Below are positions 1-64,000 of a stretch of DNA of 64,000 bases, piece after piece. The notes beneath the pieces are model-generated. The model ran no database searches. It was not told where the DNA came from and worked only from the letters and a program-made list of their open reading frames with translations. The first letter of the stretch is position 1. The number at the start of each line of letters is the position of its first letter. A program made the translations under genes and the position numbers. Origin of the DNA: Serinibacter salmoneus (lineage in GTDB: Bacteria > Actinomycetota > Actinomycetes > Actinomycetales > Beutenbergiaceae); assembly GCF_002563925.1 (NCBI RefSeq), contig NZ_PDJD01000001.1, forward strand, positions 2,424,973-2,488,972. The letters run 5' to 3'.

Positions 1-604
1 GACGACCTCGCATCAACGCCCGCACGCGGACGAGGTCGGCCTCAGTGATGACTCCGCGATGCAGCGCACTGTCGAGCAGGCCGAGGGCGGTCCGCGGCGC
101 CACCTCGGGTAGGGCCTGCGCCAACGCCAGACAGGGCTCGACCACCCGCAGCCCATCCACAGTCCAGACCTCGCCGGGCTCGAAGCGACGGCATCGAGCG
201 CTTCCACGCCCGGCCCTGCCCCCGATGTCACTGGTGGTGATCTGCGGTGGCTCGCGCATCGGCACACCCCAGACACCGTGGATCGTCAGCGCCGTCAGGC
301 CGACCGCTATCGCCCGGTCGCCGTAGGTGACCAGCGCCACGAAGGCGGCGCGGCGCGTTCGCTGCTCATGGGTGAGGTCCGCGGGGGCGCACGCCGCGAG
401 GTCGTACACCCCTCGGCACAATCGCACCCACCGCCCCGCACGCACGCGGGTCGTGCGGGTCGAACGCCCCACGCCTGCCGCGTCGAGTTGGCGCGTGGAG
501 ACGATGCCGCACTGCCGGGCTGCCATCGCCCGAGCGGTCTCGGTGAGCGCGCGGTCAGCGAGGATAGGAACCTGCTGCTCACCCGTTCTGATCGTGGTCG
601 CCAT
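1..604 (-). CDS. AbiEi/DUF559-type protein, truncated by the left window edge
   Basis: An open frame runs leftward from an ATG at 604 to the window edge with no stop, giving about 201 codons. The N-terminal part reads as an AbiEi-type winged-helix region: RQCGIVSTRQLDAAGVGRS, followed by a short basic stretch and the LCRGVYDLA turn typical of this family. The later part (LVTYGDRAIAVGLTALTIHG, then EVWTVDGLRVVEPCLALAQAL) matches the middle of actinobacterial proteins that end in a Vsr-like DUF559 nuclease domain. That C-terminal domain would lie outside the window. A complete relative sits at the other end of the window (62898-63950). The substrate and role of these proteins are not established. 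Confidence 0.7.
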   Translation of the reverse strand, partial: MATTIRTGEQQVPILADRALTETARAMAARQCGIVSTRQLDAAGVGRSTRTTRVRAGRWVRLCRGVYDLAACAPADLTHEQRTRRAAFVALVTYGDRAIAVGLTALTIHGVWGVPMREPPQITTSDIGGRAGRGSARCRRFEPGEVWTVDGLRVVEPCLALAQALPEVAPRTALGLLDSALHRGVITEADLVRVRALMRGR

Positions 605-761
605 CGCAACACTCTCGCCGCGCTGCGGACGACGGCGCAGCGCACCTGAGCACAGCCGGGATTCGCCGCGGCACTCGCCCCTCTGTGGACAGCCGGGAAC
701 GGCGCGGACTCGCGCTCGGCCCGCCGGGGAGCACCCTGCACACCGCCCGGCCCGGCCCTGC

Positions 762-905
762 GGGTGAGGGCTGGCACAACCACACGCTCGACGGGAGTGG
801 GGTGCGCCGAACGATGAGTTGCGCAGCGTCTACACGCGCCGGCGCAGCACAACCACACGCTCGACGGGCGAGGGCTGGCACAACCACACGCTCGGCGGGT
901 GAGGG
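762..905. repeat. Three copies of a short intergenic repeat
   Basis: A core of about 22 bp, GCACAACCACACGCTCGRCGG, occurs at about 774-795, 847-868 and 878-898. The first and third copies are also preceded by GAGGGCTG. All copies are in the same orientation and lie between the truncated DUF559-type gene and ugpC. The 605-1113 stretch (509 bp) has no convincing gene: the frames across it are low-complexity arginine/proline products of GC bias. Confidence 0.7.
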
Positions 906-948
906 CGCGGGAGAGGACGCAGGAGTCGGCGCGGGAGTGGGCGCGGAC

Positions 949-964
949 GTGAGAGATCTCTCAC
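949..964. promoter_or_regulatory. Perfect 16-bp palindrome, possible operator upstream of ugpC
   Basis: GTGAGAGATCTCTCAC is its own reverse complement. It lies 150 bp before the ugpC start, just before a GC-poorer stretch that could hold a promoter (GAGAAT at about 989-994). A dimeric repressor site is a reasonable guess because MsiK/UgpC-type ATPase genes are often sugar-regulated. No regulator is encoded next to it. Confidence 0.4.
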
Positions 965-1113
965 ACCACCACCGGGTGAGCTGTGCGAGAATGAGACCGC
1001 CGCGGAGCAGGGGCATTGCGCTCCCGCCCTCGGCGTGTCAGCGCAGACGCTGCTGCCACTCTTCACAACGGATCGTCCGGCACGTACCTGCCGGTGAAGG
1101 GAAGTTTGTCCGC

Positions 1114-2238
1114 ATGGCTACCGTCACATACGACGCCGCAACACGCCTCTACCCCGGTTCCACCCGTCCCGCCGTGGACTCCCTGAACCTGGACATCGCC
1201 GACGGCGAGTTCCTCGTTCTCGTCGGCCCCTCCGGCTGCGGGAAGTCCACCTCCCTGCGCATGCTCGCGGGTCTGGAGGACGTCAACGCCGGCCGCATCC
1301 TCATCGGTGACCGTGACGTCACCGACGTGCAGCCCAAGGACCGGGACATCGCGATGGTGTTCCAGAACTACGCGCTGTACCCGCACATGTCCGTGGCGGA
1401 CAACATGGGCTTCGCGCTGAAGATCGCCGGCAAGTCCAAGGCCGAGATCCGCCAGCGCGTCGAGGAGGCCGCCAAGATCCTCGACCTGACCGAGTACCTG
1501 GACCGCAAGCCAAAGGCCCTCTCCGGTGGTCAGCGTCAGCGTGTCGCCATGGGCCGCGCCATCGTGCGTCAGCCGCAGGTGTTCCTCATGGACGAGCCGC
1601 TGTCGAACCTGGACGCCAAGCTCCGCGTGCAGACCCGCACCCAGATCGCCTCGCTGCAGCGCCGCCTCGGTGTCACCACCGTGTACGTCACGCACGACCA
1701 GACCGAGGCCCTGACGATGGGTGACCGCATCGCCGTGCTGAAGGACGGCCTGCTGCAGCAGGTGGGCACGCCGCGCGACATGTACGACACCCCCGCCAAC
1801 GTCTTCGTCGCCGGCTTCATCGGCTCCCCGGCGATGAACATCGGCCACTTCAAGGTCGTCAACGGCGCCGCGCAGGTGGGTACCGCCTCCATCCCGCTGA
1901 CCCGTGAGGCCGTGGCCGCGCTCACCGAAGCCGACGAGAGCCAGATCCAGGTGGGCTTCCGCCCCGAGTCCCTGGACCTGGTGGACGCCAGCGCCGAGGG
2001 CGCCTTCCCGGTGTCCGTGGATCTGGTGGAGGAGCTCGGCTCCGACGCCTTCGTCTACGGTCAGCTCAAGGGTGTGCCGGAGGCGGACGTCTCCTCCGGC
2101 ACCACCGGCGACTCGCAGGTCATCGTGCGCGTGGACCCGCGCACCGTGCCGACCACCGGCAGCACGATCTACGTGCGTATCCGTCCGGGTGAGCAGCACA
2201 ACTTCTCCTACGCCACCGGTCTGCGCCTGCCCAGCTGA
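1114..2238 (+). CDS. ugpC: Carbohydrate ABC transporter ATP-binding protein (UgpC/MsiK family)
   Basis: This 374-aa cytoplasmic ATPase energises ABC importers. The nucleotide-binding domain is complete: Walker A GPSGCGKST at residues 38-46, Q-loop in MVFQNYALYP, signature LSGGQRQR from 136, Walker B VFLMDEP at 156-162, and the switch histidine in YVTHDQ. The C-terminal 130 residues form the MalK-type OB-fold regulatory region. No permease or binding protein is adjacent. In actinomycetes such as Streptomyces a lone MsiK serves several sugar importers in trans, and the isolation here suggests the same. I chose ATG 1114 because the family N-terminus starts there; the frame is open far upstream but low-complexity. 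A perfect hairpin terminator follows. Confidence 0.92.
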   Translation: MATVTYDAATRLYPGSTRPAVDSLNLDIADGEFLVLVGPSGCGKSTSLRMLAGLEDVNAGRILIGDRDVTDVQPKDRDIAMVFQNYALYPHMSVADNMGFALKIAGKSKAEIRQRVEEAAKILDLTEYLDRKPKALSGGQRQRVAMGRAIVRQPQVFLMDEPLSNLDAKLRVQTRTQIASLQRRLGVTTVYVTHDQTEALTMGDRIAVLKDGLLQQVGTPRDMYDTPANVFVAGFIGSPAMNIGHFKVVNGAAQVGTASIPLTREAVAALTEADESQIQVGFRPESLDLVDASAEGAFPVSVDLVEELGSDAFVYGQLKGVPEADVSSGTTGDSQVIVRVDPRTVPTTGSTIYVRIRPGEQHNFSYATGLRLPS

Positions 2239-2261
2239 GGCCCGACGACGACCGGTTGCAT

Positions 2262-2301
2262 CCACAGGGGCGGTCCCGCAGCAGCGGGGTCGCCCCTGTG
2301 G
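2262..2301 (+). terminator. Hairpin terminator after ugpC
   Basis: CCACAGGGGCG (2262-2272) pairs perfectly with CGCCCCTGTGG (2291-2301) across an 18-nt loop, 24 bases after the ugpC stop. There is no T-tract, as is usual in high-GC actinomycetes. Confidence 0.7.
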
Positions 2302-2384
2302 CGTTCCCGGTACCGGATGCACGACCCTTCCCGCCCGCACCCGCGTGTGCAGGAGACCCCCAGTGACTGACGGACAATGGAGTC

Positions 2385-3164
2385 ATGGCACGAGACGTCG
2401 AGGTGATCCTGGAGGCCCGCGGGGCGAGCTTCTCCTACGACTACGAGGAGGTCGTCAGCGGCATCGATCTCACCCTGAGTCGACCCGCTGACCCGGTCGG
2501 CATCGTGGGACCCTCGGGGGCCGGGAAGACCACCCTGTTGCACCTGCTGCTGGGCAACCGCAGACCGACCACCGGCACCGTGACCTACCGCGGCCACGCC
2601 GTCGCCCGCCTCGGCCGCCGGGAGAAGAAGACCTTCGCGGGAGCCGTGCGCCACGTCTCGCAGTACGGGGTCCCCACCTCCGACCCACGGCTGACGGTGC
2701 TGAAGTACCTCTCCGACGCCCTCAAGGTGGCCCGCAAGGCCGGCCGCACCCACGCGACCCCGATCGAGGAGCTCCTTGCCTTCGTGGCACTCGAGGAGCA
2801 CGTCATCGACCGCCGCATCGTCACGCTGTCCGGCGGCGAACGGCAGCGACTCGCGCTCGCGCACGCCCTGGCCACCCGACCCGACGTGATGCTGCTGGAC
2901 GAACCGTTGACCGCCATCGATCCCGGCCTGCGCGCCGAGGTGCTGCGCCGCCTCGCCGATCGTGCCCAGCAGATGTCCATCACGATGCTGGTGGTCTCCC
3001 ACGACATCGAGGCGATCGACCGCCTCTGCCCGCTCGTGCACGTGATGGCCGACGGCGCATTCGTGGCGAGCGGGAGCCTGCGCGACATCCTCGCCGACCC
3101 GCAGCATCCCGCGGTGGTGGATCTGGCGAAGGCTGCGCCGCTCGTGGCGCAGCGGCTACGCTGA
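2385..3164 (+). CDS. ABC transporter ATP-binding protein, stand-alone
   Basis: This 259-aa ABC ATPase has Walker A GPSGAGKTT, signature LSGGERQRLAL, Walker B VMLLDEPL and the switch histidine in VVSHDIEAID. It is most like the importer/dipeptide-type ATPases, with an unusually basic insertion after Walker A (RRPTTGTV...RREKKTF). No permease, substrate-binding protein or fused membrane segment is nearby, so the transported substrate cannot be read from context. The ATG at 2385 lies directly behind a GGAG. The gene is followed at 44 bp by the DUF4032 gene on the same strand, which may share its transcript. Confidence 0.75.
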   Translation: MARDVEVILEARGASFSYDYEEVVSGIDLTLSRPADPVGIVGPSGAGKTTLLHLLLGNRRPTTGTVTYRGHAVARLGRREKKTFAGAVRHVSQYGVPTSDPRLTVLKYLSDALKVARKAGRTHATPIEELLAFVALEEHVIDRRIVTLSGGERQRLALAHALATRPDVMLLDEPLTAIDPGLRAEVLRRLADRAQQMSITMLVVSHDIEAIDRLCPLVHVMADGAFVASGSLRDILADPQHPAVVDLAKAAPLVAQRLR

Positions 3165-3207
3165 CCTCCGCGTTCGAGTCGCACACCCGCCAGTAGAGGA
3201 TCAACCC

Positions 3208-4476
3208 GTGCCCAACCGCCTGCAGATCATCGCCGCGTCCCCGGACCCGGCGCTCCTCACGCTCCCGTGGCACCTGCCCCTGGAGGAGTGGCCCGAGGAC
3301 GTGCTCGCCGCGCTCCCCCGCGGCATCTCCCGGCACGTGGTGCGGTTCGTGAAGCTCTCCGGGCGCGTGATCGCCGTGAAGGAGATCGGTGAGAGCGTGG
3401 CGCACCGCGAGTACGACCTCCTGCGTCAGCTCGACCGGATCGATGTGCCCTCCGTGGAGCCCGTGGGTGTGGTCACCGGTCGGGTCAGCCGTGAGGGTGA
3501 ACCCCTCACGCCGGCGCTGGTCACGGAGCACCTGCAGTTCTCCCTGCCCTACCGCGCCCTGTTCAGCCAGTACCTGCGCCCCGACACCGCGACCCGCCTC
3601 ATCGACGCGCTCGCCGTGCTGCTGGTGCGGTTGCACCTGAACGGCTTCTACTGGGGGGACGTGTCCCTGTCCAACACCCTCTTCCGCCGCGATGCGGGCG
3701 CCTTCGCGGCCTACCTCGTGGACGCCGAGACCGGCGACCTGCACGAGGCGCTGACCCCGGGCCAGCGGGCCTACGACCTCGAGATCGCCCGGGTGAACGT
3801 GATCGGCGAGCTCATGGACCTCGAGGCCGGGGAGATCCTCGACTCCACGGTCGACACCCTCACGGTGGGCGAGATGCTCGTGGTGCGCTACGAGGAGCTG
3901 TGGAAGGAACTGACGGGCTCGGAGTGGTTCGAGCCGGGCGAACTGTGGCGGGTGCAGGCGCGCATCGACCGGCTGAACGACCTCGGCTTCGACGTCGGCG
4001 AACTGGACATGTCCACCGACATCGACGGCACCCGGATCCGGATCCAGCCCAAGGTGGTCGACGCGGGTCACCACCACCGCCGGCTGATGCGACTGACCGG
4101 TCTGGACGTCCAGGAGAACCAGGCGCGGCGCCTGCTGAACGACTTGGATTCCTACCGGATGTCGACCGATCGCCAGGGCGAGGACGAGGAGTTCGTGGCC
4201 CACGACTGGCTCACGAACGTCTTCGAACCCACGATCCGCGCCATCCCGCGGGAGATGCGCGGCAAGCTGGAGCCCGCGGAGGCGTTCCACGAGGTGCTGG
4301 AGCACCGGTGGTACCTGAGCCAGCAGCAGGACCGCGACGTGCCGCTGAGCGAGGCGGTGCCCTCCTATCTGGACACGGTGTTGCGGCACCGGCCGGACGA
4401 GGTGGCCGTGCTCGGCCTGGACACCGCCACGCTGCGGGCCCTGGACGAGGACGACGGGGACCGGCTCATCGGCTGA
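3208..4476 (+). CDS. DUF4032 protein with a kinase-like N-terminal domain
   Basis: This 422-aa protein has two parts. Residues of about 45-210 look like a protein-kinase/WaaP-like fold: VIAVKEIGE supplies a possible ATP-contacting lysine, GFYWGDVSLSNTLF resembles a catalytic loop with Asp and Asn, and LVDAET sits where a DFG-like metal site would be. The remainder matches the actinobacterial DUF4032 region (for example GTRIRIQPKVVDAGHH). The function of the family is unknown, and the kinase reading rests on motifs I can see. The GTG start at 3208 has an AGAGGA seven bases upstream. It converges on rlmB. Confidence 0.75.
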   Translation: MPNRLQIIAASPDPALLTLPWHLPLEEWPEDVLAALPRGISRHVVRFVKLSGRVIAVKEIGESVAHREYDLLRQLDRIDVPSVEPVGVVTGRVSREGEPLTPALVTEHLQFSLPYRALFSQYLRPDTATRLIDALAVLLVRLHLNGFYWGDVSLSNTLFRRDAGAFAAYLVDAETGDLHEALTPGQRAYDLEIARVNVIGELMDLEAGEILDSTVDTLTVGEMLVVRYEELWKELTGSEWFEPGELWRVQARIDRLNDLGFDVGELDMSTDIDGTRIRIQPKVVDAGHHHRRLMRLTGLDVQENQARRLLNDLDSYRMSTDRQGEDEEFVAHDWLTNVFEPTIRAIPREMRGKLEPAEAFHEVLEHRWYLSQQQDRDVPLSEAVPSYLDTVLRHRPDEVAVLGLDTATLRALDEDDGDRLIG

Positions 4477-4497
4477 TCCCCACCGAGCCGGGGCCCC

Positions 4498-5457
4498 TCA
4501 ACGCCGCTGCTTGGACACCTCGTACAGTGCCAGCGAGGTGGCCACCGAGGCGTTGAGGCTCTCCACACTGGAGGAGATCGGGATCGCCGCGACCAGGTCG
4601 CAGGTCTCGCGCACCAGGCGTGAGAGCCCCTTGCCCTCCGCTCCGGCCACCAGCACCACCGGTCCCGCCGCCACGGGCAGGTCGCTGACGTCGCTCGTGC
4701 CGCCGCCGTCGAGCCCCACCACGAAGACGCCCTGCTTCTTGAACTCCTTCAGGGTGCGCACCAGGTTGGTGGCGCGGGCCACCGGCACGCGCGCGGCGGC
4801 CCCCGCGGAGGTCTTCCAGGTGGCGGCCCCGACCCCGGCGGCGCGCCGCTCCGGCACGATCACACCGTGCGCGCCGAACGCCCCGGCGGAGCGGATGATG
4901 GCCCCGAGGTTGCGGGTGTCGGTCACACCGTCCAGGGCCACGAACAGCGGCGCCCGGTTGCTCTCGAACGCGGCAGCCAGCAGGTCGTCCGACACCGCGT
5001 AGGTGTACTCCGGGACCGAGAGCAGGATGCCCTGGTGGGCTCCTCGGCCGGCGAGCGTGTCCAGCTCGGTGCGGGTGGTCTCGATCAGGGGGATGCCCTG
5101 CTCGACGGCGCGGCGCACCGATTCCTTCAACCGGTCCTCGGACTCGGTGCGGGAGGCGACGTACAACGTGGTGGCGGGGATGCCCTCGCGCAGCGCCTCG
5201 AGCACGGAGTTGCGGCCGAAGATGACCTCGGCACCCGCCTTGGGGGTGCGCTGCTTGGACTGCGCGGCGCGGTTCTCGCTGCGCTTGGTCGCGGCAGCAG
5301 CCTTGCGGGCCGCCGGGTGACCGGTGCGCTCGCTCGCCTTGGGCGTGGGGCCACGCCCCTCCAGCCCGCGACGGCGCTGCCCGCCCGAGCCGACCTGGGC
5401 GCCCTTCTTGGTGCTCGCCTTGCGCACCGCACCGCGGCGCGAGGAGTTTCCTGCCAT
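4498..5457 (-). CDS. rlmB: 23S rRNA (guanosine-2'-O-)-methyltransferase RlmB
   Basis: This 319-aa SpoU/TrmH-family enzyme would 2'-O-methylate a guanosine of 23S rRNA using SAM. A basic, disordered N-terminus of about 80 residues (SSRRGAVRKASTKKG...) precedes the substrate-binding domain that opens with EVIFGRNSVLEAL. The catalytic SPOUT domain carries LDGVTDTRNLGAIIRSA (motif 1), VLVAGAEGKGLSRLVRE (motif 2) and IPISSSVESLNASVA (motif 3), which form the deep-trefoil cofactor site. It follows cysS with a 3-bp gap, the standard actinobacterial cysS-rlmB pair. Confidence 0.92.
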   Translation of the reverse strand: MAGNSSRRGAVRKASTKKGAQVGSGGQRRRGLEGRGPTPKASERTGHPAARKAAAATKRSENRAAQSKQRTPKAGAEVIFGRNSVLEALREGIPATTLYVASRTESEDRLKESVRRAVEQGIPLIETTRTELDTLAGRGAHQGILLSVPEYTYAVSDDLLAAAFESNRAPLFVALDGVTDTRNLGAIIRSAGAFGAHGVIVPERRAAGVGAATWKTSAGAAARVPVARATNLVRTLKEFKKQGVFVVGLDGGGTSDVSDLPVAAGPVVLVAGAEGKGLSRLVRETCDLVAAIPISSSVESLNASVATSLALYEVSKQRR

Positions 5458-5460
5458 CGT

Positions 5461-6876
5461 CTATCCCTTGATCGTCCAGCGGACACCGTCCGCCGAGTCC
5501 TCCACCGCGATACCCGCGGCGACAAGCGTGTCGCGCAACGCGTCGGCGCGCGCCCAGTCCTTCTGCGCCCGGGCCGCGGAGCGGTCAGCGAGCACGGCCT
5601 GCACCAGCACGTCGAGCGCGTGCGCACTCGCGTCCGTCCCGGCGCTCGCGCGCCACTGGGCGGCGAGCGGGTCCAGGCCCACCACGTCCAGCATCGCACG
5701 CACCACCAACACGCAGGCGGCCACCTCGCCCCGATCCCCCGTCGCCAACGCGGTGTTGCCCCGCCTGACGTGCTCGTGGATCACGGCGAACGCCGCTGCG
5801 AGGTTGAGGTCGTCGTCCATGGCCGAGGCGAACTCCGGGGGGAGGTCGGCGTGCGCCAGGGCGGCGCCGTCGTGCTCCCCCACCAACTCGGAGCCGCGCA
5901 CCACGAACTGCTCCAGGCGTTCCCAGGTGGCGGCTGCCTCGGTGAGGGTCGCATCGGAGAACTCCACGGTGGAGCGATAGTGCACCCCGCCGATCGCCAG
6001 CCGCAGCACCGCGGGGGTGGCGCGCTGGAGCACGTTGGTCACCGAGAGGTAGTTCCCGAGCGACTTGCTCATCTTCTCCCCGCCGGTGGTCACCCAGGCG
6101 TTGTGCAGCCAGTACCGCGCGAAGCCGAGGCCGGCGGCATGACTCTGCGCCTGCTCGTTCTCGTGGTGCGGGAAGCGCAGGTCGATCCCGCCCGCGTGGA
6201 TGTCGAAGGTGTCCCCGAGGTAGCGCCGGGCCATCGCGGAGCACTCCAGGTGCCAGCCCGGCCGGCCACGCCCGAACGGGGTCTCCCAGGCGGCGGTGGC
6301 GGGCTCCCCGGGCCGGGGCGCCTTCCACAACGCGAAGTCGTGCGGGTGGCGCTTGTCCGGCGCGCCCTCCTCCCCGGAGTCCATGAGGTCCTCCAGACGC
6401 TGCCGGGTCAGCGAGCCGTACTCGGGGAGCGAGCGCACGTCGAACCACACGTTCCCGCTCTCGCCCTGATAGGCGTGGCCGCGTGCGACGAGCTCCTGCA
6501 TCAGGGTGACCATCTCGGGGACGTGACCGGTGGCGCGCGGGGAATAGGTGGGTCGAGCGATCCCGAGCGCGTCGTAGGCGGCGTCGAACTCCTGCTCGAA
6601 CCGGTAGGCCCACGCCCACCAGGGCGCACCGTGCTCGGCGGACTTGGAGAGGATCTTGTCGTCGATGTCGGTGACGTTGCGCACCAGGGTGACCTCGTTC
6701 CCGGCGCGGCGCAGCCAGCGCACGAGGACGTCGAAGGCGAGCGCGGAGCGCAGGTGACCCACGTGGGGTTCGCTCTGCACGGTGGCACCGCAGACGTACA
6801 GGCCGACCCTGCCTGGCTCGAGCGGGGTGAAGGCGCGAACGGCGCGCGCGGCGGAGTCGTACAGGTGCAGGGTCAC
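5461..6876 (-). CDS. cysS: Cysteinyl-tRNA synthetase
   Basis: This 471-aa class I synthetase charges tRNA-Cys. The N-terminus [11 protein letters not shown] leads into [18 protein letters not shown], which holds a zinc-ligand cysteine and the HIGH-type motif. [16 protein letters not shown] and EKMSKSLGN (the KMSKS loop) follow, then the helical anticodon-binding region with [15 protein letters not shown]. The start is GTG at 6876. In many actinobacteria ispD and ispF lie between carD and cysS; here only a hairpin occupies that space. Confidence 0.95.
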
Positions 6877-6924
6877 GCGCCCAGCCTACCGATCACACGC
6901 TCCGGCAGGAGCCGGGCACACGCG

Positions 6925-6953
6925 TGGCCCGAGGCGCGGAACGCCTCGGGCCA
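6925..6953 (-). terminator. Hairpin terminator after carD
   Basis: TGGCCCGAGGCG (6925-6936) pairs with CGCCTCGGGCCA (6942-6953) around a 5-nt loop. It lies between the carD stop and the cysS start, so it should separate the two transcripts. Confidence 0.7.
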
Positions 6954-6980
6954 GCGTTGTCAGATCAGATGACCAACAGG

Positions 6981-7466
6981 TCAGGAGGCGGCGAGGAGTT
7001 CGTCGAGCTTGGCCTCGGCCCGCTCCTCCTCGGTCTTCTCCGCGAGCGCGAGCTCGGACACCAGGATCTGGCGCGCGCGGGTGAGCAGCCGCTTCTCCCC
7101 GGCGGACAGCCCGCGGCCCTTGTCGCGCCGGCTCAGGTCGCGCACGACCTCCGCCACCCGGATCACATCGCCCGAAGCGATCTTCTCCACGTTGGCCTTG
7201 TACCGCCTGGACCAGTTCGTGGGCTCCTCGGACACCTCCGCCCGCAGGACCTCGAACACCCGGTCCAGCCCGTCGCCGTCGACGACGTCGCGGACGCCCA
7301 CGAGGTCGACGTTCTCCGCGGGGACCTCGATCGTGAGATCGCCCTGGGCGATCTTCAACGTCAAGTACATCTTCTCCTCGCCGCGCAGCACGCGGGTGGA
7401 GATCTTCTCGATAAGGGCCGCACCGTGATGCGGATAGACGACCGTCTCGCCGACCTCAAAGGACAT
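6981..7466 (-). CDS. carD: CarD family transcriptional regulator
   Basis: This 161-aa protein is predicted to bind RNA polymerase beta and stabilise the open complex, as known for mycobacterial CarD. The N-terminal RNAP-interaction domain starts [17 protein letters not shown] and contains [16 protein letters not shown]. The C-terminal DNA-binding half contains [13 protein letters not shown], with the conserved tryptophan that wedges at the upstream fork, and [15 protein letters not shown]. The longer open frame upstream is not used: ATG 7466 matches the family start and has GGGGAG eight bases before it. Confidence 0.93.
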
Positions 7467-7602
7467 GTAGTGCACTCCCCTTTCCGCGGTCAAGAATACC
7501 ACGCCGAACGCGCACATTTCCCACACACCCCACGCGCCGACCGGCTGCGGCACGGGCGTAGCCGGTACGGTAGGAGCACCCGTACGACAACCCGGAGGAC
7601 GC

Positions 7603-8067
7603 ATGTCTCGCACCGCCACGACCGGTGGCCTCATCGCCGTCGCAGCGCTCGCCCTCACCGCCTGCTCACCGGTGACCACCCTCGAGCCGTACGCGGCCAG
7701 CGACGGCGTGCGCGTCGTCTGGGACGAGGACGACACCTCGATCCGCGGCGAGAACGTGCTCCTGCTGACCGCCGAGGCCGGCGCCGAGGCGCGCATGGTC
7801 GGCGGACTGACGAATCTGACCAGCGAAGCGACGGAGATCACCGCGGCGTTCTCGGACGGCACGCTGATCGACACATTCCCGCTCGAGGCGGGCGAGACCC
7901 TCCTGCTCGACGGCGAGGCCACCCGCGATGTCCTCATCGAGGCATCCCCGGTGGCACCGGGTGAGAACGCCTCGGTCGTGTTCACCACCCCCACGCTGGG
8001 TGCGGTGGAGGTGTCGGTGCCCGTGCTGGACGCCACGCTGGCCGAGTACGAGGACTACGTGCCGTAA
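7603..8067 (+). CDS. LpqE-like lipoprotein
   Basis: This 154-aa exported lipoprotein has a short hydrophobic signal ([16 protein letters not shown]) with lipobox LTAC, lipidated cysteine at residue 21. The rest reads as a beta-rich domain ([34 protein letters not shown]). Its position divergent from carD is the same as mycobacterial lpqE, and similarity in length and layout supports that assignment. LpqE-type proteins are related to PCu(A)C copper-binding domains, but I see no Met/His metal cluster here, so a copper role is doubtful. Confidence 0.7.
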
Positions 8068-8090
8068 CGCGCTGCAGCGCCCCCGGGCGC

Positions 8091-8128
8091 GCCCGCCGCG
8101 CGGTTCACCACCCACCAGCGCGGCGGGC
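8091..8128. terminator. Bidirectional hairpin between lpqE-like gene and regX3
   Basis: GCCCGCCGCGC (8091-8101) pairs with GCGCGGCGGGC (8118-8128). It sits between two convergent genes and can serve both. Confidence 0.7.
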
Positions 8129-8140
8129 GCAACCGCATGG

Positions 8141-8833
8141 TCACTCCGCGACGAGCTTGTAGCCCAGTCCCCGCACCGTGACGAGCACCCGCGGACTGCC
8201 GGGTTCCTCCTCGATCTTCGCGCGAAGCCGCTTCACGTGGACGTCCAGGGTCTTGGTGTCCCCGACGTAGTCCGCTCCCCAGATCCGGTCGATGAGTTGT
8301 GCCCGGGTGAGCACGCGATCGGTGTTGCGCAGGAACATCTCCAGCAACTCGAACTCCCGCAGCGGCACGGGAACGAGTTCGCCCGCGATCCGCACCTCAT
8401 GGCGGTCGGTGTCCATCTGGATCCGGCCGGAGGTGAGCAGTCCGCCTTCGCCGTCTGCCTCGGTCGCCACGCCGTCCCCACGCCGCCGCAGCACCGCCTT
8501 GATGCGCGCGAGCAGTTCCCGGGCCGAGTACGGCTTGGTCACGTAGTCGTCGGCGCCGATCTCCAGGCCGACGACCTTGTCGATCTCGTCGTCCTTCGCG
8601 GTCACCATGATCACCGGCACACTGCTGGAGCGGCGGATCTCGCGGCAGACCTCGGTGCCGTCCTTACCGGGCAGCATCAGGTCCAACAGCACGAGATCGA
8701 TCTCCGGGTCGAACAACGCGATCGCGTCCGTACCGGTCGCGGCCTGGACCACCTCGTAGCCCTCCTTCTCCAGGCGGTACGCCAGCGGCGCCCGGTAGGA
8801 CTCCTCGTCCTCGACCAGCAGGATCCGCGTCAT
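8141..8833 (-). CDS. regX3: Response regulator, RegX3-like
   Basis: This 230-aa OmpR/PhoB-class regulator has receiver landmarks in place: acidic pair VEDEE at the N-terminus, phospho-acceptor D51 in LLDLMLPG, T78 in MVTAKDD and K100 in VTKPYS. The C-terminal winged helix contains RVLTRAQLIDRIWG and TLDVHVKRLRAKIE. Its ATG overlaps the senX3 stop by 4 bp, and the divergent neighbour is phoU, so this is the phosphate-sensing SenX3-RegX3 module. DNA-binding output is presumably the Pho regulon. Confidence 0.92.
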   Translation of the reverse strand: MTRILLVEDEESYRAPLAYRLEKEGYEVVQAATGTDAIALFDPEIDLVLLDLMLPGKDGTEVCREIRRSSSVPVIMVTAKDDEIDKVVGLEIGADDYVTKPYSARELLARIKAVLRRRGDGVATEADGEGGLLTSGRIQMDTDRHEVRIAGELVPVPLREFELLEMFLRNTDRVLTRAQLIDRIWGADYVGDTKTLDVHVKRLRAKIEEEPGSPRVLVTVRGLGYKLVAE

Positions 8834-9981
8834 GCCAACTCCTTCGTCTCCGCCGGCTCAGCGGCCGGCACTCGCAGCGTAAACGTCGAGCCTCGCCCGG
8901 GCTGGGACCAGACGGTGACCTCACCGCCGTGGTCCGCGGCGACGTGCTTCACGATGGACAGCCCCAGGCCGGTGCCGCCGGTCTCGCGGGATCGGGCCGG
9001 ATCCACCCGGTAGAAACGTTCGAACACCCGCGGCAGCGCGTCCGCGTCGATCCCGATCCCCTGGTCCACGACCGCGATCTCCACCAGTTCGTCCTCGGCC
9101 ACACGCACGGTGACACCCACGCGGGTGCCGCCGTCGGAGTAGCGCACCGCGTTGTCCACCAGATTGCGCACCGCCGTGACCAGCAGTGCCCGGTCGCCGA
9201 CCACGTCGATGTCCTGCGATACCCGCGCCCAGATCGCGACGTCGCGCGCCTGTGCCTGCAGTCGTGCCCGATCGACGGCCTCGCCGACGATCTCGGCCAC
9301 GGGGATCCGCTCCGAGGTCATCGTGGTGGCGTCCTGCACGCGCGAGAGGTCGATGATGTCGTGCACGAGCCCAGCCAGGCGCGTGGACTCCGCGCCCATC
9401 CGCTCGGCAAACATCCGCACCGCGTCCGGGTCGTCGGCGGAGTCGGCCATGGTCTCGGCGAGCAGTGAGATCGCGCCGACCGGGGTCTTGAGTTCGTGGG
9501 ACACGTTGGCCACGAAGTCGCGGCGCATGTCCTCCAGACGGTTGGCCGCCGTGCGGTCCTCCACCAGGAGCACCAGTCGACCTGCGCCGATCAACCCCGA
9601 GCGCACGTGCACCATGATGCGACCCGAGCCGACGGGGCCACGGGGAAGGGTGAGCAGCACCTCCTGCGTCACGCCCTCGCGCCGTGTCTCCCGCACCAGG
9701 TCCTTGAGCGGTTCGCGCGCGAGTGCGCCGTCTCGCACCATCCCGAGGGAGAAGGCTGTCGCCGAGGCGCGCAGCACGCGGTCGGCGGGGTCGAGCACGA
9801 TCGAGACCGTGTGCAGCATCTCCAGCAGGCTCGTGACCTCGGGGGCAAGGACCTGCCCCGCGTCGCGATCGGCGCCGCCCGCGGTGCGTTGGGTCAGCTC
9901 ACTGACCCGGAAGGCGAGCACGGATGCGAGCACCACGAGCAGCGCGATCACCACGATCGTCAGCACATCACCGCTCGCCAC
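8830..9981 (-). CDS. senX3: Sensor histidine kinase, SenX3-like
   Basis: This 383-aa membrane kinase partners RegX3. One N-terminal hydrophobic helix (residues 7-24, LTIVVIALLVVLASVLAF) anchors it. A PAS-like region of about 45-145 follows. The H-box FVANVSHELKTPVGAIS places the phosphorylated histidine at 162. The ATPase domain has RNLVDNAVRYS (N box), DQGIGID (G1) and GGTGLGLSIVKH (G2). Mycobacterial SenX3 is usually drawn with two membrane helices; here I see one clear one. I chose GTG 9981 because the transmembrane helix starts there; upstream residues are arginine-rich noise. Confidence 0.9.
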   Translation of the reverse strand: MASGDVLTIVVIALLVVLASVLAFRVSELTQRTAGGADRDAGQVLAPEVTSLLEMLHTVSIVLDPADRVLRASATAFSLGMVRDGALAREPLKDLVRETRREGVTQEVLLTLPRGPVGSGRIMVHVRSGLIGAGRLVLLVEDRTAANRLEDMRRDFVANVSHELKTPVGAISLLAETMADSADDPDAVRMFAERMGAESTRLAGLVHDIIDLSRVQDATTMTSERIPVAEIVGEAVDRARLQAQARDVAIWARVSQDIDVVGDRALLVTAVRNLVDNAVRYSDGGTRVGVTVRVAEDELVEIAVVDQGIGIDADALPRVFERFYRVDPARSRETGGTGLGLSIVKHVAADHGGEVTVWSQPGRGSTFTLRVPAAEPAETKELA

Positions 9982-10042
9982 GCCTGGAACTGTACGACGT
10001 CGTGGCTGCGGTGCACGTCCCGGAACGTGCGGGGCGGGGCGG

Positions 10043-10083
10043 ATTTCATGTCGGATCCACCGGGCGTTCACCAATCGGTGAGA
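10043..10083 (+). promoter_or_regulatory. Candidate RegX3/PhoP (PHO-box-like) site upstream of phoU
   Basis: Three successive 11-nt units (10043-10053, 10054-10064, 10065-10075) share T-Y-C-A-Y at the same positions, the last being GTTCACC, the core of actinomycete PHO boxes. A GGTGAG after GTTCACC also makes an imperfect inverted repeat. The site lies 84-116 bp before phoU in the senX3-phoU divergent gap. The match is by eye and only the third unit is strong. Confidence 0.4.
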
Positions 10084-10158
10084 GGCTGTCGGTCGACGCC
10101 GTGCACACGCACGGCCCATCCCTGTGCACTGTGGGGACGCGATAGAGGAGGATTACCC

Positions 10159-10827
10159 GTGCGTGAGATTTTCCAGCAGGACCTGGAGCAGGTCGGTAAC
10201 GACCTGGTCCTGATGGCGCAGAAGGTCCGCTCCGCCGTCACCGACGCGACGGTCGCGCTCGAGACCGGCGACCTCGCGCTCGCCGAGCAGGTGATCGCCA
10301 AGGACCGTGAGATCGACAGCCTGCAGGACGGCCTGGACGCGCAGTGCGTGACGCTCCTGGCCCGGCAACAACCGGTGGCCACCGACCTGCGGGTCGTGGT
10401 CGTGGGCCTGCGCCTGTCCGCCACCCTGGAGCGGATGGGCGATCTCGCCCGCCACGTCGCCGAGATCGCCCGCGGGCGGATGCCCGAGCAGGCGCTGCCC
10501 GAGCAGGCACGGGGGGTCTTCGCCGACATGGCGGCCGCCGTGCGCACCGTGGCCGATGACGTCGTGGCGCTCCTGGAGGGGCACAGCCTGGAACTGGCCT
10601 ACCGCGTGATGGAGGACGACGAGCGCCTGGACGACCTCCACAAGGAGACATTCCGTCTGATGCTCGCACCCTCGGCCGACACCAGTTCCCTCACGCCGCA
10701 GGAGCTCGTGGACATCACCCTGCTGGGACGCTACTTCGAGCGTTTCGGTGACCACGGGGTGGCCGTGGCACGGCGGATCCTGTTCCTGGTGACGGGCGAG
10801 GAGGCCGTGAAGTCCGGCATCCGCTGA
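10159..10827 (+). CDS. phoU: Phosphate signalling protein PhoU
   Basis: This 222-aa all-helical cytoplasmic protein connects the Pst phosphate transporter to the SenX3-RegX3 sensor. Two PhoU repeats are visible, each with the acidic metal-contact signature: ERMGDLARHVAEIA in the first half and ERFGDHGVAVARRI in the second. Length fits the family. The start is GTG 10159 with a strong AGGAGG upstream; the longer open frame to the left is antisense to senX3 and is not coding. No pst genes are in the window. Confidence 0.93.
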   Translation: MREIFQQDLEQVGNDLVLMAQKVRSAVTDATVALETGDLALAEQVIAKDREIDSLQDGLDAQCVTLLARQQPVATDLRVVVVGLRLSATLERMGDLARHVAEIARGRMPEQALPEQARGVFADMAAAVRTVADDVVALLEGHSLELAYRVMEDDERLDDLHKETFRLMLAPSADTSSLTPQELVDITLLGRYFERFGDHGVAVARRILFLVTGEEAVKSGIR

Positions 10828-10865
10828 CCACGCAGTGCGGGCCGACCCGCCACAGGTCGCACGTG

Positions 10866-10900
10866 CGAGGCCCGCCGGGAGTTCCTCCCGGCGGGCCTCG
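10866..10900. terminator. Bidirectional terminator between phoU and gpmA
   Basis: A perfect 15-bp stem, CGAGGCCCGCCGGGA (10866-10880) with its complement at 10886-10900, closes a 5-nt loop. It lies between convergent genes. Confidence 0.85.
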
Positions 10901-10917
10901 TGTCTGTGGTCGGGGCG

Positions 10918-11655
10918 TCAGCGACCCTGGTTGGCGACTGCCGCGATGGCGTCGGCCGCAGCGTCGGGGTCCAGGTAGCGGCCGCCGGGCGCCACGGGCA
11001 CGAGGTTCTCATCGAGCTCGTACACCAGCGGGATGCCGGTGGGCACGTTCAGTCCGGAGATCGTCTGGTCGTCGATCCCGTCCAGGTGCTTGATGATGGC
11101 GCGCAGCGAGTTGCCGTGCGCGGCGACCAGCACGGTCTTGCCCGCCTTGAGGTCCGGGACCACGGCCTGCTCCCAGTACGGCAGGGCGCGGGTCAGCACC
11201 TGGGCAAGGGCCTCCGCGCGGGGGATGGGCTCGCCGGCGTAGCGCGGGTCACCGTCCTGGGAGAACTCCGAGCCGAGCTCGATGTCCGGCGGCGGGACGT
11301 CGTAGGAACGGCGCCAGAGCATGAACTGCTCCTCGCCGTAGGTCTCCAGCGTCTGCTTCTTGTCCTTGCCCTGCAGCGCGCCGTAGTGGCGCTCGTTGAG
11401 CCGCCAGTTGCGCTTGGTCTCGATCCAGTGCCGATCAGCGGCGTCCAGCGCGAGGTTCGCGGTGGTGATCGCGCGGCGCAGCAGCGAGGTGTGCACCACG
11501 TCCGGCAGCACGCCGTTCTCCGTCAGGAGCGCGCCGCCGCGCTTGGCCTCCTCGACGCCCTTCTCCGACAGGGGCACGTCGACCCAGCCGGTGAAGAGGT
11601 TCTTCGCGTTCCACTCGCTCTCGCCATGGCGGAGCAGTACCAGGGTGTAGGTCAT
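10918..11655 (-). CDS. gpmA: 2,3-bisphosphoglycerate-dependent phosphoglycerate mutase
   Basis: This 245-aa glycolytic enzyme interconverts 3- and 2-phosphoglycerate. The phosphohistidine motif [10 protein letters not shown] gives catalytic His10. [11 protein letters not shown] holds the active-site glutamate and arginine region, and [14 protein letters not shown] the second histidine. Length and domain order are those of the cofactor-dependent family. ATG 11655 matches the family start [11 protein letters not shown]; the frame continues upstream into non-homologous sequence and is rejected. Confidence 0.95.
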
Positions 11656-11750
11656 GACTCCATCATGGCGCACCCGCGGCCCGGGGCGCAGGACGTGGGT
11701 CCCGGCATCCGGGATGTGGATCGCACTCGCGTGCGGGCCGGTAGGGACGA

Positions 11751-11794
11751 GGAGGCCCGGTGTGCCACCCCTGCGGGCGGCACACCGGGCCTCC
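11751..11794 (-). terminator. Hairpin terminator after lsr2
   Basis: GGAGGCCCGGTGTGCC (11751-11766) pairs perfectly with GGCACACCGGGCCTCC (11779-11794). It lies downstream of the lsr2 stop and upstream of gpmA. Confidence 0.8.
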
Positions 11795-11843
11795 GTGTGT
11801 GCATCGAGCACGCGCCGGCGTGCCCTCGACCTCTGGTCGGCGG

Positions 11844-12176
11844 CTAGTTCGCGGCCTCGTAGGCCGCGCGAACCTCGGCTGGGATACGGCCGCGCTCGCT
11901 CACCTGGTAACCATGGGCCCCAGCCCACTCGCGGATCAGGGCGGCGTCACCGCGACCCGAACTGCGACCCTTCGACGCCCCCCGTGCGGGAGCCTTGCGG
12001 CCACTCACACGACGGCCGGCGCCGATCCACTGGGCGAGGGAATCGCGCAACTTCTGCGCATTCGCCTCGGAAAGGTCGATCTCGTAGGAGACGCCATCGA
12101 GTCCGAAGGTCACGGTCTCGGCGGCCTCGCCGCCCTCGATGTCGTCCTCGAGGATGACATTCACTCTCTGCACCAT
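11844..12176 (-). CDS. lsr2: Lsr2 nucleoid-associated protein
   Basis: This 110-aa protein is the actinobacterial xenogeneic silencer: it bridges DNA and prefers AT-rich tracts. The N-terminal dimerisation domain reads [24 protein letters not shown] and [15 protein letters not shown] basic Ser/Gly linker follows. The C-terminal DNA-binding domain has [19 protein letters not shown], whose RGR triad inserts into the minor groove. It sits next to lysS as in most actinomycetes. The upstream gap is notably AT-richer than the rest of the window, which would suit autoregulation. Confidence 0.96.
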
Positions 12177-12181
12177 GCGGG

Positions 12182-12243
12182 CATCCTCCTTGGATGAGTA
12201 ATTGTGAGACCGATGGTAATCACACCCGAGGAGCCCATGTCAA
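12182..12243 (-). promoter_or_regulatory. lsr2 promoter and ribosome binding site
   Basis: On the minus strand a consensus TTGACA (12243-12238) is followed after 19 bp by TACCAT (12218-12213). AAGGAGG precedes ATG 12176 by about eight bases. The 12177-12279 gap also carries a weak hairpin with a T-rich loop (12246-12266) that may end the lysS transcript. Confidence 0.5.
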
Positions 12244-12279
12244 TTGGAACCACAAAACAGTGGTCCAGGTTTGAAATGA

Positions 12280-12435
12280 TCAGGAGCGGTCGCGCTTCCA
12301 GGCATCGTCCTCGCGCTTGCGCGCCCGCCGCTCGCGCCTATCCGCCAGAATCATGGCGCGCACCACGACCACAAAGACCGCAAGCACGGCCAAAGACGGG
12401 ATCAGGGCACCGATGTTCGCCCAGAGATCGCTCAT
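12280..12435 (-). CDS. 51-aa single-pass membrane protein coupled to lysS
   Basis: A 51-codon frame starts ATG at 12435, overlapping the lysS stop in an ATGA. The product begins [15 protein letters not shown], has one hydrophobic helix (about residues 11-30, ending [14 protein letters not shown]), then a highly charged cytoplasmic tail ([19 protein letters not shown]). The start/stop overlap, a clean transmembrane helix with a positive-inside tail and ordinary codon use argue that it is a real gene. I do not recognise a named family. A role near the membrane or as a small regulator is possible but unsupported. Confidence 0.65.
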
Positions 12436-14006
12436 CGCCGGCCTAACCCTGGCTTCACGAGAGGGAACAGGATGGTCTCTCGGATACCCCGGCCGGTCAA
12501 CGCCATCAGGAGCCGGTCGATACCCATGCCCATACCGCCCATCGGTGGCAGTCCGTGCTCCACAGCCCGCAGGAAGTCCTCGTCCACGGACATGGCCTCA
12601 GGGTCCCCGGCCGCCGCGAGCAGCGCCTGTGCCTCGAACCGCTCACGCTGCACCACCGGGTCCACGAGCTCCGAGTACGCCGTGGCGAGTTCGAACCCGC
12701 GCACGTACAGGTCCCACTTCTCCACCCGGCCGGGAAGGGACCGGTGCGAGCGCGTCAACGGAGATGTGTCGACCGGGAAGTCCATGACAAATGTCGGCGC
12801 GTGGAGCGAGTCACCCACCAGGTGCTCGAAGAGTTCTTCCAGGATCTTCCCAGCGGGCTGTGGTTGCGCGGACAGCTCCAGGCCAACTCGTTCACAATAC
12901 GTTCGCAAGCGCTCGGCGGTCGTTTCAGGGGTTACTTCTTCGCCGAGGGCCGAACTCACGGCCTCGTAGAGGGAGATTTCCTCCCACTCCCCACCCACCT
13001 CATACGGCGTGCCGTCCGCGAGGATTACCTCCGTCGACCCGAAGACGGACACGGCTGCCTCCTGGACGAGCGCGCGAGTCAGCCGAGCCATTCCCCGGTA
13101 GTCGGTCCACGCCTCGTAGGCCTCCACCGAGGAGAACTCCGGGCTGTGGGAGGAGTCCACACCCTCGTTCCGGAAGATCCGTCCGATCTCGAAGACCCGG
13201 TCCACTCCCCCGACCACGGCCTGCTTCAAGGGCAGTTCGGTGGCGATCCGCAGGTAGAGGTCCACGTCGAACGCGTTCATGTGCGTCACGAAGGGTCGGG
13301 CGGCCGCACCCCCGGCCTGGGTCTGCAGCACCGGTGTCTCGACCTCGAGGTAGTCACGCCGGTAGAAGGACTCCCGCAACGACCGCACCACACCCGCCCG
13401 CACCCGCACCATCTCGCGGGCCTCCGGCCGCGCGATCAGGTCGAGGTATCGGCGCCGGACCCGGGTCTCCTCGCTGGTGTCCTTGTGCATGACCGGGAGC
13501 GGGCGCAGCGCCTTGGAGGCGAGCTGCCAGGAGGTCGCCATCACCGACAACTCCCCTCGCCGGGAACGGATCACCCGTCCCGTGGCCGCCAGGAAGTCAC
13601 CCAGGTCGACATCCGACTTGAAGGCTGCGAGACGGTCCGGGCCGACTTCCGCCAGGGAGAGCATCACCTGCAGGCTGGTGCCCTCGCCGTCCGCGATCGC
13701 CACGAAGCAGAGCTTGCCGGTGTTGCGCAGGTGCATCACGCGCCCCGCGACACTGACCACGTCCTGGGTCTCCTCGCCCGTCTCCAGGCGATCCCACTGT
13801 GCGTGGACCTCGCGGATCGCGTGGGTTCGCGCGACAGCGACGGGGTAGGGGTCGCACCCCTCGGCCAGCAGTCGGGTGCGCTTGTCCTTGCGGACGCGGA
13901 CCTGCTCGGGATCGGACTCCCCGAAGCCATCGAGCAGGGTCGGATCGTGGCTCTCCTGCGGGTCCGGACCCGTGGACGGCGATGGGTCGGCAGTCTGTGA
14001 TGTCAC
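12432..14006 (-). CDS. lysS: Lysyl-tRNA synthetase (class II)
   Basis: This 524-aa class II synthetase has an N-terminal OB-fold anticodon-binding domain ([19 protein letters not shown]) and a catalytic core with motif 1 (FLEVETP-like [12 protein letters not shown] region), motif 2 ([14 protein letters not shown]) and motif 3 ([14 protein letters not shown]). The first 35 residues are a disordered acidic/proline extension. GTG 14006 overlaps the stop of the upstream PanC fusion in a GTGA, implying coupled translation. panD and coaX, which often lie here, are absent. Confidence 0.94.
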
Positions 14007-15868
14007 CCTGGCATGCTACCCAGCGCACGCCCCGGCTCGATCCGCAGCGCACCCGTGTCGAGCAGGCGCACCCCCTCGACCACGGCGGCGACCACGTAGA
14101 CGGCATCCTGGGAGATGCTCTCGGACCCCTGCTGCGCATCATGCGCCTCCGCGGGGGCCGGGATGCGCGCGTCGTGGCCGTCCGGGACGAGCGGGAGGAA
14201 GGTGGTCGGATCCACCAGCAGGGCATAGTCCAGCGTGATGCCCGGCGCGCCTGTGACCTCATCCCGCGCCGCCGCCTGCACCTCAGCGGCGCTCGCACCC
14301 GCACGGGCATAGCGTTGCGCCAACGCGACCGACCGGCTCAGTGCGAGCGCCTGCGCGCGTCCCCGGTCGCTGAGTCGGACGTTGCGGGAGGAGAGGGCGA
14401 GGCCGTCGCGGTCCCGGGCCACCGGCACGGACAGGATCCAGGTCGGCAGGTCGAGGTCAGCGACCAGGCGACGAACCAGGGCGAGTTGCTGCGCGTCCTT
14501 CTCCCCGAACACCGCGACGTCGGGCTGTGTGATGCCGAGGAGTTTGGTCACCACGGTCAGCACACCGTCGAAGTGGCCGGGCCGGGAAGCGCCCTCCAGG
14601 CGCTCCCCCATCTCGCCTGCGCTCACGGTGACCACACCCGGGGTCGGGTACATCTGCTCACCACTGGGTGCGAACACGAGGTCGGGGCTTGCCTCGCCCA
14701 GACTCGCGAGCGCCGCGACGTCCGCCGCAAGGGTGCGGGGGTAGGCAGCGAGATCCGCCTCGCTCCCGAACTGCGTCGGATTCACGAAGATCGTCACGAT
14801 CACGTGGTCCGCCGCCGTCCTGGCAGCGCGAACCAGATCCAGGTGGCCCTCGTGCAACGCGCCCATCGTCATGACGACAGCGACCTCACCGGCCATCGAT
14901 CGGCGACGCCCGCGCACGTCCGCGATCGTGGTCACGACCTCGGGTCCCTCGCCGCCCCCGGGGGTCTCGCCCGCCGCTGCAGCGGGCGCAGCGCGCAGGA
15001 TGCGATGAGCCTGCGCCGCGGTCTGTGCGGAGATCCGGCGCTCCCGTACCGCCAGGTCGGTCGTGGCGTGGGCCAGCGTGCGATAACTTGCCGCGACGCG
15101 CAGGGAGTCCTCGGCGTGTGAGAGCGCGCGCAGGTGCTGCGACACCGTCTCCAGGTCGCCGCGCGAGATCGGCCCCGTCAGCGCGGCGCCCCCCGTGCGC
15201 AGGGCGCCACCCGCCGCGGCGTGGACCAACGGCGTGAGCAGCCGCCCGGCGTCCTCGACGCCGGCCCGTTGCAGCACGTCCTCGGCCTGCACGAGCAGCG
15301 TGACGAGGTGGTTGGAGGCATGGGCCAGAGCCGCGTGGTAGACCGGCCGCACCGAGTCCGGCAGCACGATCGGATCGCCGCCGAGCTCCACGACCAGAGC
15401 CTGCCCGATGGGAAGCACGGGCGCGGCCGCCGTCACCGCGAACGGAGCCTCCACGAGTCGCTGGAGATCGATCGAGGTCCCGGTGAAGGTCATGGCCGGA
15501 TGAATGGCCAGGGTGATCGCCCCGGCTGCCGCCGCCGGCGCGAGGACCTCCAACCCGTGCCGCCCGCTGGTGTGCAGCACGATCGAACCGGGGCGGAATC
15601 CGCCCTGATCAGCGAGCCATCGCACCATCGGGGCGATCGCGTCATCCGGCACACAGACCAGGGTGAGGTCGGCTTCGCGGGCGACCTCGAGCGGGTCCCT
15701 GACCGGGACGCTCGGGAGCAGCGCATCGAGGCGTTCCCGCGTGGCCGGGGAGCCTCCGGAGACCGCGACGACCTCGTGGCCGACGGCGCGCAGAGCACTG
15801 GCGAGCACGGCACCGACGCGGCCGGCTCCGACCACGCCCACGCGGAGCCGGGAGGAGGCTGGGGTCAT
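14003..15868 (-). CDS. panC: DUF2520/Rossmann protein fused to pantoate-beta-alanine ligase (PanC)
   Basis: One 621-aa frame joins two proteins that are usually separate neighbours. Residues 1 to about 290 are a ketopantoate-reductase-like Rossmann domain ([14 protein letters not shown] dinucleotide motif, [16 protein letters not shown]) with the helical DUF2520 domain. After a short Ala/Gly/Glu linker, residues of about 330-621 are PanC, which makes pantothenate from pantoate and beta-alanine with [17 protein letters not shown] (HIGH-like), [28 protein letters not shown] and [11 protein letters not shown] are intact. The PanC half has an insert near its end ([18 protein letters not shown]). 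No stop or frameshift is visible at the junction. ATG 15868 overlaps the upstream gene. Confidence 0.9.
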
Positions 15869-17505
15869 GAGTCCATTGTGCCGCTCGGCCCCGGCACATC
15901 GCGGTCCGGCGCCCGGGGGACGTCGCCATCATGCGGGCCCACCCCACCGTGGTCGCCGAGGCGCTGCTCGGCAGCACTCGGCGCGGTGTCTGCGGCCGGC
16001 TCCGGCTCCTGACGCATCCACAGCTCCGGCCCGTCGGACCGGCGCGCTACCCGCTGCCGCGCCGACTGCTCGGCGAGCAGGTGCGCCGCAACGTCCTGGT
16101 CGAGGTGAGGCAGCGAACTGCTCATCGTGCCCGAGGCGTGCGCGGCGAAGGACACCACGCGCAACCGCCGCTCCCACGGGCCCTGGCCGAGGTGCAGCGC
16201 CTGGCTGCGTTCGTGGAGCACCAGTTCCAGCCGGCGGAACACGCGTCCCGTGCGCAGCGCGAGTGCGGGCGTGGTCACCAGGAACGCGTTGCGGCGCCAT
16301 GCGATCGGGTCCAACCAGCGAGCGCGACGGGGAGAGGCAACCCACCCATGGTGGGAGTCCAGGCCGCGCAGGCCCTCCAGGAGAGCAGGCTCCTCACTCT
16401 CGGGCAGGGACGGGACCACCAACCGCACGAGGTCGAGCACTTCCCGGCGAGTACCCACCGGGAGCACCACATCCGCGCTCTGGCTCCCCTCGCCGTCCGT
16501 GGAGACGTTGGCAATCGTCACGCTGATGCGCCACCAGTCCTGGCGGCGCCACAGCAGCGGTTGGGTGAGCGCGACCGCCTGCACCCTGCCGGGCGGGATG
16601 GTCTTGGCCTTGGTCTCCAGGAGACCCGACCTCACGCGCAGCCCGTCGGGTGAGGTCGCCACCCGGAAGCCGAACTCACCCGAGAACCGCCCCCAGAGGT
16701 AGGCGATGGAACCGAACAGGATCGGGAGCACACCGACGATCACCCACACGCGAGCGAAGAAACCGATGGCGAGCCCCACGAGAACGCCGAGGACGGTGGC
16801 GACGGTCGCGACCGACAACAGCAGGGAGAGGACCAATCGCCCCGGCGCGAGGCTGTACACGGGGTGCTCGGGCGCCTCCGGGGCGACGCCCGCCTCGGGC
16901 ACCACGGGCGGGGACAGCACCGAGGTGGTCCCCTCGGGCGGCCGCTGCCCACCGAGATCACCACGCGCCGCCTGCGCCGGGTCGGGCGGGCTGCCCGGCT
17001 CTCCCTGGGGCACAGCCACGCCGGCCGCCCGCGCGAGGATCTCGTTGCGCAGGGCCTGCGCCTCTGCCTGCGTGAGATAGGCGAGCGTGACGTTCGCGTC
17101 CGCACCGCCCGCGCTCTCCACCCGCACGGCGGAGAAGCCGAAGATGCGCCCCAGGAGCGGTTGAGTGATCTCCACCGACTGGATCCGCGTGAGCCGTGCC
17201 ACCCGCTCGGTGCGGAAGACCACGCCCGAACGCAGGACCACGGAGTCCGGCGTCACCCGGTAGGTCAATCGCCGCCAGGCGAGGTAACTGAACCCGAGCG
17301 AGAACAGCCCGGCGATCACCACCAGCCCGAGCACGATCCCGACCAGTACCAGCACCGCCAGACGCAGGGACAGTAGGTCGTCGAGGCCTTGGATCGCCGC
17401 GACCAGGACGATGCCGAAGGCCACCTTCCACGCATTCAGCAGCGGGGTGACGCGGTGGACGTGCCGCCAGCCCTCCTCGTCACCGGACGGGGGCCGCACG
17501 CTCAC
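15865..17505 (-). CDS. Bacterial PH-domain (bPH_2, YdbT-like) membrane protein
   Basis: This 546-aa membrane protein has two pairs of transmembrane helices, each followed by a bPH_2 domain. The first membrane pair lies near residues 25-70 (IVLVAAIQGL, LVLVGIVLGLVVIAGL) and is followed by RRLTYRVTPDSVVLRSGVV and TRIQSVEITQPLLGRIFGF. The second pair is near 210-265, followed by VRSGLLETKAKTIPPGRVQ. A third PH-like segment (WRRNAFLVTTPALALRTG) ends the ordered part. The C-terminal tail is acidic and disordered. The family function is unknown. GTG 17505 overlaps the stop of the smaller PH gene by 4 bp, the usual actinobacterial pairing. Confidence 0.85.
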   Translation of the reverse strand: MSVRPPSGDEEGWRHVHRVTPLLNAWKVAFGIVLVAAIQGLDDLLSLRLAVLVLVGIVLGLVVIAGLFSLGFSYLAWRRLTYRVTPDSVVLRSGVVFRTERVARLTRIQSVEITQPLLGRIFGFSAVRVESAGGADANVTLAYLTQAEAQALRNEILARAAGVAVPQGEPGSPPDPAQAARGDLGGQRPPEGTTSVLSPPVVPEAGVAPEAPEHPVYSLAPGRLVLSLLLSVATVATVLGVLVGLAIGFFARVWVIVGVLPILFGSIAYLWGRFSGEFGFRVATSPDGLRVRSGLLETKAKTIPPGRVQAVALTQPLLWRRQDWWRISVTIANVSTDGEGSQSADVVLPVGTRREVLDLVRLVVPSLPESEEPALLEGLRGLDSHHGWVASPRRARWLDPIAWRRNAFLVTTPALALRTGRVFRRLELVLHERSQALHLGQGPWERRLRVVSFAAHASGTMSSSLPHLDQDVAAHLLAEQSARQRVARRSDGPELWMRQEPEPAADTAPSAAEQRLGDHGGVGPHDGDVPRAPDRDVPGPSGTMDS

Positions 17506-17993
17506 AGGCCCGCCAGACGGGACTCGCCGAGTTCGGTGAGCCGGTCCTTCAGCCGCGCTGCCTCGGCGGCGGGAAGGCCCGGGATCGTGGCGTCGGTGCT
17601 CGCGGAGGCGGTATGGAGTTTGACTGTTGCGAGCCCCAGCGCGCGTAGCAGCGGCCCCTGGGCCACATCGGTGAACTGCATGCGTCCGTACGGGACAACC
17701 ACGAGCGAGCGGAACAGCACACCGCGCCGCACCAGGAGATCGTCCTCCTCCTCGGCGTAGCCGATCGCGCGCACCTGGCGTGGGATGAGCCACAGCACCC
17801 AGGCGAGCAGAAGGGCGGGCAGGGCGACGAGCGCCCAGATCCAGTCCCCGAGGACAGCGGCGACCACGACCGCTGCGAGCAGGATCGGGAGCAGCACCAG
17901 GCACGTCGCGATGATCCTGGCCCGGATGAACAGGGGCGAGACCCTCGACCAGGTGACCCCGGCGGGCGTGAGCGGATCGGAGTGCTGCGTCAT
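17502..17993 (-). CDS. PH-domain membrane protein (YdbS-like)
   Basis: This 163-aa protein has two adjacent transmembrane helices (about residues 27-70, CLVLLPILLAAVVVAAVLG and ALVALPALLLAWVLWLI) and one bPH_2 domain with EEDDLLVRRGVLFRS, VVPYGRMQFTDVAQGPL and LGLATVKLHTAS. It is the small partner of the larger PH protein that follows it with a 4-bp overlap. ATG 17993 gives the usual N-terminus; an in-frame ATG at 18002 is also possible. Function unknown. Confidence 0.82.
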   Translation of the reverse strand: MTQHSDPLTPAGVTWSRVSPLFIRARIIATCLVLLPILLAAVVVAAVLGDWIWALVALPALLLAWVLWLIPRQVRAIGYAEEEDDLLVRRGVLFRSLVVVPYGRMQFTDVAQGPLLRALGLATVKLHTASASTDATIPGLPAAEAARLKDRLTELGESRLAGL

Positions 17994-18018
17994 GGCACCC
18001 ATCGTGCCAGGCAGTCCC

Positions 18019-18504
18019 TCAGACGTGGCCCTCCGGTCCGTCCGGTCCCCGGCGCTCCTCCTCTCGCGGGGTGCGGCACCAGTGCAGCACGAGCAGGGCG
18101 ACGGCGAACAGGAGAACGGAGACGACCACCATCGCGACGGCGACCCAGGCATCGGCTCGGGCGGCGGGTGCACCGAGACTGCCCATCAGGGAGGCCAGCC
18201 ACGCGGCACCGTGCCCGATGAACACAGCCGAGACGTAGTAGGCGGTGACGGCCAGCGCCGCGACCCGGGCGGCGGCGATCGGCTCCATGGATCGACGCCC
18301 CCGGACGAAGCCGCGTACCCGGTTACCCAGCCACAGGAGTACGAGCGCGAACCCCAGCAGGAGCACGATGAGGATCCGCGGAGCCGGGATCGTGACGCCG
18401 CGTGTGTCCAGGAGCATCAGGACGAGCAGGGAGAGGGCGAAGGAACCGGAGCCGAGAGCGAGCGCAGGCAGCGCACGAGCCGGGGACTGCGGGCGGTCGG
18501 CCAT
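18019..18504 (-). CDS. DUF3180 membrane protein
   Basis: This 161-aa protein has four predicted membrane helices (about residues 15-35, 42-60, 78-98 and 118-143) and a hydrophilic, acidic C-terminus. It matches DUF3180 in length, topology and position: this family lies directly after folK in many actinobacterial folate operons. The function is unknown. That it persists here next to a degenerate FolB/FolK remnant suggests its job is not tied to folate synthesis. Confidence 0.85.
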   Translation of the reverse strand: MADRPQSPARALPALALGSGSFALSLLVLMLLDTRGVTIPAPRILIVLLLGFALVLLWLGNRVRGFVRGRRSMEPIAAARVAALAVTAYYVSAVFIGHGAAWLASLMGSLGAPAARADAWVAVAMVVVSVLLFAVALLVLHWCRTPREEERRGPDGPEGHV

Positions 18505-18510
18505 GCGGGA

Positions 18511-19965
18511 TCAGTCGTCGGGAGCCGATTCGGACGGCTCCGGGTCAGCGGGACGGGCCCAGTCGAGGGCGAGCCACTTCACCGCACCGCGGTCCGAAGC
18601 GACCTCCGCCAGGTCCACGACCAGCCCGCCCTCGGGCCCCGGCACCGTAGCGCCCGGGTCGAGTTGCGACCAGGGGACAAGGACAGCCGCACTCCTCACG
18701 GCATCAGGATGGGGCAGCGCGATCCCGTCGACCTCGTCGGCCGCGCCCTCCAGACTCAGGACCTCCACCCGGACACCGGCACGGTGCCCGGAGGCGACGA
18801 GGTCGGCGAGCGCGGCTCGGGTACCGAGGTACTCCACTCCGACCACCGCGGTGCGGCGCTCCTGCCCGTCCGGCACGGTACGGGCCAGCGGGGAGACCCC
18901 GGTGATCTCGAGACCGTCCCGCTCGCGCAACGACCTCAGTGCTGCGGCGAGGTCGCCCGCTCCGGCGGGGGCGTGCGCGTACATGGCGATCACACCGCGC
19001 AGTGTCTGCGGTTCGGGGATCGGTGGAACCGCCGGGACCGGCTCGGCATCGGCCGGCTCGGCATCGGCCGGCTCCTCATGACCCGGCTCAGCACCGGCCG
19101 GCTCCTCTTGACCCGACCCGTCGACAGTCGACTGGGCCGATTCGCTCAGGACGTCACCCGACGCGAGCGTGGCCGCAGGTGCGGGTGGTTCCTCGGCGCC
19201 ATCCGCCTCGACGTCCTCGCTCGGCGATTCGCCGAGCACCACCGGCGCGTCCTCGGACGGCGCGGGATCGACCGGCGCGTCCTCGGACGCCGCGGGATCG
19301 ACCGGCGGTGTGGGTTCGACCGGCGGGGGTGCCACCGGGGACCAGCTCGGGGTGGGGACTGCCGGCTCCGCAGCCGTGGCGGCGGCGATCCAGGGCACAG
19401 CGCTCGCAGCCACGTCCTCGGGGGCGGAGTCCCCCTCGTGGGCACCCAGGGAGGCGCCTGCCGGCTCGCCGTCAACCGGCGCCGGCGCCTCATCCACCTC
19501 CACGTCCACGTCCACGGGATCAGGATCCGAATCCGCTTCCGCGGGCGCCGGCTCAGGTGCGGGCGCCGGCACGGGCGCCGGCGCGGGGGCCGGGACCTGA
19601 CCGGCCGTCGCCGCGTCGGCAGCGGGTCCGGCCGCCACGCGGCTGCGCTCGATCACGCACTCGACGTCCTGCACGAAGACGCCCAACGGCATCTCGGGTC
19701 GGTGCAGCCGCACCTCCACACGCTCGACCCCGTCGTGCTCCAGCGTCACGCGCGCCACGGACTCAGCGCGCTCGCGCAGCCCCGGGCTGCTTGCCCGGAG
19801 TTGCTCGGCCGCCGCCTGGGCGAGCACGGGCAGGTCGAGATCCGCCCCGGTCGTCCACACGTTCAGGTCGGCGAGGAAGGGCTCGAACTCCGGTTCACCG
19901 GCGCCGTCGGCTGCGGGCACCGCTCCCCGGCCGGCCAGGCCCACGATGCGGTAGTGGTCGCTCAC
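18511..19965 (-). CDS. Degenerate FolB-FolK fusion (probable non-catalytic remnant)
   Basis: This 484-aa protein has three parts. Residues 1-110 align with dihydroneopterin aldolase: ERVEVRLHRPEMPL corresponds to the canonical VEVxVHKPxAPI, but the catalytic Lys is Arg89, the HGVxxxE segment is replaced by GAVPAADGAGEPEF, and the Tyr-containing segment is missing. Residues of about 111-320 are an Ala/Pro/Glu/Asp linker with short internal repeats (EPADAEPADAEP). Residues of about 321-484 align with HPPK/FolK: ALPHPDA and AVLVPWSQLDPGA are kept, but the GSNxGDR loop reads MYAHAPAGAGD and the RWGPRxLDxDL catalytic block is gone. folE and folP, normally between ftsH and folB, are absent. A scaffold or regulatory role is possible; catalysis looks unlikely. 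Confidence 0.8.
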   Translation of the reverse strand: MSDHYRIVGLAGRGAVPAADGAGEPEFEPFLADLNVWTTGADLDLPVLAQAAAEQLRASSPGLRERAESVARVTLEHDGVERVEVRLHRPEMPLGVFVQDVECVIERSRVAAGPAADAATAGQVPAPAPAPVPAPAPEPAPAEADSDPDPVDVDVEVDEAPAPVDGEPAGASLGAHEGDSAPEDVAASAVPWIAAATAAEPAVPTPSWSPVAPPPVEPTPPVDPAASEDAPVDPAPSEDAPVVLGESPSEDVEADGAEEPPAPAATLASGDVLSESAQSTVDGSGQEEPAGAEPGHEEPADAEPADAEPVPAVPPIPEPQTLRGVIAMYAHAPAGAGDLAAALRSLRERDGLEITGVSPLARTVPDGQERRTAVVGVEYLGTRAALADLVASGHRAGVRVEVLSLEGAADEVDGIALPHPDAVRSAAVLVPWSQLDPGATVPGPEGGLVVDLAEVASDRGAVKWLALDWARPADPEPSESAPDD

Positions 19966-20023
19966 GCCTGACACCCTAGCCAGCGCCGGGGTCGCCGCGA
20001 GCGAGGACGCACGGAGCGTCGCA

Positions 20024-22051
20024 CTAGTTCTCGCCCGGGCCCTCCCCCAGCACATCGCGCTGGTCCACGGGGTGTTCCTCGTTGGCGGCGGCGGCCTGGT
20101 CCTGCGGTAGCTGCGGGACATGGTTGGCGGCGACCTCCGCCGGTGTGCGCACCGGGGGCTTCGTGCTCACGGGACGCGACGGCGAGGAGTGCCACACCGG
20201 CCGTGGATCGCGCTTCGCGACCGGGGCGAAGATCTCGGCGAGGGCCGCCTCGTTCAGGGTGTCCTCCTCCAGCAGTCGCAGCGCGAGGGTGTCCAGCACA
20301 TCGCGGTAGGTGGTGAGGATCTCCCACGCCTCGTCGTGCGCGTTCTCGATGAGGCGGCGCACCTCCTCGTCCACGATGCCCGCGATCTCCTCGGAGTAGT
20401 CACGTTGGTGCCCGTAGTCCCGGCCGAGGAAGACCTCGGAGTCCGCCTGTCCCAGGCGCTGCGCGCCGACGCGTTCGCTCATGCCGTACTGGGTGATCAT
20501 CTTGCGGGCCGTGTCCGTGGCCTTCTCGATGTCGTTGGACGCCCCGGTGGTGGGGTCGTGGAAGACGATCTCCTCGGCCACGCGGCCACCCATCGCGTAG
20601 GCGAGCTGGTCCAACAGCTCGTTGCGGGTGGTGGAGTACTTGTCCTCGGCCGGCATCACCATCGTGTACCCGAGCGCGCGACCACGAGGAAGGATGGTCA
20701 CCTTCGTCACCGGGTCCGTGTAGCGCAGCGCGGCGGCCGCCAACGCGTGCCCGCCCTCGTGGTAGGCGGTGAGTTTGCGCTCGGCCTCGTTCATCACCCG
20801 CGTGCGCTTCTGCGGACCGGCGATGACGCGATCGATCGCCTCGTCGAGCGCGCGGTTGTCGATGAGCTGTGCGTGCGAGCGCGCGGTCAGCAGCGCCGCC
20901 TCGTTGAGCACGTTGGACAGATCGGCGCCGGAGAATCCCGGGGTCCGCTTGGCCACGGTCGCGAGGTCGACATCGGGGGTCATCGGCTTGCCCGCCGCGT
21001 GCACCTGCAGGATGGCGAGGCGGCCCTTGAGGTCCGGAGACTCCACCGTGATCTGGCGGTCGAACCGGCCGGGGCGCAGCAGCGCCGGATCGAGGATGTC
21101 GGGCCGGTTCGTGGCGGCGATGAGGATCACGCTGGCGTTTTTCTCGAACCCGTCCATCTCCACCAGGAGCTGGTTCAGGGTCTGCTCGCGCTCGTCGTGC
21201 CCACCGCCGAGCCCGGCGCCGCGCTGACGCCCGACCGCATCGATCTCGTCGATGAAGATGATCGCCGGGGCGTTCGTCTTCGCCTGCTCGAACAGGTCAC
21301 GCACACGAGAGGCACCCACGCCGACGAACATCTCCACGAAGTCCGACCCGGAGATGGAGTAGAACGGCACGCCCGCCTCGCCGGCGACCGCCTTCGCGAG
21401 GAGCGTCTTCCCGGTTCCAGGGGCCCCGTAGAGCAACACACCCTTCGGGATACGCGCACCCACCGCCTGGTAGCGGGAGGGGTCGGCGAGGAAGTCCTTG
21501 ATCTCCTGCATCTCCTCGACGGCCTCGTCGGCGCCGGCGACGTCCACGAAGGTGACGTCCGGGTGCTCCTTGTTGACCTGGCGCGCCTTCGACTTGCCGA
21601 AGTTCATCATCCGCGAGTTCCCACCCTGCATGCGGGACATCACGAACCAGAACACCCCGATCACCAGGGCGAGGAAGAGGAAACTCGTCAGCAGCGACGT
21701 CCACCACGGGGTCTGCGGCACCACCGAGTTGTAGCCCTCGGCCGGATCGGACTCCTCCACGAGGTTCGCGATCTGCTGGGCCTGCGCCTCGACGTAGTAG
21801 AACTCCACGAGTTCACCGCGGTCGTTCTCCTCGGCGTCCACATAGGGCTCGCTGAGGGTGAGCTGGACCCGCTGGTAGCCCTCGGTGATCTCCGCCTGCT
21901 CCACGGTCTCCCCGCGCAGGAGCGCCACGCCCTCGGAGGTGTCGATCGTGCTGACCCCGCCGCCGCGCAGCAGGCTGAAGCCGATCATGAGGACCAGGAT
22001 GGGGAGCAGGATCCACAGCAGGGGTCCACGCACAAACTTCTTGGCGTTCAT
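20024..22051 (-). CDS. ftsH: ATP-dependent zinc metalloprotease FtsH
   Basis: This 675-aa membrane-anchored AAA+ protease degrades damaged membrane proteins and short-lived regulators. Two transmembrane helices (about residues 11-27 and 117-138) flank an extracytoplasmic domain. The AAA core has Walker [14 protein letters not shown], Walker [12 protein letters not shown] and the second-region-of-homology [19 protein letters not shown]. The protease site is [12 protein letters not shown] (HExxH), and a distal acidic zinc ligand is expected in [24 protein letters not shown] is normal in actinobacteria. The C-terminus is long and disordered. Confidence 0.96.
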
Positions 22052-22293
22052 TGACTCAAGGCCGCGTGGGCCGTCCTTCCGACTCGGAGACTCCCGGTGA
22101 CTCTATGCGAGAGCGCAGGCGTCCACCTGACGTGTTCGCTGATCGCGTCACCCTTCGGTCAACGCCACCCGGCGCCGAGTGGTTCCCGGGACCGCCCCCT
22201 GCGGCTCACCTGACATCGTTCCCCCCGTGCCGACCTGACGGCTGAGTCCGCGACACCCCTCGCGTCGCGTCCTGGTCGGCAGAGCTGCCGCCG

Positions 22294-22875
22294 TCAGCCC
22301 CCGTACACGTGCGGTGCGAGCACCGCGACGAACGGGAGTTGCCGGTAACGCTCGGCGTAGTCCAGCCCGTAGCCCACCACGAACTCGTTCGGGATGTCGA
22401 ACCCGAGGTAGCGCACGTCGATGTCGACCTTCACAGCATCGGGCTTGCGCAGCAGCGTGGCGATCTCGAGCGAGGCGGGCTGACGGCGCTCCAGGGTCTC
22501 CATGAGCCAGGACAGGGTGAGGCCGGAGTCGATGATGTCCTCGACCACGAGCACGTGGCGCCCGGAGATGTCGGCGTCGAGGTCCTTCAGGATCCGCACC
22601 ACACCGCTGGACTGCGTGCCCGCGCCGTAGGAGGAGACCGCCATCCAGTCCATGGAGACGTCCGAGCGCAGGTGGCGCATGAGGTCGCTCATCACCATCG
22701 CGGCGCCCTTGAGAACCCCGACGAGCAGGATCTCCTTGCCGGCGTAGTCCCGGTCGATCTGCGCGGCGAGGTCGGCGAGTTTGTCCCGGATCTCCTGCTC
22801 GCTCACCACCACCCGGACCAGATCGCCCCCGACCTCGGGGTAGTGCCACGTCGTCTGGTTCTCCTGGTCGCTCAC
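22294..22875 (-). CDS. hpt: Hypoxanthine phosphoribosyltransferase
   Basis: This 193-aa purine-salvage enzyme converts hypoxanthine or guanine plus PRPP to IMP or GMP. LVGVLKGAAMVMSDLMRHL and MDWMAVSSYGAGTQSSG are the family's first loop and flexible catalytic loop. VLVVEDIIDSGLTLSW is the PRPP-binding signature with paired acidic residues, and EFVVGYGLDYAERYRQLPF is the C-terminal base-binding block. GTG 22875 follows tilS by 3 bp. The tilS-hpt-ftsH order is standard in Gram-positives. Confidence 0.95.
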   Translation of the reverse strand: MSDQENQTTWHYPEVGGDLVRVVVSEQEIRDKLADLAAQIDRDYAGKEILLVGVLKGAAMVMSDLMRHLRSDVSMDWMAVSSYGAGTQSSGVVRILKDLDADISGRHVLVVEDIIDSGLTLSWLMETLERRQPASLEIATLLRKPDAVKVDIDVRYLGFDIPNEFVVGYGLDYAERYRQLPFVAVLAPHVYGG

Positions 22876-22878
22876 GGC

Positions 22879-23886
22879 TCAAGCCTGGCACACCGGGGGC
22901 AGGACGGCGAGGCTGGGTCCGTGCCGCCCCACCCGTAGACCGCCCGGCACGCTGATCGGCCCCTGACCGTGCCACGCAAACACCAGGGCCTCCACCGCCA
23001 GGACGTGGCTACGCGCGAGCGCACGGGGAGGGCTCCCCCGCTCCACCAGCCACTGGTGGAGCGCACGGGTGCGTAGGGGGCGGGCGGCCTCGGCGAGCAC
23101 CGCGACCTGGAGGCCCTCACCCTCGCGCGCGCTCTCGAGGGTTGCTCCGGCGAGCAGCTCCAGCAGGTCGTTGTCCTCCCGCAGCGCATCGGCGGTGCGC
23201 GCGAGCGACGGCGTGGGGTCGGCCCCGAGCGCACGGCGCAGCGCGGGCATCACCTCCTCGCGGATGGCCGCGCGGGGAAGTGCCTCGCCGTCGGCCCGGC
23301 GCAGGGGCCCATCGGTCGCATTGCCAGGATCGTCCCACCAGGTCAGCCCGAGCGCGCGGCAGGCGTCCCGCAACTGTGCCCGCCGCAGTCCCAGCAGGGG
23401 TCGGCGGTAGTGGCCCCGCACCGATGGGATCGCGGCGAGCGAACGGGCCCCGCTGCCGCGCGCGAGCCGCATCAGCACGGTCTCGGCCTGGTCGTCCATG
23501 GTGTGACCGAGCAGCACGACGGCGGCTCCCACCTCCTCGGCCACGGCATCCAGCGCCCGGTACCTGGCCTCGCGCGCCCCGGACTCCACCCCACCGGTGG
23601 CGTTCGGGCTGACCCGACGAACCAGTGGGCTCACGCCGATGGCGGCGGACAGGGCCGCCGCCCGCTCGGCGATCTGCGCGGAGTCGGGGAGGAGTCCATG
23701 GTCGATCGTTGCGCTGCGGACCGTCAGGCCGAGTCGGGGTGCCTCGTGCGCGGCGGCGGCAAGGAGCCCGAGGGAGTCCGCTCCGCCCGAGAAGCCCACG
23801 ATCACCACCGCGTCCGGCGCCAGGTCACCGAGCGTCCGGCGCACCGCGAGCCGGGTGCGCGCGACCGCTGGGTGGGGAGCGTTCAT
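22879..23886 (-). CDS. tilS: tRNA(Ile)-lysidine synthase
   Basis: This 335-aa N-type PP-loop ATPase would attach lysine to C34 of tRNA-Ile(CAU), switching codon recognition from AUG to AUA. The P-loop is VGFSGGADSLGLLAAA. TIDHGLLPDS, GGVESGAREARYRALD, LGHTMDDQAETVLMRLARGSG and IRPLLGLRR-like YRRPLLGLRRAQLR follow. The C-terminal tRNA-binding region is short, as is usual for actinobacterial TilS. ATG 23886 overlaps the upstream stop in an ATGA. Confidence 0.92.
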   Translation of the reverse strand: MNAPHPAVARTRLAVRRTLGDLAPDAVVIVGFSGGADSLGLLAAAAHEAPRLGLTVRSATIDHGLLPDSAQIAERAAALSAAIGVSPLVRRVSPNATGGVESGAREARYRALDAVAEEVGAAVVLLGHTMDDQAETVLMRLARGSGARSLAAIPSVRGHYRRPLLGLRRAQLRDACRALGLTWWDDPGNATDGPLRRADGEALPRAAIREEVMPALRRALGADPTPSLARTADALREDNDLLELLAGATLESAREGEGLQVAVLAEAARPLRTRALHQWLVERGSPPRALARSHVLAVEALVFAWHGQGPISVPGGLRVGRHGPSLAVLPPVCQA

Positions 23887-24965
23887 CCGTGGACCCGCTC
23901 CACCCACCGATCGGGTGCGAGGATCTCCGCCGGCGACGGGAGCTGCTCGGGGGCCTCCCACACGGCGTTCAGCCCCTCGTGACCGACCCGTTCGACCACG
24001 GCTCGGGTGAAGGCGGCACCGTCGCGGTACTGCCGCACCTTCTCCTCCACCCCGAGCAGGCGACCGATCAGGGCGCTCAACCCGCGCTGTCGGCCCCGTC
24101 GCTTCTCGAAGGCGCGGCGGATCACCCGCACGCTCGGCACGGCCCCGGTGCCGACCTCGTCCATCACCACGTCCGCGTGGCCCTCCAGGAGCGACATCAC
24201 GGCGATCGCGCGGTCCACGTCCTCCTGCTGCGCATCGTCGAGCATCGAGGCCAGGAGTCGGGGGGTTGCGCCCGTCGCCGCTCGTGGCGACGGCACCGGG
24301 CGGCCGGGGCGGCCCGGGCGACGCGACGTCGGCACCGCACCACCCTGTTCGTCCGAGCCGGCCACGGCTGCGGCGATCAGCGAGCGGAGGTGGTCGGCCA
24401 GCCAGGGCGCCGCGGCGAACTGCACGGCGTGCGTCTGCTCGTGCAGGCAGACCCACAGCGCGAACTCATGCGGGTCGACATCCAGGCGGCGGTGCATCGC
24501 CAGGATGGTGGGGGCCACCAGGAGGAGGCGCCCCGAGGCGGCTCCCGCGGGCCCGGGGGTATAGGGGTCGAACTGCCCGAGCACCCGGGGTCCGAGCAGC
24601 GCCAGGGCACCACCGAGTTGGTCCCCCGCCACGGCAGCAGACAGCCGCCCCCGCAGGCCCGGACCCCCGGTCAGGTGATCCCCGAGCAAGGCGGCGAAGG
24701 ACTGGGTCGCAGCACGCGCCCAGCCCGCGCGGTCCACGATCCGCACCGGCAGGGCGCCGGCTCGCTCCCCGGCATCCTGCAGTCCGGTGACGCACGCGAC
24801 GTGACCCGGGGCCTGCCGGGAACCCTCCCGCAGCGACTCCACCACGGTGGCGGCCCCGACCAGGTCGGTCGGGGGCCCCGCCGGCAGGAGCACTGCCGCG
24901 CGCCGAGCAGCACGATCCCAGTCGATGGCGGAGCCCCGCATGTCGCCGTGATCCACGCCGCTCAC
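23883..24965 (-). CDS. DUF2342 zinc-dependent metalloprotease-like protein
   Basis: This 360-aa protein belongs to the actinobacterial family often labelled DUF2342 or 'coenzyme F420 biosynthesis associated'. Residues near 180 carry the zincin motif LHEQTHAVQF (HExxH), and MSLLEGHADVVMDEV provides a downstream Glu/His/Asp cluster that can complete the metal site. IDWDRAARRAA starts the domain. It sits between dacB and tilS, its usual place. No F420 genes are nearby and the name should not be read as function. GTG 24965 overlaps the dacB stop in a GTGA; ATG 24941 is an alternative. Confidence 0.85.
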   Translation of the reverse strand: MSGVDHGDMRGSAIDWDRAARRAAVLLPAGPPTDLVGAATVVESLREGSRQAPGHVACVTGLQDAGERAGALPVRIVDRAGWARAATQSFAALLGDHLTGGPGLRGRLSAAVAGDQLGGALALLGPRVLGQFDPYTPGPAGAASGRLLLVAPTILAMHRRLDVDPHEFALWVCLHEQTHAVQFAAAPWLADHLRSLIAAAVAGSDEQGGAVPTSRRPGRPGRPVPSPRAATGATPRLLASMLDDAQQEDVDRAIAVMSLLEGHADVVMDEVGTGAVPSVRVIRRAFEKRRGRQRGLSALIGRLLGVEEKVRQYRDGAAFTRAVVERVGHEGLNAVWEAPEQLPSPAEILAPDRWVERVHG

Positions 24966-26359
24966 ACGTCCGATTCCGGTTGGCAGCCACACGCGGAGAG
25001 TTGCGTGAGGTAGGCGTCGATCCGCTCCCGCGCCGCCCAGATGCCGCCGTACTCCACGTCGTCGGCCATCACGGCGAATGCGAGCGGGCGCCCGTCCGCC
25101 GTGGTCACGTACCCCGCGAGGCTCACCACGTCCTCGAGAGTGCCGGTCTTCCCCCGCACGGCGCCCGGTGGGATGTCGCGCTCGGCGAGGGTACCGACGA
25201 GTCCGGACACCGGGAGCACCCGCGCGAGCTCGGTGAGCGCGGGGTCCTCGTTCGCCGCAACCAGCACGTCGATGAGCAGTTCGGGCGCGATCGCATTCGC
25301 GCTGTTGAGTCCCGAGGTGTCGGAGAGCACGGTGCCCGAGACGTCCACTCCCGCCGCGGCCGTCCCGGCCAGGACGGCCGTGGTGGCACCCTCGAAGTCG
25401 GCCGCCTCACCCCGCGCGATCGCGACCAGCCGGCCGAACACCTCCGCCAGGGTGTTGTCCGACTGCGTCATCATCACGGCGAGGAGTTCCCTCAACGTCG
25501 CCGAGGAGACCTGCGCGATCGTGGTGGCGTCCTGCGGCGCCTCGTCGCGCTCGAGTCCGTCCTCGACCGTGACGCCTGCCTCACGCAGGGCGTCGCGGAA
25601 GATCACCGCGGCGTCGACGGCGGGCCGCAGGGAGGTCGCGACCTGGCCCTCGACCTCTCCGAGGTCGACGGCGACCGCCTCGATCGGCGCGACGAAACCG
25701 TCACCGACCCCCCAGTACCCCCACCCCGGTGACTCGCTCGCACCGGTGAACAGGGAGTCGTCCAGGCGCAGGGTCACCGAGTCGACCCCGCGCTGCTGGA
25801 GTTCCGCGGCCGTCTCCCGCGCCAGATCGGCCAGCCCCGCCCGACCGAGCACCGCCGTCGGGTCGCCCTCATCGGCCGCGAGGGTCATATCGCCACCACC
25901 CACGAGGTAGAGGTCATCACCCGACAGGAGCGCGGAGGTGGTGAGTCGGTCATCGAGATCGAGGCTGGTGACGGCGGCGAGCCCGGTCAGGATCTTGGTC
26001 GCCGAGGCAGGAGTGCGGCGCTGCGTGGCGTCGATCGCGACCAGTTCCTCCCCGGTGGCGAGGTCGACCACGACGACGCCCACACCCGCGCCCGTGGCCT
26101 CGTCCTGCACCATCTCCCGCGCGGCGGCAGCGATGATCTCGGCGTCAGGCACGGGAGCGGATGCCGACAGCGGCGGGAGCACCTCGGGCACCGGTCCGCG
26201 TCCAGGCACGATCGGGGTGGGGAAGGGCTCCGCCTCGGGCCAGGGTTCGGCGGTCGTGAGCGGGCCGGGAACGAGGTCGGCGGCGTCCGCGGCCCCGTAT
26301 CCGACCCCGAGCACGACGACGGCGCCCACCGCCAGCAGCACGCCGGTTCGCCGTTTCAT
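24962..26359 (-). CDS. dacB: D-alanyl-D-alanine carboxypeptidase/endopeptidase (PBP4, DacB type)
   Basis: This 465-aa exported penicillin-binding protein trims peptidoglycan stem peptides. An N-terminal hydrophobic segment (residues 6-27, GVLLAVGAVVVLGVGYG) is a signal/anchor. The class C active-site triad is complete: PASATKILTGL (SxxK, nucleophile serine), QSDNTLAEV (SxN) and RGKTGTLEDV (KTG). Length and motif spacing fit peptidase family S13. ATG 26359 starts at the charged MKRR that opens the signal. Confidence 0.93.
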   Translation of the reverse strand: MKRRTGVLLAVGAVVVLGVGYGAADAADLVPGPLTTAEPWPEAEPFPTPIVPGRGPVPEVLPPLSASAPVPDAEIIAAAAREMVQDEATGAGVGVVVVDLATGEELVAIDATQRRTPASATKILTGLAAVTSLDLDDRLTTSALLSGDDLYLVGGGDMTLAADEGDPTAVLGRAGLADLARETAAELQQRGVDSVTLRLDDSLFTGASESPGWGYWGVGDGFVAPIEAVAVDLGEVEGQVATSLRPAVDAAVIFRDALREAGVTVEDGLERDEAPQDATTIAQVSSATLRELLAVMMTQSDNTLAEVFGRLVAIARGEAADFEGATTAVLAGTAAAGVDVSGTVLSDTSGLNSANAIAPELLIDVLVAANEDPALTELARVLPVSGLVGTLAERDIPPGAVRGKTGTLEDVVSLAGYVTTADGRPLAFAVMADDVEYGGIWAARERIDAYLTQLSACGCQPESDV

Positions 26360-26501
26360 GCCTGCCACTCCATCCGGTTCCACCTGTCCCGACGACTCGA
26401 CGCGGGCTCGAGTGTCCGAGCGCGCGCGGAGTGCGCCACACTGGTGGTCACCATAGTCGCGCGATCGCCGACCTCACGAAGGCGGCGGAGATGAGGACAC
26501 C

Positions 26502-26999
26502 GTGAAGTTCGACGTCACGATCGAGATCCCCAAGGGGCACCGCAACAAGTACGAGGTCGACCACGTCACGGGTCGCATCCGCCTGGACCGCATGCTGTTC
26601 ACCTCGACCCGCTACCCCGACGACTACGGCTACATCGACGGCACCCTGGGTGAGGACGGCGACCCGTTGGATGCCCTGGTCCTCCTGGAGGAGCCCACCT
26701 TCCCCGGCTGCCTCATCGAGTGCCGGGCGCTGGGCATGTTCCGGATGCGCGACGAGGCAGGCGGCGACGACAAGGTGTTGTGCGTGCCCGTCGGGGACCA
26801 GCGCGCGTCATGGCGCGACGACATCGACGACGTCTCGGAGTTCCACCGCCTCGAGATCCAGCACTTCTTCGAGGTCTACAAGGACCTCGAGCCCGGCAAG
26901 TCGGTCGAGGGTGCCCACTGGGTGGGCCGCGAGGAGGCCGAGGAGGAGATCCGTCGCTCCTTCCAGCGCGCCAAGGACACCGGGTACGAGCACCCCTGA
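26502..26999 (+). CDS. ppa: Inorganic pyrophosphatase
   Basis: This 165-aa family I soluble pyrophosphatase hydrolyses PPi to drive biosynthesis. [13 protein letters not shown] opens the domain. Metal-binding aspartates lie in [20 protein letters not shown] (the signature DGDPLD) and in [11 protein letters not shown], with [13 protein letters not shown] towards the end. It is divergent from dacB. GTG 26502 has GATGAGGA upstream. Confidence 0.96.
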
Positions 27000-27035
27000 T
27001 CCCGCAACCGGGCGCGCCGGTACACGCGAGAGACA

Positions 27036-27076
27036 CGCCGAAGGCGCAGGACCCGCCCGGTCCTGCGCCTTCGGCG
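27036..27076. terminator. Bidirectional terminator between ppa and the DUF6918-like gene
   Basis: A perfect 18-bp stem (27036-27053 with 27059-27076) around CGCCC separates two convergent genes. Confidence 0.85.
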
Positions 27077-27090
27077 TTGTCGGTCTGCGC

Positions 27091-27525
27091 TCAGCCCGCG
27101 TGCTTCTGGACGAGCGCTCCGATACGAGGCAGCGCGCCCATCACGACGCTCACGACCTGCGGCTTGAACTTCTCGAACATGGCCTTCTCACGCCCCCCGG
27201 AGACCTCCTGCTCCGCCGTGACGAGGAATGCCTCCTTCACCTCGGCCTCGTTCGCCTGGAGATAGGAGCCGAAGTCCTGGCCGTCGGTGGCCGTGAAGCG
27301 GCTCCAGAACGGGTCGAGGGTGTCCGCGAGGGTCCCGAGATAGGCGTTCGATCCACGCCGCACGATGTCGGGCTTGCCTGCCTTGGCCGCCTTGAACGCG
27401 GTCTTGACCGCCACGCCGGACAGGCCCTTCATGCTGGCGATCTCGTCCTCGATGAGGGTGGCGAGTTCGGTCACCACGGCGGGCTTGGTCTCGGGCGCGG
27501 TCAGCGTCTGGCGAAGTGTCGTCAT
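27091..27525 (-). CDS. DUF6918-like small protein
   Basis: This 144-aa soluble, largely helical protein starts MTTLRQTLTAPETKPAVVTE and continues KGLSGVAVKTAFKAAKAGKPDIV and TLDPFWSRFTATDG. It resembles actinobacterial proteins grouped as DUF6918, which have no known function. The basic middle and amphipathic helices suggest a compact helical bundle. No signal peptide or catalytic motif is visible. It is convergent with ppa. Confidence 0.65.
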   Translation of the reverse strand: MTTLRQTLTAPETKPAVVTELATLIEDEIASMKGLSGVAVKTAFKAAKAGKPDIVRRGSNAYLGTLADTLDPFWSRFTATDGQDFGSYLQANEAEVKEAFLVTAEQEVSGGREKAMFEKFKPQVVSVVMGALPRIGALVQKHAG

Positions 27526-27561
27526 GCCGGCGATGCTACCGGTGCACCCCGACACCGGCCC

Positions 27562-29037
27562 TCACGAGACGCGGCCGTACCCGATGATGTTCGCGGAGGC
27601 GTAGATCGGCTGGTGCACCACACCCACCCCGGGCATCGAGGCGTGCACGCGCATTCCCGGCCCGGTGTACATGGCCACGTGGTAGACGCGCCCGTTGCTT
27701 GCGTAGAAGATCAGATCACCGGGCTGCAGCTGTGAGGCACTGATGCGCGTGGTGGCCAGGTACTGGGAGTGCGACACCCGCGGCAAGGACACCCCGGCCT
27801 GGGCGTAGGCCCACTGCACAAGGGAGGAGCAGTCCCAGGCGTTCGGCCCGTTGGCGCCGAGAACGTAGGAGTCCCCCACCTGGGTCATCGCGTACTGCAC
27901 GGCCTGCTGCCCCAGCGAACCGGCAGCCGGCGGCTCGGGCTCTGGTTCCGGCGTCGGGGTCGGGGTGGGCGTTGGGGTGGGAGTCGGGGTGGGCGTGGGC
28001 CGCGGCGCAGCCGTCGTCGGGGTCGGGGTCGGTTCGCGTGTCGGCGTCGGGGCCGGTGCAGCCGTCGGCGCGCTCGTCGGGGCCGGTGCAGCCGTCGGCG
28101 CGCTCGTCGGGGCCGGTGTAGCGGCCGTGGGTGCAGTGCTGGGCACCGCGCTCGCGGACGGCTCGGGCGAACCCGTCGACTGGTCCTGGTCGGCCGCACT
28201 CGGCGCTGAGGAGCCGCTGCGCGAGGCGGCCTGCTCGCGCTCTGCCTCCGCCTGCGCGGCCGCCGCCTGCTCCACGCGGCGCTGCTCGAGCAGCCCCTCC
28301 TGGTACTCCCGTTCCAGCGCCTCGCTGCGGCCGCGCAGCACGGCCAGTTCGGTCACGGCACTGGACATCGTCGCGGCGGCGGCCTCGCGCTGGGCCTGGC
28401 TCTGCGCCAGCAACTCGATGGCGACGTCGTACGCGGACTCGGCCGCGTCGGCGCGATCCTCGAAGACCCGCGCTGCCTGCTCTGCGCGATCGTTCGCGCT
28501 CTGCGCGGCGCCCGCCGCGACCTCGGCACGTTCGGTGGCGGCCCCGACGATCGATCCGGCCACGTCGTAGGCCCGTGCCCGCAGCAGCGCGGCCTCGAAT
28601 CCATCCGCCCCGAGGAAGACCTCCGCCTCGGCGGCCACGCCCATGTTCGAGCGGTAGCCGGCCAACGCGAGATCGGCCATCGCAGCGCTCGCCTCGTCGT
28701 ACTCGGCGGCGGCCGCCTCGGCGTCGGCCTGGGCCTGGGCGAGCGCGAGTTCCGCCTCGTCCGCGTCGACCTGCGCCTGGTTGTAGTCCTCGGCGGCAAT
28801 GGCCGCCACGATCTCGGCCTCCTGCGCGGCGTCGTCGGCCGCCGCGACCGCGGCCTCGAGCTCGGCGACGCGGGACTGCGCATCCACCACGTCCGCCTGG
28901 GCTGCGGCACGCTCCTGCTCCGAGGGCAGGCTCGGCTCGCTCGAGGCGGGTGCAGCGAGGAAGGACACGACCAGCACGGTGGCTCCGAGCGCCGCGGTAG
29001 CGGGGCGCGTGGTGGGAAGCCGTCGAGGCAGCGTCAT
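27562..29037 (-). CDS. NlpC/P60 peptidoglycan endopeptidase with coiled coil and Pro/Thr linker
   Basis: This 491-aa secreted protein has a signal peptide (about residues 1-35, ending PASS), a long Ala/Glu coiled coil (about 38-270), a Pro/Thr/Ala linker (about 280-370), and a C-terminal NlpC/P60 domain. The cysteine nucleophile lies in GPNAWDCSSLVQWAY, the histidine in NGRVYHVAMYTG, and a third polar residue near MRVHASMPG. The layout matches RipA-type hydrolases that cleave stem peptides during division. The coding DNA has an exact 30-bp duplication at 28051-28080 and 28081-28110 in the linker. ATG 29037 starts the signal peptide. Confidence 0.92.
   Translation of the reverse strand: MTLPRRLPTTRPATAALGATVLVVSFLAAPASSEPSLPSEQERAAAQADVVDAQSRVAELEAAVAAADDAAQEAEIVAAIAAEDYNQAQVDADEAELALAQAQADAEAAAAEYDEASAAMADLALAGYRSNMGVAAEAEVFLGADGFEAALLRARAYDVAGSIVGAATERAEVAAGAAQSANDRAEQAARVFEDRADAAESAYDVAIELLAQSQAQREAAAATMSSAVTELAVLRGRSEALEREYQEGLLEQRRVEQAAAAQAEAEREQAASRSGSSAPSAADQDQSTGSPEPSASAVPSTAPTAATPAPTSAPTAAPAPTSAPTAAPAPTPTREPTPTPTTAAPRPTPTPTPTPTPTPTPTPEPEPEPPAAGSLGQQAVQYAMTQVGDSYVLGANGPNAWDCSSLVQWAYAQAGVSLPRVSHSQYLATTRISASQLQPGDLIFYASNGRVYHVAMYTGPGMRVHASMPGVGVVHQPIYASANIIGYGRVS
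28051..28110. repeat. Exact 30-bp tandem duplication in the NlpC/P60 linker
   Basis: 28051-28080 and 28081-28110 are identical, encoding two repeats of a Pro/Thr/Ala decapeptide; a third partial copy starts at 28111. Slippage in such a repeat changes linker length in frame. Confidence 0.9.
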
Positions 29038-29201
29038 ACAATCTCCCGGTTCCTGGGCGTGTCTCCTTGACGAGACGGGGACTTTCACCCTCGACCTTAG
29101 CCTTACTGTGCCCGCGAGTCGAAACCTGCCCGAGATCGACCCGCGACACTCCGACGCGGCTCACACACTAACGCGCGGCTGTGAGGTAGGGCGTCCGCAG
29201 T

Positions 29202-29257
29202 CTGAGACGCACCGCGCGTGCCGATGCCATGCCGCGAGCAACCGCCTACCGTCTCAG
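29202..29257 (+). promoter_or_regulatory. Inverted repeat in the metY leader region
   Basis: CTGAGAC (29202-29208) pairs with GTCTCAG (29251-29257). Inside lies a smaller GCAC/GTGC hairpin and the string AGCAACCGCC. The element ends 31 bases before the metY ATG. A SAM-responsive leader would be expected for this gene, but the sequence does not match the SAM-I, SAM-II or SAM-IV cores that I can recall, so only the structure is reported. Confidence 0.3.
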
Positions 29258-29288
29258 CAGGCACACCCACCGACCCGGGAGCACGACG

Positions 29289-30641
29289 ATGAGCCAGACC
29301 TGGAAGTTCGAGACCCAGCAGATCCACGCCGGCCAGACCGCCGACCCCGCCACGGGCGCGCGGGCCCTGCCGATCTACCAGACCACCTCCTTCGTGTTCG
29401 ATTCCGCGGACCAGGCGGCAGCGCGATTCGCCCTGGCCGAGCTCGGCCCCATCTACACCCGCATCACCAATCCCACGACGGAGGCCGTGGAGAACCGGAT
29501 CGCCGCACTCGAGGGTGGCGTCGGCGCCCTCCTGGTGGCCTCGGGTCAGGCCGCGGAGACCCTGGCGATCCTGAACGTCGCGGAGGCAGGCGACCACGTC
29601 GTCGCCAGTTCATCCCTCTACGGAGGCACCTACAACCTGCTGCACCACACGCTCCCGAAGCTGGGCATCACCACCACGTTCGTCTCCGACCCGCACGATC
29701 CGGCGCAGTGGCGCGAGGCGGCCCAGGAGAACACCAAGGCGTTCTTCGCCGAGACCATCCCGAACCCCCGCAACGATGTGCTCGACATCGAGACCGTGGC
29801 CGGCATCGCCCACGAGGTCGGGGTGCCTCTCATCGTGGACAACACCGTGGCGACCCCCTACCTGACGAACCCACTCGCGTGGGGCGCGGACGTCGTGGTG
29901 CATTCCGCCACGAAGTACCTCGGTGGGCACGGCACCTCCATTGCCGGCGTGATCGTGGACGGCGGCACCTTCGACTACGGTGCCCACCCGGAGCGCTTCG
30001 GTGGGTTCAACCAGCCCGACCCGAGCTACAACGGCCTGGTCTACGCCCGTGACCTGGGCAAGGACGGGGCCTTCGGGGTCAACCTCTCCTACATCCTCAA
30101 GGCCCGCGTGCAGCTCTTGCGCGACCTCGGCGCCGCCGTGAGCCCGTTCAACGCCTTCCAGATCGCGCAAGGCATCGAGACCCTCTCCCTGCGGATGGAG
30201 CGGCACGTGGAGAACGCCGGCGCCGTGGCCACCTGGCTGGAGTCCCGCGAGGACGTGGTCCAGGTGCACTACGCCGGCCTCCCCTCCTCCCCCTGGCACG
30301 CCAATGCCCGCAAGTACTCCCCGAAGGGCGCCGGCGCGGTGCTCGCCTTCGAACTCGAGGGTGGCGCCGAGGCGGGTAAGGCGTTCGTCTCCGCGCTCCT
30401 GCTGCACTCCAACGTGGCGAACATCGGCGACGTGCGCTCCCTGGTGATCCACCCGGCGTCCACCACACACAGCCAGCTGACCCCCGCCGAGCAGCTCTCC
30501 TCGGGCGTCACACCCGGACTGGTGCGACTGTCGGTCGGTCTCGAGCACATCGACGACATCCTGGCCGACCTCGAACTCGGGTTCGCCGCCGCCGCCGTGG
30601 GGGCGGAGACCGGCGACCCCGTCGACGCAACCGCGATCTGA
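29289..30641 (+). CDS. metY: O-acetylhomoserine sulfhydrylase (MetY)
   Basis: This 450-aa PLP enzyme makes homocysteine from O-acetylhomoserine and sulfide, for methionine synthesis. ETQQIHAGQTADPATGARA and YQTTSFVFDSADQAA start the Cys/Met metabolism fold. The PLP pocket includes LLVASGQAAETLA and FAETIPNPRNDVLDIE, and the PLP-lysine is in VVHSATKYLGGHG. Length (about 430-450) fits MetY better than the shorter MetB/MetC. It pairs with metX, which makes its substrate. ATG 29289 is the family start; the ATG at 29229 adds an unrelated extension. Confidence 0.94.
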   Translation: MSQTWKFETQQIHAGQTADPATGARALPIYQTTSFVFDSADQAAARFALAELGPIYTRITNPTTEAVENRIAALEGGVGALLVASGQAAETLAILNVAEAGDHVVASSSLYGGTYNLLHHTLPKLGITTTFVSDPHDPAQWREAAQENTKAFFAETIPNPRNDVLDIETVAGIAHEVGVPLIVDNTVATPYLTNPLAWGADVVVHSATKYLGGHGTSIAGVIVDGGTFDYGAHPERFGGFNQPDPSYNGLVYARDLGKDGAFGVNLSYILKARVQLLRDLGAAVSPFNAFQIAQGIETLSLRMERHVENAGAVATWLESREDVVQVHYAGLPSSPWHANARKYSPKGAGAVLAFELEGGAEAGKAFVSALLLHSNVANIGDVRSLVIHPASTTHSQLTPAEQLSSGVTPGLVRLSVGLEHIDDILADLELGFAAAAVGAETGDPVDATAI

Positions 30642-30665
30642 GTTCCGGGCGAAGGAGGCGGAGGC

Positions 30666-31964
30666 GTGACCACGGACCGACCGGCCACGGCCACGCCCGG
30701 GTTCTCGCGTGGACCGCGCACCCCGTACGATCGCACGATGGCGACGCCTTGGCAGTCCCCCGAACGCCGTGCGCGGATCGCACCCTCGGCGTTGGGCCAG
30801 GTGCGCGCCGCTGCCGGCGAACCGCCGCCCGTCACGGGTGCGTGGCGTGAGGGCGACCCCGTGGGTCACCGTCGCTTCCACGAGGTCGGCGACCTCGAGC
30901 TCGAGGCGGGGGGCAGCCTGCCCGGTGCACGACTCGCGTACGAGACCTGGGGCACCCTCAACGCCGCCGCGGACAACGCCATCCTCCTGCTGCACGGCCT
31001 GACCGGCGACTCCCACGTGCTGGGCGCCGCTGGGGACGGCCACCTCACCCCCGGCTGGTGGGAGGCCCTGGTGGGGCCGGGCCGAGCGATCGATACCAAC
31101 CGCTACTTCGTCGTCGCCCCGAACGTGCTCGGGGGCTGCCAGGGTTCCACCGGCCCCGCCTCGATCGCGCCCGACGGCGCAGCCTGGGGTTCGCGTTTCC
31201 CCGCCCTGACCGCCCGGGACCAGGTGGCGGCGGAGGCAAGCCTGGCCACCGCACTCGGCGTCACCCGATGGGCACTGGTCATCGGGGCCTCCATGGGCGG
31301 GCACCGGGTGCTGGAGTGGGCGGCGGGTTACCCCGAGCGAGTGGGCGCGATCGTGCCGATCGCCACGGCCGCGCAGACCTCGGGGGACCAGATCGCCTGG
31401 GCCCACGCCCAGATCGGGGCGATCCGTGGCGACGTGGCGTTCCGCGGCGGTGACTACTACGAGGCCCCCGCGGGGCAGGGGCCGCACCGCGGACTCGCCC
31501 TCGCCCGGCAGATCGGGCACGCCACCTACCGAAGCGCGCGGGAGCTCGACGCCCGGTTCGGTCGGATCCCGCAGCGCGCGGAGAACCCGCTGGACGGGTC
31601 CGGGCGCTTCGCCGTGCAGTCCTACCTCGACCACCACGGCGACAAGCTCGCGCGCCGGTTCGATGCCGGTTCCTACGTGGTCCTCACCCAGGCCATGATC
31701 ACGCACGACCTCGGCCGTGACCGGGGCGGCGTGGAGGCCGCACTCGCCGGGATCTCGGCGCGCACGCTGGCCATCGGGATCGACACCGACCGACTCTTCC
31801 TCGCCGAGCAGTCCGCACGCATCGCCCGCGGCGTACCCGGCGGCGAACTGCGGGTGGTGCGCTCGGACCACGGCCACGACGGCTTCCTCATCGAGTCCGA
31901 CACGCTCGGTCCGATCATCTCGGCGTTCCTCGGCGAGGTTGCCCCGGTGGTCCGCCGCGCCTGA
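30666..31964 (+). CDS. metX: Homoserine O-acetyltransferase (MetX)
   Basis: This 432-aa alpha/beta-hydrolase-fold acyltransferase forms O-acetylhomoserine from homoserine and acetyl-CoA. The oxyanion/lid segment is AILLLHGLTGDSHVLG. VLGGCQGSTGPAS is a family hallmark, the nucleophile serine is in VIGASMGGHRVLEWA, the acid in AIGIDTDRLF and the histidine in SDHGHDGFLIES. GTG 30666, preceded by AAGGAGG, starts 24 bp after metY. ATG 30738 is an alternative start that drops a non-conserved leader. Confidence 0.93.
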   Translation: MTTDRPATATPGFSRGPRTPYDRTMATPWQSPERRARIAPSALGQVRAAAGEPPPVTGAWREGDPVGHRRFHEVGDLELEAGGSLPGARLAYETWGTLNAAADNAILLLHGLTGDSHVLGAAGDGHLTPGWWEALVGPGRAIDTNRYFVVAPNVLGGCQGSTGPASIAPDGAAWGSRFPALTARDQVAAEASLATALGVTRWALVIGASMGGHRVLEWAAGYPERVGAIVPIATAAQTSGDQIAWAHAQIGAIRGDVAFRGGDYYEAPAGQGPHRGLALARQIGHATYRSARELDARFGRIPQRAENPLDGSGRFAVQSYLDHHGDKLARRFDAGSYVVLTQAMITHDLGRDRGGVEAALAGISARTLAIGIDTDRLFLAEQSARIARGVPGGELRVVRSDHGHDGFLIESDTLGPIISAFLGEVAPVVRRA

Positions 31965-32019
31965 GGGTCGGGCCCTGCACGGCGTGACAAGGGCGCCACC
32001 CTCCCCGCAGGATGAGGTG

Positions 32020-33123
32020 ATGCGACGTCGTCCCGTGCTCCCCTCCACCCGCGTGACCGAGGTGTTCGACGGACTGCGGGCCGCCAACCAGGCATTCGCC
32101 CCCGATGAACTCCCGCCGCCGCCTCCGGTGGGTGCGTGGGCGCCGGACATTCTCGGGCGCGGTCACGAGGCCCGCACCATCCCCCTGGGCAGTGATGAGG
32201 AGGGCGAGGTCGCTGCCACCCTCGTGCACTACCGGCCCGATGCCGATCAGGACAGGACCGCCACCCCCGAGACCACCACCACCCTGCCCAGCCCCCGCTT
32301 CGTCGTCCTGTACCTGCACGGCTGGACCGACTACCTGCTCAACCACGAGATCGGCCCGTTCTGGGCCACCCAGGGCGGAGCCTTCTACGGCCTGGACCTG
32401 CGCAAGTACGGGCGCAGTCTGCGCGCGGGCCAGACCCCCGGCTACATCACCGACCTGGCCACCTACGACGAGGACATCGAGGCCGCCCTCGACCTCATTG
32501 CCGAGGACCACCCCGACCTCCCGATCGTGCTGATGGCCCACTCCACCGGAGGCCTCACCGCCACCCTGTGGTCGGCCCGCCACCCCGGACGCACCGCCGG
32601 ACTCGTCCTGGTCGCCCCCTGGCTCGAGGTCCAGGGCGCCGCGCTCGTGCGCTCGCTGTCCACTCCGATCGTGCGGGAGATAGCCAGAGCGTTCCCACGT
32701 CGCGAGTTGCCCGGGATCGACCTCGGCTACTACCACCGCACCATCTCCGCCACCCGCGACGGCGAATGGGACCTCGTCCCCGCCTGGCGCCCCGAGCACA
32801 GTTTCCCCGCCACCTACGGCTGGCTCGCCGCCGTCCTGGAGGGGCACGGCGCGATCGCCGAGGGAATCCACGTCGCCGAGCCCGTGCTGGTGCTGCGCTC
32901 GGCCCGCACGCTGATCGGCGCGTCATGGCGCGAGGAGATGGCCGCCGCCGATATCGTGATCGAGGTCAACGTGATCGCCGAGCGGGCCCTCACCCTGGCC
33001 GAGTCCGTCTCGGTGGCCACTCTCGAGGGAGCGCTGCACGACGTCCTGCTCTCCCCGCGCCCGATCCGCGAGCGGGCCTATGAGCACATCGCCCGCTGGT
33101 CCCGGGCCCACCTCCCCCTCTGA
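32020..33123 (+). CDS. Alpha/beta hydrolase, tandem copy 1
   Basis: This 367-aa cytoplasmic hydrolase is of the serine aminopeptidase S33/monoacylglycerol-lipase type. The oxyanion strand is VVLYLHGWTDYLLN, the nucleophile elbow MAHSTGGLTATLW and the probable histidine GALHDVLLSP. The expected acid after the penultimate strand is not obvious (VLRSARTLIG). Substrate unknown. It is followed 46 bp downstream by a paralogue of identical length, and the two share a 531-bp almost identical block. ATG 32020 has AGGA eight bases upstream. Confidence 0.8.
   Translation: MRRRPVLPSTRVTEVFDGLRAANQAFAPDELPPPPPVGAWAPDILGRGHEARTIPLGSDEEGEVAATLVHYRPDADQDRTATPETTTTLPSPRFVVLYLHGWTDYLLNHEIGPFWATQGGAFYGLDLRKYGRSLRAGQTPGYITDLATYDEDIEAALDLIAEDHPDLPIVLMAHSTGGLTATLWSARHPGRTAGLVLVAPWLEVQGAALVRSLSTPIVREIARAFPRRELPGIDLGYYHRTISATRDGEWDLVPAWRPEHSFPATYGWLAAVLEGHGAIAEGIHVAEPVLVLRSARTLIGASWREEMAAADIVIEVNVIAERALTLAESVSVATLEGALHDVLLSPRPIRERAYEHIARWSRAHLPL
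32112..32642. repeat. Near-identical 531-bp block, copy A
   Basis: This block matches 33262-33792 at a constant offset of 1150 bp with about 14 mismatches by eye (about 97%), half of them clustered in one short stretch at about 32271-32281. Outside the block the two genes diverge sharply at the DNA level. Confidence 0.9.
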
Positions 33124-33169
33124 CCGCCCACGAGATGACACCGGGTGAACGGGGAGCGACGATAGGGGG

Positions 33170-34273
33170 ATGCGACCCCGGATCCCCCTGCCCACCACGC
33201 ATGTGAACCAGGTGATCGACGGCTTCCTCACGGCGCAGTTGGCCCGCGAAGCCGTGGAGTACCCGCCGCCGCCTCCGGTGGGTGCGTGGGCGCCGGACAT
33301 CCTCGGGCGCGGTCACGAGGCCCGCACCATCCCCCTGGGCAGTGATGAGGAGGGCGAGGTCGCCGCCACCCTCGTGCGCTACCGGCCCGATGCCGATCAG
33401 GACAGGACCGCCACCCCCGAACCGCAGGCCACCCTGCCCACCCCCCGCTTCGTCGTCCTGTACCTGCACGGCTGGACCGACTACCTCCTCAACCACGAGA
33501 TCGGCCCGTTCTGGGCCACCCAGGGCGGGGCCTTCTACGGCCTGGACCTGCGCAAGTACGGGCGCAGTCTGCGCGCAGGCCAGACCCCCGGCTACATCAC
33601 CGACCTGGCCACCTACGACGAGGACATCGAGGCCGCCCTCGACCTCATTGCCGAGGACCACCCCGACCTCCCGATCGTGCTGATGGCCCACTCCACCGGA
33701 GGCCTCACCGCCACCCTGTGGTCGGCCCGCCACCCCGGACGCACCGCCGGACTCGTCCTGGTCGCCCCCTGGCTCGAGGTCCAGGGCGCCGCCCGGGTTC
33801 GTTCCCTCTCCGCTCCCGTGGTGCGGGAGGTGGCCCGTGCGTTCCCCACCCGACCGCTGCCGGGGATCGACCTGGGGTACTACCACCACACGATCTCCGC
33901 GAGCCGCGAGGGCGAATGGGACCTCGTCCCCGCCTGGCACCCCGAGAACGGGTTCCCTGCCACCTACGGTTGGCTCGCCGCCATCCTGCACGGACATTCC
34001 GCGATCGCCCATCGCAGGGTCCATGTCACCGAGCCCGTGCTGTTGGTGCGCTCGGCCCGCACCGTGTTCGCCCCCGCGTGGAAGGAGGAGATGGCCAGCG
34101 CCGACATCGTGGTCGATGTCGAGGTGATCGCAGAACGAGCGATCCGGATCGCGGACGAGGTGACGATCGCCACGGTCCCGGACGCGCTGCATGATGTGCT
34201 GCTCTCCCCGCGCCCGATCCGCGACCTCGCCTACCGACAGATCGCACGGTGGGCGAGCGCCTACCTCCCCTGA
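33170..34273 (+). CDS. Alpha/beta hydrolase, tandem copy 2
   Basis: This 367-aa paralogue of the preceding gene has the same landmarks: VVLYLHGWTDYLLN, MAHSTGGLTATLW and DALHDVLLSP. The N-terminal 35 residues and the C-terminal 155 differ clearly (for example RRELPGIDLGYYHR versus TRPLPGIDLGYYHH, EGHGAIAEGIHVAEP versus HGHSAIAHRRVHVTEP), while the core containing the nucleophile is nearly identical. The C-terminal parts carry the lid and substrate pocket, so the pair may keep one catalytic core with two specificities. It converges on the RAMA-like gene. Confidence 0.8.
   Translation: MRPRIPLPTTHVNQVIDGFLTAQLAREAVEYPPPPPVGAWAPDILGRGHEARTIPLGSDEEGEVAATLVRYRPDADQDRTATPEPQATLPTPRFVVLYLHGWTDYLLNHEIGPFWATQGGAFYGLDLRKYGRSLRAGQTPGYITDLATYDEDIEAALDLIAEDHPDLPIVLMAHSTGGLTATLWSARHPGRTAGLVLVAPWLEVQGAARVRSLSAPVVREVARAFPTRPLPGIDLGYYHHTISASREGEWDLVPAWHPENGFPATYGWLAAILHGHSAIAHRRVHVTEPVLLVRSARTVFAPAWKEEMASADIVVDVEVIAERAIRIADEVTIATVPDALHDVLLSPRPIRDLAYRQIARWASAYLP
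33262..33792. repeat. Near-identical 531-bp block, copy B
   Basis: Second copy of the block at 32112-32642. The sharp edges inside both coding regions are what recent gene conversion, rather than uniform divergence after duplication, would leave. Confidence 0.9.
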
Positions 34274-34302
34274 TCCCGGCCCACGTCGCAGGGCCGCCCC
34301 CC

Positions 34303-35376
34303 TCAGGGGTGGGACTCGCCCATTCCGGCACGGCGTACGGCTCGGCGACGGCGCGGCCTGGAGCCACCCCTGCTCGGACCGATGGTCGCCTCCTCCAGCG
34401 CCTCGCCGAGGCACGGCCCGTCGGCGCCGAAGCGCCACGCGCGCCACCCATCGGCGACCACCCGCCCCGAGAGTTCTCGCGCTGCTTCGGTGGGATCGGT
34501 GAAGCTCCGTCCGCCACCGGTGATGGTGCCGTGCTGGGTGAGCTGGGCGCTGTAAGTGGCGCCGGCGGCGGTGCTCGGGTCGAGTACGAGGTGGGTGGGC
34601 CCGACGAGGTCCACCACGGCCTTGAGGTCGGCGCTGTCGGTCCGCACCGAGCGACCCCGGTGCGAGCGGCGACGCGCGGGAGCGGTCGGTTCCCCTCGAT
34701 GGTTGGGTGACTCCGCGGCCTCGGTCGCAGGCTCACCGTCGAACGCGCTCGCCGGGAGCGGCTCGACACCACCGATCAATGCCACGTCGTGGGCGCCGTC
34801 GGCGGACTCCAGCAGGGCCGGGACCCGGCGAGTGCGCGCACCCCGCACGGGTTCGACCGCCACGAGCTGGTTCCCGTCGACGACCTGGGGACCCGCCTTG
34901 AGCACCGTCACCGTCGCGGGGTCGATGACCTCGACCGCATCGCGCACCTCGGGGTCGAGTTCGCCGGCAAGGATCACCAGTCCCGCGGCCGCCTCGCCGC
35001 GGGGCGGCAGGTGCTCACGGAACGCAGCCCAGTCCTCGCGCAGGGACTCGGCGCCGCCGGGGTGCCAGGAGGCGATCTCCCGCCAGGAGGCACCCCGCAC
35101 CTTCGCCGAGGATGCCAGGGCTCCCACCAGCGCACGACTGTCCAGGCGCGGCAGGACCACGACCAGAACGGCGGATCCGAGGGAATCGAGCGCGACGAGG
35201 ACTTCACCCAGGGGCTCCCCGGCGTCGTGCCAGGCGACCTCCAGGAGCGGGTCGTCGATCACGCGAAGTGCGCAGGCCTTGAGCCGACGGTCGAAATCGG
35301 CCGCCCACTCGCCGTAGGACCCGGGATCGGGCGCGACCTCGCGTACCTCGCGGCCATCGACTGAGAACAACGCCAT
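34303..35376 (-). CDS. Protein with a C-terminal RAMA-like modified-DNA reader domain
   Basis: This 357-aa protein begins MALFSVDGREVREVAPD. Residues of about 35-110 (RVIDDPLLEVAWHDA, then VALDSLGSAVLVVVLPRLDSRALVGAL) have the strand-helix order of a PD-(D/E)XK/DUF91-like nuclease but lack an E-x-K. The middle contains a basic patch (APARRRSHRGRSVR). The last 100 residues contain HGTITGGGRSFTDPTEAAREL followed by VVADGWRAWRF, which fits the RAMA pattern: glycine-rich turn, S/TDPxxAA, then GWxxW. RAMA domains are predicted to read methylated adenine in restriction systems. No methylase or nuclease gene is adjacent. Calls are by eye. Confidence 0.6.
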   Translation of the reverse strand: MALFSVDGREVREVAPDPGSYGEWAADFDRRLKACALRVIDDPLLEVAWHDAGEPLGEVLVALDSLGSAVLVVVLPRLDSRALVGALASSAKVRGASWREIASWHPGGAESLREDWAAFREHLPPRGEAAAGLVILAGELDPEVRDAVEVIDPATVTVLKAGPQVVDGNQLVAVEPVRGARTRRVPALLESADGAHDVALIGGVEPLPASAFDGEPATEAAESPNHRGEPTAPARRRSHRGRSVRTDSADLKAVVDLVGPTHLVLDPSTAAGATYSAQLTQHGTITGGGRSFTDPTEAARELSGRVVADGWRAWRFGADGPCLGEALEEATIGPSRGGSRPRRRRAVRRAGMGESHP

Positions 35377-35437
35377 AAGACCTGCTGCACCACCTAATAC
35401 GAGATGAGGTGAACCCCTCGACCACGCCCCCGGGTGC

Positions 35438-38362
35438 CTATTCTGACACGAGTACCTCGGCAAGCGAACGGCCTCTCACGTGGGCCAGGTGCTCGGCCTG
35501 AGTGCGGCAGGAATAGCCGTCCGCGAGGTACACGGCGCCCGGCGGTGCCTCGCGCAGCGCCGGCAGTAGGGCGTTCTCCGCGACCGCCACACTCACGTCG
35601 TAGTGCCCCTTCTCCATCCCGAAGTTGCCCGCGAGTCCACAGCACCCGGCGAGTTGGGTCAGGGTGGCCCCGGTGCGGCGCAACAGGGCGATGTCCGCCT
35701 CGTACCCCATCACCGAGTAGTGGTGACAGTGTGGCTGCACCACGAGGGTGGTGCCCTTCAGCGAGGGTGGCTCCCAGTCCTGTCCCGGCCCCAACTCGGG
35801 GTGCAGGAGGAGTTCGGCGAGGGTCATCACCGCGCCCGCCACCTGCGCCGAACGCGGGTCCTCGGGCAGCAGTTCGGTCAGGTCTCCCCGCAGCACCGCC
35901 GTGCAGGAGGGCTCCACCCCGATGATCGGCACGCCTTTCGCGGCCGCCGGGCCGAGGATGTCCAGCACCCCGCGCAGGCGACGTCTGGCGCCGTCGAGTT
36001 GGCCGGTGGAGATCCACGTCAGCCCGCAGCACGCCTGCTGCTGCGGGATGCGCACCGTGTACCCGGCCTGCTCGAGCAGGCCCACCATTGCCTTCGCGCC
36101 AGTCGGGTCGAGGTTCTCGCTGAAGGAGTCGGCCCACAGGATCACGTCCCGGGTCCGCCTGCGGGCGCCAGTGCTCGACACCGCGACACCCCGACTCTCC
36201 TCGGCTCCCGACCGGGAACTGTCCGCCTGGGCTCGCCGGGGGAACCAGCGCGAGAAGCGCTCGGTGGCGAACGCCGTCATCTCCCGGCGCCCGTCCATCC
36301 CCAGCAGGGGGAACAACGCGCGGCGCAGCGGCGCCCAGCCCAGGACCGCGTTGGCGGTGCTCGCCACCGGCGGCAGCGCCGTCGTCAGCCTCGCCCATCG
36401 GGGCAGCCAGCCCAGCACGTAGTGCGGGATCGGCCGCAGTCTCCCCCGGTAGCGGCGGTAGGTGGCCTCGGCCTTGTAGGAGGCCATGTCCACGCCGGCG
36501 GGGCAGTCCCGGCCGCAGGCCTTGCAGCTCAGGCACAGGTCCAGGGACTCCTGCACCTCGGGGGCCGCCCACCCTTTCGCGAAGGTGCCCCGGGCGAGCT
36601 CCTGCAGCACCCGCGCGCGGCCGCGGGTCACGTGCGCCTCATCGCCCGTGGCCTGATAACTCGGGCACATGAACCCCCCGGCGCCGGAGTTGTCGGCGCG
36701 GCACTTGCCCACCCCCACGCACCGGTGCACGGCCGTGGTGAGGTCACCGCGGTCGTGGGCGAGCGCGAGGCCCGTGGCTCCCAGGGTGATCGCCTGCGGC
36801 CGCCGCAGGTTCTCGGTGATCGCATCGGGGCGGACCAGGACACCGGGGTTGAGGTGGTCGCGGGGGTCGAAGAGGCCCTTGACCTGCTCGAACAGGGAGA
36901 GCGCCTCGGGTGAGTACATGTGCGGCAGCAGCCCGGAGCGGGCGCGCCCGTCGCCGTGCTCCCCGGACAGCGAGCCGCCGTACTTGCCCACCAGGGCCGC
37001 GGCGTCGTTCATGAAGCCCTCGAAGGTGGGCACATCGCTCGCCCGCTCCAGCGGCACGTCGATGCGCACGTGGATGCAGCCGTCGCCGAAGTGCCCGTAC
37101 GGCAGGCCGTCCACGCCGTAGGTGGCCATGAGCGCGTCGAAGTCGCGCAGGTAGGCGCCGAGGTGCTCCGGCGGCACCGCGGAGTCCTCCCAACCGGGCC
37201 AGGCGGGGTTGCCGGCCGGGGTGCGCCCCGCCAGCCCCACGCCGTCGGCCCGGATCCGCCACAGCGCCGCCGACTGCGCGGCGTCGGTGACGATCATGGA
37301 GTCCACGCAGTCCGCGGCCGCGACCAGCGCGCGGGCGTTGGCCATCGCCTCGGCCTCGTCCCGCCCGCCGACCTCGCAGAACAGCCATCCCGCGCCGCGT
37401 GGCAGGTCCGGCACGCTGCCGACGGCGCGCCGCACCACGTCCACCAGGCGCGCGTCCATCCCCTCGATCGCCAGCGGCTTCAGGGCGGCCAGCGGCACGA
37501 CGGCGTCGGCCGCGCTGGGCATATCGGCGTAGCCGAGCACCACCAGCACCGGGGCGGTGGGCAGCGGCTGCAGCTCGACGGTGGCCTCGAGCAGGGTGAC
37601 CAGGGTGCCCTCGGTGCCGACCAGCATGCGGGCCAGGTTGCGGCCGTGTTCGGGCAGCAGGTGCTCCAGGGAGTACCCGGAGACCTGCCGGGTGAACCGG
37701 CCGAGTTCGGTGCGGATCGTGGCGAGGTTGGCCGAGACGAGGCGCTCCAGCCCGTCCACGCGGGACAACGAATCCAGCCCGGCGCCGGCGGTGAAGACCC
37801 GGCCCGTGCCGTCGACCGCGTCCAGGCTGCGCACGTTGTCGGCGGTGCGTCCGTACGCGAGGGCATGCGGGCCGCAGGCGTTGTTGCCGATCATCCCGCC
37901 GAGGGTGGCGCGGTTCTTGGTGGAGGGGTCCGGGCCGAACCAGAGGCCGTGCGGGGCGGCGGCCTTCTGCAGGCTCGACATCACGACCCCCGGCTGCACC
38001 ACGGCGGTGCGCTGCGTCGGGTCGATCTCGCCGATGGCGTTCATGTGCCGGGAGAAGTCCAGGACCACCCCGGGCCCGACGGCGTTACCCGCCACGCTGG
38101 TGCCCGCCCCTCGCGCGGTGACGGGCGCGCCGTGCTCGCGGGCGACCTCCAGGGTGGCGAGCACCTCCTCACGGTCACGAGGGAAGGTCACCACCTGCGG
38201 CGGCACACGGTAATTGGAGGCGTCGGAGGAATACTCGGCGCGGCGCCTGGGGGAGGCATCCGCGGTGGTGACGGCCGCGAGGGCCCGCAGCAACTCGGGG
38301 GCGGGGACGGTTTCCTGCGGCGGGCGAGCCCCGCCGTCGGTCCCGGTGGTCAGGGAGGTCAC
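35438..38362 (-). CDS. FAD-linked/4Fe-4S oxidoreductase (D-2-hydroxyacid dehydrogenase type, GlcD-GlpC fusion)
   Basis: This 974-aa protein combines a GlcD-like flavoprotein with a GlpC-like iron-sulfur protein. The FAD domain has GAPVTARGAGTSVAGNAVG and TLGGMIGNNACGPHALAYGR. The FAD-oxidase C-terminal domain includes DGLPYGHFGDGCIHVRID and GKYGGSLSGEHGDGRAR. Two cysteine clusters follow (CVGVGKCR...CPSY and CLSCKACGRDCPAG), then two CCG repeats (QQACCGLTW, LAGCCGLAGNFG). Members oxidise D-lactate, D-2-hydroxyglutarate or glycolate and pass electrons to the quinone pool; the substrate cannot be read here. The start is GTG 38362. DNA codon use is ordinary. Confidence 0.9.
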   Translation of the reverse strand: MTSLTTGTDGGARPPQETVPAPELLRALAAVTTADASPRRRAEYSSDASNYRVPPQVVTFPRDREEVLATLEVAREHGAPVTARGAGTSVAGNAVGPGVVLDFSRHMNAIGEIDPTQRTAVVQPGVVMSSLQKAAAPHGLWFGPDPSTKNRATLGGMIGNNACGPHALAYGRTADNVRSLDAVDGTGRVFTAGAGLDSLSRVDGLERLVSANLATIRTELGRFTRQVSGYSLEHLLPEHGRNLARMLVGTEGTLVTLLEATVELQPLPTAPVLVVLGYADMPSAADAVVPLAALKPLAIEGMDARLVDVVRRAVGSVPDLPRGAGWLFCEVGGRDEAEAMANARALVAAADCVDSMIVTDAAQSAALWRIRADGVGLAGRTPAGNPAWPGWEDSAVPPEHLGAYLRDFDALMATYGVDGLPYGHFGDGCIHVRIDVPLERASDVPTFEGFMNDAAALVGKYGGSLSGEHGDGRARSGLLPHMYSPEALSLFEQVKGLFDPRDHLNPGVLVRPDAITENLRRPQAITLGATGLALAHDRGDLTTAVHRCVGVGKCRADNSGAGGFMCPSYQATGDEAHVTRGRARVLQELARGTFAKGWAAPEVQESLDLCLSCKACGRDCPAGVDMASYKAEATYRRYRGRLRPIPHYVLGWLPRWARLTTALPPVASTANAVLGWAPLRRALFPLLGMDGRREMTAFATERFSRWFPRRAQADSSRSGAEESRGVAVSSTGARRRTRDVILWADSFSENLDPTGAKAMVGLLEQAGYTVRIPQQQACCGLTWISTGQLDGARRRLRGVLDILGPAAAKGVPIIGVEPSCTAVLRGDLTELLPEDPRSAQVAGAVMTLAELLLHPELGPGQDWEPPSLKGTTLVVQPHCHHYSVMGYEADIALLRRTGATLTQLAGCCGLAGNFGMEKGHYDVSVAVAENALLPALREAPPGAVYLADGYSCRTQAEHLAHVRGRSLAEVLVSE

Positions 38363-38431
38363 CCTCCCGAGTCTGTCACGCGCAGCGGCGCCGCCCCCGG
38401 GACGTCCGGGATGCGGCGGTTCGGCTGCGAC

Positions 38432-39001
38432 TCAGTCGCCCTCAGGCACCCACGCCACGGACACCGGGTCCGATGCTGCGGGGAGCATCACGACCCCCAG
38501 GTCACCGATCGTGACCTCGTGCTCGACACTCGAATCCACGCCGCCCACGTCGGAGACCGTCGTGGTGGTGGGCGTGTAGTCCAAGGTGCACACCGCTCCG
38601 CCTGTCTCCACGAGGGTCACCTCGAGGGTGCCGGCCGCGGATTCCTGGACGGACTGCGCGACCAAGGGGCAGGAACTCGAACCGAAGGTGATGACATACA
38701 GTTCCGAACCGTCGGCGGACCAGGCCGCTCCGGCGGGCGAGGACTCGGGCCCCTCGGCGACCCCGGCCGGCAGGCCCCGGGAGTAGGTGTCGTCCGTCGT
38801 CGCCTCGCCGACTGCCCCGGTGGAGCCGTCACCGTCCGTCACGCCGTCGTCCTCGGCGTCCGCGGTCGTCGCCTCCTCGGTGGGGACCGGGGACGCGGTC
38901 GACTCGGCGGAGCGTCCGCCGTCGGGCGGGGTGCAGGCGACGAGCAACACGGGCAGGATCGCTGCCGCGGCAAGTCCCCGCAGTGCGGGTGTGGTGCGCA
39001 T
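38432..39001 (-). CDS. Secreted lipoprotein, unknown function
   Basis: This 189-aa protein has a signal peptide (MRTTPALRGLAAAAILPVL) with lipobox LVAC; the lipidated cysteine is residue 23. An acidic Ser/Thr/Asp linker (about residues 27-75) leads to a small domain with two cysteines, SSSCPLVAQSV and GGAVCTLDYTPT, which could form a disulfide. I do not recognise the family. It lies between the large oxidoreductase and the ECF-partner gene, all leftward, but a promoter between them is possible in the 93-bp gap. ATG 39001 opens the signal. Confidence 0.7.
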   Translation of the reverse strand: MRTTPALRGLAAAAILPVLLVACTPPDGGRSAESTASPVPTEEATTADAEDDGVTDGDGSTGAVGEATTDDTYSRGLPAGVAEGPESSPAGAAWSADGSELYVITFGSSSCPLVAQSVQESAAGTLEVTLVETGGAVCTLDYTPTTTTVSDVGGVDSSVEHEVTIGDLGVVMLPAASDPVSVAWVPEGD

Positions 39002-39094
39002 GAGTGCCTCCTTTGCGGGCCCGGTCAGGCTATCAACTCGATCTCGGCGCCAGTGGTGGGACGCCACCGACGCGCGAGAAGGGCATGCGGTCGG

Positions 39095-40633
39095 TCAGGG
39101 CGCCATGTCGAGTGCACTGTCCGCGAGGGCCAGCACGGTCCACGTCCCGCCGTCCTCGCTCGTCAACTCGTAGGCAGGGACCAGCACGACGGCACCCCCC
39201 TCGGTCCACACCGTGGTCAGGGTGAGGTCAGCGGCGACGAGCTCCACCACCTCCACGGGCCACGGCAGGGGTGCACCCGGCACCGGGGTCGCGGGGGGCG
39301 CGGTCGGTGGCGTCCACCCCGGCGGTGCCGGGAGGGCTTCGACGCCCTCTCGCGGCACCGGCGTGGCGAGAGGAAGATCCTCGCGCGCAGCCTCGGAGTC
39401 AGCGGGTCCGGATCCTGCGGGCGCGGAACCGGCGAACTCCCCCTCGAGCCCGAGGCCGGAGGCGGCCAGTGGCATCACGGGGTAGGCGAGTGCTCCGAAG
39501 GCCGGGTCGGAGAGCCGATCGGCCGCCTCCTGCGCACTGACCACGGGGTACTCGCCGAGTTCCGTCAGGGGCGCCATCGGCCCGGAGAAGGAGGCGATGC
39601 CTCCGGAGCTCAGTTCGAGGTAGTACGCCAGGGAGGTCGGCACGCCCTCTATCAGCACCGCCGCGGTGGCGGTGGTGATCCCGACCTCCGGGAGCGACTG
39701 GGCCTCGATCTCCAGCTCCGCGACCACACCGAGGTCGGCGAGCAGCACCTCCAGGGCGGCGATTGCCTCCTGTTGTGGAGGCGCCTGCAGATCCTCGCAG
39801 TCCACCCCCGCCGCGGCGAGACCCTCGGTGTGCAGTTCGTCGTTCCCACAGTTCCATGGAGAGATCGCGGCGCTGGAGTAGCTGAGCGTGAGTGCGCCGT
39901 CCAGGGTGACCGACAGGGACGGAGCGAGCGCCGTGCGGCCCTCGACCCACCAGGCGCCGTCCTTCAGCTGCGCATCCCCGGCCAGGCCGAACACGTCGGC
40001 GGCACGAGCCGCCACGTCCCGAGCGGGTTCGGCGTTGGGGTCCAGGGCGTAGCCCGCGGCCTGCCCCGTGCCGGCCCCCAGCCCGGAGGCGATGAAGGTG
40101 GTACGGCCCGGCCCGGCCGGGTACAGCGCGGAGTCAGCGGGCGCGGAGGCGGACTCGGGGACGCTCTGTGCGAGAGGATCGTGCCCCGACAAGGCAGCCG
40201 CTTCGGACTCGTCCGCGGCGAGGCCTTCCGGCGCGGAGTCCTCGGCGGACTCCTCACTGGATCCCTCCGCGGACTCCGGCGCTCCGGTTGAATCCGCGGC
40301 GTGGCTCCCGCCACCGTGGAAGACTCCGGTGGCACCCGCGGCATAGCCGCCGACGCCGATGATCGCGGCAGCGGCGGCGCCTGCCAGCACGGAGGGCCAG
40401 CGCCGGCTGCGGCGACGAGCCTCGAGGTCGACAGCGGCCGGCGGCGCCGAACCGCCCGTGCCCTGGTCGGCACCACCTGCCGCGCCCTGCCTCGAGCCGA
40501 CGGCCCGAGCGATGATCTGCGCGGCCAGGTCCTCGCGCGGCTCGCGCTCGGCCGCGGGGTCGGCAGCCCGCAGCCGCGCAAGGGCCTCCTGCGCGCTCGG
40601 GGACGGACCAGTGCGGTCGTCATCGCCGGACAT
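39095..40633 (-). CDS. Single-pass membrane protein, probable ECF sigma partner
   Basis: This 512-aa protein has a cytoplasmic N-terminus of about 80 residues (QEALARLRAADPAAE, REDLAAQIIARAVGS), one transmembrane helix (about residues 81-103, VLAGAAAAAIIGVGGYAAGA), then a long acidic linker and an extracytoplasmic domain rich in beta-type segments. Topology and its place after an ECF sigma gene suggest an anti-sigma or sigma-responsive sensor. No zinc-type HxxxCxxC anti-sigma motif is visible. It is preceded by the same promoter-like motif as the sigma gene. Function otherwise unknown. Confidence 0.65.
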   Translation of the reverse strand: MSGDDDRTGPSPSAQEALARLRAADPAAEREPREDLAAQIIARAVGSRQGAAGGADQGTGGSAPPAAVDLEARRRSRRWPSVLAGAAAAAIIGVGGYAAGATGVFHGGGSHAADSTGAPESAEGSSEESAEDSAPEGLAADESEAAALSGHDPLAQSVPESASAPADSALYPAGPGRTTFIASGLGAGTGQAAGYALDPNAEPARDVAARAADVFGLAGDAQLKDGAWWVEGRTALAPSLSVTLDGALTLSYSSAAISPWNCGNDELHTEGLAAAGVDCEDLQAPPQQEAIAALEVLLADLGVVAELEIEAQSLPEVGITTATAAVLIEGVPTSLAYYLELSSGGIASFSGPMAPLTELGEYPVVSAQEAADRLSDPAFGALAYPVMPLAASGLGLEGEFAGSAPAGSGPADSEAAREDLPLATPVPREGVEALPAPPGWTPPTAPPATPVPGAPLPWPVEVVELVAADLTLTTVWTEGGAVVLVPAYELTSEDGGTWTVLALADSALDMAP

Positions 40634-40665
40634 GGCACCTCCCAGTGCGTCGTGTTCCTGCCCTC

Positions 40666-40694
40666 ACCATGTCTCGCAGCGGCGCGTTCTTGCA
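40666..40694 (-). promoter_or_regulatory. Candidate ECF promoter before the membrane partner gene
   Basis: On the minus strand TGCAAGAA (40694-40687), a 13-bp spacer and GACATGGT (40673-40666) precede ATG 40633 by 32 bases. The same arrangement precedes the sigma gene, with identical -35 and spacing and one change in the -10. Confidence 0.65.
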
Positions 40695-40741
40695 CACCAG
40701 CGAGCACGAGAGGCTCCCTCCTGCGGGCAAGGTCGGGGGCC

Positions 40742-41347
40742 TCATCCCGTCGCCTGGTCCCCCCACGCCTCGCGCAACCGGGAGCGGGCACGGGAGAGTG
40801 CCGCATCCGCGCCGCCACGGGAGATCCCGAGCACCTGCGCGAGCTCCGCACCGCCGAGGCCCTCCCAGGCGTGCAGAGCCAGGATCGTGCGATCGCGTTC
40901 GGACAAGCGCCCCAGTGCGCGGCGCACCTCGTCGTCCGCGACGGCCGCGAGAGCCGGATCCGCCAGGTGAGCGACGTCGTCGTCCTCGGGCACCTCCGCC
41001 ACCGGCAGCGCGCGGGCCTTGCGCCGATGGTTCGCCAGCACGTACCCGGCCGTGGTGTAGAGCCACGGAAGCGGGGAACGGTCCCGGGGCACATCGGCGC
41101 GACGCCGCCAGGCGGTCAGCAACACCTCGGAGGCGAGGTCCTCGGCGTCCTGGGGCGCTGTCCGCCGAGCGAAGTAGCGCACGAGCGGTGTGAGATTCTC
41201 CCGCGTGAGTCCCGTGAACCACACGGCCTCACCCTCCGTGCTCGTCCGGGGTGCCTCGGCGTCGGTGGGGTCGGCCCCGGGTCGTACAGCCGGGCCGGTT
41301 GCGGGCACGCGAAAGGCCACGACGTCGCCCGGCGTCGGTTCCGACAT
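40742..41347 (-). CDS. ECF-family RNA polymerase sigma factor
   Basis: This 201-aa group IV sigma factor has region 2 (LTRENLTPLVRYFARRTA, QDAEDLASEVLLTAWRRRAD, PLPWLYTTAGYVLANHRRK) and region 4 (LGRLSERDRTILALHAWEGL, LAQVLGISRGGADAALSRA). Region 2 has the -10-recognition helix and region 4 the -35-binding HTH. The first 40 residues are a Pro/Thr-rich extension. It is followed 108 bp downstream by a single-pass membrane protein, the usual position of a sigma regulator. ATG 41347 follows a GGAGCGAG Shine-Dalgarno. Confidence 0.88.
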   Translation of the reverse strand: MSEPTPGDVVAFRVPATGPAVRPGADPTDAEAPRTSTEGEAVWFTGLTRENLTPLVRYFARRTAPQDAEDLASEVLLTAWRRRADVPRDRSPLPWLYTTAGYVLANHRRKARALPVAEVPEDDDVAHLADPALAAVADDEVRRALGRLSERDRTILALHAWEGLGGAELAQVLGISRGGADAALSRARSRLREAWGDQATG

Positions 41348-41374
41348 CCCCTCGCTCCTTCGTTGCCTGATCCG

Positions 41375-41403
41375 ACTATGTCCCACCGCCGCCGCTTCTT
41401 GCA
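41375..41403 (-). promoter_or_regulatory. Candidate autoregulated ECF promoter before the sigma gene
   Basis: On the minus strand TGCAAGAA (41403-41396), a 13-bp spacer and GACATAGT (41382-41375) precede ATG 41347 by 27 bases. Two such copies in one locus, each just upstream of a gene of the same sigma system, are typical of autoregulation. Confidence 0.7.
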
Positions 41404-41485
41404 GCGGTGAGCGAAGTCGTCGCCGAACTGAGACCTGCGGCGCGCGAGGTGCCCCGATCACCTCGGATGCGGTTGACTGTCCCCC

Positions 41486-42250
41486 ATGCACGAGGACACG
41501 GGGGTTGGGCCCACGGCCCAGCACCGTCCGTTCGTGCTGCTCGCCTCACGATCCGAGCAGCCCGTGGCGGACGAGGAGTACGAGGCGTTCTGCCGATTCA
41601 TGGAACTGCCGGCCGAGCGCCTGTGGCGCATCCGCCTGGACCAGCGGCCGATGCCCGCGATCGACCTGGACACCGTGGCCGGAATCGTGGTCGCCGGGAG
41701 CCCGTTCACCTCCTCCGACCCCCCGGAGAGCAAGTCCGAGGTGCAAAAGCGTGTGGAGCGCGAGATCGGCGCGCTGCTGATGGACGTGTGCGAGCGGGAC
41801 ATCCCGTTCCTCGGGGCCTGCTACGGCGTGGGCACGCTCGGCGTGCACCTGGGCGGCGTGGTCGACACCACGTACGGGGAGCCCGTGGGTGCGGTGCCGG
41901 TCGCGCTGAACGCCGCTGGGCTGAGCGACCCGTTGCTCGAGGGCCTTCCCCCGGTGTTCGACGCGTATGTGGGACACAAGGAGGCGCTGCGCGCCGCACC
42001 GCCGGGGACCACGCTGCTGGCCTCCTCCCCTGGCGCCCCCGTGCAGATGCTCCGGTACCGGCGCAACGTCTACGCCACGCAGTTCCACCCGGAGCTCGAC
42101 GCCCCGGGCATCGTCTCGCGCCTGCGCGCCTACCGGGACAAGGGGTACTACGACCCCGCCGAGATCGACGCCGTCATCGCGCGCGTGGAGTCGGCCGATG
42201 TGACCGCCTCGGCCGGGGTGCTGCGCAACTTCGCCCGCATCTACGGCTGA
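41486..42250 (+). CDS. Class I glutamine amidotransferase-like protein
   Basis: This 254-aa cytoplasmic protein has the class I amidotransferase triad: nucleophile cysteine in FLGACYGVGTLGVHLGG, and histidine/glutamate in YATQFHPELDAPG. IVVAGSPFTSSD is the strand before the oxyanion region. It resembles stand-alone GuaA-like amidotransferases, for which the ammonia acceptor is usually unknown. The C-terminal extension (IVSRLRAYRDKGYYDPAEID) is typical of that group. It diverges from the ECF sigma operon and converges on the GNAT gene. Confidence 0.85.
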   Translation: MHEDTGVGPTAQHRPFVLLASRSEQPVADEEYEAFCRFMELPAERLWRIRLDQRPMPAIDLDTVAGIVVAGSPFTSSDPPESKSEVQKRVEREIGALLMDVCERDIPFLGACYGVGTLGVHLGGVVDTTYGEPVGAVPVALNAAGLSDPLLEGLPPVFDAYVGHKEALRAAPPGTTLLASSPGAPVQMLRYRRNVYATQFHPELDAPGIVSRLRAYRDKGYYDPAEIDAVIARVESADVTASAGVLRNFARIYG

Positions 42251-42254
42251 CCCA

Positions 42255-42378
42255 CCACCGCGAGGTGGTTCTGCAGCCACCGCGAGGTGGTTCTGCAGCC
42301 ACCGCGAGGTGGTTCTGCAGCCACCGCGAGGTGGTTCTGCAGCCACCGCGAGGTGGTTCTGCAGAACCACCTCGCGGG
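42255..42378. repeat. Five exact 22-bp tandem repeats ending in a 32-bp perfect palindrome
   Basis: Five identical 22-bp units run at 42255-42276, 42277-42298, 42299-42320, 42321-42342 and 42343-42364. Each contains CCACCGCGAGGTGG, itself an inverted repeat with a 4-nt loop. The last unit joins an inverted half-copy, making a perfect 32-bp palindrome at 42346-42377 centred on CTGCAG. There are no spacers, so this is not a CRISPR array. It occupies the gap between convergent genes and probably acts as a bidirectional terminator whose stem has been amplified. Confidence 0.95.
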
Positions 42379-42388
42379 TGCATGGGGG

Positions 42389-42928
42389 TCAGGGGTTCTC
42401 GAGGAGCGCGAGCGCGGCGATCGGCGGCGTCGGGTCGGTCCGCAGACGCGCGTGCAGCTCGACGTCGAACCGCTCCTCGCCGTAGCGCAGCTTCTCCCGC
42501 TCCAGCCCCTCCACGGGGAATCCCGCTCGGCGGGCGACGGCGCACGAGGCCGGGTTGTTCGTGCGGTGCCCGAGTTCCACCCGGTACAGATCGCGCTCGA
42601 ACGCCCACTGCGCAGCGCCCGCGAGCGCCCGTGCCGCCAGGCCTCGGCCACGGGCCCTTGGCACCGTCCAGTAGGAGGCCCAGCACGTGCCGTGGCGGCG
42701 CTCGATCGCGGACAGCGAGACGTTCCCGACCACCTCCTCCTCCCACACGATGGCCCAGTGCCGCGCCCTCTCATCGCTGCGCAACGCCTCATCGATGAAC
42801 CGCTTGGCCAGCAGCGGTGTGGACAGATCGCTCTCCCCCACCTGCACGTGCAGATCACTCGCCTGCAGCATCACGGCGCTCAGCACGAACGCGTCGTCCG
42901 CGTGCCAGGGGCGTAGCGCTGCCCTCAC
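42389..42928 (-). CDS. GNAT family N-acetyltransferase (RimJ/RimL type)
   Basis: This 179-aa protein has the GNAT acetyl-CoA site: SYWTVPRARGRGLAARALAG (R-G-R-G-L/A motif A), preceded by EEEVVGNVSLS. The later strand VELGHRTNNPASCAVARRAG is the characteristic 'N-x-AS' block, and GFPVEGLEREKLRYGEERFD ends the fold. It belongs to the RimJ/RimL-like group that acetylates N-termini or small molecules. GTG 42928 overlaps the DUF2277 stop in a GTGA. Confidence 0.88.
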   Translation of the reverse strand: MRAALRPWHADDAFVLSAVMLQASDLHVQVGESDLSTPLLAKRFIDEALRSDERARHWAIVWEEEVVGNVSLSAIERRHGTCWASYWTVPRARGRGLAARALAGAAQWAFERDLYRVELGHRTNNPASCAVARRAGFPVEGLEREKLRYGEERFDVELHARLRTDPTPPIAALALLENP

Positions 42929-43218
42929 GTGCCCTGGGGCGCCTGTCGCGCCTGGCGTGCGGCGATCCTCGCCTGCACCTCCGGGCGGCGCAGCGGCGGG
43001 AGGATCTTGGCCGGCTGCTGCCGCTCCGGCAGATCCGCGAGCAGTCGGCGAGTGACCGCGGCGACCTCCGCTACCGCGGCCTCGAACGCCTCGGACGTGC
43101 GGGCGCTGGGATGCGTGATCCCGGAGACCTTGCGCACGTACTGGCGCGCGGCCGCCTCGATCTCGTCCTCGGTGGCGGGCGGCTCGAGTCCTCGCAGGAG
43201 CGTCACGTTGCGGCACAT
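42925..43218 (-). CDS. DUF2277 family protein
   Basis: This 97-aa protein begins MCRNVTLLRGLEPPATEDEI and continues ARQYVRKVSGITHPSA, which is the conserved start of the DUF2277 family. The rest is helical and basic (ILPPLRRPEVQARIAARQAR). Family function is unknown. It is translationally coupled to the GNAT gene by a 4-bp overlap. Confidence 0.88.
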   Translation of the reverse strand: MCRNVTLLRGLEPPATEDEIEAAARQYVRKVSGITHPSARTSEAFEAAVAEVAAVTRRLLADLPERQQPAKILPPLRRPEVQARIAARQARQAPQGT

Positions 43219-43332
43219 GCCTGCGAGCGTGCTCGCGCACAGCCCAGGTCGTCAAGGGTGTTTCCGTTGCGCACGCTGGTTGTCGCATCAACGGCGCAGA
43301 CCTCCGACGCCTCAGCGCCGCGGAGAGCCACG

Positions 43333-43363
43333 AAGGCCCGGAACCCCCTGGGTTCCGGGCCTT
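43333..43363 (-). terminator. Terminator after tRNA-Thr
   Basis: AAGGCCCGGAACC (43333-43345) pairs perfectly with GGTTCCGGGCCTT (43351-43363) around a 5-nt loop, eight bases after the tRNA 3' end. Confidence 0.85.
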
Positions 43364-43370
43364 CTGCGTG

Positions 43371-43443
43371 AGCCGCCTGCGGGAATCGAACCCGCGACCT
43401 ATTCATTACGAGTGAATCGCTCTGCCGACTGAGCTAAGGCGGC
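43371..43443 (-). tRNA. tRNA-Thr (anticodon CGT)
   Basis: Read on the minus strand, GCCGCCT forms the acceptor stem with AGGCGGC, D-arm GCTCAGTCGGCAGAGC follows, the anticodon loop is CTCGTAA on a 5-bp stem (ATTCA/TGAAT), and the T-arm contains GGTTCGATTCC. The anticodon CGT reads ACG (Thr). The discriminator base is T and CCA is not encoded. Seventy-three bases, no intron, standard cloverleaf. Confidence 0.96.
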
Positions 43444-43536
43444 GACGCGGCCCGAGGGTCGCCCGGGCAGCGGCGACCACTGTACCCGAGCGCGCACGCT
43501 GGCCCAAACCGGCGATCGCGCCCCTCCCGCCCCGCC

Positions 43537-44202
43537 TCAGGCTCCGGCGGCCTGCGCCACGGCGCGCGCCACCGGCACGTCCCCGCCCACGAGGGTCCAC
43601 TGCTTGCCGATCGACCCGCGCGAGGCGAGCACCTCGGCGATGACGGCGGCGACGTCGGCCCGCGGCACCTGCCCGCGGGGCAGTTCGGGCGCGAGCGCCA
43701 CCCGCCCCGTGCCCGGCTCGTCGGTCAGCCCACCGGGCCGGATGATGGTCCAGTCCAGGTCGCTGGCGCGCACGGCGGCGTCGGAGTCGCGCTTGGCGGC
43801 CACGTAGGCCGCCCACACCTCCCCCACGTCAGGCGGCAGCGGGTCGTCCACGCCGATCGCGGAGACCTGCACGTACCGGCGCACCCCGGCGGCGCGGCTC
43901 CCGGCCACCGACTTCAGCGCACCCTGCAGGTCCACCGTGCGCTTGCGCTCGATGTTCCCGTCCGGCCCGCCGCCGGCCGCGAACACGACCGCGTCCACGC
44001 CGTCGAACGCCGCGGCGAAGGCCTCCTCGCCGGAGGTCTCGATGTCCAGCATCCGGGGCTCCACTCCGGGGCCGCGCAACTCGGCGGCCTGCGCCTCGCG
44101 GCGGACCAGCGGGACCACGGTGTGGCCCTCGCGGGTCAGGATCGGGGTGAGGAGGCGGGCGATCTGGCCCGCCCCGCCGACAATGGCGATCGTCGAAGTC
44201 AT
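43537..44202 (-). CDS. NAD(P)H-binding atypical SDR (NmrA/YwnB-like)
   Basis: This 221-aa protein has an N-terminal Rossmann motif IVGGAGQIARLLTPIL, then VVFAAGGGPDG, VRRYVQVSAIGVDD and DLDWTIIRPGGLTDEPG, the order of atypical short-chain dehydrogenases. The Tyr-x-x-x-Lys pair appears as AYVAAKRDSD. Such proteins act as NAD(P)H sensors or reductases; no substrate can be named. It lies between the tRNA and the kdgK terminator. Confidence 0.85.
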   Translation of the reverse strand: MTSTIAIVGGAGQIARLLTPILTREGHTVVPLVRREAQAAELRGPGVEPRMLDIETSGEEAFAAAFDGVDAVVFAAGGGPDGNIERKRTVDLQGALKSVAGSRAAGVRRYVQVSAIGVDDPLPPDVGEVWAAYVAAKRDSDAAVRASDLDWTIIRPGGLTDEPGTGRVALAPELPRGQVPRADVAAVIAEVLASRGSIGKQWTLVGGDVPVARAVAQAAGA

Positions 44203-44298
44203 CCTTCATTGTGTGCACGACGGCGGCGCGCACCCAAGGGGTCTGGCTCAGCCGGCGGGGCACTCACCTCCCGCCGACTGCCCCCGCCTCGTCTGCCC

Positions 44299-44378
44299 CG
44301 CACGACACAGGGCCCGCACGACACAGGGCCCGCACGACACAGGGCCCGCACCACCGGACGAGGGGTGCGGGCCCTGTG
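44299..44378 (-). terminator. kdgK terminator with three tandem copies of its stem arm
   Basis: CACAGGGCCCGCACC (44338-44352) pairs perfectly with 44364-44378 around an 11-nt loop, 31 bases after the kdgK stop. Directly beside it CGCACGACACAGGGCC is repeated three times in tandem (44299-44314, 44315-44330, 44331-44346), so each copy could pair with part of the same right arm. Confidence 0.8.
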
Positions 44379-44408
44379 AGTCGTGAGGACTCGGCGGCTG
44401 GTCGGGAC

Positions 44409-45533
44409 TCAGCGGTCCACGCGCGCCGATCCGCCGCCGGCGAGCTTGAGCACCTCGGCCTTGGTGACCATGGTGGTGTCACCGGGGGTGGTCATCGCCA
44501 GCGCGCCGTGCGCGGCGCCGTAGTCCACCGCGGTCTGCAGGCTCTGGCCGTCCAGCAGCCCGAAGATGAGACCGGAGGCGAAGGAGTCGCCGCCGCCCAC
44601 GCGGTCCATGATCTCCAGCCCGGGGCGGTGCACGGACTCCACCACGCCGGTGGCCGGGGACCACGCGAGCGCGCCCCAGTCGTTGACCGTGGCGGTCTTC
44701 ACGCCGCGCATCGTGGTGCCGATCGCCTTGAAGTTCGGGAACGCGGCGGCGGCCGTCTCGATCATCTTCTTGAAGGAGTCCGTCTCGAGCTCGGCGAGGT
44801 TCTCGTCCACGCCCTCCACCTCGAACCCGAGGGAGGCGGTGAAGTCCTCCTCGTTGCCGATCATCACGTCGATGTAGGGCGCGATGGCGCGGTTGACCTC
44901 CTGGGCCTTGGCCTGGCCGCCGATGGACTTCCACAGCGACGGGCGGTAGTTGAGGTCGTAGGAGATCACGGTGCCGTGCTTCTTGGCGGCCTTGACGGCG
45001 GCGATCACCGTGTCCGCCGAGACCTCCGAGAGCGCCGCGAAGATGCCCCCGGTGTGCAGCCAGCGGGCGCCGTACTCCCCGAACAGCCGGTCCCAGTCCA
45101 CGTCCTCGGCGCGCAGCTGCGAGGCGGCGGTGATGCCGCGGTCGGAGACGCCCACGGCGCCACGGACCCCGAAGCCGCGCTCGGTGAAGTTCAGGCCGTT
45201 GCGCACGGTGCGGCCGATGCCGTCGTAGGGCATCCAGTGGATGAACTCGGTGTCCAGCCCACCCTGGAAGATGAAGTCCTCCACGAGGTGACCGATCTCG
45301 TTGTCGGCCAGGGCGGTCACGATGGCGCCCCGCAGGCCGAAGGCGCGGCGCAGGCCACGGGCCACGTTGTACTCGCCGCCGCCCTCCCAGGCGCGGAAGC
45401 TGCGGGCGGTGCGGATGCGGCCCTCGCCCGGGTCCAGGCGCAGCATCACCTCACCGAGCGAGACGACGTCGTAGCGGCACTCGGAGGCGGGGCGCAGGTT
45501 CAGCGCGGCGACCTCGGCGGGAAGGGTGGTCAT
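44409..45533 (-). CDS. kdgK: 2-keto-3-deoxygluconate kinase (PfkB family)
   Basis: This 374-aa ribokinase-fold enzyme phosphorylates KDG to KDPG. YDVVSLGEVMLRLDPGEG starts the fold and FRAWEGGGEYNVARGLRR is the substrate-binding glycine motif. ISYDLNYRPSLWKS and MIGNEEDF follow, with the catalytic base in IMDRVGGGDSFASGLIFG. It is about 40 residues longer than Escherichia coli KdgK. It lies 100 bp after eda on the same strand, which fits the pathway. ATG 45533 gives the family start; upstream frame is noise. Confidence 0.9.
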   Translation of the reverse strand: MTTLPAEVAALNLRPASECRYDVVSLGEVMLRLDPGEGRIRTARSFRAWEGGGEYNVARGLRRAFGLRGAIVTALADNEIGHLVEDFIFQGGLDTEFIHWMPYDGIGRTVRNGLNFTERGFGVRGAVGVSDRGITAASQLRAEDVDWDRLFGEYGARWLHTGGIFAALSEVSADTVIAAVKAAKKHGTVISYDLNYRPSLWKSIGGQAKAQEVNRAIAPYIDVMIGNEEDFTASLGFEVEGVDENLAELETDSFKKMIETAAAAFPNFKAIGTTMRGVKTATVNDWGALAWSPATGVVESVHRPGLEIMDRVGGGDSFASGLIFGLLDGQSLQTAVDYGAAHGALAMTTPGDTTMVTKAEVLKLAGGGSARVDR

Positions 45534-45633
45534 GGGGTCTCCATTCGGGTGGGACGGCGGTGTCGGATGCGGTGCGGGGCGCGCGACGGCGCCCGGTGGG
45601 CCGGGCGCATCGGCGCGCCCGACCGGGACGTGC

Positions 45634-46275
45634 TCAGACGCTCGGGCGCAGCTTCTCCGCGAGGGCGACGGCCTCGCTAACCAGGTCCGTGACGGCCTGG
45701 AACTCGTGCGCGGCGACGAGCTTCTGCGGCACCATCCAGGACCCGCCGACCGCCTTGACGGCGGGGATGTCGAGGTAGTCCTGCAGGTTCGCCGGGCTAA
45801 CGCCACCGGTGGGCACGAAGGAGAGTCCGCCGAAGACCGCGGCGAAGCCCTTGATGGCCGGGGCGCCACCGGAGGTCCCGGCGGGGAAGAACTTCACGGT
45901 GGACAGGCCGAGCTCGAGGGCCGCCTGGATCTCGGTGGCGGTCACGGTGCCGGGCAGGGCGAGCACGCCGCGCTCGTGGCAGCGCTCGACGACCGCGCGG
46001 GACAGGCCCGGCGAGACCACGTAGCGGGCCCCGGCGTCCACCGCCTTGTCGACCTGCGCGGGGGTGAGCACGGTGCCGGCACCGATGAGGATGTCGCCGC
46101 GGTCGGCCATGCGGCGGATCGCCTCGGGGGCGGCTGCGGTGCGGAAGGTGACCTCGGCGACCGGAAGGCCGCCGTCGACAAGGGCGCCGGCCAGACCGTC
46201 GGCGTCGGCCGCGTCGTCGAGCACCACCACGGGGACCAGTCGCGCCTGTGCGAGCTGGGTGAGGACGTCGGACAT
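45634..46275 (-). CDS. eda: KDPG (2-keto-3-deoxy-6-phosphogluconate) aldolase
   Basis: This 213-aa class I aldolase splits KDPG into pyruvate and glyceraldehyde-3-phosphate. RLVPVVVLDD and GGLPVAEVTFRTAAAPEA carry the proton-shuttle glutamate in EVTFRT. ILIGAGTVLTP follows, the Schiff-base lysine is in LSTVKFFPAGTSGG, and FVPTGGVSPANLQDYL holds the phosphate. It feeds from kdgK. ATG 46275 has AAGGAGA upstream. Confidence 0.94.
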   Translation of the reverse strand: MSDVLTQLAQARLVPVVVLDDAADADGLAGALVDGGLPVAEVTFRTAAAPEAIRRMADRGDILIGAGTVLTPAQVDKAVDAGARYVVSPGLSRAVVERCHERGVLALPGTVTATEIQAALELGLSTVKFFPAGTSGGAPAIKGFAAVFGGLSFVPTGGVSPANLQDYLDIPAVKAVGGSWMVPQKLVAAHEFQAVTDLVSEAVALAEKLRPSV

Positions 46276-46290
46276 CGTTCTCCTTCGTTG

Positions 46291-46309
46291 CGTTTCGCTG
46301 CGCGGAACG
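46291..46309 (-). promoter_or_regulatory. Imperfect inverted repeat before eda, possible IclR operator
   Basis: CGTTTCGC (46291-46298) and GCGGAACG (46302-46309) match as an inverted repeat at 7 of 8 positions with a 3-bp centre, 16 bases before the eda ATG. The gene next upstream encodes an IclR regulator. Confidence 0.4.
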
Positions 46310-46365
46310 CTCGTTTCGTTGTGTGAATATTCTGCCACATCGGGCGGCAGAACGGAAGACCCGGC

Positions 46366-47115
46366 TCAGTCCCCCGCGATACTCAAGCCGGGCGGCAGCA
46401 GCCCCGGCAGGATCCGCCGCATGGCGGCGACGACGCGGGGCGCCCCCTCGCCCTCCAGCCGATCCCGTGGGGCGGTGACGCTGACCGCGGCGATCGGGCT
46501 TCCGGCGCGCTCCAGAGCCATCGCGACGCACGCGATGCCTGGCTCGTTCTCCTCCCATTCCCCGGCCCATCCGCGCTCACGCGCGGCGGCGAGCGCCGCC
46601 GTGACCGCGTCGGCGCGCTCGGGCATGCCCGCCACGTACGGGGCGAGGGCGGAGTCCTCGTGCACCCGCCGAGCCAGCAGCGCCCGACCCAGCGCCGTGG
46701 TCGCGGCCGGCATCCGGCGCCCCACCGCGGAGAAGACGCGCACGGGGCGCTCCGGCTCCACCTTGTCGAGGTAGACGATCTGCCCCCCGGCGAGCACTCC
46801 GAGGTGCACGAGTTCGTCCACCTCGCCGGACAGCGCCACCAACGCCGGGTGCACGGCGGCCGCGAGATGCTCCTCGGCGTAGTAGCCGTCCCCGAGGGTC
46901 ACGGCCGCCGCACCGAGGAGGTAGTGGCCCCCGCTGTCCTGGGAGGCGAAGTCCCGCAAGCGCAGGGCGGCCAGCGCGCGGTGCGCCGTGGACTTGTTCA
47001 CCCCGAGGCGTTCCGCGATCTGCGCCAGGGTGAGGCCGGACGGGCCCGCGGCGGCGAGCTCGGTCAGCACCAGCAGGGCACGGTCGATGGCCTCGACGGG
47101 CGGCTTCTCAGTCAC
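46366..47115 (-). CDS. IclR family transcriptional regulator, copy 1
   Basis: This 249-aa regulator has an N-terminal winged helix (LTLAQIAERLGVNKSTAHRAL) and a C-terminal GAF-like effector domain (ELVHLGVLAGGQIVYLDKVE, VGRRMPAATTALGRALLA, GIACVAMAL). Such proteins usually bind a small acid derived from the regulated pathway. Its position between the GarR-like gene and eda-kdgK suggests control of one or both. Confidence 0.9.
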   Translation of the reverse strand: MTEKPPVEAIDRALLVLTELAAAGPSGLTLAQIAERLGVNKSTAHRALAALRLRDFASQDSGGHYLLGAAAVTLGDGYYAEEHLAAAVHPALVALSGEVDELVHLGVLAGGQIVYLDKVEPERPVRVFSAVGRRMPAATTALGRALLARRVHEDSALAPYVAGMPERADAVTAALAAARERGWAGEWEENEPGIACVAMALERAGSPIAAVSVTAPRDRLEGEGAPRVVAAMRRILPGLLPPGLSIAGD

Positions 47116-47151
47116 GACACCACACTGCCAGGCCCTCGGGCGCCACGGCCA

Positions 47152-48084
47152 TCACGGGGTGGGTCCACCGGCGAGGTACTCCTGGACCACGGTCGTGTCC
47201 AGGTCGCCCAGACCGGCCTCGGTCAGGCCGGCGAAGAGTTCCAGCAGGACCGCGGCCAGCGGGGTCGAGGTGTGGGTGCTCTCGGCCTCCTCCTGCGCGG
47301 CGGTGAGGTCCTTGACCATGTAGCGCGCCGCCCCCGCCACGGTGTGGTCATGATCGACGAACTTCTGCTTCTTCACCTCCAGGATGCGACTGGCCGCGTA
47401 GCCGCCCCCGAGGAGGTCGAACATGGCGGCCACGTCCAGGCCCGCCCGCTCGGCCAGCAACGACGCCTCCGCCAATGCCACCACCTCCGCGGCCACGATC
47501 ACCTGGTTGGCGGCCTTGGCCACCTGACCCGCGCCCAGCGGCCCCAGGTGCACCGGCCGGCCCATCGTCGCCAGCACCGGGAGGACGGGGTCCACGTCCT
47601 GCGCGGCGCCGCCCACCATGATGGCCAGGCTCCCCTCGCGGGCGCCCTCCACGCCACCGCTCACGGGGGCGTCCACCACCCGCAACGAGCCACCGGTGCG
47701 CTGCGTCAGCTCCGCGGCCAGATCCCGAAGACCGGTGGGTGAGGTGGTCGAGGAGACCACCAGCGTCAGCCCGCCCTCGGCCGACCCCTCGCCGGTCACC
47801 CCGGCGAGCAGGCCGTCCGGCCCCTCCAGCACCTCCCGCAGCTGCGGCAGGTCCGGGAGCATCACGATGACCACCCCGACGCGCTGGGCCAGCGCACGGG
47901 GGGAGTCCACCCAGGTCACGCCGTCCTGCTCGGACTCCACGCCACGGTGCCGCCGGGAGGTGAGCACCACCTCGCGCGAGGCGGGCAGCCCGGCGCGCAG
48001 GTTGCGCGCCATCGGTTCGCCCATGGCGCCCAGGCCGATGACCCCGACCGCCTCGCTCGGGTGATGCTCGCCGGCTGCCGCCAT
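47152..48084 (-). CDS. Beta-hydroxyacid dehydrogenase (GarR/tartronate-semialdehyde reductase-like)
   Basis: This 310-aa NAD(P)-dependent enzyme has the N-terminal dinucleotide motif VGVIGLGAMGEPMARNL. The substrate loop is VVDAPVSGGVEGAREGSLA, the catalytic lysine is in GAGQVAKAANQVIVAAEVV, and KDLTAAQEEAEST forms part of the C-terminal active site. Members reduce tartronate semialdehyde or related 3-hydroxyacids. Its ATG overlaps the kduD-like stop by one base (TGATG), so it is translated with that enzyme. Exact substrate unknown. Confidence 0.85.
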   Translation of the reverse strand: MAAAGEHHPSEAVGVIGLGAMGEPMARNLRAGLPASREVVLTSRRHRGVESEQDGVTWVDSPRALAQRVGVVIVMLPDLPQLREVLEGPDGLLAGVTGEGSAEGGLTLVVSSTTSPTGLRDLAAELTQRTGGSLRVVDAPVSGGVEGAREGSLAIMVGGAAQDVDPVLPVLATMGRPVHLGPLGAGQVAKAANQVIVAAEVVALAEASLLAERAGLDVAAMFDLLGGGYAASRILEVKKQKFVDHDHTVAGAARYMVKDLTAAQEEAESTHTSTPLAAVLLELFAGLTEAGLGDLDTTVVQEYLAGGPTP

Positions 48085-48836
48085 CAGCGACCCAGCCATC
48101 CGCCGTCGACCGCCAGCACCTGGCCGTGCACGTAGTCCGCGGCCGAGGAGGCAAGGAACACCACGCTGCCGCCCATGTCCTGCGGGGAACCCCACCGACC
48201 GGCCGGGATGCGCACGAGGATCTGCTCGCTGCGCACCGGATCGGCGAGCAGAGCAGTGTTCATGTCCGTCGCCATGTAGCCGGGCGCCACCGCGTTGACG
48301 TTCACGCCCCGGGCAGCCCACTCGTTCGCCAGCGCCTTCGTCAGCTGCGCCACCGCACCCTTGCTCGCCGCGTAGGCGGGCACGGTGATCCCGCCCTGGA
48401 AGCTCAGCAGCGAGGCCAGGTTCACGATCTTGCCCTCGCCGCGGTCGAGCATCGGGGCACCGAACGCCTGGCAGAGCTGCATCACGGCGTGCAGGTTCAC
48501 CTGCAGCACCTGGTCCCAGGCGTCCAGTGGGAACTCCACGGCGGGGTGACGGTCCTGGGTGCCGGCGTTGTTGACGAGGATGTCCACCCGGTGCCGGGCG
48601 AGCACCGCCTCGCTCGCGGCCGCGATCGAGTCGCGGTCGCTGAGGTCGACGCTCTCGGCGTCCACCGTGCGGCCGAGGGCGGCGGCCTCCTCCCGCAGTT
48701 CGTCGCTGATCGGGCTGCGCGCCAGGACCACCACGTCCGCACCGGCGTTCAGCAGGTAGCGGGTGATGCCCAGGCCCAGGCCGCGGCCACCGCCGGTGAC
48801 CACGGCGGTGCGCCCGGTGAGGTCGAAGGGGTTCAC
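48084..48836 (-). CDS. KduD-like short-chain dehydrogenase, copy 1
   Basis: This 250-aa SDR begins VNPFDLTGRTAVVTGGGRGLG (cofactor motif TGxxxGxG). NNAGTQDRHPAVEF and the catalytic Ser/Tyr/Lys in SLLSFQGGITVPAYAASKGA follow, and it ends RIPAGRW...VDGGWLGR, an ending shared with KduD. Compared with copy 2 it departs more from Escherichia coli KduD (TDMNTALLADPVRSE rather than TxNTQxLRxDExRS), so it may reduce a related keto-acid. GTG 48836 overlaps the alcohol dehydrogenase stop. Confidence 0.8.
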   Translation of the reverse strand: MNPFDLTGRTAVVTGGGRGLGLGITRYLLNAGADVVVLARSPISDELREEAAALGRTVDAESVDLSDRDSIAAASEAVLARHRVDILVNNAGTQDRHPAVEFPLDAWDQVLQVNLHAVMQLCQAFGAPMLDRGEGKIVNLASLLSFQGGITVPAYAASKGAVAQLTKALANEWAARGVNVNAVAPGYMATDMNTALLADPVRSEQILVRIPAGRWGSPQDMGGSVVFLASSAADYVHGQVLAVDGGWLGR

Positions 48837-49882
48837 TGGGCCACCCCCGGGGTCACGAGCACCTTGAGACTGTCGGCGCCGGAGGCGGCCGCCTCGAAGG
48901 CCTGGGCGGCCTGCTCCAGGGGGAAGACGGTCACGGGGAGGCGGGAGAGTTCCAGGGCGTCGGAGGCGACGAGTTCGACGGCGCGGGCCACATCCTGCGT
49001 GGTGTACACCCGAACCCCGTGCATCGTGAGCTCCTTGAAGCACACGTCGCGCAGGTCGATCGGCGCGGGCGCCTTGTGCACCCCGACGATGACGATCGTG
49101 CCGAGCACCCGTACCGCGGTGGTGAGTTCGGGGGCCACGGCGGGGTGACCGGCGGAGTCGAAGACGATGTCCGCACCCTCCCCGTCGGTGGCCGCGAGCG
49201 CCGCCTCGGTCAGGGTGGAGCCCTCGGGCACCACGTCGAACCCGTACCCGGCGGCCACCTCGCGCCGCCAGGCGCTCGGTTCGCTGATGATCACCCGGGA
49301 GGCCCCGGCGTGCCGCGCCACCAGCGCCGTCAGCATCCCGATCGGCCCGGCGCCCGCGACGGCGACCGTGTCACCCTCCTGCAGGCCGGACTGCTCCACC
49401 GCGTGCACGGCCACGGCCAGCGGCTCCACCAGGGCGGCGAGCTTGGGGTCGACGTCGCCGGGCACCTCGTGCAGCACCTGCGGGGGCAGGGCGACGTAGC
49501 GTGCGAGGGCGCCGGGGGTGTCGATGCCGTACAACCCGAGGTTGCGGCACACGTGGCTGGATCCGGTGCGGCACGCCCGACACTTCCCGCACGTGATGAG
49601 CGGTTCGGCGGCGACCAGGGCGCCCACCCCGGGTCCGCCGTCGCCCGCCACGACCACGCGGCCGGAGAGCTCGTGCCCGGGGATGAGGCCGTGCTGGGCC
49701 CGCGGGTGCTTGCCGTGCAGGATCGCGAGGTCGGTCCCGCAGATGCCGTTGTAGGCGACCTCGACGAGCGCCCAGCCGTCGGGGATCTGCGGGGTGGGCA
49801 CCTCGGCCACCGTGATCGTGTCGGTGTCCACCCACTGGGCGGCGGGCATCGCCGCCTGCGGGGTGGTGGTCTGCGTGGTCAC
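48833..49882 (-). CDS. Zinc-dependent medium-chain alcohol dehydrogenase
   Basis: This 349-aa MDR enzyme has the catalytic zinc ligands in YNGICGTDLAILHG (Cys) and LIPGHELSGRV (His, Glu), the structural zinc site CGKCRACRTGSSHVC (four Cys) and the cofactor motif VAGAGPIGMLTALVARHAGA. It resembles sorbitol/L-threonine/L-idonate dehydrogenases, which oxidise a secondary alcohol of a sugar acid or polyol. Both neighbours overlap it by 4 bp, so it acts within the four-enzyme branch. GTG 49882 is the start. Confidence 0.88.
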   Translation of the reverse strand: MTTQTTTPQAAMPAAQWVDTDTITVAEVPTPQIPDGWALVEVAYNGICGTDLAILHGKHPRAQHGLIPGHELSGRVVVAGDGGPGVGALVAAEPLITCGKCRACRTGSSHVCRNLGLYGIDTPGALARYVALPPQVLHEVPGDVDPKLAALVEPLAVAVHAVEQSGLQEGDTVAVAGAGPIGMLTALVARHAGASRVIISEPSAWRREVAAGYGFDVVPEGSTLTEAALAATDGEGADIVFDSAGHPAVAPELTTAVRVLGTIVIVGVHKAPAPIDLRDVCFKELTMHGVRVYTTQDVARAVELVASDALELSRLPVTVFPLEQAAQAFEAAASGADSLKVLVTPGVAQ

Positions 49883-50907
49883 GAGTTGACCTCCTCGGTC
49901 ACGACCCGGCGCGGGGATGCGAGGGCCTCGGGGTTGACGGGGTTGCGGGGTTCGACACCGGTCAGGACGTCCACCACGCCCTGCATGGTGCGGCGCTTGA
50001 GCTCGCCGTAGGACTCCTCGGAGTACCAGGCCAGGTGCGGGGTGAGGACCACGTTGTCGAACGTGGTCAGCGGGTGGTCCGCCGGAAGGGGCTCGATCTC
50101 GTGGCAGTCGATGCCGGCACCGCCGAGCCGCCCGGCCTCCAGCGCGGCCACCAGCGCGGCGGTGTCGATCACGCCGCCGCGTGCGGTGTTGACCAGGATC
50201 GCATCGGGGCGCATCAGGGCGAGTTCGCTGCTGCCGATCATGGCGCGGGTGTCCTGGGTGAGGGGGACGTGCAGCGAGATCACCTGGGAGCGCATGAGGA
50301 CCTCCTCCAGCGAGACGGCCCGCACGCCGTGGTGGACGGATCCGATCTCGGCGAGGGTGTCGTAGCCGATGACCTCGTAGCCCAGTCCCGCGGCCTTGCG
50401 TGCCGTGGCGGCTCCTATCCGGCCCAGGCCGATCACCCCGAACACGCGGCCGCGGGTCTGGTGCAGCGGGCGAACGGCCGGGAGGTCCACGCGCCCGGCC
50501 CGCAGCCCGCGGTCCATCCGGGGGATGCCGCGGGCGACCGCGAGGGCGAGACCGATGGCGTGGTCGGAGACCGCCTCGGTGCCGTAGTCGGGCACGTTGC
50601 ACACCACGATGCCGCGCTCGGTGGCCGCGGGCACGTCCACCGAGTCCACCCCGACGCCGTAGCGCCCGATGGCCCGTAGCCGGGGCATCGCGTCCATGAC
50701 CGCAGCGTCGATCCGGGCGTACTGGACCACGATGCCGTCCGCGTCAGCGCAGCGCTCCACGAGGGTCTGCGGGGTGGACTGCTCCACCCGGAAGGAGATG
50801 CCCGCCTTTGCGGCGACCTCGGCCTCCTCGAGGAAGGCGTCGTGGTCGCACTCGGTGACCACCACGTTCAGCCCGGCGCCGGGAGCCCGGTTCGTCGCGG
50901 CGCTCAT
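49879..50907 (-). CDS. D-2-hydroxyacid dehydrogenase (CtBP-like)
   Basis: This 342-aa NAD-dependent dehydrogenase has YGVGVDSVDVPAATERGI and NVPDYGTEAVSDHAIGLAL in the substrate domain, the dinucleotide motif FGVIGLGRIGAATARKA and catalytic residues in ILVNTARGGVID (Arg), HEIEPLP (Glu) and LTPHLAWYSEES (His). NVPDYGxEAVxxHA is typical of the C-terminal-binding-protein group of bacterial sugar-catabolism loci. ATG 50907 overlaps the kduD copy 2 stop. Confidence 0.88.
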   Translation of the reverse strand: MSAATNRAPGAGLNVVVTECDHDAFLEEAEVAAKAGISFRVEQSTPQTLVERCADADGIVVQYARIDAAVMDAMPRLRAIGRYGVGVDSVDVPAATERGIVVCNVPDYGTEAVSDHAIGLALAVARGIPRMDRGLRAGRVDLPAVRPLHQTRGRVFGVIGLGRIGAATARKAAGLGYEVIGYDTLAEIGSVHHGVRAVSLEEVLMRSQVISLHVPLTQDTRAMIGSSELALMRPDAILVNTARGGVIDTAALVAALEAGRLGGAGIDCHEIEPLPADHPLTTFDNVVLTPHLAWYSEESYGELKRRTMQGVVDVLTGVEPRNPVNPEALASPRRVVTEEVNS

Positions 50908-51692
50908 CGGGCGAGCCATCCGCCGTCGACCGGCAGGACCGTGCCGTGTACGTAGTCCGAGGCAGGACCCGCCAGGAAGAGCACCGCGCCCGCGATGTCC
51001 TGGGCGCCGGCCCAACGACCGGCGGGAATGCGCTCGAGGATGGCCGCGGAGCGGTCCTCGTCCTCCCGCAGCGCCTGGGTGTTGTCGGTCTCGACGTACC
51101 CGGGGGCGACGGCGTTGACGTTCACGCCGCGCGGCGCCCACTCGTTCGCCAGCGCCTTGGTCAGGCCCGCGATGGCGTGCTTGGAGGAGGTGTACCCGGG
51201 CACGGTGATGCCACCCTGGAAGCTCAGCAGGGAGGCGGTGTTGATGATCTTCCCGCGCCCGCGCTGGAGCATGCTGCGACCCACCTCACGGGAGAGCACC
51301 CAGGCGGATCGCAGGTTGACCTCCATCACGTGGTCGAAGTCGGCGTCCGGATGGTCGGCCGCCGGCGCGCGCCGGATCGTGCCCCCGTTGTTGACGAGGA
51401 TGTCCACCTCCTCCTCGGCCAGGCGGGAGGCGAGGTCGGCCACGGCGCCGCGGTCGGCGAGGTCGGCGCGGATCGGGGTGAAGGAGCGTCCCGCGGCCTC
51501 CACGGCGGTGCGCGCCTCGCTCTCCCCATCGGGAATGGAGTGACTCACGGCGATGATGTCGGCTCCGGCGTTCGCGAGGGTCGTCGCGATCGCCAGGCCG
51601 ATGCCGCGATTGGCACCGGTGACCACCGCTCGCTGGCCGGTGACGGCGAACATCCCGCCGGTAAACCGGTTCACTTCTGGATCGGTATACAT
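50904..51692 (-). CDS. kduD: 2-dehydro-3-deoxy-D-gluconate 5-dehydrogenase (KduD), copy 2
   Basis: This 262-aa SDR is close to Escherichia coli KduD, which reduces 2,5-diketo-3-deoxygluconate to KDG. Matches include VVTGANRGIGLAIATTLA, SLLSFQGGITVPGYTSSK (Ser/Tyr/Lys), TDNTQALREDEDRSAAILERI and VDGGWLAR. NNGG replaces the common NNAG. The ATG at 51692 has GGAAGGG six bases upstream; GTG 51674 and ATG 51653 are alternatives. It is the first gene of the four-enzyme coupled set, with iclR copy 2 directly upstream. Confidence 0.86.
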   Translation of the reverse strand: MYTDPEVNRFTGGMFAVTGQRAVVTGANRGIGLAIATTLANAGADIIAVSHSIPDGESEARTAVEAAGRSFTPIRADLADRGAVADLASRLAEEEVDILVNNGGTIRRAPAADHPDADFDHVMEVNLRSAWVLSREVGRSMLQRGRGKIINTASLLSFQGGITVPGYTSSKHAIAGLTKALANEWAPRGVNVNAVAPGYVETDNTQALREDEDRSAAILERIPAGRWAGAQDIAGAVLFLAGPASDYVHGTVLPVDGGWLAR

Positions 51693-51739
51693 TCTTGCCC
51701 TTCCGTGACTCATCGTGGGTGGACCGCGCGATTAGGCGG

Positions 51740-52513
51740 TCAGGGGTGGGACGGCGCGGCGCCCCCGAGGACGGCCGACATCGCGGCCGCCGTCGTCAGC
51801 AGTTCTGGCGCCATCGCGCGCAACTGGTCCTCGTCGTGTTCCAGGGCGAGAGTGGAGATGGACAGCCCGTACATGCATCGCCCCGTGTGGTCCCAGATCG
51901 GCGCGGCGATGCACACCACCCCGGGAACGTTCTCCTCGCGGTCGAAGGAGAAGCCCTCCCGGCGCACGTCGTGCAACTCGGCCAGGAGGTCCTCCACCGT
52001 GCTCAGGGTGCGCGCCGTGCGGCGCACGAGACCGGCCCGCGAGGCGTAGAGCATCACCTCGCTGTCCTCGACCTGGGCGAGGATCGACTTGCCGATACCC
52101 GAGGTGTTCATCGGGATCGTCGCCCCGACCCGGGACGGCATCCGGTACGGCTTGTCGGAGTCGGCGCGAACGAGGTAGACGACCTCGTCCCCGACCCTCG
52201 CCCCGACGTGCACCGTGCAGTGCACCTGGGACGCCAGGTCGGCCGCGAGCGGTTCCACCAGGCGGGCGATGTCGATCTCCTCGAACGCCCGCCCGGTGAG
52301 GGACAGGAATCGCGGACCGGGGAGGTAGTCGCCCTCGGGTGTCGGCGCGAGGAAACCCCGCTCGACCAGCGTGCCGAGAATGCGATGCACCGTGGCCTTG
52401 GCCAGGCCCGTCGCGGCGACGATATCGGTGAAGCGTCGATGCTCGATCGCCTTCTCGAGCACGACGAGCGTCTTCTCGCCCGCCGTGAGCTGCACGCCGT
52501 CCATCACGGTCAC
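51740..52513 (-). CDS. IclR family transcriptional regulator, copy 2
   Basis: This 257-aa regulator has the winged helix FTDIVAATGLAKATVHRIL and an effector domain with CTVHVGARVGDEVVYLVRAD, MNTSGIGKSILAQV and VPGVVCIAAPIWDHTGRCM. It is encoded 12 bp after kduI, so it is likely co-transcribed with the kduI-containing operon it may control. The paired palindromes before dctP are its best candidate operators. GTG 52513 has GGAG nine bases upstream. Confidence 0.9.
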   Translation of the reverse strand: MTVMDGVQLTAGEKTLVVLEKAIEHRRFTDIVAATGLAKATVHRILGTLVERGFLAPTPEGDYLPGPRFLSLTGRAFEEIDIARLVEPLAADLASQVHCTVHVGARVGDEVVYLVRADSDKPYRMPSRVGATIPMNTSGIGKSILAQVEDSEVMLYASRAGLVRRTARTLSTVEDLLAELHDVRREGFSFDREENVPGVVCIAAPIWDHTGRCMYGLSISTLALEHDEDQLRAMAPELLTTAAAMSAVLGGAAPSHP

Positions 52514-52525
52514 CGCCTTGCTCCG

Positions 52526-53356
52526 CTAGCGCATCTCGGCGACGGGGAAGGTGTCCATGTCGTCGAACGCCTGGTTCTCCCCCGCCATCGCCCACACGAA
52601 GGAGTACGCGGATGTTCCCACGCCGGAGTGCACCGACCAACTCGGGGAGATGACCGCCTGCTCGTTCGCCATCACCAGGTGCCGGGTCTCCTGCGGCCGG
52701 CCGAAGATGTGGATGATGCGCGCGTCCTGCGGGAGGTCGAAGTACAGGTAGGCCTCCATCCGCCGATCGTGCGTGTGCGCCGGCATCGTGTTCCACATGC
52801 TCCCATCGTGGAGGGTTGTGACGCCCATCACCACCTGGCAGGAACGAATGCCGTTCTCGTGGATGTATTGGTTGAGCGTGCGCCGGTTGGAGGTCAGCGG
52901 GTCCCCGAGCTCGCGCACCGTGCCCTGACCCGGCGCAACGGCCGTGGTCGGGTAGCTCGTGTGCGCGGGCGCCGAGACGATGTAGAACTTGGCGGGGTTC
53001 TCAGGCCCGGCGGAGCTCGCGACCACGCGCGACGCGCCGCGCCCCACGTACAGGCACCCCGTGTGCTCGAGGTCGTAGCGAGTGCCGTCGACCTCGATCG
53101 CCCCGGGGCCGCCGACGTTGACGATGCCGGCCTCGCGGTGGTCGAAGAACTCCTCCGAGCGGATCTCGGGGAAGCCCACGAGCGGCACCTCGCCGGCCAC
53201 CGGCATGATGCCCGCAAGCACCACCCGGTCGTGGTGGGTGTAGGTGGCGCGGACCTCGTCGGCCACGAAGAGGTCCTCCACCAGGTACCGCCGACGCATC
53301 TCGGCGGTGTCCATGCCCGGGATCTGGTCCGGGCTGGTGGCGTAACGCTGGTCCAT
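52526..53356 (-). CDS. kduI: 5-dehydro-4-deoxy-D-glucuronate isomerase (KduI)
   Basis: This 276-aa cupin isomerase converts 5-keto-4-deoxyuronate, the product of unsaturated uronate rearrangement, to 2,5-diketo-3-deoxygluconate. RRRYLVEDLF and GCLYVGRGASRVV are family segments. The zinc site is in WNTMPAHTHDRRMEAYLYF (two His and Glu), with a further ligand in SPSWSVHSGVGTS. It pairs with KduD in pectin, alginate and glycosaminoglycan breakdown. No polysaccharide lyase is in the window. Confidence 0.95.
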   Translation of the reverse strand: MDQRYATSPDQIPGMDTAEMRRRYLVEDLFVADEVRATYTHHDRVVLAGIMPVAGEVPLVGFPEIRSEEFFDHREAGIVNVGGPGAIEVDGTRYDLEHTGCLYVGRGASRVVASSAGPENPAKFYIVSAPAHTSYPTTAVAPGQGTVRELGDPLTSNRRTLNQYIHENGIRSCQVVMGVTTLHDGSMWNTMPAHTHDRRMEAYLYFDLPQDARIIHIFGRPQETRHLVMANEQAVISPSWSVHSGVGTSAYSFVWAMAGENQAFDDMDTFPVAEMR

Positions 53357-53474
53357 CAGGGGGTCTCCAATCGCAGGATCGGGGCCGGGCGCCTCACGGC
53401 GAGCCGGTGTCAGGCAGTGTGGACGGTCACAGGGTCAGGGGGTCATACGGTCCGGCACTGCCCGGCAGTGAGGG

Positions 53475-54779
53475 TCAGGCGAGGCCGATCAGGGTCGGCA
53501 GCCACATCGACAGCGCCGGGGTGAACGCGACGACCACGAGCAGCAGGATCAGCACCCCGAAGAACGGCAGCATCTGCCGGCTGACGTCCTCGATCCGCAC
53601 GCCCGATATTCGGGCGCCGACGAACAGCACCGGTCCCACCGGTGGCGTGATGGTGCCGATGGACAGGGCGAACACCATGAAGATGCCGAAGTGGATCGGG
53701 CTCATGCCGAACGCCGTGACCACGGGCAGCAGGATGGGGCCGAAGATCAGCACGGCCGGGACCGGGTCCATGAACATCCCCACGATCAGCAGGGCCGCGA
53801 CGATCAGCAGGATGATCACGTACGGGTTGGAGCTGACGGAGAACAGCGCGTCGGCAACCATCGCCGGGATCTTGGCGAAGGACATCACCCAGCTCATCAC
53901 GGTGGAGACCGCGATGAGGAAGAGCACGATCCCGGTGGTGCGTGCGGACTCGAGCAGGATGGGCTTGAGGTCGCGCACCTTGATCGCCCGGTAGATGAAG
54001 GCGAGTGCCAGGGAGTAGAGCACGGCGATGCAGGAGGCCTCGGTCGGGGTGAAGATGCCCCCGAGGATCCCGCCGATGACCACCACGACGAGCAGCAGCG
54101 CGGGCACGGCGTCCAGCACGATCCGCGCCTTGGCCCCGATCGAGACCCGCTCCGTGATCTTCAGTTCCGGGCGCTTGCGGGCGTAGAAGTAGACCACGAG
54201 CATGCAGACCAGCGCCCACAGGATCCCGGGGATGTACCCGGCGACGAAGAGCGCCGCGATCGAGCTGCTGGAGACGAGCGAGTAGACGATCATCAGGTTC
54301 GAGGGCGGGATGATCATGCCCGCCGGCCCCGAGGCGACGTTCGTGGCGGCCGCAAAGGTCTTGTTGTACCCCTCCTTGGCCTGCAGGGGTCCCATCGTGG
54401 AACCCACGGCCGCCACGGCGGCGACCGCGGACCCGGAGACGGCACCGAAGAGCGCATTCGCTGCCACGTTGGTCTGCGCGAGGGACCCGGGCGCCCGGCC
54501 CACCATCACCTTGGCGGCGTTGATGAGTTTCAGCGCGATCCCGCCGTTGTTCATGATGACGCCGGCGAGGACGAAGAACGGGATGGCCAGGAGCGAGAAG
54601 TTGTTGATGCCCCGGAACATCTGTTGCGCCGAGGTCAGCATGCCGTTCTCGAAGCCGAGCGCCGACGCGGCGGCCAGGGCGCTCGAGAGGCCGACGGCCA
54701 CCGAGATGGGGATACCGAGGATCAGCAGGACGAAGATCCCGACGACGAGGATGAGTGCGGCGAGCGCAGCGACTTCCAT
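53475..54779 (-). CDS. dctM: TRAP transporter large permease (DctM)
   Basis: This 434-aa integral membrane protein has about twelve hydrophobic segments and is the sodium-coupled transport subunit of a TRAP system. LGIPISVAVGLSSALAAA is the family N-terminus. FVLAGVIMNNGGIA, GPAGMIIPPSNLMIVYSLV and GTITPPVGPVLFVG contain the expected substrate/ion-site glycines and prolines. Gene order dctP-dctQ-dctM on one strand is standard. Confidence 0.94.
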   Translation of the reverse strand: MEVAALAALILVVGIFVLLILGIPISVAVGLSSALAAASALGFENGMLTSAQQMFRGINNFSLLAIPFFVLAGVIMNNGGIALKLINAAKVMVGRAPGSLAQTNVAANALFGAVSGSAVAAVAAVGSTMGPLQAKEGYNKTFAAATNVASGPAGMIIPPSNLMIVYSLVSSSSIAALFVAGYIPGILWALVCMLVVYFYARKRPELKITERVSIGAKARIVLDAVPALLLVVVVIGGILGGIFTPTEASCIAVLYSLALAFIYRAIKVRDLKPILLESARTTGIVLFLIAVSTVMSWVMSFAKIPAMVADALFSVSSNPYVIILLIVAALLIVGMFMDPVPAVLIFGPILLPVVTAFGMSPIHFGIFMVFALSIGTITPPVGPVLFVGARISGVRIEDVSRQMLPFFGVLILLLVVVAFTPALSMWLPTLIGLA

Positions 54780-54790
54780 GTCGCCCCCTC

Positions 54791-55294
54791 TCAGATCAGT
54801 TCCGGATCACCCTCCTCCAGCGCGCTCTCGCGGTGCCGGAGGAGGGAGATCAGGTGGTAGACGGAGTAGAACAGGATGAGCACGCCCGCGACCGGCAGGG
54901 CCGTATAGAGCCAGCCGACGTTGACGGGGAGCCCCGTGAGGTTCTGATTCCACGCGAGCGCGGAGACCTTGTAGCCGCCGTAGATCATCACGATCACGGC
55001 GAACAGGGCGATCACGAGTTGGCCGAAGACCCCGATCCAGTGCTGCACGCCGGCCGGCATCTTGCGCACCACGAAGTCCACGGCGATGTGGCCGCGTTCC
55101 CCGAACATCAGGGCGGCGGCGAACAGGCCGAGCCAGATGAAGGTGTACTTCGCGAGTTCCTCACTCCAGCCACTCGGGTCGTTCAGCACCTGCCGGGTGA
55201 ACACCTGCCAGGCGACGGTGACCACGAGCAGTGCGAACAGCACGACGCACAGCCACTCCAGCGCCTTGTCCAGGCCTTCCTTGAATCGAGTCAT
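54791..55294 (-). CDS. dctQ: TRAP transporter small permease (DctQ)
   Basis: This 167-aa protein has four hydrophobic helices (about residues 13-32, 45-65, 85-108 and 125-148). It ends in a charged cytoplasmic tail. DPSGWSEELAKYTFIWLGL is the conserved segment in which Trp-Ser-Glu-Glu lies between helices one and two. It stabilises DctM. Twelve base pairs separate it from dctM. Confidence 0.92.
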   Translation of the reverse strand: MTRFKEGLDKALEWLCVVLFALLVVTVAWQVFTRQVLNDPSGWSEELAKYTFIWLGLFAAALMFGERGHIAVDFVVRKMPAGVQHWIGVFGQLVIALFAVIVMIYGGYKVSALAWNQNLTGLPVNVGWLYTALPVAGVLILFYSVYHLISLLRHRESALEEGDPELI

Positions 55295-55322
55295 CGGGGC
55301 TCCCCAGTCCTCGTGCGGCCGC

Positions 55323-56390
55323 TCACTCGGCGGCGGCGCGGACCTTGTCGTAGAGCTCCTGAGTGGTCTCGTTGGTCAGGCTCTCCTCGACCAGCGGGGC
55401 GACGGCCTCACGGAAGGCCTCCAGGTCCACCTCGTTGAACTCGGCACCGGCCTCCTCGGCAGCAGCCGTGCTGGCCTCGACCTCCTCGACCCACAGCTGG
55501 CCCTCCTCCACGAGCGCGGCGGGCAGCTCGGCGAACAGAGCCTCGTTGCATGCCGGGTCCATGTCCTCCAGCACGGAGGGGTTGGAGATCAGGTAGTCGG
55601 GGAACATCAGGTGCTGGGTGTAGGAGTAGTACGGAGCCACCTCGTCGTGCTTGAGGTTCGCGAAGATCGAGGGGTTGTTCTCGCCGCCGTCGATCACGCC
55701 GGACTGGATCGCTGTGTAGACCTCGCCCTGGCCCATCGGGCTACCCGATCCACCCATGAGTTCCATCATCCGCAGGTTGGTGTCGGACTCGATCACGCGG
55801 ATCTTCATCCCGTCCAGGTCCTCGGGGGTGTTCACCGGCTGGATCGAGTTGTAGACGTTCCGGATGCCGCCGTGCATACCGGCGAGGACGGCAATGTTCT
55901 GGTCCTCGATGGAGGCGAAGAGCTCACCGGTGATCTCCGGGTCGTCCAGCACGGCGCGCTGGTGCTCCTGGGAGTCGAAGGTGTACGGCAGGTTGAACAC
56001 GGCGAAGTCGGTGTTGAAGTTCTCCAGCAGCGGGCCCGCGATGATCGCGAAGTCCAGCGTGCCCGCCTGCACCAGTTCGATGGTGTCCTTCTGGGTGCCG
56101 AGGGTCTCGTTCGGGTAGACCTCCAGGGAGCACATGCCGTCGGTCGCCTCGGCGATCCGCTGCCCCAGGTTGGTGATGGAGACGAACTGCGGGTGCTGGT
56201 CGTTCTGGTTGAACGCCACCCGGTAGACGGTCTCGGCGTCCGCGGCGCTCACGCTCCCGGAGTCCGCCGCCTCCGACTCGGTGTCCGCGGTGTCCCCGGA
56301 GTCAGCGGGGCTCTCGAAGCCGCCACCACAGGCGGCGAGGGTCAGGGTGGTCGCGGCGGCTGCTGCCACCGTCAGGATCGTGCGCTTCAT
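55323..56390 (-). CDS. dctP: TRAP transporter substrate-binding lipoprotein (DctP)
   Basis: This 355-aa secreted binding protein has a signal peptide with lipobox LAAC (cysteine at about residue 21) and an acidic linker rich in Asp/Glu/Ser. The body has FVSITNLGQRIAEATDG, LGTQKDTIELVQAGTLDF, LPYTFDSQEHQRAV and DLDGMKIRVIESDTNLRMM. The arginine in KIRVIES is expected to bind the substrate carboxylate, and QSGVIDGGENNPS follows. Together with kdu genes, the ligand is probably a uronate or unsaturated uronate. ATG 56390 opens the signal. Confidence 0.94.
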   Translation of the reverse strand: MKRTILTVAAAAATTLTLAACGGGFESPADSGDTADTESEAADSGSVSAADAETVYRVAFNQNDQHPQFVSITNLGQRIAEATDGMCSLEVYPNETLGTQKDTIELVQAGTLDFAIIAGPLLENFNTDFAVFNLPYTFDSQEHQRAVLDDPEITGELFASIEDQNIAVLAGMHGGIRNVYNSIQPVNTPEDLDGMKIRVIESDTNLRMMELMGGSGSPMGQGEVYTAIQSGVIDGGENNPSIFANLKHDEVAPYYSYTQHLMFPDYLISNPSVLEDMDPACNEALFAELPAALVEEGQLWVEEVEASTAAAEEAGAEFNEVDLEAFREAVAPLVEESLTNETTQELYDKVRAAAE

Positions 56391-56449
56391 CGTCGCTCCT
56401 TGCACTCGTCACTGAGTCCGCCGCGGGGGTTGCGGTCGGTCTATCCAGC

Positions 56450-56498
56450 GGAACTAAGTTTCATCCACCTAGTAGAACCTAGTTCCATCTCGTGGAAC
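56450..56498. promoter_or_regulatory. Overlapping palindromes in the dctP/DUF4862 divergent promoter
   Basis: GAACCTAGTTC (56475-56485) overlaps GTTCCA-N5-TGGAAC (56482-56498), and a related GGAACTAAGTTT lies at 56450-56461. All share GGAAC/GTTCC half-sites. They sit 60-108 bases before dctP and 47-95 before the divergent DUF4862 gene, so one regulator could control both. The stretch is clearly AT-richer than its surroundings. Confidence 0.6.
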
Positions 56499-56544
56499 AC
56501 TAGCGGGGTCGGATCGCGACCGCAACCACGCTCGAGGAGGAGCC

Positions 56545-57516
56545 ATGACCACTCCCACCGCACCACACCATGCCGAACCGGGTCTCCTGCTCGGTTCCTA
56601 CGCCCTGCCCGGCCACGACTCGCAGGAGTGGTACGAGCAACTGGAGGCCCTCGGCGTCACCGGCCTGGAGTTCCCCACCGACGGTGGGCCGGACCTGCTC
56701 ACCGATGCCCGGACCATCGCGACCCACCTGGATCGCGTCACACCGGCGTCCTGGGTGTTCGCCCTCACGATGATCCCGGTGACCATGCCGGCCCTGAAGC
56801 GGGATGATCGCTACGGTCTCGCCTCCCCGCTGGAGTCCTCTCGCGAGCGCGCGATCGCGGACGTGGGGCTCGCGCTGCAGGTCGCGCGAGAACTCGCCGA
56901 TATCTCCGGCAAGCCGCGGGTGGTCGCCGTCGAGGTCCCCTCCGCCCCGGGGCAGGGTGAGGCCGCCGCCCTCACCGCCTCGCTCGCCACCCTCGCGGCG
57001 GACACGCCCGAGGGCACCATGATCCTCCTGGAGCACTGTGACGCGGCGGTGCCCCATCAGCGCGCCGCCAAGGGGTTCCTCGACCTTCCCACCGAGATCG
57101 CCGCCATCGCCGCGGTGGACGCCGCACCCGGGACCCTCGGGCTCTGCCTCAACTGGGGGCGCAGCGCGATCGAGGGCCGCTCGGTGTGCACACCGCTCGA
57201 ACATGCTCGCCTGGCCACCGCCTCCGGTCTTCCGGTCGGCGCCGTGCTCTCCGGGGCCACGGACACCCAGAGTGAGTGGGGCGCGCCATGGAGCGACACC
57301 CACATCCCGCCACGGGGGGACGACCCGGCGCTGCCCCGCGAGAGCCTCCTGGACCTCGGATCGGCGACGGCGTTCCTCGCCGCCGCCCGGCCCGATCTTC
57401 TCGCCGCGAAGGTGGCCACGCGCGGTGCCCGCGACGAGGCGCACCTGCTGGCGGTGGCCCGTGCCACGGTCGAGTTCACCCGCGCCGCGCTCGCCGGCTC
57501 CCGCGAGGTGGGCTGA
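56545..57516 (+). CDS. DUF4862 family protein
   Basis: This 323-aa soluble protein looks like a TIM-barrel of the sugar-isomerase type and matches DUF4862: LLGSYALPGHDSQEWYEQL, LTMIPVTMPALKRDDRYGL, MILLEHCDAAVPHQRAAKGF, LCLNWGRSAIEGRSV and VLSGATDTQSEWGAPWSDTH. Conserved Glu, His, Asp and Asn in EHCDA and NWGRS could bind a sugar or a metal. The family has no assigned reaction, but it often accompanies sugar catabolism. Its divergent promoter shared with dctP ties it to this island. Confidence 0.82.
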   Translation: MTTPTAPHHAEPGLLLGSYALPGHDSQEWYEQLEALGVTGLEFPTDGGPDLLTDARTIATHLDRVTPASWVFALTMIPVTMPALKRDDRYGLASPLESSRERAIADVGLALQVARELADISGKPRVVAVEVPSAPGQGEAAALTASLATLAADTPEGTMILLEHCDAAVPHQRAAKGFLDLPTEIAAIAAVDAAPGTLGLCLNWGRSAIEGRSVCTPLEHARLATASGLPVGAVLSGATDTQSEWGAPWSDTHIPPRGDDPALPRESLLDLGSATAFLAAARPDLLAAKVATRGARDEAHLLAVARATVEFTRAALAGSREVG

Positions 57517-57550
57517 CCCGCCCGCTGCCGTCCGCCCCACAGCAGACGCA

Positions 57551-57586
57551 CGAGGGCGCCCGGATCCGATGATCCGGGCGCCCTCG
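57551..57586. terminator. Bidirectional terminator between DUF4862 and DUF1269 genes
   Basis: A perfect 16-bp stem (57551-57566 with 57571-57586) closes a CGAT loop between convergent genes. Confidence 0.88.
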
Positions 57587-57633
57587 CGCAGACGGTGCGT
57601 GCGGCCGCCACGATGGGCCGGCCGCGCCTCGCC

Positions 57634-58119
57634 TCAGTTCTCGATCGCCTGCTCCACGTCGCGCTTCTCGGCGCCGCTGAGGTTCGTGGCGACCAGGGTC
57701 GCCTTGAGCCCGTGGAACCGCTCACCCACGCGATCCAGGTCACCGTTGCTCGTCACGGCCAGCAGGATGCTCGTGCCGGGCGCGAGCTCGTTCTTCAGCA
57801 CCTCGATCTCGTCCTTGGTGACGCCGTAGTCGTCAGCCAGGGACGACACCGCACCGATCGCGGCACCCGCCGCGATCCCGAGGAACGGGACGAAGAACAG
57901 CGTGCCCACCAGGCCGCCGATCAGGGCGCCCCACCCGGTGTCGCGCCAGCCGTCCTCGTGGCCGTGGTTCACGTCGGGACGCGGGGCGCCCTCCGGCCAG
58001 GACAGCACGGCCTGGTCCTCGACCTTGATGAGGCCCTCTCCGGCGGCGCGCTTGAGGATCGCGCGCGCCTCCGCCGCGCCCTCGGCGGTCTCGTACTTCC
58101 AGGCGGTGAATGTGGCCAT
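57634..58119 (-). CDS. DUF1269 membrane protein
   Basis: This 161-aa protein has an N-terminal domain (MATFTAWKYETAEGAAEARA), then a Gly-rich hydrophobic hairpin (about residues 65-95, GALIGGLVGTLFFVPFLGIAA) and a C-terminal domain LKNELAPGTSILLAVTSNG, the layout of DUF1269. The function of the family is unknown; the hairpin suggests membrane association. ATG 58119 follows AAAGGAG. Confidence 0.85.
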   Translation of the reverse strand: MATFTAWKYETAEGAAEARAILKRAAGEGLIKVEDQAVLSWPEGAPRPDVNHGHEDGWRDTGWGALIGGLVGTLFFVPFLGIAAGAAIGAVSSLADDYGVTKDEIEVLKNELAPGTSILLAVTSNGDLDRVGERFHGLKATLVATNLSGAEKRDVEQAIEN

Positions 58120-58220
58120 GACGGCTCCTTTGCGTGGGGGATCGACCGCGCTCATTGTGCCGCGTCGGCGCGGCGGCGGCATGCCGAACCGGGGCGTCTC
58201 ACCCTCCAGGACCCACCCGC

Positions 58221-59393
58221 TCAGCCCTGGGGGCGCAGCGCCACCATCATCGCCTCGACGGCCAGCAGCGGCGCGACGTTGCCCGCCAACCGGGTGCGGG
58301 CCGTGGCGATCGCGTCCATCCGCCGCAGCGACTGCTCCGGGCTGCTCGCCTCGGCCACCGCGCGCACGTCACCGGCCTGGGCGGCGTTGACCACCGGCAC
58401 GTCCGCGGAGACCTGCAGCGCGAGCACGTCGCGGTAGAAGGACAGCAGGTCGGTCATCGCGCGGTCCAGCCCGTCCACGACCGCGCGCTTGGCGCGGCGC
58501 TTCTGGTCCTCCTCGAGCTGGCGGATCTGACTGCGCACCGCCGGGGGCAGGGTGCCGGACTCCGCATCCGCGCCGAGCGCCCGCATGAGTTCGGCGCGCT
58601 CGAGGGCGTCACGCTCCGTCTGGGAGGCACTCGCCTGCGCGGTGGCGACCTCCACGAGCTCCGCCGCCCCGAGCACCGCGTCCCCGACCCCGCGCACCCG
58701 CGCGGCGATCTCCAGGACCCGGTCGCGCCGCTCCCGCGCGGGCGGGTTCAGCGCGAGGGACGTCGCGAGCCCGATGTGGCTCTGCGCGGCTCGCGCCGCG
58801 GTCAGGGCCGCCTCCGGCTCGATCCCGTGCCTCCGCACCAGCAGGTCCGCCACGGCCTGGGCCGGGGGGATGCGCAGGGACAGGTGCCGGCACCGGGAGC
58901 GGATGGTGGTGATCACGTCGCGCTCACTGGGGGCGCACAGCACCCACACGGTCCGCGCCGGCGGCTCCTCGATGGACTTCAGCAGGGCGTTCGCGCTGCG
59001 CTCCACGATCCGATCGGCGTCCTCCACCACGATGACGCGCCACTCCCCCTCCCCCGGGGTGCGCTGGGCGAGGGTGACCAGGTCGCGCACCTCGGCGACC
59101 GTGATGATCGTCTTGTCCGTGGCGACCACGCGCACGTCCGGGTGGTTGCCCGCGAGAACCCGACGGCGCGTGGCCAGGGAGGCTGCGTCGTCGCCCTCCC
59201 CGCCCACCAGCGCGGCCGCGAAGGCGCGGGCCGCGACGGAGCGGCCCGACCCGGGCGGACCGGTGATGAGCCAGGCATGGGTCATCGAGGCGGGGTCGGT
59301 GGCCGCGCGTCGCAGCACGCGGACCGCGTCGGGCTGGCCGACCACATCGGCCCAGACGTCCGCCTCGGGCGCGGCCGCCACATCGGCGTTCAT
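58221..59393 (-). CDS. holB: DNA polymerase III delta' subunit (HolB)
   Basis: This 390-aa clamp-loader subunit has WADVVGQPDAVRVLRRA, a P-loop-like ITGPPGSGRSVAARAF, VVEDADRIVERSANALLKSI, and VITTIRSRCRHLSLR with the SRC motif. The zinc-binding four-cysteine insert usually found after the P-loop (C...CGxCxxC) is absent: the segment reads GGEGDDAASLATRRRVLAG. The C-terminal collar domain is present. ATG 59393 overlaps the tmk stop, the normal tmk-holB pair. Confidence 0.9.
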   Translation of the reverse strand: MNADVAAAPEADVWADVVGQPDAVRVLRRAATDPASMTHAWLITGPPGSGRSVAARAFAAALVGGEGDDAASLATRRRVLAGNHPDVRVVATDKTIITVAEVRDLVTLAQRTPGEGEWRVIVVEDADRIVERSANALLKSIEEPPARTVWVLCAPSERDVITTIRSRCRHLSLRIPPAQAVADLLVRRHGIEPEAALTAARAAQSHIGLATSLALNPPARERRDRVLEIAARVRGVGDAVLGAAELVEVATAQASASQTERDALERAELMRALGADAESGTLPPAVRSQIRQLEEDQKRRAKRAVVDGLDRAMTDLLSFYRDVLALQVSADVPVVNAAQAGDVRAVAEASSPEQSLRRMDAIATARTRLAGNVAPLLAVEAMMVALRPQG

Positions 59394-60022
59394 GCCGACC
59401 CCAGCAGCGGCGCCACCCGCTCGCGCACCTGCACGGCGAGGTGGTCGATCGGCCGGTTCGCCTCCAGCACCGTCCAGCGCTGCGGCTCGGCGACGGCCAG
59501 GCCCAGATAGGCATCCCGGGTGCGGCGGTGGAACTCCTCCCCGGAGCGCTCCAACCGGTCCGGGGCGCCGGTCAGTCGCTGTGGCAGCAGGGCGGGGTCG
59601 AGATCGAGCAGGATCGTCACATCGGGCAGTAGACCACCCACCGCCCACATCTGCAGGTCCCGCAACTCCTCCATCCCCAGTTCGCGGCCACCCGCCTGGT
59701 AGGCCAGCGAGGAGTCGAGGTAACGGTCGGTGATGACCACGGCACCGCGCTCCAGGGCCGGCCGCACCAAGGAGGCCACGTGGTGTGCGCGGTCGGTGGC
59801 GTACAACAGGGCCTCGGTGCGCGGGTCCACGTCCTCCCCGTGCAGCACGAGCTGGCGCAACTGCAGGCCCATGGCGGTGCCACCCGGCTCCCGGGTGCGG
59901 ACCACCTCGCGCCCGAACTCCCGCTCGACCCACTCCCCCAGGAGACGGGACTGGGTCGACTTGCCTGCGCCGTCGCCCCCCTCGAAGGAGACGAAGACGC
60001 CGGGGTGCGCTGTGCTGCTCAC
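59390..60022 (-). CDS. tmk: Thymidylate kinase
   Basis: This 210-aa enzyme phosphorylates dTMP to dTDP. The P-loop is FEGGDGAGKSTQ. The DRH/DRY motif is in VVITDRYLDSSLAYQA, TREPGGTAMG binds the base, and the lid region lies near LERSGEEFHRRTRDAYL. GTG 60022 overlaps the stop of the LssY_C gene. Length is typical. Confidence 0.94.
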   Translation of the reverse strand: MSSTAHPGVFVSFEGGDGAGKSTQSRLLGEWVEREFGREVVRTREPGGTAMGLQLRQLVLHGEDVDPRTEALLYATDRAHHVASLVRPALERGAVVITDRYLDSSLAYQAGGRELGMEELRDLQMWAVGGLLPDVTILLDLDPALLPQRLTGAPDRLERSGEEFHRRTRDAYLGLAVAEPQRWTVLEANRPIDHLAVQVRERVAPLLGSA

Positions 60023-61527
60023 CCGCCCAGGGTAGTGGCGGGTGCGCGACGGCGTGGGCGGGCCGGGCGGGGCCGGCGGCAGAACTCCCGGGCCGGCTTC
60101 CCCGACAGCGCGAGCAGCGTGAGGATGTCCATCGCCAGGACCATCAACGACAGGCCGAACTCGATCCGCACCCCACCGGACCACCAGGCCACGAACTGGC
60201 TCGAGATCGAGACGCAGCCCGCCACCAGGATGATGAGGCGCGCGCCGTCCACCCCGCGCAGCACCGCCACGCCGAAGGCGGCCGGCACCAGGGCGGAGAG
60301 TGCGCCGAGGATCAGCAGGACCGACCAGGTGGTGGGGTCGGCGTCGAAGGAGGCGTCCGCGCCCAGGGACTCGAGCATCGCCCGCAGGCCCTCCTCCCCG
60401 GTGATCGCGAGGTACAGGACGAAGCCGAGGATGGCCGCTGCCCGCAGGAACGCCGTCACCACGCCGAAGACGATGGTGGACGGGCGGCCGGGTGGCGGCG
60501 TGGCCGGGCCGGTGGCGTCGTCGCTCGGCGCGGCGTCCGCCCGCCGCTGCGCCACCTCGCTCTCGACCTCCTCCGCGCGGGGGTCCTCGAAGGCGCCGCG
60601 CTTGCCGGTGTGCTCGCCACGCACCATGTCGGCGATCGCGGCCTCGCGCTCGGGTGCCACGGCGTGCACCTCCACCACCTGCGATCCGGTGGGTGCCGGG
60701 TGCGGCTCCTCGCCCCGCGCGCTCGGGAGCACGATGACCGGCAGGTCGCCGTCGGTGTGGACGGAGTCACCGCCGCCGTTGCGGGAGTGGTAGCCGGTGG
60801 AGAAGTCCTTCAGCAGGTGGATGCGGGTCTCCGGCGCCCCGCGCAGCACGGTGGCCACGATGTGATCGCGTTCGACGTCGATGTCCGCCTCGATCTTGTG
60901 CGTCACCTGCAGGGTGAACAGCGAGAGGCCGACGGCGCGGTCGAAGGTGCCGGCCGCGAGCCAGTCCACCCGGGTGCCGCCCGGCAGGAGCCAGCCCGGC
61001 GGGCACCGCCAGAACCGCACGTGGTGGCGCTTGGCGGGGTTGCCGTCGACCTCCTGCTGATAGGCGACGTCCTGGATGCGACCGAACAGGTACAACGGGC
61101 TGACCGGGGCCTCGCTGTAACTGCGCCGCGTCAGCGTGGAGGTGATGATGCGCCAGCTCGTGGCCAGGGACACCTCATCGGCGCGGGTCCACCCGGCCCT
61201 GGTCATCACCTCGTGCAGCGCCTCCTGCGACCCCAGGACCGCGAGGTTGATCGGGTCGCCGAGCAGGCCGTCGCTCGTGCGGGCGCGCCCGATGAAGTAG
61301 TCCGGGGTGTAGATGCTGGTGATGATGCGCGTGAGCCTGGGCAGCACGAGGTAGGCCAGCAGCCCCCAGAAAGCGAGCAGGCCGAACCCGCTGAACCAGC
61401 CCAGACTCCAGGTGTCCGAGAGCAGCAGGATCGCGAGCCAGACCGCCGCGAGGCCCGCGAACACGAAGCAGAAGGTGTCCACCCATTGCCGGATGCGGGC
61501 GCGGCGCCGCAGCGTCAGGTCGGCCAT
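60019..61527 (-). CDS. LssY_C-domain membrane protein
   Basis: This 502-aa protein has two N-terminal membrane helices (about residues 18-36 and 42-62) and three or four more in the C-terminal part (about 350-475), with a hydrophilic acidic linker between. The soluble region of about 85-270 matches the LssY C-terminal domain: DPINLAVLGSQEALHEVM, APVSPLYLFGRIQDVAYQQ, KRHHVRFWRCP, WLAAGTFDRAVGLSLF and THKIEADIDVERDHIVATV. LssY-type domains lack an assigned activity. It heads the tmk-holB operon by overlap, but its link to nucleotide metabolism is unclear. Confidence 0.8.
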   Translation of the reverse strand: MADLTLRRRARIRQWVDTFCFVFAGLAAVWLAILLLSDTWSLGWFSGFGLLAFWGLLAYLVLPRLTRIITSIYTPDYFIGRARTSDGLLGDPINLAVLGSQEALHEVMTRAGWTRADEVSLATSWRIITSTLTRRSYSEAPVSPLYLFGRIQDVAYQQEVDGNPAKRHHVRFWRCPPGWLLPGGTRVDWLAAGTFDRAVGLSLFTLQVTHKIEADIDVERDHIVATVLRGAPETRIHLLKDFSTGYHSRNGGGDSVHTDGDLPVIVLPSARGEEPHPAPTGSQVVEVHAVAPEREAAIADMVRGEHTGKRGAFEDPRAEEVESEVAQRRADAAPSDDATGPATPPPGRPSTIVFGVVTAFLRAAAILGFVLYLAITGEEGLRAMLESLGADASFDADPTTWSVLLILGALSALVPAAFGVAVLRGVDGARLIILVAGCVSISSQFVAWWSGGVRIEFGLSLMVLAMDILTLLALSGKPAREFCRRPRPARPRRRAPATTLGG

Positions 61528-61542
61528 CGCGCGGTTGCCTCC

Positions 61543-62583
61543 CTACTCCCCCGGGTAGGTCACGCCGAGCTGCTCGCGGATGGTGTCCATGATCTGCATG
61601 ACCTCCACGGAGGCCTGCCAGGTCATCAGCGGCGAGGACTGCTCACCGGCGGCAATGCAGCGGGCGGCTTCGGCGGCCTCGAACTCGAAGCCCCCGGTGA
61701 CGTGCTCGGAGGTCACCCGGGTGCTCGTGCCGTCGTTCAGGGTCAGTTCGGTGGCGCTCGGAGCGTAGAAGGTGCGCGCGAGGTCGAGTCGCCCGCGGGT
61801 GCCGGCGATCGAGGCGGAATTGACCATGGCGGACTCCATCGAGGACTGCAGCATCGCCGTCGTGCGGTCGCCGTAGCGCAGGATCACGGTCTCGTCGGTG
61901 TCCACGCCGAGGTCCGAGAGCCGGCCGTGGGCGTGGATCTCGTCCGGGACGCCGAGGTGGGCGTGGGCGAAGGAGACCGGGTAGACGCCGAGGTCCAGCA
62001 GGGCGCCGCCCGCAAGCGCCGGGTTCCACAGGCGGTGCTCGGGGCCGAACACGAGGTGCTGGCCGTGGGTGGCGAACGCGCCGATGACCTCGCCGATCAC
62101 CCCCGAGGTGACCGCGTCCACGCTGGCCCGGTAGTGCGGCAGGAACCGGGCCCACATCGCCTCCATCGCGAACAGGCCTGCGGAGGCTGCGGCGTCGAAC
62201 ACCTCGCGCGCCTCGGCGGCGTTGCGGGTGACGGCCTTCTCGATGAGCACCGGCTTGCCTGCGCGCAGCGCGAGCAGGGCGTTGTCGCGGTGCTCGGAGT
62301 GCGGGGTGGCGATGTAGATCGCGTCCAGGCTCGGGTCCGCGACGAGGTCCTCATACGAGCCGTAGGCCTGCGGGACCTGCATCTCGGCCGCGAAGGCCTG
62401 CGCGCGGCCGAGGTCACGGGAGCCGATGGCCGCGATGGTGGAGGCGGTGTGGGCGGGGATGTCGGTGGCGAACTTCCGCGCGATGCCTCCTGCTCCGAGG
62501 ATGCCCCACCGCAGCGCGGGCGCGGCCGCGGGGTCGGGGTAGTCGGCGGGTGTGTGCAGGAGGGCGGCGGCATCGGCGGTCAT
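61543..62583 (-). CDS. Gfo/Idh/MocA family oxidoreductase
   Basis: This 346-aa NAD(P)-dependent sugar dehydrogenase has the Rossmann motif WGILGAGGIARKFATDI, then DAIYIATPHSEHRDNALLAL and the signature GKPVLIEKAVTRN with the catalytic lysine. GGALLDLGVYPVSFAHAHLG gives the Asp/Tyr/His block of the C-terminal domain. It most resembles dihydrodiol/xylose dehydrogenase-like members. Substrate unknown. It ends with TAG 16 bp before the LssY_C start. Confidence 0.9.
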   Translation of the reverse strand: MTADAAALLHTPADYPDPAAAPALRWGILGAGGIARKFATDIPAHTASTIAAIGSRDLGRAQAFAAEMQVPQAYGSYEDLVADPSLDAIYIATPHSEHRDNALLALRAGKPVLIEKAVTRNAAEAREVFDAAASAGLFAMEAMWARFLPHYRASVDAVTSGVIGEVIGAFATHGQHLVFGPEHRLWNPALAGGALLDLGVYPVSFAHAHLGVPDEIHAHGRLSDLGVDTDETVILRYGDRTTAMLQSSMESAMVNSASIAGTRGRLDLARTFYAPSATELTLNDGTSTRVTSEHVTGGFEFEAAEAARCIAAGEQSSPLMTWQASVEVMQIMDTIREQLGVTYPGE

Positions 62584-62642
62584 ACCCGCGAGCCTACGCC
62601 GGGCGGCCGCGCCGCACCCGGCCGCGCGCCGCGCTGCGCCCG

Positions 62643-62695
62643 CCCTCGCTCAGGGAGGTGGACCCCTCGCTCAGGGAGGAAGCACCGCTCTCCGT
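62643..62695. repeat. 53-bp direct repeat, left copy
   Basis: This copy matches 63941-63993 at 49 of 53 positions by eye. It is built from two 20-bp subunits with core CCCTCGCTCAGGGAGG, a near-palindrome, followed by AAGCACCGCTCTC. The 62584-62897 stretch (314 bp) has no gene and holds this repeat plus its inverted copy. Confidence 0.9.
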
Positions 62696-62770
62696 CGCCG
62701 GCCCCTGGCGGAGTCGCCGCAGGTCAGGGGGATCTTGGGGCTGCGATTGGCGCCGCATCCACGCGTGTTC

Positions 62771-62808
62771 ACCTCCCTGAGCGAGGGGTCTACCTCCTCT
62801 AGCGAGGG
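62771..62808. repeat. Inverted partial copy of the 53-bp repeat
   Basis: Its reverse complement matches 62643-62680 at about 34 of 38 positions. With that copy it can form a long hairpin with a 90-nt loop, directly upstream of the DUF559 gene. Confidence 0.8.
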
Positions 62809-62897
62809 CTGCCCCGACCTCTTCGGCGGGTCACCGGCCTCGGAGTTGTCCACAGGGCGCCAGCAGAGGTGTCGCGGTCGGCGCTAGGTTCCTGCGC

Positions 62898-63950
62898 ATG
62901 ACACCGCTCGAGCGCATTCAGCACTTGGGAGGCGCCGCGCGCTTCTCCGAGATCGGAGCCTCTCGGTACGAACTGAACCGCCTCGTCGCACACGGCATTC
63001 TGACGCAACCGGCACGCGGTTGCTACGCGGTCCCTGGAGCGCCGGCCGACCTCGTGGCCGCGGTCCTCTCCAACACGCTCGTCTCGTGCGTGTCTGCCCT
63101 CCGCGTGTACGACAAGGAGATCCCGAGGGGCAATGCGGTCGGCCCGCACCTCTCGGCGCCACCGTCGCGGGGACACCGGGACCATCAGACAGGGGTGCGC
63201 GTGCACTACGAGCACGCCACACGACGCGGCGACCTTCGGCTCGTGTGCCTCCAGGATGCGGCAGCCCGCGCGGCACAGTGCCAGTCGTACGACTCCGCCG
63301 TTGCCATTCTGGATCGGTTGACTCACCGACACGGGCAGGAACTCCTGGACGACGTGCTCGCCCGGGTCCGCAAGAGACGCCCCGCTCGCGCGGCGGCGCT
63401 CCGACTCGACGTGGACGGTCGAGCGCGTTCGCCGATCGAGACCGCGGTGCGCCTCCACCTGCGCAGGAGCGGTTTCGCGGTTGCTGCCGCACCCGTGGTC
63501 CCCGGTGTGGGTGAGGTCGACTTCGTGGTGGAGGGTGCGCTCATTGTCGAGCTCGACGGCTTCCAGTTCCACAGTGATCGGCGAGCCTTCAAACAGGACC
63601 GACGCCGTGATCGCCAGGCTCTGCGGTACGGGTTCCCGACAATGCGGTTCGCATTCGAGGACTGCGACCCGGCACGTATCCAGCGCGAGATCACCCCGGT
63701 GTGCGAGGCGCTCCGGCTCGCTCCCGTGCGCCCGCGCCCGGATCTTCCCGGTGAGTTCCTCAGGTTCCTCCAGCACGAGCGCGAGTCGTGGACCGCACCG
63801 TCGTCGTTCGCGACGGGATGGCGTCATCTCACCGGCCTCGACGCCAGCGAAGTCCGTCGGACGATGGGGCCGATCGTCCCGTGGAGTGCGACCTCCGGGG
63901 TTCGCCCCGCGTCGGCGCTGACGGACAACGCGCCGCGAACCCCTCGCTGA
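62898..63950 (+). CDS. AbiEi-type N-terminus with DUF559 (Vsr-like nuclease) domain
   Basis: This 350-aa protein has an N-terminal winged-helix region (residues 15-50, FSEIGASRYELNRLVAHGI, then PARGCYAVPGA) and a C-terminal DUF559 domain. The nuclease-type core is intact: E181 in SPIETAVRLHL, D208 in VPGVGEVDFVV, E218 in ALIVELDGFQFHSD with H225, then RRRDRQALRYGFPTMRFAFED. These are numerous, poorly understood actinobacterial proteins related in fold to very-short-patch-repair endonucleases. Gene and flanks are framed by 53-bp direct repeats. Its last codons (PR, stop) lie inside the right repeat. Confidence 0.85.
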   Translation: MTPLERIQHLGGAARFSEIGASRYELNRLVAHGILTQPARGCYAVPGAPADLVAAVLSNTLVSCVSALRVYDKEIPRGNAVGPHLSAPPSRGHRDHQTGVRVHYEHATRRGDLRLVCLQDAAARAAQCQSYDSAVAILDRLTHRHGQELLDDVLARVRKRRPARAAALRLDVDGRARSPIETAVRLHLRRSGFAVAAAPVVPGVGEVDFVVEGALIVELDGFQFHSDRRAFKQDRRRDRQALRYGFPTMRFAFEDCDPARIQREITPVCEALRLAPVRPRPDLPGEFLRFLQHERESWTAPSSFATGWRHLTGLDASEVRRTMGPIVPWSATSGVRPASALTDNAPRTPR

Positions 63951-63993
63951 GGGAGGTGAACCCCTCGCTGAGGGAGGAAGCACCGCTCTCTGT
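63941..63993. repeat. 53-bp direct repeat, right copy
   Basis: Right-hand copy of the element at 62643-62695. The DUF559 stop codon (63948-63950) is within it. Confidence 0.9.
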
Positions 63994-64000
63994 TGTCCGC

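Follow-up and report, generated by a model that had tools for sequence, protein, structure and literature searches.

On the minus strand of the window (the whole 64,000-nucleotide stretch of DNA that was analysed), ftsH is followed by a gap of 58 bp, an open reading frame encoding 484 aa, a gap of 6 nt and a gene for a DUF3180 membrane protein. The 484-aa frame, which runs from a GTG at 19965 to a stop ending at 18511, encodes a FolB-like and a FolK-like domain joined by a linker and is referred to here as pseudo-FolBK. The features of the locus are as follows.

20024..22051, minus strand: ftsH, the upstream neighbour (Pfam); relatives have folE and folP between ftsH and folBK.
19973..19978, minus strand: TAGGGT, putative -10 box with its first T 13 nt before the GTG (alignment of six carriers).
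18511..19965, minus strand: pseudo-FolBK, 484 aa, GTG start; intact frame; five further family genomes have a homologue adjoining DUF3180.
19636..19965, minus strand: FolB-like domain with a tunnelling fold (residues 1-110), lacking Tyr53 and Lys98 (alignment, profile, AlphaFold2 model, Foldseek).
19003..19641, minus strand: acidic linker of 213 aa (residues 109-321), low in complexity and rich in Ala/Pro (alignment, composition).
18514..19002, minus strand: FolK-like domain (residues 322-484) that has lost catalytic residues and retains WLALDW at its C-terminal end (alignment, profile, weak model).
18019..18504, minus strand: DUF3180 membrane protein (PF11377, 69.4 bits).

An earlier note, made from the letters of this DNA, had described a 58-bp gap in place of folE and folP and a frame intact over 484 aa that keeps both domain skeletons; the gap follows from the end of ftsH at 20024 and the start of the fusion at 19965, and the frame and skeletons were recovered by the open reading frame, the profiles and the predicted folds. 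A second fusion was seen elsewhere in the window, where a single frame at 14003-15868 joins a Rossmann-like/DUF2520 protein to pantoate-beta-alanine ligase.

The Pfam FolB model scored 20 bits over residues 48-106 of the window protein, short of its gathering cut-off of 31.8, and such sub-threshold FolB remnants were found in four of the six genomes that carry the fusion. A profile of the FolB-like domain built from five rows matched Mycobacterium tuberculosis FolB at an E-value of 8.5e-6, and an AlphaFold2 model of the domain (pLDDT 74.8, pTM 0.70) has the order strand-strand-helix-helix-strand-strand; of its ten best Foldseek matches (TM 0.71-0.79), nine were dihydroneopterin aldolases and one was a related epimerase. 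We compared the five intact pseudo-proteins, column by column, with 13 of the 17 active relatives in the family and with E. coli FolB, taking the positions Tyr53 and Lys98 from mutants that PDB titles name. Both residues are invariant in all 13 active relatives, whereas in the pseudo-proteins the Tyr53 column is Leu in all five and the Lys98 column reads R, R, R, Q and R (Arg89 in the window protein). The HGVxxEER loop is absent and the 11 alignment columns preceding the Tyr are deleted. At Glu21 and Glu73, catalytic residues as well, the columns read A, Q, D, gap, E and E, P, A, A, E, respectively, in an uncertain part of the alignment, and are invariant in the active relatives. The first 110 residues of the five pseudo-proteins nonetheless contain 39 invariant columns. 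The domain thus has the tunnelling fold and a homologous sequence but lacks Tyr53 and Lys98, and was not filed as an aldolase. The replacement of the VHKP lysine by Arg89 and the disappearance of the HGVxxxE and Tyr segments, both reported in the earlier note, agree with these columns.

For the FolK-like half, the Pfam HPPK model gave no match on the window protein, although a three-row profile of this end placed HPPK structures first (four matches, E 0.0014-0.021). Its predicted structure is weak (pLDDT 56.6, pTM 0.51, with residues 85-163 below 50), and the top 49 Foldseek matches of this weak model were all HPPK or HPPK fusions (TM 0.44-0.50), so that an HPPK fold and a homologous sequence were recovered with the reserve that the model imposes. 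The column check compared the five intact pseudo-proteins with E. coli FolK and the same 13 active relatives (E. coli numbering, Met1 left out); N10, N55, R82, R92, D95, D97 and H115 are mutated residues named in PDB titles, and R84 and R121 are further active-site residues of HPPK. N10, Q50, Y53, N55, E77, R84, W89, R92, R121 and F123 are lost in all five pseudo-proteins, R82 in four (it is kept in G023) and H115 in four (the exception being the window protein), and the loop from R82 to R92 is largely deleted. The 13 active relatives show no variation in any checked column apart from Y53, where four have Phe. Among N10, N55, R82, R92, D95, D97, H115 and R121, H115 is the single residue left in the window protein, which therefore lacks an HPPK active site. 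D97 is Glu in all five pseudo-proteins and D95 reads R, E, E, T and E; given Glu at D97 in five of five and at D95 in three of five, some metal binding by this half is conceivable. LPHP and the C-terminal WLALDW are kept. The loss of the FolK catalytic blocks with retention of LPHP and the final strand had been read correctly from the single sequence, and alignment with the active relatives and the E. coli protein restored no catalytic residue. Both folds came back from structure prediction, the FolK-like one from its weak model.

Between the two domains, the linker of the window protein contains 21% D+E and about no K or R. Linkers are 213-348 aa long in the five intact pseudo-proteins versus 38-84 aa in the 13 active relatives. 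In the closest pair of carriers, G004/G006, dN/dS was 0.30 for the FolB-like domain, 0.24 for the FolK-like domain and 0.26 for the two together (95% interval 0.18-0.37, codon bootstraps), compared with 0.70 (0.51-0.95) for the linker, showing that both domains are under purifying selection in this pair and that the linker is freer. In three pairs of active fusions the domains had ratios of 0.13, 0.17 and 0.27 and the linkers 0.47-0.60; at 0.27, the domains of the active pair G012/G013 are as loose as those of the closest pseudo pair. Three farther pseudo pairs gave 0.49 vs 0.69, 0.63 vs 0.61 and 0.52 vs 0.49 for domains and linker, with overlapping intervals. In this GC-rich set the synonymous differences reach a plateau, pS being 0.37-0.56 for the domains whether a pair is near or far, and dS is probably underestimated; the claim of selection was drawn from G004/G006, and the plateaued farther pairs, which say little, were left unused. 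The alignment and dN/dS analysis proposed in the earlier note therefore points to a gene kept by selection as a protein, the ratio being informative in the closest pair only.

The genome (G000) is a single contig of 3.27 Mb, rated 100% complete, and was placed in a family sample of 24 genomes. Profile searches of the complete genome found no match to FolE, DHPS (FolP) or HPPK (FolK); the same searches detected FolE in 11/14, DHPS in 13/14 and HPPK in 11/14 control genomes. The sole FolB match in the complete genome was the remnant in pseudo-FolBK, and no intact folB was found. FolC and DHFR are present in 24/24 family genomes, and thyA adjoins DHFR in the window genome. Since folE, folP, folK and an intact folB are absent and folC, DHFR and thyA are present, the organism uses folate but apparently does not make it. 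A missing DHPS should block the folate route. The earlier note had postulated loss of de novo synthesis at this locus; at the level of genes the loss is shown for the whole genome, no intact folE, folP, folB or folK being encoded elsewhere in it and folC being present, and folate auxotrophy is predicted to follow from this gene content.

The same absence recurs in the family. HPPK was found in 17 of the 24 genomes, FolE in 18, DHPS in 18 and FolB over the cut-off in 17, and six genomes from four genus groups have neither FolE, DHPS nor HPPK (G000, G004, G005, G006, G007 and G023, which include Serinibacter arcticus K3-2, G004, and Miniimonas arenae KCTC 19750, G007). The other 18 all have folE and folP, and 17 of them also folB and folK; the remaining one, G003, is a draft of 580 contigs in which folE and folP but no folB or folK were found, with folE and DUF3180 on two short contigs. 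In 17/17 folK genomes, folE, folP, folB, folK and DUF3180 lie in that order on the same strand, as judged from their coordinates, and DUF3180 is present in 24/24 genomes.

Searches for a route of folate uptake were less informative. FolT (TIGR04518) had no match over the cut-off in the 24 genomes, a weak test in that 0/14 controls passed it either; below the cut-off there was one match among the 24 (G009), none in the window genome, and matches in 4/14 controls. The ECF substrate-component family PF12822 had no match in the window genome, G007 or G023 and fell below the cut-off in the three g5 carriers. Six frames near DHFR (four from the window genome, two from G004) were compared with Pfam and included no recognised folate transporter: they comprise an amino-acid permease, an AI-2E family transporter, two membrane-like proteins without a family, thyA and DHFR. 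A 237-aa frame with about six membrane spans and no Pfam family lies near DHFR/thyA of the window genome (L151:3317-4030), and in its folC region three head-to-tail, near-alike frames of 175-176 aa lie upstream of a 1124-aa frame (L152:1306-2916). No Rfam family reached its gathering score in window positions 12000-26000, and this region therefore has no known folate riboswitch.

The PabB model TIGR00553 gave nothing over its cut-off in any of the 24 genomes. A tier of matches at 192-233 bits in 15 genomes (G008-G022), with a weaker extra match of 123 bits in G002, was tentatively taken as PabB; the tier is absent from the six carriers and also from G001 and the draft G003, a pattern that fits the loss of the pathway and does not decide it. 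G001, which stands next to the carrier clade, has folE, folP and folBK and no match in the tier taken as PabB, so that the loss of pABA synthesis may have come first, ahead of the other steps. DHFR scored 87-131 bits in the six carriers vs 139-167 bits in the other 18 genomes; DHFR is thus diverged in this clade, which seems to salvage folate.

Pseudo-FolBK adjoins DUF3180 in all six genomes that lack FolE, DHPS and HPPK, as an intact frame in five and a frameshifted one in G005. The G005 gene has frameshifts in both domains, and because folC of this genome is split too, sequence errors in the assembly are likely, though not proven; a broken gene, if real, would count against strict retention. 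When the FolB-like profile was run against 396 genomes of the order, the six carriers came out on top (151-181 bits, with G005 in two pieces of 77 and 63), scores that are partly given by construction, since the profile was built from five of them and only G005 was found independently. The next best score among the matches listed was 54.4 bits and 63 genomes had no match, so that outside the six carriers no genome of the order came near their scores. Outside the order, a scan with short peptide patterns confirmed two loci, those of S. arcticus and M. arenae, and missed any other carriers among the contigs scanned, and it says little on wider spread. In an FtsH tree of 19 genomes (omitting G005, which is cut by the end of its locus, and G010, G011, G018 and G020), a branch with 100/99 support separates the five intact carriers from the rest, and G001, with an active folBK, is placed next to them, which is compatible with a single loss after which the fusion was kept as the four genus groups diverged. 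The titles and abstract starts of open-access literature on folate auxotrophy, FolB/FolK pseudoenzymes, Serinibacter, Miniimonas and Beutenbergia contained nothing on such a protein.

Comparison of the upstream regions revealed a signal for expression of the fusion. A TANNNT hexamer starts at -12 or -13 before the GTG in 6/6 carriers, and in 5/6 it is the sole TANNNT within 200 nt upstream. Signals around 12 bp before the start are described as marking leaderless genes, which are frequent in Actinobacteria (PMC3160421). Because the -10 box is conserved at 12-13 nt, pseudo-FolBK probably has its own leaderless promoter; a scan of 17900-20200 for consensus sigma-70 promoters and terminators returned nothing, the box having come from the comparison. 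In G005 an opposite-strand frame (L069:3677-6811), family 20 hexosaminidase-like by eye, lies between ftsH and the fusion, an arrangement that also fits a promoter belonging to the fusion. In G023 (L072) there is a perfect inverted repeat just upstream of the -10 box, which may terminate the ftsH transcript.

We consider it fairly probable (about 0.7) that pseudo-FolBK is a double pseudoenzyme that has been conserved to act as a scaffold or to bind a partner. Its homology to enzymes and the loss of their catalytic residues are shown by the alignments, and the repurposed pseudoenzyme suggested in the earlier note is well supported by its occurrence in six genomes and four genus groups, the five intact frames, selection in the closest pair and the conserved box. 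In the ancestor of one clade, folE and folP would have been removed from the row ftsH-folE-folP-folBK-DUF3180, after which the remaining FolB-FolK fusion would have lost nearly all catalytic and ligand-contacting residues, partly through short in-frame deletions; the residue losses are shown by comparison with the 13 active relatives, and the order of events is our reconstruction. Cells with no recognised folate route would most likely import folate and could process it with folylpolyglutamate synthase, DHFR and thymidylate synthase, the genes for which are present. The fused protein was retained, under a putative promoter formed by the conserved -10 box at leaderless distance, with a FolB-like end that may keep its fold and perhaps the ability to form rings and a FolK-like end that may keep a ferredoxin-like surface. 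A disordered linker of 213-348 residues would tether both ends and make the protein a scaffold or partner-binding hub and not an enzyme. The DUF3180 membrane protein is a plausible partner on the basis of gene order, as it is the constant neighbour of the fusion (24/24 genomes have it, and in the five intact carriers its likely start comes no more than 28 nt after the stop). The earlier note had offered a scaffold or a sensor; a sensor of pterins would be less likely because the pterin-contacting residues are among those lost.

The main rival is a slowly decaying relic: with the folate genes lost, the fusion would persist only because DUF3180 and the downstream membrane-protein genes need its frame for their translation or transcription. 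The likely start of DUF3180 lies 6 nt after the stop of the fusion here and 1-28 nt after it in the other four intact carriers, the gene is frameshifted in G005, and outside the pair G004/G006 each domain has a dN/dS of 0.42-0.73, as such a relic might. However, the frame is unbroken, at 484-604 codons, in five genomes from four genus groups, conservation extends to both ends and is not confined to the 3′ end (39 columns are invariant among the first 110 residues), and the domains of the closest pair evolve at 0.26 vs 0.70 for the linker; these three observations weaken this explanation, and we regard it as unlikely. Somewhat less likely again is a ligand-binding sensor or an enzyme of a new reaction, with both pockets rebuilt for another small molecule: residues invariant and specific to the pseudo-proteins (LAGRG, EPFL, AAAExL) and the partial replacement of HPPK D95 and D97 by Glu would suit it, but residues that contact pterin and ATP in the enzymes are deleted or replaced, the R82-R92 loop being largely gone.

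That pseudo-FolBK is a working folate enzyme of unusual form, with unrecognised enzymes carrying out the other steps, is very improbable, even though both folds are kept and H115 is present in the window protein, as FolB Tyr53 and Lys98 and HPPK N10, N55, R92 and R121 are gone in 5/5 pseudo-proteins and the genome has no DHPS match, leaving the product of such an enzyme with no known use. A broader and more tentative proposal, to which we give less than even credence, is that the FolB-FolK fusions of the family have a second, non-catalytic role, for example in holding a membrane complex together with DUF3180, which outlived folate synthesis and is the sole role left in this clade. When a vitamin pathway is lost its enzymes are expected to vanish or rot, and here a protein has outlasted its catalytic parts, so that its retention through the split of four genus groups separates enzyme chemistry from any other job that the protein may do. 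Should the active FolB-FolK fusions share the retained job, it would be a function so far unseen for domains that, according to PDB titles, are studied as inhibitor targets. S. arcticus K3-2 and M. arenae KCTC 19750 should likewise depend on imported folate, by a transporter that was not recognised.

Among proteins of known structure, the bifunctional FolB-FolK of Streptococcus pneumoniae (2cg8) has FolB and then FolK in one chain and is matched by sequence and fold; it differs in having been solved as an enzyme and in having practically no linker, the matches meeting at residues 122/123. M. tuberculosis FolB (1nbu, 1z9w) is the best sequence match of the N-terminal domain, and 1nbu also its best fold match, but it is a single-domain enzyme of 119-133 aa, and the Lys of its HKP segment is Arg in the window protein. 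The HPPK enzymes of S. aureus and E. coli (3qbc, 1hka) match the FolK-like domain in sequence and fold, and the E. coli enzyme keeps the active-site Asn, Arg, Asp and His residues that are lost in pseudo-FolBK, apart from H115 in the window protein. The active FolB-FolK fusions of the family itself (13 of 17 examined, e.g. L073 and L080) share with pseudo-FolBK the order of the domains, the place before DUF3180 and the segments VSPLA[RK]T, LPxP, VLVPW and WLALDW. Unlike pseudo-FolBK, they keep the checked catalytic residues (Y53 of HPPK being Tyr or Phe), are preceded by folE and folP, have a shorter linker (38-84 aa) and, in 12/13, carry long C-terminal tails that the pseudo-proteins lack. 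These tails (L074, L078-L087), of low complexity and 85-415 aa long in the 12, lie outside both enzyme domains, and 11 of the 13 fusions terminate in a conserved motif, P[KR]W; the tail of G008 (L077) may have been read out of frame. The motif hints at a binding role, and a disordered tail ending in it would be another trace of a hidden second role in the active fusions, though one that the pseudo-proteins do without.
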